From: a virus
Virus record (IMG/VR): IMGVR_UViG_3300030389_002756
Coordinates: 1-22,797 of that record
DNA length: 22,797 bases
Direction: 5' to 3' (one strand)
Positions 1 to 22,797 of this stretch are shown here, piece after piece; within the stretch, counting starts at the first letter, position 1, and each line of letters starts with the position of its first letter. The notes below the pieces were generated by a model. The model was not told where the DNA came from. It did not search any database and was given only the letters and a program-made list of their open reading frames with translations. Position numbers and translations under genes: made by a program.

Positions 1-213
1 GAAACTTATAAAGGTATATTAGAGCAGCCTGATGAAATAATCGCTGATGGCGTTGTTCTTACAACTGATTATGAGTTAACAGTAAAAACTGCTGATCTTG
101 GAACTATTGCTTTTGATACACAAATAGAAGTAAGCAATGTTAAATACAAAGTTAGAAACGTAAGAAAGATAGATGATGGAACTTTGTGTAAAATTTCATT
201 AACTAAGGTGTGA
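1..213 (+). CDS. Head-tail joining protein (lambda FII-like), C-terminal part
   Basis: Open in frame from base 1 to TGA at 211-213 (70 residues); the start lies outside the window. It would be the connector subunit at the head-tail interface. The visible part is beta-rich, with a turn like TADLGTIAFD followed by a strand pattern (VKYKVRNVRKIDDG) and an end in SLTKV, resembling the short beta-barrel joining proteins of lambda-like phages. Its position immediately before a tail terminator agrees with this. The next gene begins one base after the stop. The family call is by pattern and synteny only. Confidence 0.6.
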   Translation, partial: ETYKGILEQPDEIIADGVVLTTDYELTVKTADLGTIAFDTQIEVSNVKYKVRNVRKIDDGTLCKISLTKV

Positions 214-214
214 T

Positions 215-643
215 ATGGCTACTAAAAGAGAACAGATTTTAGCCAAGGTAAAAACAAATCTAGCTGGTACTACTGGCGTAGGAACTAGAATATATAGATC
301 AAGGGCTGAGGCGTTTACAAGATCTGAGACTCCAGCAATAATTATCGAACCTATTAGTGATACACCACAAGATACAAGTAGTTTTTATAATTCTGTCACC
401 CATGAATTACGAATTCGTATAACTGTTGTAGCAAGAGGAGCAGTACCAGATAATGTTGCTGATCCTACTATTGAAAGTTTGCATAATAAAGTTTTGACTG
501 ATCCTACTCTTGGTGGCTTGTGTATCGACATAAGACCATCAACAACATCATTTGAAATTTTAGAAGCAGATCAACCAGCAGGGGTTATATCTTGCGAGTT
601 TGATATAGAGTACAGAACTTTATATAACAGTTTAACCACATAG
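215..643 (+). CDS. Tail terminator protein (lambda gpU-like minor tail protein)
   Basis: A 142-residue protein expected to form the ring that caps the finished tail tube and joins it to the head. Seen: N-terminal helix (ATKREQILAKVKTNLA), a central strand pair around AIIIEPISDTP, then HELRIRITVVARG and ISCEFDIEYRT, the alternating alpha/beta layout of the gpU class; length matches the usual 130-145 residues. AAGGTG at 204-209 precedes the ATG by 5 bases and supports this start. It sits between the head-tail joiner and the tail tube, as in lambda (order Z/U then V). The family call is firm; splitting Z-type from U-type is not possible by eye. Confidence 0.8.
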   Translation: MATKREQILAKVKTNLAGTTGVGTRIYRSRAEAFTRSETPAIIIEPISDTPQDTSSFYNSVTHELRIRITVVARGAVPDNVADPTIESLHNKVLTDPTLGGLCIDIRPSTTSFEILEADQPAGVISCEFDIEYRTLYNSLTT

Positions 644-684
644 CTATGATGTATTGTGAAGCCTATCAACCCTGATTGATTATT

Positions 685-837
685 ATGGAGTATGAAATCC
701 CAAATGAGGGTGGAACTTACATTCTGAACCCTAAAACTGGCAAACGAAAGCTAGTTCAACAAACAAAACCAGCAGAACTCCCCACCGAGGTAAAAACAGA
801 TGGCACAACTGACAAGGAAGAGAGTAATTCTAATTGA
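685..837 (+). CDS. Small conserved-type protein upstream of tail tube
   Basis: A 50-residue reading frame (starts MEYEIPNEGGTY, ends KEESNSN) filling the gap between terminator and tail tube. It overlaps the tail tube start by 38 bases in another frame. Composition is charged and soluble, with a turn-rich NPKTGKRKL segment. From memory, short proteins starting with a PxEGGxYI pattern are often found next to tail tube genes in siphophages and prophages; their role is unknown to me. No clear Shine-Dalgarno precedes the ATG. Being a real gene is likely from the tight packing and the pattern, but unproven. Confidence 0.5.
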   Translation: MEYEIPNEGGTYILNPKTGKRKLVQQTKPAELPTEVKTDGTTDKEESNSN

Positions 838-1732
838 AGCGGAAAGTTCTTATGGAACTGACCCTACTCCAGCCGCAACAGATGTAGTTCTAGTAACTGA
901 TCTAAGCATTACACCACAATCAAGTGATGTTGTTAACAGAGATGTGGTTAGACCATATCTTGGCTCATCACAACAGTTACTGGCCAACACTAGAGTTGAA
1001 TGTACATTTAGCGTTGAGTTTTGCGGTAGTGGCACAGCCGGAACAGCGCCTAGGTATGGAAGTGCGCTCAAGGCGTGTGGTCTTTCAGAGACTGTAGCTT
1101 CTGGAACTAGCGTTACTTACGAACCAATCTCGGCTAACTTTTCATCAATTACTATTCACTACAATGTAGATGGTGTAAGGCATATTGTTACCGGGTGCCG
1201 AGGAAATGTAGCATTGTCAGCAGAGGTAGGAGCAATCCCAACGCTCGATTTTACTTTTACCGGGATATACAATGCCCCAACAGATACTGCATTGCCTTCT
1301 GTCACCTATGGAAACCAAGCAACACCATTAATATTTAAAAATGGTAATACAACTAGTTTCCAGTTGTTAAGCTTTGCTGGTGCTTTACAAAGTCTCAATT
1401 TTGATATTGGTAATTCAATCGTCTACAGAGAACTTGTAGGCGGTACTAAAGAAGTTTTACTTACAGACAGAGCAGCTAATGGCTCTGTAACTATTGAAGC
1501 ACCAACACTTGCACAGAAAGATTACTTTTCTGCTGCATTAAGTGATACTGCTCTCGGTAACTTGACAGTTACTCATGGAACTACTGCTGGTAATATCTGT
1601 CGCTTAAGTAGCACAAAAGTAGATATTGGCGATGTATCTTATGGAGAAATGGATGGCGTTACTATGCTTGAAATACCATATACACTTGTTCCAAGTTCAG
1701 CAAATGATGAGCTATCGATTGTCTACACTTAA
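800..1732 (+). CDS. Major tail tube protein (lambda gpV position)
   Basis: A 310-residue protein that would polymerise as hexameric rings into the tail tube. Seen: N-terminal AQLTRKRVILIEAESSYGTD, then repeated beta segments rich in T, S, V and G (for example RVECTFSVEF, LNFDIGNSIVYR, GSVTIEAPTL) and a conserved-looking end (MLEIPYTLVPSS). This resembles the roughly 300-residue tail tube class (Phage_tube_2 type) rather than the shorter lambda gpV with its Ig tail; no separate C-terminal Ig domain is evident. GAGG at 787-790 lies 9 bases before the ATG. It is followed by a hairpin (1753-1784) and the frameshifted chaperone, exactly where a tube gene belongs. Among the more abundant virion proteins by expectation. 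Confidence 0.85.
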   Translation: MAQLTRKRVILIEAESSYGTDPTPAATDVVLVTDLSITPQSSDVVNRDVVRPYLGSSQQLLANTRVECTFSVEFCGSGTAGTAPRYGSALKACGLSETVASGTSVTYEPISANFSSITIHYNVDGVRHIVTGCRGNVALSAEVGAIPTLDFTFTGIYNAPTDTALPSVTYGNQATPLIFKNGNTTSFQLLSFAGALQSLNFDIGNSIVYRELVGGTKEVLLTDRAANGSVTIEAPTLAQKDYFSAALSDTALGNLTVTHGTTAGNICRLSSTKVDIGDVSYGEMDGVTMLEIPYTLVPSSANDELSIVYT

Positions 1733-1752
1733 CTTTTAGTTAGATAAGAGCT

Positions 1753-1784
1753 AGAGTGTAGAAGTATATTTATTTCTACACTTT
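1753..1784 (+). promoter_or_regulatory. Hairpin between tail tube and gpG
   Basis: A nine-base perfect inverted repeat, 1755-1763 against 1774-1782, with a 10-base loop; a G-T and an A-T pair extend it to 11 pairs and the last paired base abuts the ATG of the next gene. No Shine-Dalgarno is visible before that ATG. It could weaken transcription or translation between a gene needed in great excess and one needed in small amounts, or be an RNA-processing site. Low GC and no following T-run argue against a simple terminator. Confidence 0.45.
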
Positions 1785-2120
1785 ATGACTTTTGTAAGAA
1801 AAAAGAACAAAACATTCAAATGGCCTGTTGTTGTTCGTGAACCTAGTGAGACTGATGCTGGGGTATATGAAGAAAATGAATTTATTGCTATTTTTAAAAG
1901 ATTAAAAGTAAGCGAGTATCAAGAAGCAGCAGAAAATAAAACAGAATTTGAAATGCTTAAAATGATGCTTGCTGGATGGGAAAACATGAAAGAAGAAGAT
2001 GGAGAAGATATCCCTTTCAATAACCAAAACTTAAAGGAAATGATGGAAGATGCGTATTGGTTAAGGGCAGTATCTCAGTCTTACACCAAATCTTTAGTAG
2101 ATGAAAAAGTAAAAAACTAA
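1785..2120 (+). CDS. G: Tail assembly chaperone, short form (gpG-like)
   Basis: A 111-residue cytoplasmic assembly chaperone expected to coat the tape measure protein before tube polymerisation. Seen: an N-terminal beta part (KTFKWPVVVREPSE, then ENEFIAIFKRLKVSEYQE) typical of gpG-class proteins, followed by acidic helices. The reading frame ends in AAA AAC TAA, so the slippery heptamer sits directly before the stop. The rest of the protein family partner lies in the -1 frame downstream. It is not found in mature virions in lambda; the same is inferred here. The ATG at 1785 follows a hairpin and has no evident Shine-Dalgarno, suggesting modest translation or coupling. Confidence 0.85.
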   Translation: MTFVRKKNKTFKWPVVVREPSETDAGVYEENEFIAIFKRLKVSEYQEAAENKTEFEMLKMMLAGWENMKEEDGEDIPFNNQNLKEMMEDAYWLRAVSQSYTKSLVDEKVKN

Positions 2121-2464
2121 GAGAGGCAGTTCTTTACTGGTTAGGTTCTGGTAAAGAAGTTATTGATGAAACGCAAGATGACGCAAAAGCATTCGGTCTA
2201 AAACTGCCAACCGAGAAAGCTAAAAAAGATAAAAATAATTTTGAGGTCTATGAGGATAATTGGGATGCTGTTATGATGTTTTGTAATATGCAGACACAAT
2301 GGAGTACTTCCTTTGGAGGTTTTGTAGGATTAAAGTATGAAGTTCTTTTAATGCAAGGTGGTATGTTTGACCTTTACAATATTACAGATAGGCGTAAAAT
2401 TTTAGAAGAGCTACAAATCATGGAACATACAGCCTTGAAAGAACTTAATAAGGAAAAGAAATAA
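1785..2464 (+). CDS. GT: Tail assembly chaperone, frameshift product (gpGT-like)
   Basis: Predicted -1 frameshift at A AAA AAC (2111-2117) joins the 111 residues of gpG to 115 residues read from 2117 to the TAA at 2462-2464, giving 226 residues. The T part has no usable start of its own near the junction and reads LREAVLYWLGSGKE, then an acidic/lysine linker, then a C-terminal module with DNWDAVMMFCNMQTQW, GGFVGLKYEVLL and a final amphipathic helix. That module matches my memory of the DUF1799 pattern found at the end of GT proteins. In lambda the minor GT product links the tape measure to tube subunits. The tape measure starts immediately after its stop. Confidence 0.85.
2111..2117 (+). other. 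Slippery heptamer for -1 programmed frameshift (G to GT)
   Basis: A AAA AAC in the gpG frame (zero-frame codons AAA AAC, next codon TAA). This is one of the strongest known bacterial -1 slip sequences. After slipping, reading goes on with CTA AGA GAG and stays open to 2464. Position at the very end of gpG and the family of the extension make function highly likely. I see no strong downstream stem; the adjacent stop codon may help pausing. Confidence 0.88.
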
Positions 2465-4546
2465 ATGGCTAAACAAACTTCACAAATAAATATTGCGTTT
2501 TTAACAAAGGGTGAGGGTGAGGTAGCAAAAGCTTTTAAAAGGCTTCGTGGCGAAACAACAAGACTTAATAGAGATTTTCAATCTTTATCAAAAGATTCAA
2601 TTGCAAAAGTAAAGAATGAATTTAACAAATTAGGTGCTGGTGCAAGAAATAGTCTTAATGCAATGCAAGCGCAAAGAAATGCGTTAAATGGGTTGCGTAA
2701 TATGGCTGATGTTACAAGTGTTGAATTTAAACAGCTTACTGCTGATATTGCACGATTAGATGCACAGATGAGAAAAGCTGGTGCTGGCACTACTGGTTTT
2801 AAAGGTAAATTAGGAGGTTTTGCTAAAGGTGCTGGAGCTATAGCGGCTGGTGGTATTTTTGGAGGGCCAGAAGGTGCTATTGGCGCTGGTATCGGTTTGG
2901 GTATTGGCGGCCCTGCTGGTGCTGCTGTTGGTGCTGCTGTTGGTGCGCAAGTAGGAATGGTTCGTCAAAGTATTGGAGAGGTTGCTGATTATGATGCAGC
3001 ATTAGAACTTCAAAGAAAAGCTTTAAAACTTGTTATTGGTGACACAAAAGAATTTGCTAAATCGCAAGAATTTTTGGCTGATAGAAGTAAAAAATTAGCA
3101 ATACCCCAAGATGTAATAGTAAGACAATTTACATCATTAACTGCTTCTGTAAAGGGTGCTGGTAAAGAAACTGCTGATGCTGAAAAAGTATTTAAAGCAA
3201 TAGCTGCTGGTATTAGAGGTACTGGTGGAAACTTAGAAGACATGAAAGCTGCTATGAGAGCGACTAGCCAGGTGTTCTCGAAAGGCAAAGTATCAGCCGA
3301 AGAATTGAGACAACAGCTCGGCGAGAGGCTACCCGGTGCGTTTACTTTGTTTGCTGATTCTATGGATAAAACACCAGCACAATTAGATAAGGCGTTAGAG
3401 CAAGGTAAAGTCACATTAGATGACTTTATGAAGTTTGCAGAAAAATTATTTGATACTTATGGTGAAAATGCAGAAATACTTGCTGCAAGTCCAGAAGCTG
3501 CTGGTGATAGGTTAAGGACAGAAATGTCTAATTTAAAAGATAGTTTAGGGGATATATTAAGACCAATGGGCGCAGCATTTCAAACTTTTGCAGCACAAGC
3601 AGTTGGAGCTTTTAATGAAGTAATTAAACGTGTTAAAAAGTTTCAAATAGAAATGAAAGAAGAAGGATTGAGAAAAACAATAGAAGAAGCTGATAGGCAA
3701 ATAAGAAATATTGATGCAAGATTAAAAGTTTTAGCAAAACAAGATACTAAAAATGCAAATCAACTTAAAAGAGAACTTATAAAAAATAGAGCAACACAAG
3801 TAGGTATTAAAGCATCAGCACAATCAGATTTACGATCACAATTTATTCCAAAAGATTTTACTGTTGGTGGTAATGTTTATGATGGTTTAACAGGTCAGTT
3901 TAAAGGAACTGTAGCCGAATTGAATAAAACCTCTAAAAACGAGACAACTGAGTCTTTGAATAACATTCAAAAGGGAGCAAAAGCATATTTCGATACTATT
4001 AGCGATTTTGGAAAACAAACTCAAGATGCTGTTGCTGGTGCATTTAAAGGTATGGAAGATGCTCTTGTAAAATTTGTACAAACAGGAAAGCTTAACTTTA
4101 GTGATTTAGCAAGATCTATAATGGCAGATCTTACCAGAATGTTGGTAAGAGCATCATTGCTTAATTTTTTAAGTCCTTTCCCATTCTTTGATCGAATAAC
4201 AGGTGGTAAAAACGCAAAGGGAAATGTATACGATGCTGGCAATAAGATTTCTAAGTTTGCGTATGGGGGCATAGTCAAAAAACCTACCTTATTTCCCATG
4301 GCCCAAGGCATGGGGCTTATGGGGGAAGCTGGCCCGGAAGCAATCATGCCGTTGAAACGTGGTGCAAATGGAAAGCTAGGAGTGCAAAGTTCTGGAGGTG
4401 TTGGTAATATTGTTGTAAATGTAGATGCTTCCGGTAGCTCTGTTGAAGGAGACAACCAGCAATCACAAGAGTTTGGTAGAGCTTTAGCTGTTGCCATACA
4501 ATCAGAAATGATTAAACAAAAAAGACCAGGTGGCTTATTAGCATAA
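2465..4546 (+). CDS. Tail tape measure protein (lambda gpH-like)
   Basis: A 693-residue protein that sets tail length and is later injected. Seen in order: helical N-terminus (about 1-110) rich in K, N and Q; a Gly/Ala hydrophobic stretch (about 112-168, repeated GxGxGGPAGAA patterns) suited to membrane insertion; a tape-measure N-terminal domain ending in EELRQQLGERLPGAF and the DFMKFAEKLF helix (about 175-330); a charged coiled-coil zone (about 390-450); then the lambda-type C-terminal tape measure domain near 515-575 (AFKGMEDALVKFVQTGKLNF) and a tail with FAYGGIV and GEAGPEAIMPL. At about 1.5 A per residue, as in lambda, it predicts a tail near 100 nm. The ATG abuts the GT stop with no gap. 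Confidence 0.93.
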   Translation: MAKQTSQINIAFLTKGEGEVAKAFKRLRGETTRLNRDFQSLSKDSIAKVKNEFNKLGAGARNSLNAMQAQRNALNGLRNMADVTSVEFKQLTADIARLDAQMRKAGAGTTGFKGKLGGFAKGAGAIAAGGIFGGPEGAIGAGIGLGIGGPAGAAVGAAVGAQVGMVRQSIGEVADYDAALELQRKALKLVIGDTKEFAKSQEFLADRSKKLAIPQDVIVRQFTSLTASVKGAGKETADAEKVFKAIAAGIRGTGGNLEDMKAAMRATSQVFSKGKVSAEELRQQLGERLPGAFTLFADSMDKTPAQLDKALEQGKVTLDDFMKFAEKLFDTYGENAEILAASPEAAGDRLRTEMSNLKDSLGDILRPMGAAFQTFAAQAVGAFNEVIKRVKKFQIEMKEEGLRKTIEEADRQIRNIDARLKVLAKQDTKNANQLKRELIKNRATQVGIKASAQSDLRSQFIPKDFTVGGNVYDGLTGQFKGTVAELNKTSKNETTESLNNIQKGAKAYFDTISDFGKQTQDAVAGAFKGMEDALVKFVQTGKLNFSDLARSIMADLTRMLVRASLLNFLSPFPFFDRITGGKNAKGNVYDAGNKISKFAYGGIVKKPTLFPMAQGMGLMGEAGPEAIMPLKRGANGKLGVQSSGGVGNIVVNVDASGSSVEGDNQQSQEFGRALAVAIQSEMIKQKRPGGLLA

Positions 4547-5116
4547 ATGGCAAACTTTCCTTCTATAGAACCTTCATTTAGCGTTACCAAAAGGTCGCAA
4601 CCTAGAACTAAGGTAGTTCAATTTGCAGATGGTTTTGAGCATCGTCTTGGCTTTGGCTTGCCAAATCAACAAGATCCAAAAACATATAATTTAAAATGGG
4701 AAAATATAACAGAAGAAGAGTCAGATACAATTGAATATTTTTTAGAAGAACGAGCGCAAGATAAAGCAAGTTTTACATACTCACCTCCAAATGAATCTTT
4801 TACTAAAACAGGCACATATTCACAGAGCAGTACAACAATAACTATTACTATTACAAATCATAGATTATTTGCTGGTGATTCTTTGGTTATTGATTTCACT
4901 TCTGGTTCTTCAACTGATGGTACTTATGTGGTTTCTTCTGTTACTAATGCCAATGTTTTTGTTGTAACGGCAGCAACCGGAGCTACAGCGAATGGCAATG
5001 TTTCTATTACAAAAACAGCATCATATAAATTTGTATGTCCACAATGGAGCAAAGAAATGAATGTTCCAAATTTAGCAACAATCTCAGCCACTTTTGTACA
5101 AAAATTTGAAGCATGA
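4547..5116 (+). CDS. Minor tail protein, gpM-like, with inserted beta domain
   Basis: A 189-residue tail-tip protein, ATG abutting the tape measure stop. The two ends match the gpM class: N-terminal RTKVVQFADGFEHRLGFGL and KTYNLKWENIT, and C-terminal YKFVCPQWSKEM. Between about residues 88 and 158 lies a Thr/Ser/Val-rich block (TYSQSSTTITITITNHRLF, GDSLVIDFTSG, TYVVSSVTNANVFVV) that is absent from lambda gpM (109 residues); removing it leaves about 118 residues, close to family size. Marine phage structural proteins often carry similar beta blocks, from memory. It overlaps the gpL start by four bases. Confidence 0.85.
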   Translation: MANFPSIEPSFSVTKRSQPRTKVVQFADGFEHRLGFGLPNQQDPKTYNLKWENITEEESDTIEYFLEERAQDKASFTYSPPNESFTKTGTYSQSSTTITITITNHRLFAGDSLVIDFTSGSSTDGTYVVSSVTNANVFVVTAATGATANGNVSITKTASYKFVCPQWSKEMNVPNLATISATFVQKFEA

Positions 5117-5721
5117 CAATAGATACTGCACCTGTTTTTAGTGACATACAAAAAGTAAATCCATCCTCAATAATTGAGTTATTTAAACTTGAATTAAAAG
5201 AAGGACTTAATTATGCAACAGGTAATCCAAGTGGAGTAACGACAGTACATAGATTTCATTCTGGTAGTAATCTTGATGCTTATGGAAATATTGTTTGGAA
5301 TGGTGAAACCTATCTTAGGTTTCCTGTAGAAGCTAGTGGTTTTGCATTTCAACGAGGTCAACTACCAAGACCAACACTAACCATAAGCAATATGGGGACT
5401 CCTAGTATGTCTGCTGTTTTGTTGGCTGCAAATACTTTTACTGCTGGTAATGATTTAACAGGTGCAAAGGTAACAAGAATAAGGACTATGGCAAGATTTA
5501 TAGATGCTGCTAATTTTTCTGGTGCAACTAATCCTTTTGGTACTCCAGATCCTGATGCAGAGTTTCCAAGAGAGGTATATTACATAGATCGTAAATCCGC
5601 AGAAAATAGAGAAGTAGTGCAATTTGAATTGGCAGCAATCTTTGATATGGCTGGTATTCGTGCGCCAAAACGTCAATGCACAAGAGATGTTTTTCCATCT
5701 ATAGGTACATTTATAGGATGA
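5113..5721 (+). CDS. Minor tail protein, gpL-like, short C-terminus
   Basis: A 202-residue tail-tip protein between gpM and gpK homologues. Family pattern seen: SSIIELFKLEL, VEASGFAFQRGQLPRPTLTI, TRIRTMARFID, YYIDRKSAENREVVQFEL and GIRAPKRQC near the end. In lambda gpL the C-terminal region binds an iron-sulphur cluster through several cysteines. Here only one cysteine (in KRQC) remains and the protein stops 14 residues later, so that region is missing. The stop overlaps the next start as ATGA. Nothing cysteine-rich appears in the next two frames immediately downstream, so a simple frameshift does not restore it. Confidence 0.8.
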   Translation: MTIDTAPVFSDIQKVNPSSIIELFKLELKEGLNYATGNPSGVTTVHRFHSGSNLDAYGNIVWNGETYLRFPVEASGFAFQRGQLPRPTLTISNMGTPSMSAVLLAANTFTAGNDLTGAKVTRIRTMARFIDAANFSGATNPFGTPDPDAEFPREVYYIDRKSAENREVVQFELAAIFDMAGIRAPKRQCTRDVFPSIGTFIG

Positions 5722-6425
5722 ATTGGAAAGATAATGCATTGGTTCATGCGAAAGAACAAGATCCAAAAGAAGCTGTAGGTTTAGTGTTAAATATAAAAGG
5801 CAAAGAAAGATATTTTCCTTGTCGTAATTTATCAATGACAGCACATCAATGTTTTATTCTTGACCCAGAAGATTATGTAAAAGCAGATAAGCTTGGAGAT
5901 ATTATTGGAGTTTTCCATAGCCATCCTGTTACTTCACCAGAACCTACACAAGCAGATAAAGTTAGTTGTGAAGAAAGTAATTTACCTTGGTATATAGTAA
6001 ATCCAAAGTCAGAGACATGGGGATATTATGAGCCACAAGGTTATAAAGCACCACTTATAGGAAGAGAATGGGTTTGGGGGATTACAGATTGCTGGGCTTT
6101 AGTTCGTGATTATTATCAACAGAAAAAAAATATTAGTTTATCTGATTATGAACGAAATATGTCTCCAGAAGAATTTTTGTTAAATCCTTTATTTGAGAAA
6201 TATGCAATACAAACTGGATTTAGAGAACTTGATAAAGACGAGAATTTAGAAAAAGGTGATGTATTATTGATGTCAATACTACATCCAACTTTAAATCATG
6301 TAGCTATTTTTTTAGGAGATATGGTTTTACATCATTTAGCCGATAGACTATCTTGTAGAGAGCCATATTCTGAGTGGTTACAAAAATGTACTGGTAAGAG
6401 GTATCGTTATGCTCAGAAAAATTAA
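5718..6425 (+). CDS. Tail-tip peptidase, gpK-like (JAB/MPN plus NlpC/P60)
   Basis: A 235-residue two-domain protein. The N-terminal JAB/MPN metalloprotease-like part (about 1-105) shows E18 (KEAVGL) and H67-S-H69 with D80; the serine normally three residues before the Asp is T77. The C-terminal NlpC/P60 peptidase (about 115-235) shows DCWALVRDYY with the expected nucleophile C125 and NHVAIFLGD with H194. In lambda-like phages this tail-tip protein is thought to act on the cell wall or on tail assembly. I start at 5718, forming ATGA with the gpL stop, rather than at the in-frame ATG at 5676, which would add 14 residues inside gpL. It overlaps gpI by 17 bases. Confidence 0.9.
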   Translation: MNWKDNALVHAKEQDPKEAVGLVLNIKGKERYFPCRNLSMTAHQCFILDPEDYVKADKLGDIIGVFHSHPVTSPEPTQADKVSCEESNLPWYIVNPKSETWGYYEPQGYKAPLIGREWVWGITDCWALVRDYYQQKKNISLSDYERNMSPEEFLLNPLFEKYAIQTGFRELDKDENLEKGDVLLMSILHPTLNHVAIFLGDMVLHHLADRLSCREPYSEWLQKCTGKRYRYAQKN

Positions 6426-7035
6426 ATTACATGGAGAACTTGCTGAGTTTTTAGGTCAAGATGAATTTGAAGCTGTTGTAAAAACTACAGCAGAAGCTGT
6501 TAAATTTTTAATAACAAATTTTCCAAAATTAGAAGCATATATGAGCAATAGATATTATCAAGTATTAGTTGGAGATAATGAATTAGATAAAGAACAAATA
6601 CATGATCCTGTAGGAAAATCAGAGATACATTTTGTACCTGTTATAAGTGGTGCTGGTGGTAGTAGTTTTAATAGAATTTTATTAGGCGGTGCTTTGATTG
6701 GTGCGTCATTCTTATTCCCGGGTGCTGGTTTGTTTGGAACACAAGCACTTGGAGCTACTGGTACAGCAGGGTTAGCTGGTGCTGGGATTGCAACAAAAAT
6801 AGGAACAGCTTTAAGTGCTGTTGGTGCTGGTTTGGTTTTAAGTGGTGTTTCTGAAATATTATTTCCATTGCCTACACCAGAAGAACAGGAAGATGATCCA
6901 AGAATATCTTTTAATTTCTCAGGGGTGCAAAATACAAGTCGAGCCGGGACAGCACATCCCATTGTTTATGGAGAAATCGTGTGCGGATCTGTGGTTATCT
7001 CTGCTTCTGTTGATACAAATCAGGTGGTCGCATGA
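6409..7035 (+). CDS. Tail assembly protein, gpI-like
   Basis: A 208-residue protein in the lambda gpI slot. Seen: an N-terminal ubiquitin/beta-grasp-like part (MLRKIKLHGELAEFLG up to EIHFVPVISGAG), a Gly/Ala hydrophobic middle (about residues 85-150, with GALIGASFLFPGAG), then the typical end with FNFSGVQNTSRAGTAHPIVY and VVISASVDT. Lambda gpI is needed for tail-tip assembly but is not found in virions. The start overlaps gpK; the stop overlaps the gpJ start as ATGA. Confidence 0.88.
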   Translation: MLRKIKLHGELAEFLGQDEFEAVVKTTAEAVKFLITNFPKLEAYMSNRYYQVLVGDNELDKEQIHDPVGKSEIHFVPVISGAGGSSFNRILLGGALIGASFLFPGAGLFGTQALGATGTAGLAGAGIATKIGTALSAVGAGLVLSGVSEILFPLPTPEEQEDDPRISFNFSGVQNTSRAGTAHPIVYGEIVCGSVVISASVDTNQVVA

Positions 7036-10000
7036 CAAAGAAAATTATTAAAGGTTCGGGTGGTGGCCCTCCAACTCCTCCAACTCCGTATCGTGCGCCC
7101 GATACTTTAAACAGTAAACAGTTTGCCACTATACAAGACTTGTTATCAGAAGGTGAGATAGAGGGATTTGCAACACCATCAAAAAATGGCATTGCTAAGA
7201 GTTCTGCTGATTATTTAACGTCAGCACAGAAAGATATTTTTCTAAATGACACACCAATACTTAATGCAAACGCTAGTAACAGTAGTCCAACAGATGCAGA
7301 TTTTAATTTTCAAAGTGTTGTATTAGATGCACGTTTTGGTACAAATAACCAACTTGTTATACCCGGAATTGAATCAAATGACCCTGTAAACTCAAGCCCT
7401 ATAGCTGGTTTCCCTAGACCTTGTACTGTTGCTAATAATGGAGTAACACAATCTATATCTCTTAATAAAGACGCAGTAAGAGTAACAATATCTTTTCCTC
7501 AATTACAAAAAGCAGAAGACAATGGAGATTTATTAGGTTCAAGCGTTGAATTAAAAATACAATTACAAATTAATAATGGAACTTTTACAGATAAAATTCA
7601 AGAAACAATAACTGGAAGATCTGCTGATTTATATTCCAAAGAATATCGTGTAAATTTGCCAGCAACTTATTCACAAGCAGCAATAAAAGTTCTTCGAGTT
7701 ACAGCAGACAGTACAGATAATAATTTAAAAGATGAATTTAGTGTTTCTGTTATGCAAGAGATAGTTGATGATCCACAGACATATCCTGACTCTGCATATG
7801 CACAGTTAAGAATAGACTCTGAGCAATTTAGTGCAATACCAAAAAGAGCATACAGAATAAGAGGAATTAAGGTACGAATACCAGCAGCAAATGGAGGATT
7901 AACACCGACTGTTGTTGCTAATCAAACTATTGCTGATTCTTTAGGTTTAGGAACTTGTAGTACTTTTGGATTTATTCATTACCCAGAAAATTATGTCTTT
8001 AATGGACAAATGGCTGCTGCAACTTGGTGTAGTGATCCAGCAATGATACTTTTAGATCTTCTTACGACTAAACGCTATGGATTTGGAACTCATATAGCCC
8101 CTAATCAAGCTAATGATTCTGAATTGTATGAAAATTTAGATTTATATAGCTTCGTTGCTGCTAGTAGATATTGCACTGGAAATGATGGAGGTAGAACACT
8201 GCTTGACGATGGCTTTGGAAGTAAAGAACCAAGGTTTAGTTGTAATGTAAATATACAGTCATCTAAAGAGGCATTTGATCTTATAAAAGACTTAGCATCA
8301 ATAATGAGGTGCATACCAATATGGTCACAGGGATCTATATCTATTATTCAAGATAGACCTACAGATCCTAGTTATTTATTTAGCTTGGCTAACGTGACTC
8401 CAGAAGGTTTTAGTTATACAGGTTCTAGTCTTAAACAGAGACATTCTGTTGTAAGTGTTAGTTATTTTAATATGGATTCAAGAGAAATGGATTTTGAGGT
8501 GTATGGTGATGGCAATACTACAGCAGAAGTTAATAGAAGAGCAAAACTTGGAATAGTTTACAAACAAGTAAAAAGTTTTGGTTGTACTTCTAGAGGTCAA
8601 GCGCAGCGTTTAGCTCGTGCAATAGTTTTTTCAGAGGAACAAGAAAGTGAGGTTATAAACTTTGCAACATCAATGGATGCTGGAGCAATTGTTAGGCCGG
8701 GAAGTGTCATTGCTGTCAATGATCCAGTTAGACAAGGAGATAGAAGATCTGGTCGCATTGCTGCTGCAACAACAACTCAAATTACAGTTGATGATACTGC
8801 TGACCTTTTTAGTTTTGGAGGTGGTAATGAAAAAGTCAGCGTTATTATGCCCAATGGTTCAGTTGAAAAAAGAGCTTGTACTGTTGTAGGAGATAAAATT
8901 AATCTTACAAGCGGATTAAGCACAACTCCTAACGTAAATTCTATTTGGTTATTAGAGAGTGACGGAACTGGTGAAGAACCACAAACTTTTAGGGTTGTAA
9001 GCGTAGAAGAACAAGATGGTGTTAATTATTCTATTAGTGCATTAGCTTATCGGTCTGATAAGTACGACAATATAGAATCAGTCGATTTTCCTACTTTACC
9101 AGCAAGAAACATATCAAGACTCAATGAGTTAAAACCAGCACCTAGTATAAAAACTCCAATATTAGAAGAAATCGTAGTTGTTAATAATATTGCAATAAAC
9201 AGATTACTTATATCTTGGATTCCTGTTGCTGGTGTTACACAATATCAAGTTCAATATAGATTTCAAAATTCAAATTGGGTTACTGAAATTGTATTTAGAC
9301 CTGATATAGAAATTATGAATACACAAGCTGGAACTTATGATATAAAAGTTTTTTCATTTAATGCTGCTGGTCAATTATCATCTGCTCCATCATCAACACA
9401 GTTTAATGCAGAGGGTAAAAAAGCAGTTCCAAATAATGTAGAAAATCTTACACTAGAACCTGTAAACGATAAATTAGTAAGATTAAGGTGGGATAAATCT
9501 ATTGATGCAGACGTTCTGCATGGAGGTCGAGTCTACATACGACACTCAAATAAGACTGATGGTACAGGAACTTTTGCTAACTCTGTAGATCTTGTACAAG
9601 CTGCTGCTGGTAATACTACAGAAGCAGTTGTACCAGCTTTAGAAGGTGAATATATTTTAAAATTTAGAGATGATGGGGAAAGATTTAGCACAGGAGAAAC
9701 AAGTGTAATTCTTGATTTGCCAGATATGGTAGATACACAAGTAATTCTCACAGAAAGAGATGATGATAATAATTATCCGGGTACTAAGACTCGTACAAGC
9801 ACTACCAGTAATGTTTTAAGTCTTACCAATCCAGCAGCTACTAATGGTTTAACAGGTACTTATGATTTTCAAAACACAGTAGATTTAGGTGGTGTGTTTT
9901 CTCTTAATTTAAAAAGAATACTGCAAACAATAGGAATAGAAATTGGTAATACTATTGAAACACAAATTCCAGATTTACCTCCAAGTTTAGGAGGCCCTGC

Positions 10001-10556
10001 TGGAGGTGGTTGGGATAACTATGCCACTAATGGTAATTTTGATGGTACTGCAATTGAGGATGTTAATGCTCAAATGGTTGTAAGAACAACGCAAACAGAT
10101 CCATCAAGCTCACCAACATATTCATCATTTAATACTTTTGCAAATGGAACATTTAAAGGTAGAGGCTTTCAATTCAGATTAAATTTAACTTCAGAAAATA
10201 CAGGTCATAATATTAATGTTATTCAAGCTGGTTTTATTGCATCATTTGAATCAAGAACTGAACGTAGTTATGTTAGTGGTGGCTCTACTACAACAGCACC
10301 ATTACAGTCTGGCACTTCTTCTTCTGGTTTAGACGTAACTTTTGGAAAACCATTTTTTGTAGGTACTTCTAGTTTAGGTGGTGTTAATGCTTTTTTACCC
10401 TCAGTTGGTATTACAATACAAAACGCATCTGATGGAGATTATTTTATATTGTCGGGGGTTACTGGCACAGGCTTTAACATTAAGATAAAAAATGGTACAA
10501 CTTTTGTAGATAAACAATTTACATTTCAAGCTGTTGGATATGGCAAAGGGGTGTAA
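7032..10556 (+). CDS. Tail tip/central fibre protein, gpJ-like host specificity protein
   Basis: An 1174-residue protein (lambda gpJ is 1132). Seen in order: N-terminal GSGGGPPTPPTPYRAPDTL with SKQFATIQDLLSEGEIEG, the usual gpJ opening; a long beta-rich hub region with GFIHYPENYVFNGQM and LLTTKRYGFG and a phage-tail_3 type stretch; two fibronectin-III-like repeats at about 695-795 and 795-885 (LLISWIPVAGVTQYQVQYR; LVRLRWDKSIDAD); then a variable C-terminal domain (about 900-1174) ending QFTFQAVGYGKGV. It would form the tail tip hub and probably contact the receptor. It overlaps gpI by four bases, completing the lambda-like gene order. Confidence 0.93.
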   Translation: MTKKIIKGSGGGPPTPPTPYRAPDTLNSKQFATIQDLLSEGEIEGFATPSKNGIAKSSADYLTSAQKDIFLNDTPILNANASNSSPTDADFNFQSVVLDARFGTNNQLVIPGIESNDPVNSSPIAGFPRPCTVANNGVTQSISLNKDAVRVTISFPQLQKAEDNGDLLGSSVELKIQLQINNGTFTDKIQETITGRSADLYSKEYRVNLPATYSQAAIKVLRVTADSTDNNLKDEFSVSVMQEIVDDPQTYPDSAYAQLRIDSEQFSAIPKRAYRIRGIKVRIPAANGGLTPTVVANQTIADSLGLGTCSTFGFIHYPENYVFNGQMAAATWCSDPAMILLDLLTTKRYGFGTHIAPNQANDSELYENLDLYSFVAASRYCTGNDGGRTLLDDGFGSKEPRFSCNVNIQSSKEAFDLIKDLASIMRCIPIWSQGSISIIQDRPTDPSYLFSLANVTPEGFSYTGSSLKQRHSVVSVSYFNMDSREMDFEVYGDGNTTAEVNRRAKLGIVYKQVKSFGCTSRGQAQRLARAIVFSEEQESEVINFATSMDAGAIVRPGSVIAVNDPVRQGDRRSGRIAAATTTQITVDDTADLFSFGGGNEKVSVIMPNGSVEKRACTVVGDKINLTSGLSTTPNVNSIWLLESDGTGEEPQTFRVVSVEEQDGVNYSISALAYRSDKYDNIESVDFPTLPARNISRLNELKPAPSIKTPILEEIVVVNNIAINRLLISWIPVAGVTQYQVQYRFQNSNWVTEIVFRPDIEIMNTQAGTYDIKVFSFNAAGQLSSAPSSTQFNAEGKKAVPNNVENLTLEPVNDKLVRLRWDKSIDADVLHGGRVYIRHSNKTDGTGTFANSVDLVQAAAGNTTEAVVPALEGEYILKFRDDGERFSTGETSVILDLPDMVDTQVILTERDDDNNYPGTKTRTSTTSNVLSLTNPAATNGLTGTYDFQNTVDLGGVFSLNLKRILQTIGIEIGNTIETQIPDLPPSLGGPAGGGWDNYATNGNFDGTAIEDVNAQMVVRTTQTDPSSSPTYSSFNTFANGTFKGRGFQFRLNLTSENTGHNINVIQAGFIASFESRTERSYVSGGSTTTAPLQSGTSSSGLDVTFGKPFFVGTSSLGGVNAFLPSVGITIQNASDGDYFILSGVTGTGFNIKIKNGTTFVDKQFTFQAVGYGKGV

Positions 10557-10578
10557 TATGGAGGAAAGTATTTTTTAA

Positions 10579-11748
10579 ATGGCACAAGTAGCTAACAAAG
10601 ATATTGCAAATAGTTCTGGTGCTGGAGTAAGAGCAGACCTTAACCTTGCTTTAGCTGCTGAAGCGTCAAATAATTTTGGAGATAAAGCACAGGCTGGTCA
10701 GATTTTGCCATGTGAATTTGTTGCAGATAATTCTACCTCGCCTAAAAAATTATTAATAAGGTCAACAACAGGAAATGACGGAACTGGTGGCACAACTCCT
10801 ACTTATTTTGATGTTGGTAATTTAGATGAGGATAATTTAGGACTTGTAAAAAGGGCTGGAGACACGCTAACAGGCCCATTAAAACTAGACGATAGCTCTG
10901 GAGCAAGCAGTCCAGCACTATGTTTTGACAACGACAGCGATACTGGAATTTTTAGGTCAGGTGCTAACACGATGGGTTTTTCTACTGCTGGCACACAGAG
11001 AGTTGGAATAAGTAATGCTGGTTTAGATATGCTTAACGCATTACCTATTAGGTTTCAAGATACAAGTGGATCTCCTTTTGTATCACTACAATCTCCATCA
11101 TCGTTATCTGGAAATGTAGCTCTTACGTTACCTTCAGCAATAGTAAATGGTGGATTTTTACAAACTGACTCATCGGGTAATCTTAGTTTTTCTATTGTTG
11201 AGGGTGTGCCAACTGGATCTGTATTCTGTATAGCAGCTAATACAGTTCCAACAGGTTATGTTAAATGCAATGGTGCTTCATACTCAAGAACAGGAACATA
11301 TGCTGCGTTATTTGCAATTATAGGAACTACTTATGGCGGTTCGGGTAGTAATTTTAATGTTCCAGATTTACGAGGTGAATTTGTTAGAGGTTTTGATGAT
11401 AGTAGAGGTGTAGACAGTGGAAGAAATATTAATGATCCGCAAGGCGGACAAAATGCGTCACATGATCACTCTATAAGTCTTTCTGCAACAACTAGCAATA
11501 AATCTTTAACAGGTAGTGTTAGAAGAATTGGAGAAGGTTTTAGAGGTTATGGAACTACAGATGGTGTATTTACAAAGACATTTGATGCAAACAACCCTGT
11601 AACAGAGTCAGCTTCCAATAGTCCTACAGGTGGTTTTAGTATGGATGCTTCACACGATCATACGTTTTCTGCATCTGGTACTTCTGGAAGTCAAGGTTCA
11701 GAGGCTAGACCTCGTAACATAGCAATGCTCTACATTATTAAAATTTAA
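10579..11748 (+). CDS. Tail fibre with collar domain
   Basis: A 389-residue fibre. N-terminus starts AQVANKDIANSSGAGVRADL; the middle has an ALCFDNDSDTGIFRSG motif and a GTQRVGISNAG strand motif akin to those in the large fibre at 13667. The C-terminal part is a phage tail collar domain (about 215-285): VPTGYVKCNGASYSRT, then FNVPDLRGEFVRGFDDSRG. After that come two HDH motifs (ASHDHSISL and ASHDHTFSA), as in metal-binding short fibres such as T4 gp12, and an end typical of collar fibres (EARPRNIAMLYIIKI). GGAGG at 10560-10564 lies 14 bases before the ATG, a longish spacing. Confidence 0.88.
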   Translation: MAQVANKDIANSSGAGVRADLNLALAAEASNNFGDKAQAGQILPCEFVADNSTSPKKLLIRSTTGNDGTGGTTPTYFDVGNLDEDNLGLVKRAGDTLTGPLKLDDSSGASSPALCFDNDSDTGIFRSGANTMGFSTAGTQRVGISNAGLDMLNALPIRFQDTSGSPFVSLQSPSSLSGNVALTLPSAIVNGGFLQTDSSGNLSFSIVEGVPTGSVFCIAANTVPTGYVKCNGASYSRTGTYAALFAIIGTTYGGSGSNFNVPDLRGEFVRGFDDSRGVDSGRNINDPQGGQNASHDHSISLSATTSNKSLTGSVRRIGEGFRGYGTTDGVFTKTFDANNPVTESASNSPTGGFSMDASHDHTFSASGTSGSQGSEARPRNIAMLYIIKI

Positions 11749-11750
11749 TT

Positions 11751-12095
11751 ATGGCGATACAACCCGGAACTTACAACATGACAGTTCAAAGAAGAGCAGA
11801 TTTTTCTTTGCAACTTGTTTTTAAAGATTCTACTGGAACTGTTATAAACCTTACTGGATATACAGTCTATGCTCAATGTTGGGATGAAGGCAGAAATATT
11901 AAATATGGAGATTTTGCAATTACCTATACTAATAGAGCTAATGGTGTTATTGATATTTCCTTAACTGATGTACAGACTGCTACTTTTGAAACTAATACAC
12001 TTTATTATGATGTATTACTTGAAGACCCAAACGGATTGCGAGAGTACTACCTTGAAGGTGTTATAACTATGTCAGAGGGTTATAGTTCACCATGA
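11751..12095 (+). CDS. Small fibre-locus protein, beta-sandwich type
   Basis: A 114-residue protein that starts three bases after the collar fibre stop and overlaps the next gene by four bases. Alternating hydrophobic strands (YNMTVQRRADFSLQLVFKDS, then INLTGYTVYAQCWDE, then LREYYLEGVITMSEGY) suggest a beta-sandwich. The layout resembles the N-terminal domain of BppU-type baseplate proteins and a small protein that, from memory, is common beside marine phage fibres. A role in joining fibres to the tail tip is an inference from position only. Confidence 0.65.
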   Translation: MAIQPGTYNMTVQRRADFSLQLVFKDSTGTVINLTGYTVYAQCWDEGRNIKYGDFAITYTNRANGVIDISLTDVQTATFETNTLYYDVLLEDPNGLREYYLEGVITMSEGYSSP

Positions 12096-12331
12096 CTTCT
12101 GTTAATGTCACAACCAGTAAAAATACTGTTACTGTTAATGAAGGTGACGCAACAGTTATTACTGTTGCTACACAAGGGCCACAAGGCCCATCCTTTAGTT
12201 CAACAGGCAAAGGATTAAATGATTCTGGTGTAGTAGGTAATTCTGTTATTTACTATGACTCTACTTCTGCTACATTTAAAGCAGATGCAACTCGTACTGT
12301 AGAAAACCTTGTCGATGGGGGTTCATTTTAA
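12092..12331 (+). CDS. Small fibre-locus protein with collagen-like GPQGP
   Basis: A 79-residue protein. N-terminal Thr/Val-rich beta part (SVNVTTSKNTVTVNEGDA), a short GPQGP collagen-like hinge near residue 30, and a C-terminal part with VIYYDSTSATFKADATR. It overlaps its upstream neighbour by four bases and ends three bases before the next fibre gene, so the whole group is likely one transcript. Possibly a trimer-forming adaptor; function not known to me. Confidence 0.6.
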   Translation: MTSVNVTTSKNTVTVNEGDATVITVATQGPQGPSFSSTGKGLNDSGVVGNSVIYYDSTSATFKADATRTVENLVDGGSF

Positions 12332-12334
12332 ACT

Positions 12335-13645
12335 ATGGCTAACACAATCCGCATAAAAAGATCCACAGGATCATCAGCACCAACCACACTAGAAAATGCG
12401 GAATTAGCATTTAGTGAAGGTAGTAAAACTCTATTTATTGGTATAGGAACTGGAGGATCTGGAGGGTCTGCAACTACTATTGAGCCTATTGGTGGAGAAG
12501 GTAAGTTTTTTGATAAAGATACAGTAATAAATGCTAATAAAGTATTATCAGGGCCAACAACAGGATCAGATGCAGCACCTACATTTAGGGCATTAGTATC
12601 AGACGATATTCCTTCTGTAGCACACACCAAGATAAGCGACTTTGATACAGGTGTTAGAACAAATAAATTAAATGAAATGGCTACTCCAACAGCTTCAGTA
12701 AGCTTTGGAAGTCAAAACATTACAAACTTAGCTGATCCTGTAAATACACAAGATGCAGCGACTAAGGGCTTCGTTGAAGCCACATCACAAGGACTTGATG
12801 TTAAAGATTCGTGCGTAGCAGCAACAACAGCAAACATCACAATATCAACTGCTCTAAACAATGGAGACACGCTAGATGGTGTTACTTTATCAACTAATGA
12901 TCGTGTTCTTGTAAAAGACCAATCAACAGCAAGTCAAAATGGTATATATGTAGTCGGCTCTTCTCCAGCTAGGGCAGCAGATTTAGCTACTGGTGCTAAC
13001 GCTGCTGGTTTCTTTACTTTTGTAGAAAAAGGAACAGTTAACGCAGATAACGGCTTTGTTTGCACATCAGACTCTGGCTCTGCTGTTGTGGGTACTAATA
13101 ACCTCACGATTGCACAATTCTCTGGTGCTGGTCAGATAACAGCAGCAGATGGTCTACAAAAGTCAGGAAACACATTATCAGTAGATCTTAAATCAAATGG
13201 AGGACTTGTAATCGAGTCCACAGAGATGGCTGTTAACTTAGGTGCTAGTTCTATAACAGGTACGTTAGCAATATCTGACGGAGGAACAGGTGCAACATCA
13301 GCTTCTAATGCAAGAACATCACTAGGACTTGTCATTGGTACAGACGTAGAACCTCATAGCGATAAGTTGACAGAACTTGCAACCATGAATCAGACAACAG
13401 CTAACTCTTTAGCTGATTTAACTGATAGCGAAGTGCAAATCTTAGATGGTGCAGTGGTAACAACCACAGAGTTCAATACAGTTTGCGATGGTGGTACTTC
13501 CGCAACCTCAACAACTCTTGTCGCTACAGATAAATTTGTTGCAAACGACAATGGCACAATGGTACAGGTCGCTTTATCTGATCTTGTTACTTTTCTAGAA
13601 AATGGAAGTGTATCTGGTTTTGATATAGATGGTGGAAGCTATTAG
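12335..13645 (+). CDS. Tail fibre protein with Mtd-N-like attachment segment
   Basis: A 436-residue fibre. The first 50 residues (ANTIRIKRSTGSSAPTTLEN, then LAFSEGSKTLFIGIG) resemble the N-terminal attachment domain seen in Mtd-type and many marine phage fibres, and the fibre at 13667 begins in the same way. Middle: NLADPVNTQDAATKGFVE followed by a GLDVKDSCVAATTANIT domain and VLVKDQSTASQNGIYVV, a block found, from memory, in T4-like and other cyanophage structural proteins. C-terminus is Ser/Thr-rich and ends SGFDIDGGSY. No self-cleaving chaperone is visible. Receptor or virion decoration role inferred. Confidence 0.75.
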   Translation: MANTIRIKRSTGSSAPTTLENAELAFSEGSKTLFIGIGTGGSGGSATTIEPIGGEGKFFDKDTVINANKVLSGPTTGSDAAPTFRALVSDDIPSVAHTKISDFDTGVRTNKLNEMATPTASVSFGSQNITNLADPVNTQDAATKGFVEATSQGLDVKDSCVAATTANITISTALNNGDTLDGVTLSTNDRVLVKDQSTASQNGIYVVGSSPARAADLATGANAAGFFTFVEKGTVNADNGFVCTSDSGSAVVGTNNLTIAQFSGAGQITAADGLQKSGNTLSVDLKSNGGLVIESTEMAVNLGASSITGTLAISDGGTGATSASNARTSLGLVIGTDVEPHSDKLTELATMNQTTANSLADLTDSEVQILDGAVVTTTEFNTVCDGGTSATSTTLVATDKFVANDNGTMVQVALSDLVTFLENGSVSGFDIDGGSY

Positions 13646-13650
13646 ACCAT

Positions 13651-13658
13651 AAGGAGGT
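13651..13658 (+). promoter_or_regulatory. Strong Shine-Dalgarno for the S74 fibre
   Basis: AAGGAGGT, a full anti-16S match, 8 bases before the ATG at 13667. It is the best ribosome site I see in the window and fixes the start of the 1077-residue fibre. Confidence 0.85.
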
Positions 13659-13666
13659 AAAAGCCA

Positions 13667-16600
13667 ATGGCTAATGTAATTCGACTCAAAAGAGCATCAG
13701 GAAGTGACCCAGCAGCAAGTGATCTTGTTTCGGGCGAACCAGCCGTTAGAACCGATACTGGCGAACTGTTTTTTAAGAAAGATGATGGTTCTATAGCAAA
13801 GGTAGCTGGTGCTGGCGGTGGCCCTGACTTTAAATATCTTGCACTTAGAAACGCAGCTAATAATGGTGCTGCATCTTTTCCTAATGCAGATTTTACTCTT
13901 GTAACATCTGGCACTACATCTGCAATAACTCCAACAGCAGCAAATACGTTATTAGTTAGTGTTAATGGTGTTATCCAAAAACCAAACACAGGTACATCTA
14001 CACCCTCACAAGGTTTTGCATTAAGTGGTTCTACAATAAAATTTGGAGCTAATATCTCTGCTGCACCAGATTTTATTCTTTATCAAGAATCAGGTGGTAT
14101 TGGAGAACCAAGTGACGATACAGTAAGCGAAGTAAAATTAAAAGTCAGTAATAGTCCTGTTAATGGATATTTTCTTTCTGCACAATCTGGTAATAATGGA
14201 GGACTTACTTGGGCTGCACCTGTAGCAACATCTTGTACTGGTAACTCTGCAACAGCAACAGCACTTGCAACAGCTAGGACTATAAATGGAACTAGCTTTG
14301 ACGGAACAGCAAATATCACAGTTACGGCTGCTGCTGGAACGCTTACAGGGAACACGCTTAATAGTTCTGTTGTTACCAGTTCTCTTACGTCACTAGGAGA
14401 CTTGACGAGTCTTACTGTCACAGGAAACATGGCAGTAGACACCAACACATTATTTGTTGACTCTTCCAACAATCGGGTAGGTATAGGTACAACAAGTCCT
14501 AGCTCACCTTTTACTGTTTCTGACGGAGATCAAGGTTTTGAAGTTCATCCAAACTCAAGTTCAACCATAAGATTACTTGCGTTTGATAGAACAAATAGCG
14601 TAAGAAAAAATCTTAGAATTGATGCTTTAGCATACGAAATACAATGCAATAATGGAACTGAAAAAATTCGTATAGATTCGTCTGGAAACGTAGGTATAGG
14701 TACATCAAGTCCAACAGAAGTTTTACATATACAAACTGGATCTAGTAGTGATAGTTTTCCTGTTAAATTTATAAGAGGAGGTAGTGCTGTAGCTGGATAT
14801 TTATATAGCGATAGTGTTGGTTCGGGGATTGTCGGTTCGGGAAAAAATCTTAATGAAGCTGGTATATATCTGGTAAATAATTCTCGTATAGATTTTAGAG
14901 TCAATGGCTCAGAACGTATGCGTATAGATTCGTCTGGCAGACTAGGTATAGGTACAACAAGTCCTAGTAGCTATAACTCTAGTTTTGATGATTTAGTGAT
15001 TGAGGGATCATCAAATCAAGGTATAACGATTGCTACAACAAATACTTCTGCTCTTTGTCAAATTGGTTTTGCAGATGGAACTTCTGGAGATGCTCAATTT
15101 AGAGGTTTACTTCGTTACGATCATAGTTCAGATCATTTTGCGTTCTATACGGCAGGTTTAAATGAACGTATGCGTATAGATTCAGATGGAAGAGTACAGA
15201 TAGGTTCAACAAATAACTCTTCAACAGGTACAAAATTTGTTGTAGGTAATGGTAATAACATGGCTGCTACGGCTCTTATCAATACGCAAGATACAGATAT
15301 AAATGCTCTTACTTTAAGTAATTGGGATGGAGCTACAACATCAAATAAAGTATTAATTGGTTTTGATAATAGTGGGCGTGGATCTTTTTCTTTAGGTATG
15401 CCAGCAGCAACAAACGCCCTTGCATTTTTTGGTTCTATAGATGGTTCTAGTAATGAACGTATGCGTATAGATTCATCTGGAAGGCTGCTTGTTGGAACTA
15501 CATCAATTCTTCACTCAGGAGATCATAAACTTTATGTAGCTGGTACTGATGCAAGTACATCTATTTCTCTAAATAGGTATTCTGATAATGATTTTGCAAG
15601 TTATATATATTTTCGCAAGTCTAGAAGTGGAACTATTGGTGGAAATACTTCTGTTCAAGATGATGACCTTTTAGGAAGAATTTATTTTGAAGGTAATGAT
15701 GGAAGTTCACCTGTATCAGCAGCATATATTGAAGCTCATGTAGATGGAACACCCGGAAACCAAGATATGCCGGGTCGTTTAGAGTTTTTAACAGCAGCCG
15801 ATGGCACTCCTACTCCTGTTGAACGTATGCGTATAGATTCGTCTGGAAAAGTTGGTATAGGTACCTCAACAATAGGTAATAAATTACAAGTGCATGAAAG
15901 TGGAAGTTTTGCTTCTTTTGCAGGTTTCAGCAACGATACTACAGGGTCAAGTTCTAGTGATGGATTAATTGTTGGGATAGATTCAAATGAAGAAGGTGTG
16001 CTTTATCACTATGAAAATAAAGCAATAAGATTTGGAACTAACAATAGTGAAAGGATGCGTCTAGATTCGTCTGGAAGATTATTAATAGGTACAACAAACA
16101 ATACCAATGGTCATATTTCAGCTAGTAATTTAGCTGTTCAAGGTGCAGATCTCGCTATTTTTAAAGATAGTGGAGGAGATAATTCTGGTGTTAGTGGACA
16201 TAAATTAAAGTTTGTAACTCAAAGTGGAAGTTTAGGTGAAATAGATGTCTTAAGTGAAGGAGGTGGTGGGCCTAATGGAAGAGGTGGTGCTATGCGTTTC
16301 TACACAAAAGCCAATAATACTGCAAGTGCATCAGAACGTCTTCGTATTACCCAAGAGGGCAACATTAAATCTTACAGATTTAATACCCTTTTTGGAAATG
16401 AAGGTTTAGAACTTTTTAATACTACTACTGGTGGTCCACAGCTGCAAATTTCCAGAATTTCTGGTGACCCTTTACTACTTAACAGAAACACCACTGATGG
16501 AAAAATAATTGAATTAAGAAGAGGTTGGAGTGCTGGTGGCAGTATTGATGTTGGAGTTAATAGTGCAACTTATAACACATCATCTGACTATAGATTAAAA

Positions 16601-16900
16601 GAAAATATCGTTGCAATATCTGATGGTATTGCAAGATTAAAAACTTTAAAACCATCAAGGTTTAATTGGATAGGACACCCAAACAGTACTCGTGATGGAT
16701 TTATAGCACATGAAGTTACAGCAGTTCCAGAAGCAATCACAGGAACTAAAGATGAAGTATATACAGAGGATCAACCTGATGTAAATATAAAAGCTGGCGA
16801 TCCAAAATATCAAGGAATAGATCAAAGTAGACTTGTACCCTTACTTGTAGCTGCATTACAAGAAGCTATCGGTAGAATAGAAGCATTGGAGGCAAAGTAA
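13667..16900 (+). CDS. Large tail fibre with C-terminal S74 self-cleaving chaperone
   Basis: A 1077-residue fibre. N-terminus (ANVIRLKRASGSDPAASDLV, GEPAVRTDTGELFFKKDDGS) repeats the attachment motif of the fibre at 12335. From about residue 260 to 900 the shaft carries repeated strand units of the form ERMRIDSSGRLGIGTTS with variable spacers. The last 105 residues are a peptidase S74 intramolecular chaperone: SDYRLKEN with S973 and K978 as the expected catalytic pair, then LKPSRFNWIG, GFIAHEV and a C-terminal coiled coil (LVPLLVAALQEAIGRIEALE). Known members trimerise the shaft and then cut themselves off before that serine, here between S972 and S973. A perfect Shine-Dalgarno precedes the gene. 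Confidence 0.92.
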   Translation: MANVIRLKRASGSDPAASDLVSGEPAVRTDTGELFFKKDDGSIAKVAGAGGGPDFKYLALRNAANNGAASFPNADFTLVTSGTTSAITPTAANTLLVSVNGVIQKPNTGTSTPSQGFALSGSTIKFGANISAAPDFILYQESGGIGEPSDDTVSEVKLKVSNSPVNGYFLSAQSGNNGGLTWAAPVATSCTGNSATATALATARTINGTSFDGTANITVTAAAGTLTGNTLNSSVVTSSLTSLGDLTSLTVTGNMAVDTNTLFVDSSNNRVGIGTTSPSSPFTVSDGDQGFEVHPNSSSTIRLLAFDRTNSVRKNLRIDALAYEIQCNNGTEKIRIDSSGNVGIGTSSPTEVLHIQTGSSSDSFPVKFIRGGSAVAGYLYSDSVGSGIVGSGKNLNEAGIYLVNNSRIDFRVNGSERMRIDSSGRLGIGTTSPSSYNSSFDDLVIEGSSNQGITIATTNTSALCQIGFADGTSGDAQFRGLLRYDHSSDHFAFYTAGLNERMRIDSDGRVQIGSTNNSSTGTKFVVGNGNNMAATALINTQDTDINALTLSNWDGATTSNKVLIGFDNSGRGSFSLGMPAATNALAFFGSIDGSSNERMRIDSSGRLLVGTTSILHSGDHKLYVAGTDASTSISLNRYSDNDFASYIYFRKSRSGTIGGNTSVQDDDLLGRIYFEGNDGSSPVSAAYIEAHVDGTPGNQDMPGRLEFLTAADGTPTPVERMRIDSSGKVGIGTSTIGNKLQVHESGSFASFAGFSNDTTGSSSSDGLIVGIDSNEEGVLYHYENKAIRFGTNNSERMRLDSSGRLLIGTTNNTNGHISASNLAVQGADLAIFKDSGGDNSGVSGHKLKFVTQSGSLGEIDVLSEGGGGPNGRGGAMRFYTKANNTASASERLRITQEGNIKSYRFNTLFGNEGLELFNTTTGGPQLQISRISGDPLLLNRNTTDGKIIELRRGWSAGGSIDVGVNSATYNTSSDYRLKENIVAISDGIARLKTLKPSRFNWIGHPNSTRDGFIAHEVTAVPEAITGTKDEVYTEDQPDVNIKAGDPKYQGIDQSRLVPLLVAALQEAIGRIEALEAK
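14912..15840 (+). repeat. Four identical in-frame 20-nt repeats in the S74 fibre
   Basis: GAACGTATGCGTATAGATTC occurs at 14912-14931, 15164-15183, 15455-15474 and 15821-15840, with diverged copies near 14660 and 16049. Spacings of 252, 291 and 366 bases are all multiples of three. Each encodes ERMRIDS, the start of one shaft unit. The near-perfect DNA identity, beside diverged spacers, suggests recent duplication or exchange between units. Confidence 0.85.
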
Positions 16901-18598
16901 ATGGGTTTAACACGAATTACATCTGATGGTATAACAGATGGCACTATAACTGGAACGGATCTCGCTACTAACGTAGATTTAGTTGATAACCAAAAGCTAA
17001 GACTTGGTACTGGTAATGACCTACAAATATATCATAATGGAACAACTAATGTAATAGCTGGATTTACTGTAAGTGATATAAATATCGAATCATATTTCAA
17101 TGCTGATGTAAATATTGTTACTAATAGTAATCATTATGCAATTAAATGTATTTCTAATGCACAGGTAGAGCTATATCACGACAACAGTAAAAAGTTTGAA
17201 ACAACAAGCACAGGGGCTACTCTTACAGGTGTTTTAATATCTGATGGTCTAACTCTTCTTGATAATGAAAAGATTTTATTTGGAAATAATAACGATTTAG
17301 AGATATTTCATAATGGAACAAACAATATCATACAAAGTGATGTGGGAGATTTACAGATAAATTCTGGTAATTCTGCTGGCGATGTGGTTATTAATACAAA
17401 CAATAATGTTAATAATGATACAAGAGTAACATCAGCAAAGTTTATAAAAAATGGATCGGTAGAGCTATATCATAATGGCAATAGACAAGTGTTCACCATT
17501 GATGGTGGAATGAATTGGCAAGACAATAAAAACGCTGAGTTTGGAAATTCGGGAGATTTAAAAATTTATCACGATGGTACACATAGCCATATTAATAATG
17601 CTACTAATGATTTAAACATTGAGTGTACAACAAATGATGCCGCTATAAATATAAAAGCAAATCATATACATTTAAAAGATGAAGCTAATCAAACCTTTAT
17701 AAAAGGTATAGAAAATACAGCAGCCGTAGAACTATATTATGGTGGCAGCAAAAAGTTTGAGACAACTGCGAATGGCGTTCATCTGAGTGGAACTACTAAT
17801 ACAAGTGATGGTAATTTTTACCCTATTAATGATACTGTTGGTCAACTAGGTTTAAGTAACAGAAGATGGGCAACAATTAATGGCGTTATCTTAAATATAA
17901 ACGGAGGTGATGCTGAGTTTAGAGGCACTACACCGGGCAGTACAGACATGACTTGGGATCAGTCAGAAAATGCTCTTAACTTTGATGATAATGTAAAAGC
18001 TAGCTTCGGAAATAGTGATGACCTAAATATTTATCACGATGGAAGTATTAATAGAATCCGATCTGATGTTCTTACTGTTATTGAAAAAACTGACAGTGAA
18101 GATATTGCAACATTTAATCCTGATGGTGGGGTAGCACTATTTTACGATGGCAGTAAAAAGTTTGAGACAATAAGCACTGGAGCAAAGGTATCTGGCCGTT
18201 TTGAACAGTTTGGTAATTCTACTGGTAATAATGAAACAAATAGTGGTTTTGCTCGAAATGTTTATAACGTACCAATATCTTCTGGAACTACAAAAACATT
18301 TACATTTACAGGATTAAATGGTGGATGGGCAACTATAAAAATGGGTGGATACTCAAGTAATGGTGGGTCAGCTATGTCATTTAGAGCAGAATTAGGTGGT
18401 TGGATGTTTTATACTTCAACTGCTAACTATGGAGCTAGTGTTCTTCAAAATCATCAGCACAATGTTTCTACTTCTGTAACTCAAAATGCTACTAGCTATG
18501 TTGTTGAAGTAACTAATAATTCAAGTACTAACACTGAAATAGGGTTACAATTATGCACAGAAGCAACCCAAACTGCTTTTGCTGTAGCAATTAGTTAA
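16901..18598 (+). CDS. Repeat-rich tail fibre, no chaperone domain
   Basis: A 565-residue fibre starting directly after the S74 fibre stop. N-terminus GLTRITSDGITDGTITGTDL is a common marine fibre opening. The body alternates two motifs: a GNDLQIYHNGTTN type (also NNDLEIFHNGTNN, SGDLKIYHDGTHS, SDDLNIYHDGSIN) and a VELYHDNSKKFETTSTG type (also VELYYGGSKKFETT, VALFYDGSKKFET). The last 120 residues form a different, aromatic/Gly-rich domain (TFTFTGLNGGWATIKMGGYS; MSFRAELGGWMFY) that could be the receptor-binding tip. No S74 signature is present, so if it needs a chaperone it must be elsewhere. Confidence 0.8.
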   Translation: MGLTRITSDGITDGTITGTDLATNVDLVDNQKLRLGTGNDLQIYHNGTTNVIAGFTVSDINIESYFNADVNIVTNSNHYAIKCISNAQVELYHDNSKKFETTSTGATLTGVLISDGLTLLDNEKILFGNNNDLEIFHNGTNNIIQSDVGDLQINSGNSAGDVVINTNNNVNNDTRVTSAKFIKNGSVELYHNGNRQVFTIDGGMNWQDNKNAEFGNSGDLKIYHDGTHSHINNATNDLNIECTTNDAAINIKANHIHLKDEANQTFIKGIENTAAVELYYGGSKKFETTANGVHLSGTTNTSDGNFYPINDTVGQLGLSNRRWATINGVILNINGGDAEFRGTTPGSTDMTWDQSENALNFDDNVKASFGNSDDLNIYHDGSINRIRSDVLTVIEKTDSEDIATFNPDGGVALFYDGSKKFETISTGAKVSGRFEQFGNSTGNNETNSGFARNVYNVPISSGTTKTFTFTGLNGGWATIKMGGYSSNGGSAMSFRAELGGWMFYTSTANYGASVLQNHQHNVSTSVTQNATSYVVEVTNNSSTNTEIGLQLCTEATQTAFAVAIS

Positions 18599-18633
18599 AA
18601 CAATTTGATGGTAAAAAAAGTCTACTCTTAAGG

Positions 18634-18662
18634 TTGTTAGAGTTGTACAGTACTGATATTAT
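18634..18662 (+). promoter_or_regulatory. Possible sigma70-type promoter before the small-gene block
   Basis: TTGTTA at 18634-18639 and TATTAT at 18657-18662 with a 17-base spacer. It lies between the last fibre and the gene at 18687. The region is very AT-rich, so a chance match is possible. Confidence 0.3.
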
Positions 18663-18675
18663 ATTAGTATTGTAC
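18645..18675 (+). terminator. Hairpin after the fibre locus, possible terminator
   Basis: GTACAGTACT (18645-18654) pairs with AGTATTGTAC (18666-18675) with one G-T pair; three inner pairs can extend it. It is followed by TTTAAACTTT, only a weak T-tract, and is AT-rich. It may end or attenuate the fibre transcript. Confidence 0.4.
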
Positions 18676-18686
18676 TTTAAACTTTA

Positions 18687-18869
18687 ATGTTAAACCCAGA
18701 ACAAAAAAAAGCTGCTCTTGAATCAGAGTTACAACAGATAGCAAAAAACTATCAAGAAGCTCAACAGGTTATGCAGAACTGTGAGAAAAAAATATACGAG
18801 CTAAGAGGTGGTATTGCTGCTTGTAATGATCTTATAAAAACAAACGAAGAAGAAGCTACTGAGTCTTAA
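18687..18869 (+). CDS. Small coiled-coil protein
   Basis: A 60-residue, almost wholly helical protein: SELQQIAKNYQEAQQVMQNC, then KKIYELRGGIAACNDLIK and an acidic end. Heptad-like spacing suggests a coiled coil; the LRGGIAACNDLIK turn resembles short cyanophage proteins with an LxGAIxxLxxLL pattern that I recall but cannot name. Two cysteines. No signal peptide or membrane segment. No Shine-Dalgarno is evident before the ATG. Confidence 0.6.
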   Translation: MLNPEQKKAALESELQQIAKNYQEAQQVMQNCEKKIYELRGGIAACNDLIKTNEEEATES

Positions 18870-18987
18870 TAGGTATATTGCGGTCAATAATGCCATACAT
18901 GACATAAAGTGGTGCTAAGCCTATAATTAAAAAAAGCACCATAAATGTAATTGGTACGCTTGCTTTAATTAGGGCTTCTTTAAACAT
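18856..18987 (-). CDS. Candidate 43-aa single-TM protein, antisense gap filler
   Basis: Minus-strand frame from ATG at 18987 to TAG at 18858-18856. It has a short amphipathic lead (MFKEALIKAS), one strong membrane segment (VPITFMVLFLIIGLAPLYVM) and a polar end (DRNIPIKTQ). The plus strand has stops in all three frames across 18870-18985, so this frame would explain an otherwise empty gap. Its start codon overlaps that of the plus-strand gene at 18986 by two bases; its end overlaps the coiled-coil gene by 14 bases tail to tail. No Shine-Dalgarno is visible. A longer version starting at 19005 or 19077 would overlap the divergent gene more. Real status uncertain. Confidence 0.4.
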   Translation of the reverse strand: MFKEALIKASVPITFMVLFLIIGLAPLYVMYGIIDRNIPIKTQ

Positions 18988-19219
18988 GAGAAAAGTTTTA
19001 GACATTATTACTATCGTAACTGGAATACTTATGTTAGGTATTCTAGGCGGTGGTTTCTTCACATTTAAGTACGTCACCAGCGAACAGTTTAAGGCTAAAA
19101 TGATGAATCAAGTACTTGAAAATGTACAAGGACTTATGGGTGATGTATTAGGAAACTCGCTACCTTCTACTACTGGAGAGTCAATCCCAGCATTACCAAA
19201 ACTAAAACTTAAAAAATGA
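18986..19219 (+). CDS. Small N-terminally anchored membrane protein
   Basis: A 77-residue protein: N-terminal MRKVLDIITIVTGILMLGIL forms one membrane segment, continuing through GGGFFTFKYV, then a basic helix (SEQFKAKMMNQVLENVQGLM) and a Pro/Ser/Lys-rich end (IPALPKLKLKK). From memory, proteins opening with MRKVLDI and ending in a Pro-rich tail are common in marine cyanophages; their role is not known to me. The stop overlaps the zinc-ribbon gene as ATGA, so the two are probably translated together. Confidence 0.7.
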   Translation: MRKVLDIITIVTGILMLGILGGGFFTFKYVTSEQFKAKMMNQVLENVQGLMGDVLGNSLPSTTGESIPALPKLKLKK

Positions 19220-19365
19220 ATTGTTGGCATTGCAAGTCAGAATTACTCTGGGGTGGCGATCACGATACTGAAGAAGACACGCAGTATTCTATAGTCACAA
19301 ATTTATCTTGCCCAAAATGTTTTTCTTATGTAGAAGTGTATCTACCAAGAAATGCCTACGATTGA
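19216..19365 (+). CDS. CxxC zinc-ribbon microprotein
   Basis: A 49-residue frame overlapping the previous stop (ATGA) and the next start by 14 bases. It has two CxxC pairs: C3-W-H-C6 at the very start and C32-P-K-C35, with LLWGGDHD between, and a VEVYLP strand at the end. The four-cysteine spacing fits a structural zinc ribbon. A protein of this kind beginning MNCWHC with WGGDHD is, from memory, recurrent in marine cyanophages. It could be a small transcription or nuclease modulator, but nothing in the sequence shows its target. Confidence 0.8.
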   Translation: MNCWHCKSELLWGGDHDTEEDTQYSIVTNLSCPKCFSYVEVYLPRNAYD

Positions 19366-19972
19366 AATACCAGAAATATATATTCCAGAAATATATATTC
19401 CAGAACCATACACACCTAATATTCCTATAGTCACTCAATATTTAGAGATAAATCCTCCGGGTTGTACTTATCAACATAGAGATATAAAAAATACAGGTAA
19501 TCATAATTTGTTATTAGATGACCCTAATGGTGTATATACCATTTGTGATTTTACCTTTCCTAATTTTACACCGCCTATATATAACCCTAACCAGATGACA
19601 ATGATAGAAGAGCCATTGCCACAGGGAGGAGATCCAGAAATACCAAAAACAGAAACACCTAAAATTCCAGAAGAAAAAGAAGAAGAAATAGTAATACCAG
19701 AATGTCCTAGCCCTAAAGACCAACGAGTAGGTGATTACAGAAATGCAAAGAAGCTTGAAATCGTAGTAGGACATCGCTTAGATAAAACTGAGTGCATAAC
19801 TCTATATGAAGACGTACCCTTCAAAGATCAATACATTCCTTCTGCTAATCAATTTATTGGTGTTTTTAGTCTTGCTTTGGTCGGTGCTTCTGCTCCAGTT
19901 GTCTTACAGTTAGTGCGACCTTTAGTTAAGCAAGCTGTTTCTAAGCTGACAAAAAAGAATAATAAGGTATAA
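19352..19972 (+). CDS. Proline-rich protein with C-terminal hydrophobic segment
   Basis: A 206-residue protein. N-terminus is a tandem IPEIY-type repeat, encoded by a 15-bp DNA repeat. A central block has INPPGCTYQHRDIKNTGNHN and LLDDPNGVYTICDF, which resembles, from memory, a cyanophage hypothetical family. It is followed by an acidic/Pro linker (EIPKTETPKIPEEKEEE), a domain with VVGHRLDKTECITLY, and a hydrophobic C-terminal segment (FIGVFSLALVGASAPVVLQL) before a basic tail. It has no signal peptide, so it would be tail-anchored with the bulk in the cytoplasm, or virion-associated. Its stop lies inside the TATAAT of the next promoter. Confidence 0.65.
   Translation: MPTIEIPEIYIPEIYIPEPYTPNIPIVTQYLEINPPGCTYQHRDIKNTGNHNLLLDDPNGVYTICDFTFPNFTPPIYNPNQMTMIEEPLPQGGDPEIPKTETPKIPEEKEEEIVIPECPSPKDQRVGDYRNAKKLEIVVGHRLDKTECITLYEDVPFKDQYIPSANQFIGVFSLALVGASAPVVLQLVRPLVKQAVSKLTKKNNKV
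19370..19405 (+). repeat. 15-bp tandem repeat, 2.4 copies
   Basis: CCAGAAATATATATT at 19370-19384 and 19385-19399, then CCAGAA at 19400-19405. It encodes the PEIYI units at the N-terminus of the Pro-rich protein; copy number could change by slippage without breaking the frame. Confidence 0.9.
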
Positions 19973-19973
19973 T
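19946..19973 (+). promoter_or_regulatory. Sigma70-type promoter for the structured RNA
   Basis: CTGACA (19946-19951, five of six consensus bases) and a perfect TATAAT (19968-19973) with a 16-base spacer. The expected start, about seven bases on, is A19980, which is also the first paired base of the RNA structure that follows. The -10 box contains the TAA of the upstream gene. Confidence 0.55.
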
Positions 19974-19979
19974 AAATTT

Positions 19980-20063
19980 AGATCCAGTAAGGGCTGATCC
20001 CTGTTTAAGATTGGTCGAAAGGCTTAGACGGCTTAAATGTCAAAGGTGGACTAAATTGGATCT
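19980..20063 (+). ncRNA. Candidate structured RNA, closed four-way junction
   Basis: An 84-base noncoding stretch closed by AGATCCAGT (19980-19988) pairing with ATTGGATCT (20055-20063), nine pairs including one G-T. Inside are three arms: AGGG/CCCT with a 5-base loop (19990-20002), TTTAAG/CTTAAA (20004-20009 with 20032-20037) enclosing a small hairpin with a GAAA tetraloop (about 20013-20024), and GTC/GAC with a 7-base loop (20039-20051). A second GATCC (19996-20000) could compete for the same GGATC partner, allowing a switch. It is not a tRNA (no TTC loop, wrong arm sizes). The promoter position and the terminator downstream suggest an independent transcript. Hand-folded only. Confidence 0.45.
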
Positions 20064-20107
20064 TTAACTATTTTTGCAAGGTATAAACATAAGCAGACAT
20101 TTTTTTA

Positions 20108-20142
20108 AGCCCCTTACAGGCGATTCTGAAGGGGCTATTTTT
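20108..20142 (+). terminator. Intrinsic terminator
   Basis: AGCCCCTT (20108-20115) pairs perfectly with AAGGGGCT (20129-20136), 13-base loop, followed by ATTTTTC and more T. It works for plus-strand transcripts; the minus strand has A, not T, after the stem. The end of the convergent minus-strand gene (stop at 20137-20135) lies in it. Confidence 0.85.
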
Positions 20143-20890
20143 CTGGTTTTACGTCAATTTTGTGTGTATGAGGCACAACTTGGTTTGGTGGTATAGAAAC
20201 TTGTATCCCTTCGCAAGTAGTGGCATATTTACCAACAAACTGCACACCTTTCTTTAACTGCTCTGAGCAAATAGTTAATCTGTAAAGTTCGATCTCCATT
20301 TGTAGTTTTTTTGTTAATAACTTCTGATTTTTCATATTTATTTCTGTTGCTTCTAAACATAGCTTTGGTGCTTTGCCTAATGGAACACTTATCTGTGCAG
20401 AAATACCATAGTTAAGGTTATAGTTATCTTTTTCAAATCTTGGTATTTCTTGGTAATATTTTATCTCTCCTGTATCTTCGTCATAAATAGGAGTTCTAGT
20501 TACTGTTGAAATAGGTCGATTAAAACTCCACGCATCTGTCATATAAGGAGTAATTGTAAGAGTAGGAGATGCACAGACAATACCTTGCGACATCCTAAAT
20601 TGTGGATGGCTTGAAGGGGTGATCATGGTGGCATTGTTATTAACTACTCCGGTACTTTGCGATTGAGGAGAGGCTACTGTTGTATTAGCGTAAACCTTTG
20701 TAGGACAGAGAAGTAAAGCTACTGCCCAAACGTACTTGTAGATTCTGTGGTGGTTGAGGTAGTTATAGTCCGAGTTATATTTGTAACTGTATCGAGGCCG
20801 GGAGCCATTACACTTTCTACCAGACTGAAGGAACTTGCTGGGTTTGATATTTTCCACCTTGCGTTTGAAGAGCCGTCTAAAGTAGTCCAA
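20135..20890 (-). CDS. Secreted cyanophage-type protein, start uncertain
   Basis: The frame is open from ATG 20890, but the first 49 residues lie inside the upstream gene in another frame and look like shadow sequence. The real protein probably begins near residue 50, where IYKYVWAVALLLCPTKVYA forms a good Sec signal peptide (cut after YA). No ATG, GTG or TTG exists there; the codon at 20743 is ATC. I drew the range to the only canonical start that keeps the signal. Mature part: TTVASPQSQSTG, MSQGIVCASPTLTITPY, NYGISAQISVPLG, then a helical end with four cysteines overall. From memory it matches a family of exported proteins in marine phages; function unknown. Confidence 0.65.
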   Translation of the reverse strand: MDYFRRLFKRKVENIKPSKFLQSGRKCNGSRPRYSYKYNSDYNYLNHHRIYKYVWAVALLLCPTKVYANTTVASPQSQSTGVVNNNATMITPSSHPQFRMSQGIVCASPTLTITPYMTDAWSFNRPISTVTRTPIYDEDTGEIKYYQEIPRFEKDNYNLNYGISAQISVPLGKAPKLCLEATEINMKNQKLLTKKLQMEIELYRLTICSEQLKKGVQFVGKYATTCEGIQVSIPPNQVVPHTHKIDVKPEK

Positions 20891-21156
20891 CTAAAATTTA
20901 CACCTCCGACAGTTTGCTCATTGACACTTGTAGGTGTCGGGTTGATGTAACCATTAATATCTGTTGATTCTATATTGTGACCCGATACGCTAAATGTATA
21001 ACCAGTTCGATACTGGTAACTTGTGATTGTTTCATTTATTACAGATTCCGAGGTTGAGGAAGTTGTACTACTACCACTTCGGAACTGAGGCACTACTGGA
21101 GTAGCAAAAACCTTGATCGGGTATATAAATACTAGCAGTAGCCAGAGTTTAGTCAA
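20719..21156 (-). CDS. Secreted Ser/Thr-rich protein
   Basis: A 145-residue protein with a TTG start at 21156, overlapping the upstream stop by eight bases, so translation is probably coupled. N-terminal signal peptide TKLWLLLVFIYPIKVFA, cut before TPVV. The mature part is rich in Ser, Thr, Asn and Gly, with no cysteine and with beta-like stretches (YQYRTGYTFSVSGHNIES; VGGVNFSWTTLDGSSNARW) and a Thr-rich end. It resembles, in style, exported or structural proteins next to similar genes in marine phages. The role is unknown; a surface or envelope protein made during infection, or a virion component, are both possible. Confidence 0.65.
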   Translation of the reverse strand: MTKLWLLLVFIYPIKVFATPVVPQFRSGSSTTSSTSESVINETITSYQYRTGYTFSVSGHNIESTDINGYINPTPTSVNEQTVGGVNFSWTTLDGSSNARWKISNPASSFSLVESVMAPGLDTVTNITRTITTSTTTESTSTFGQ

Positions 21157-21667
21157 TTTCTATGCTGACAGTAGTAGATCCAATACAGCTAGTACCACTT
21201 CCACCAGCAGTACAGGTATGGATTCCAGAGCTAAGACTTGTAAGGGCTAAAGTTCCAGCAGTACCACCAGAGATTACAGTAGTTTGCCCACCAAGGACAG
21301 GCAAGGTTGCTATTCCAGAACTAGGTGTGATAGCAGATTGAGTTACATCTCCAGCTTGGTAACTTTCAGAAAAGCTAAACGCAGAGCCAGCAGTTGTTAC
21401 AGTTTTGTTTGTATTAACTGCTGCTGGAACACCATTACTTAAACTGCCTAAATTTAGTCCTCCAATAGCATTAGTAACAACAGAATCACCTGTTCCTGTA
21501 GATGTGGTGACATTGTTTCCGCTTATGCTATAGGTCGATGGGGCTGCATTGGTAATTACATAAGGCGAGTCTATGGAAATTTGTGCAGAGGTCACATACT
21601 TAGCCGTAACATTGGCATATACTGGACTCGTTGCGACTGCAAAAATAAATGGAAGTAGCTTTTTCAT
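21149..21667 (-). CDS. Secreted low-complexity beta protein
   Basis: A 172-residue protein whose ATG overlaps the upstream stop as ATGA. Clear signal peptide (MKKLLPFIFAVATSPVYA, cut before NVTAKYV). The mature chain is almost all Ser, Thr, Gly, Ala, Val and Asn with short strands (AQISIDSPYVITNAAPSTYS; AGTLALTSLSSGIHT) and a C-terminal cysteine pair (HTCTAGGSGTSCIG) that could form a disulphide after export. No enzyme motif. It is the second gene of the minus-strand cassette. Confidence 0.7.
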   Translation of the reverse strand: MKKLLPFIFAVATSPVYANVTAKYVTSAQISIDSPYVITNAAPSTYSISGNNVTTSTGTGDSVVTNAIGGLNLGSLSNGVPAAVNTNKTVTTAGSAFSFSESYQAGDVTQSAITPSSGIATLPVLGGQTTVISGGTAGTLALTSLSSGIHTCTAGGSGTSCIGSTTVSIEID

Positions 21668-22050
21668 TTTTTGGATTTAGGGTCGATTACTTCTGCTCCC
21701 TCAATCTTAATGGGAGTAATTACTCTTATAGTTTGAATCATACCTTCGCTTTCTGCAACTTTACTGTCTTTCTCACTACCTTTTTTGCGTGATGCCTCAA
21801 TCCCAAAGGTACTGATCGCGGCAGTCAGTAAGCTGGCTGGGAACGTGATATCTTTTGGCTCGTTGCTATATCCGGGAAGTTCTATGTAGTTAAGACTCAC
21901 AATAAAACCACTCCAAACAACAACACCTAATCTTACGAAAAGGCTAATAATAGCTAATTGTTCTTCTTTATCGTCAATACCTTCTTTTAATTTTTGAAAA
22001 GCATTTTTCTTTTTTTGTTCTGTCATAGCCTTTTTCTGTATAATAGACAT
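21664..22050 (-). CDS. Holin-like two-TM membrane protein
   Basis: A 128-residue protein, first of the minus-strand cassette. Layout: basic/acidic N-terminal helix (KKKNAFQKLKEGIDDKEEQL), membrane segment 1 (AIISLFVRLGVVVWSGFIV), short external loop (YIELPGYSNEPKD), membrane segment 2 (FPASLLTAAISTFGIEAS), then a charged C-terminal tail. Size and topology fit small phage holins, but no family motif is decisive and no endolysin is nearby. Start may be ATG 22050 or ATG 22026 (residue 9); the latter has AAAAGG just before it. The 18-base gap to the divergent gene must carry both leaders. Confidence 0.6.
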   Translation of the reverse strand: MSIIQKKAMTEQKKKNAFQKLKEGIDDKEEQLAIISLFVRLGVVVWSGFIVSLNYIELPGYSNEPKDITFPASLLTAAISTFGIEASRKKGSEKDSKVAESEGMIQTIRVITPIKIEGAEVIDPKSKK

Positions 22051-22060
22051 ATATTGAGGA
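22039..22060 (+). promoter_or_regulatory. -10 box and Shine-Dalgarno for the GTG-start gene
   Basis: Perfect TATAAT at 22039-22044 (inside the start of the divergent gene), then GAGGA at 22056-22060, eight bases before GTG 22069. The -35 is weak (TTGTTC at 22015-22020, 18-base spacer). The ribosome site is what selects the GTG over the upstream ATG at 21994. Confidence 0.45.
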
Positions 22061-22068
22061 CTCGTAAA

Positions 22069-22299
22069 GTGATAGAGGTAATAGCAGCAACAGGTGGGGC
22101 ATTACTTACAGCGTGTTTTGTATCTGTGGGATCAATATCTTATAGAGGTAGACAATCAAGAGATGATCTAGTGCGAAACACAACAGCTATAGAATTACTA
22201 ACTACAAAGATAGATGATATGCACGATGACATGAAAGAGGTATTTCACAGGCTCAAAGAAGTAGAGCTTGCTGTTGCAGAAATCAAGCCAAGAAGATAG
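22069..22299 (+). CDS. Small membrane/coiled-coil protein, GTG start
   Basis: A 76-residue protein. An N-terminal membrane segment (VIEVIAATGGALLTACFVSV) is followed by a basic stop (SYRGRQSRDD) and a helical C-terminal domain (TTKIDDMHDDMKEVFHRLKE, VELAVAEIKPRR) with heptad-like spacing. This layout is common among small phage inner-membrane proteins and some spanin- or holin-associated proteins; I cannot assign a function. It stands alone between a promoter and a strong terminator, divergent from the holin-like gene. The in-frame ATG at 21994 is rejected because the added residues are the antisense of that gene. Confidence 0.65.
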   Translation: MIEVIAATGGALLTACFVSVGSISYRGRQSRDDLVRNTTAIELLTTKIDDMHDDMKEVFHRLKEVELAVAEIKPRR

Positions 22300-22341
22300 C
22301 CTCTTCCGTTATGACCAGTAGAAGAGGCTATAGCTCTTTTT
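22296..22341 (+). terminator. Strong intrinsic terminator with embedded stop codon
   Basis: ATAGCCTCTTC (22296-22306) pairs perfectly over 11 bases with GAAGAGGCTAT (22321-22331), 14-base loop, followed by AGCTC and TTTTT (22337-22341). The TAG of the preceding gene (22297-22299) is part of the left arm. Confidence 0.9.
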
Positions 22342-22384
22342 GTGAGGTAGGAGCTAGTATTAATTTAGCAATTATAATAAAACA

Positions 22385-22545
22385 ATGCTAAAAGTTATTG
22401 AACCCATCCTTTTTGCCTTTCTTCGTGGCAAAGCAATAAAAAAACTCGCACTAGATATAGTACGAGCTATGGTTAAGAAATCCGATAATACTGTGGATGA
22501 TCGCCTTTGCGATATGCTAGAAAAAGCTTTGTTTCCGGGTAGATA
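22385..22545 (+). CDS. Small cyanophage-type protein, needs -1 frameshift
   Basis: Read directly, ATG 22385 gives only 22 residues (stop 22451-22453). A -1 shift at A AAA AAC (22438-22444) continues the frame to TAA 22543-22545 and gives 53 residues: hydrophobic helix VIEPILFAFLRGKAI, then LALDIVRAMVKKSDNTVDD and MLEKALFPGR. The joined protein matches a small marine phage pattern I recall (VIEPILxAFL...TDNTxDD...LFPG), so both halves belong together. Either the shift is programmed, or one A is missing from the run by mutation or sequencing error. TATAAT at 22373-22378 is so close that a transcript would be nearly leaderless. Confidence 0.55.
22438..22444 (+). other. Second A AAA AAC heptamer, in frame to slip
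   Basis: Zero-frame codons are AAA AAC, preceded by the A of ATA, the same heptamer and phase as at 2111. A 4+4 base-pair stem with one C-A mismatch and a GATA loop (22444-22465) begins at its last base. Function unproven; a homopolymer indel explains it equally well. Confidence 0.4.
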
Positions 22546-22618
22546 ACTACTTTTTCTTTTTTTTCTTTTTAGGTCTTCCTACCTTACTTCCGTAAGTGCC
22601 TTTGCCCATCGGAGCCAT
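22472..22618 (-). CDS. Lysine-rich microprotein, frame disturbed at A-tract
   Basis: Minus-strand ATG at 22618 encodes MAPMGKGTYGSKVGRPKKKK, which resembles, from memory, a short basic protein (GKGTYGSKxGRPxKKK) recurrent in marine phages. Such proteins usually end just after the lysines. Here a TAG at 22548-22546 is out of frame by one base, so as written the frame runs on antisense to the upstream gene to a stop at 22474-22472 (48 residues). One base fewer in the purine tract (22550-22570) would give 23 residues. The gene is likely real; its end is not certain. Confidence 0.45.
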
Positions 22619-22700
22619 AATTCAATAATGTAACTAAGCCAAGTATAGCTTTGTTGCCTTATATGACCAGTACGCTAGTGTGTGTTTGGAGGGACTTGTA

Positions 22701-22797
22701 ATGAAACTTGTAATGCCTTGGTCAAACTGGTTTAACAAACAAGCCAAAAAAAGGCGCAAAGTTGAGCCTTGGGTGCTGGCTGACGTTACATTAGAAG
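22701..22797 (+). CDS. Partial hypothetical protein, runs off the window
   Basis: ATG at 22701 with GGAGGG at 22688-22693 gives a well-placed start; the frame stays open for 32 codons to the edge. The visible part is basic and Trp-rich (VMPWSNWFNKQAKKRRKVEP) and then WVLADVTLE. No family can be named from this much. The 82 bases before it hold no gene that I can support. Confidence 0.6.
   Translation, partial: MKLVMPWSNWFNKQAKKRRKVEPWVLADVTLE

Follow-up and report, generated by a model that had tools for sequence, protein, structure and literature searches.

A conserved structured RNA, predicted to be independently transcribed, at an exchangeable cassette site of Prochlorococcus siphophages

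The DNA analyzed here, which we call the window, is a whole stretch of 22,797 nucleotides and constitutes a 22.8-kb virus record with lambda-like tail genes. Because the J-like protein of the window has its nearest relatives in the Prochlorococcus MED4 phages MED4-117 and P-HS2, and also in AG-345-A17, and because the relatives of phrog_848 among phage records lie nearly all in cyanophages, Prochlorococcus is most likely the host. The RNA in question is flanked by two convergent cyanosiphovirus genes, which also border the corresponding site, or hotspot, in related phages. Four independent homologues were identified in other marine phage contigs (L117, L119, L121 and L122); together with the window, they make up the five sequences of family A. 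The features of the locus are as follows.

19352 to 19972, plus strand: upstream gene, phrog_570, function not known; left border of the hotspot
19946 to 19951, plus strand: -35 hexamer CTGACA, in Leu-Thr codons at the 3' end of the upstream coding sequence
19964 to 19972, plus strand: left copy of the direct repeat AAGGTATAA, read from the sequence
19968 to 19973, plus strand: -10 hexamer TATAAT (TANAAT in all five family A loci)
19980 to 20065, plus strand: family A structured RNA, a three-way junction (covariation; covariance model match of 106 bits, the window being part of the training set)
19980 to 19988, plus strand: closing stem P1, 5' strand AGATCCAGT; four of nine pairs change on both sides among five homologues
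20000 to 20002, plus strand: P2, 5' strand CCT, pairing with AGG at 20044 to 20046; C-G to U-A in L122
20003 to 20029, plus strand: P3 hairpin GTTTAAG/CTTAGAC with a conserved 13-nt loop ATTGGWCGAAAGG; 100% paired, U-G to C-G in L121
20030 to 20041, plus strand: P4 hairpin GGC-TTAAAT-GTC; C-G to U-A in L117
20055 to 20063, plus strand: closing stem P1, 3' strand ATTGGATCT, pairing with 19980 to 19988
20078 to 20086, plus strand: right copy of AAGGTATAA, read from the sequence
20108 to 20142, plus strand: intrinsic terminator AGCCCCTTACAGGCGATTCTGAAGGGGCT followed by ATTTTT, identified from its fold and from a block kept in relatives and in the podoviruses P-SSP2 and P-SSP3
20135 to 20890, minus strand: convergent gene, phrog_848, function not known; stop codon at 20135; right border of the hotspot

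The promoter-like string CTGACA-16-TATAAT, reported in an earlier note made from the window alone, matches the consensus at 11 of 12 positions. Sigma-70-like sites with at least 9 of 12 matches are as common in the window as in shuffles. In all five family A loci, exactly 6 nt separate the end of TANAAT from the first base of P1; a recognizable -35 element is present in four of the five, L121 being the one without a good one, and CTGACA/TTGACN-like -35 elements occur in most RNA-bearing relatives. The start point predicted from this constant spacing is 19980, i.e., the first base of the closing stem, as the earlier note had proposed. At the other end, the terminator stem (20108 to 20136) and its U-run lie ∼45 nt 3' of the fold, again in agreement with the first reading; a simple terminator scan missed them, probably because the stem is bulged. 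An AAGCCCC-type terminator follows the fold in the window and in L122, L117 has a different hairpin with a U-run, and L119 and L121 showed no terminator ahead of the convergent stop codon. The block GGTAYAAACATA...AAGCCCCTTACAGGCGATTCTGRAGGGGC (20078 to 20142 in the window and 1500 to 1567 in L107) is kept across these siphophages and is intergenic in P-SSP2 and P-SSP3; it appears to be a terminator common to phage morphotypes, perhaps with a further role. Further upstream, at 18899 to 18927, the window contains a second 11/12 promoter match, ATGACA-17-TATAAT, ahead of a small ORF at 18986.

Taken alone, the 84-nt folding unit (19980 to 20063) folds no better than chance (z = −1.39; 15 of 200 shuffles were as good), and the whole 172-nt stretch reaches z = −1.5. 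Such single-sequence z-scores and a promoter match are by themselves weak and would not justify a claim; it is the comparison of homologues that gives significance. RNAalifold on the five sequences gave a three-way junction with a covariation score of 0.363, as compared to 0.205 ± 0.028 in shuffles (0 of 500) and at most 0.10 when the partner strand was slid. Across the named pairs, 97% of cells pair and eight pairs have changed on both sides, with P1 changing, e.g., from AGATCCA/TGGATCT to AACCCA/TGGGTT and AGATCTA/TAGGTCT. Thus, the related phage loci that the earlier note had suggested collecting revealed covarying pairs in the closing stem, which it had placed correctly, and in the inner helices. 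By contrast, its four-way junction is replaced by the three-way consensus: only 70% of cells show a paired AGGG/CCCT arm, which three of the five sequences disrupt, and the proposed competition of two GATCC segments for one GGATC is not conserved because the 3'-side GGATC exists only in the window. The minimum-energy fold of the window itself departs from the consensus, which may explain the four-way model. Single-sequence folds of three of the five (L119, L121 and L122) also show P3 and P4 side by side within P1. P3 and P4 vary little in sequence among the five. A pseudoknot, TTGG/YCAA, is compatible with all five sequences and nearly invariant, and competes with P4.

A core of ∼52 nt is 88 to 94% identical among the five family A loci, but identity to the upstream protein of L119 is only 33% for that of L122 and 38% for that of the window. 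The RNA core is better conserved than the neighboring proteins, implying that selection acts on it or that it was transferred recently; in both cases, it behaves as a unit. Homologues were sought by pattern scans of viral contigs, and because exact patterns miss diverged members, absence elsewhere is relative to that sensitivity. A covariance model built from the five matched only these five in the loci and records searched, as a single copy and always at the hotspot. One further locus, L120, matched the loop pattern and was rejected because it lies in a coding gene. The isolate phages searched with the window RNA contained no homologue, and the core pattern gave a single match, in Pseudomonas and attributable to chance, in genomes of 84,980 prokaryote species; thus, at that sensitivity, there is no sign of a host-derived RNA.

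Several lines of evidence set the element apart from known RNAs and from coding sequence. ARAGORN detected no tRNA or tmRNA genes in the window, L006, L007, L083 and L088. Searches against Rfam 15 at the gathering cut-off returned no match for the window and 16 cassette loci, and relaxed E-values returned chance-level matches only for the window and other cassettes, which bears out the earlier note's statement that the RNA fits no known family. AbiF and type III toxin–antitoxin antitoxin RNAs were not matched by the RNA in Rfam, and no toxin gene was recognized beside it, the neighbors being phrog_570 and phrog_848. Novelty is judged against Rfam 15 and the searched literature, in which we found no description of an RNA-cassette hotspot. 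The features of an independently transcribed phage small RNA, i.e., its own promoter and a covariation-backed structure, are present, with transcription read at the level of sequence; promoter, stem start and covariation, together with the terminator in the window, uphold the original proposal of a structured, non-tRNA phage RNA. A small translated ORF is very improbable. All five sequences keep the frame ADPCLRLVERLRRLKCQRW open along the core, and in L121 an ATG overlaps the upstream stop codon; however, the other four lack an upstream ATG or GTG start, the N- and C-terminal parts are unconserved, lineages differ by a 1-nt indel that puts the sequence after TGG in another frame, no protein homologue was found (best E = 0.5, for a match straddling two genes), and pairs are preserved by changes in paired columns. 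Given the start codon, indel and homologue evidence, we rejected this frame as a protein, and the earlier view that the stretch has no credible ORF stands with the caveat of this one open frame.

Relatives of both flanking genes defined 103 distinct intergenic intervals. Some are empty, with the genes overlapping or touching, and others hold just a short hairpin or the terminator block. Thirty-nine measure 61 to 400 nt and, in those read, contain one or several closed-stem elements; nine exceed 400 nt and, in those examined, contain protein genes, the protein cargo comprising an MT-A70 methyltransferase (L066), 2OG-Fe oxygenases (L011 and L117) and unknown genes (L024). A promoter score of at least 9 was obtained at 36 of the 39 sites of 61 to 400 nt, as opposed to 1 of 39 sites that are empty or have only the terminator, and 8% of control windows drawn at random from the same contigs (Fisher p ∼3e-17, not corrected for descent among these related loci). 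Moreover, the closing stem begins 6 to 7 nt after the -10 box in 29 of 32 promoter-proximal cassettes, including non-homologous families; two chance pattern matches, in L031 and at 11002 in L119, were left out of these counts. With this spacing, transcripts should begin in the closing stem, and transcription from its first base looks like a rule across unrelated RNAs. No other observation argues as strongly for a locus built to produce small RNAs.

The cassettes fall into families A (window), B (CCAGAC...GTCAG), C (AAGGAGA...TCTATTATCCCTT), D (AAAGGAAGYTGTA), E, G, H and I, with F denoting a short hairpin. Covariation strongly supports family B (0.456 versus 0.208), and the closing stem supports the grouping of family D; family C has too few sequences, and the families beyond A, B, C and D were assigned by eye and remain provisional. 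Different cassettes can occur between closely related flanks: L119 carries A and L141 carries C, and their upstream proteins are 88% identical. The isolates MED4-117 and P-HS2 (L162 and L163, ∼3130 to 3225) have their own small cassette, CCCTAA...TTAGGG, at the hotspot, with TTGACT-16-TAGAAT; in the P-HS2 genome (MT490303.1), the intergenic interval spans ∼4216 to 4343. In L006 (3618 to 3992), ∼300 nt at the hotspot are highly structured (z −4.4): a family B cassette comes first, then a large unclassified fold. Many hotspot loci (e.g., L033, L047, L067 and L094) have a second common hairpin, AGACAAG-N-CCCGT-R-CTTGTCT, whose loop is conserved and which stands by itself or behind cassettes; its end often falls within the convergent gene's stop codon, and it is a possible terminator.

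These comparisons bear on whether the element might instead be a 3'-UTR structure of the upstream mRNA that blocks 3' decay or aids termination, the promoter-like string being a by-product of AT-rich Leu-Thr-Lys codons. The element directly follows the phrog_570 stop codon in four of the five family A loci, the -35 hexamer overlaps coding sequence, and the string lies partly in Leu-Thr-Lys-Lys codons, which favor a -35-like sequence and count against independent transcription. However, a -10 box with 6- to 7-nt spacing is retained across unrelated cassettes, while terminator-only sites keep the gene and the terminator and lack the -10 box. In L117, a 2OG-Fe oxygenase gene parts the phrog_570 gene from the promoter and RNA, so that the -35 and -10 elements lie outside any ORF and follow a different gene, with promoter and RNA both intact. 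Lastly, a bare terminator has no need of a covarying junction with an invariant loop. We therefore consider a 3'-UTR structure rather unlikely.

It is unlikely, too, that the cassettes are selfish or recombinogenic DNA elements (for example, MITE- or attC-like hairpins) inserting here, with an RNA that serves no purpose. In favor of this reading, the window and L122 have a copy of the short direct repeat AAGGTATAA on either side of the insert, a site may be empty or hold one element or tandem elements, and family B is also present at another genomic site. Against this, family A has one copy per record and only at the hotspot, the sequence between the stems is strongly conserved, and promoter-proximal cassettes begin at the same distance from the -10 box. 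AAGGTATAA is present as a single copy at the terminator-only or empty sites L016, L017, L019 and L075. Cassette loss could thus occur by recombination between the repeats, which would leave the one-copy form and break the promoter spacing; gain would occur most simply by homologous recombination in the conserved flanks. At their second genomic site, family B RNAs (L111, L113 and L114, at 4642, 532 and 1119, match strand) have unrelated neighboring genes; those in L114 are in tandem, and a TATATT box lies 7 nt upstream in L111 and L114.

The arrangement of the downstream region informs the mode of action. The gene that follows the RNA is convergent in each of the five family A loci; a same-strand downstream gene, which a riboswitch or other cis-regulatory element would have, is absent, so there is no downstream cis target. 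A riboswitch-like aptamer governing terminator read-through into the antisense of the convergent gene is distinctly unlikely: the compact, conserved, aptamer-like core beside a terminator would suit it, but the same-strand gene is absent, no terminator follows the fold in L119 and L121 before the stop codon of the convergent gene is reached, and the GATCC/GGATC switch is not conserved. The earlier note had also raised antisense regulation of the convergent gene. Extended overlap was not found, as the predicted transcript ends at ∼20142 and the target stop codon is at 20135, i.e., an overlap of at most ∼10 nt; in addition, the convergent gene has many relatives whose neighboring site is empty. 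Complementarity of the core to the phage's own gene starts did not exceed that of shuffles. The absence of a same-strand downstream gene and the minimal overlap with the convergent gene argue for action in trans.

Altogether, we favor, with a probability of roughly 60%, a model whereby 19980 to 20142 encodes an independently transcribed, stable, trans-acting non-coding RNA that is one of a set of exchanged cassettes. The comparison of loci establishes conservation, covariation, promoter spacing and cassette replacement as properties of the sequences. RNA polymerase would start at the first base of the closing stem, sealing the 5' end in a helix, and stop at the terminator 45 nt past the fold; the base-paired 5' end and the terminator hairpin would make the RNA long-lived. 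Within the three-way junction, the invariant P3 with its 13-nt loop and the small P4 hairpin may present sequence to a partner, and the most likely target of the RNA during infection would be a host factor, either a protein or an RNA. Related Prochlorococcus siphophages would exchange about eight or nine RNA cassettes at this site, probably by recombining within the promoter, terminator and flanking genes that they share. Such a pattern of cassettes suggests that the phages adapt to different hosts or defenses. Because RNA replacement in close relatives resembles the turnover of accessory anti-defense genes, our preferred guess is a host-specific partner and a role in counter-defense or take-over.

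Phage accessory-gene hotspots, including anti-defense islands, combine conserved flanks with exchangeable cargo and are known for protein genes, e.g., those for anti-defense factors. The site described here shares the conserved flanks and swappable cargo, which includes an MT-A70 methyltransferase, but differs in that its cargo is mostly structured RNA behind a similar promoter. CfrI of cyanophage S-PM2 is a ∼225-nt intergenic RNA antisense to psbA (PMC12197685). Both CfrI and the window RNA are intergenic non-coding RNA genes of marine cyanophages; however, the latter folds as a compact three-way junction and has no extended overlap with a target. The manA, wcaG and PhotoRC-II motifs (PMC2864571) and glnA (PMC9964418) are likewise structured RNAs of marine cyanophages found by comparison, but they are cis elements tied to downstream genes, whereas the window RNA has no Rfam match. 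Cyanophage S-CREM1 carries an abiF RNA (PMC9964418). AbiF and type III toxin–antitoxin RNAs (ToxI) are also small and structured, and a decoy role is conceivable here, the resemblance being one of possible role only.

The swapping of unrelated folded RNAs suggests an exchangeable RNA tool for infection. More tentatively, we suggest that Prochlorococcus siphophages keep a dedicated RNA-cassette locus: two conserved genes enclose a promoter and a terminator, and families A to I would be swapped in, each beginning at the transcription start, as an exchangeable arsenal against host defenses or regulators. Because the isolates P-HS2 and MED4-117 carry a cassette at the hotspot, this idea can be tested in culture. 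If true, a hotspot with mainly structured RNA as cargo would suggest that viruses infecting one of the most abundant photosynthetic organisms have a pool of RNA effectors invisible to protein-centered searches.
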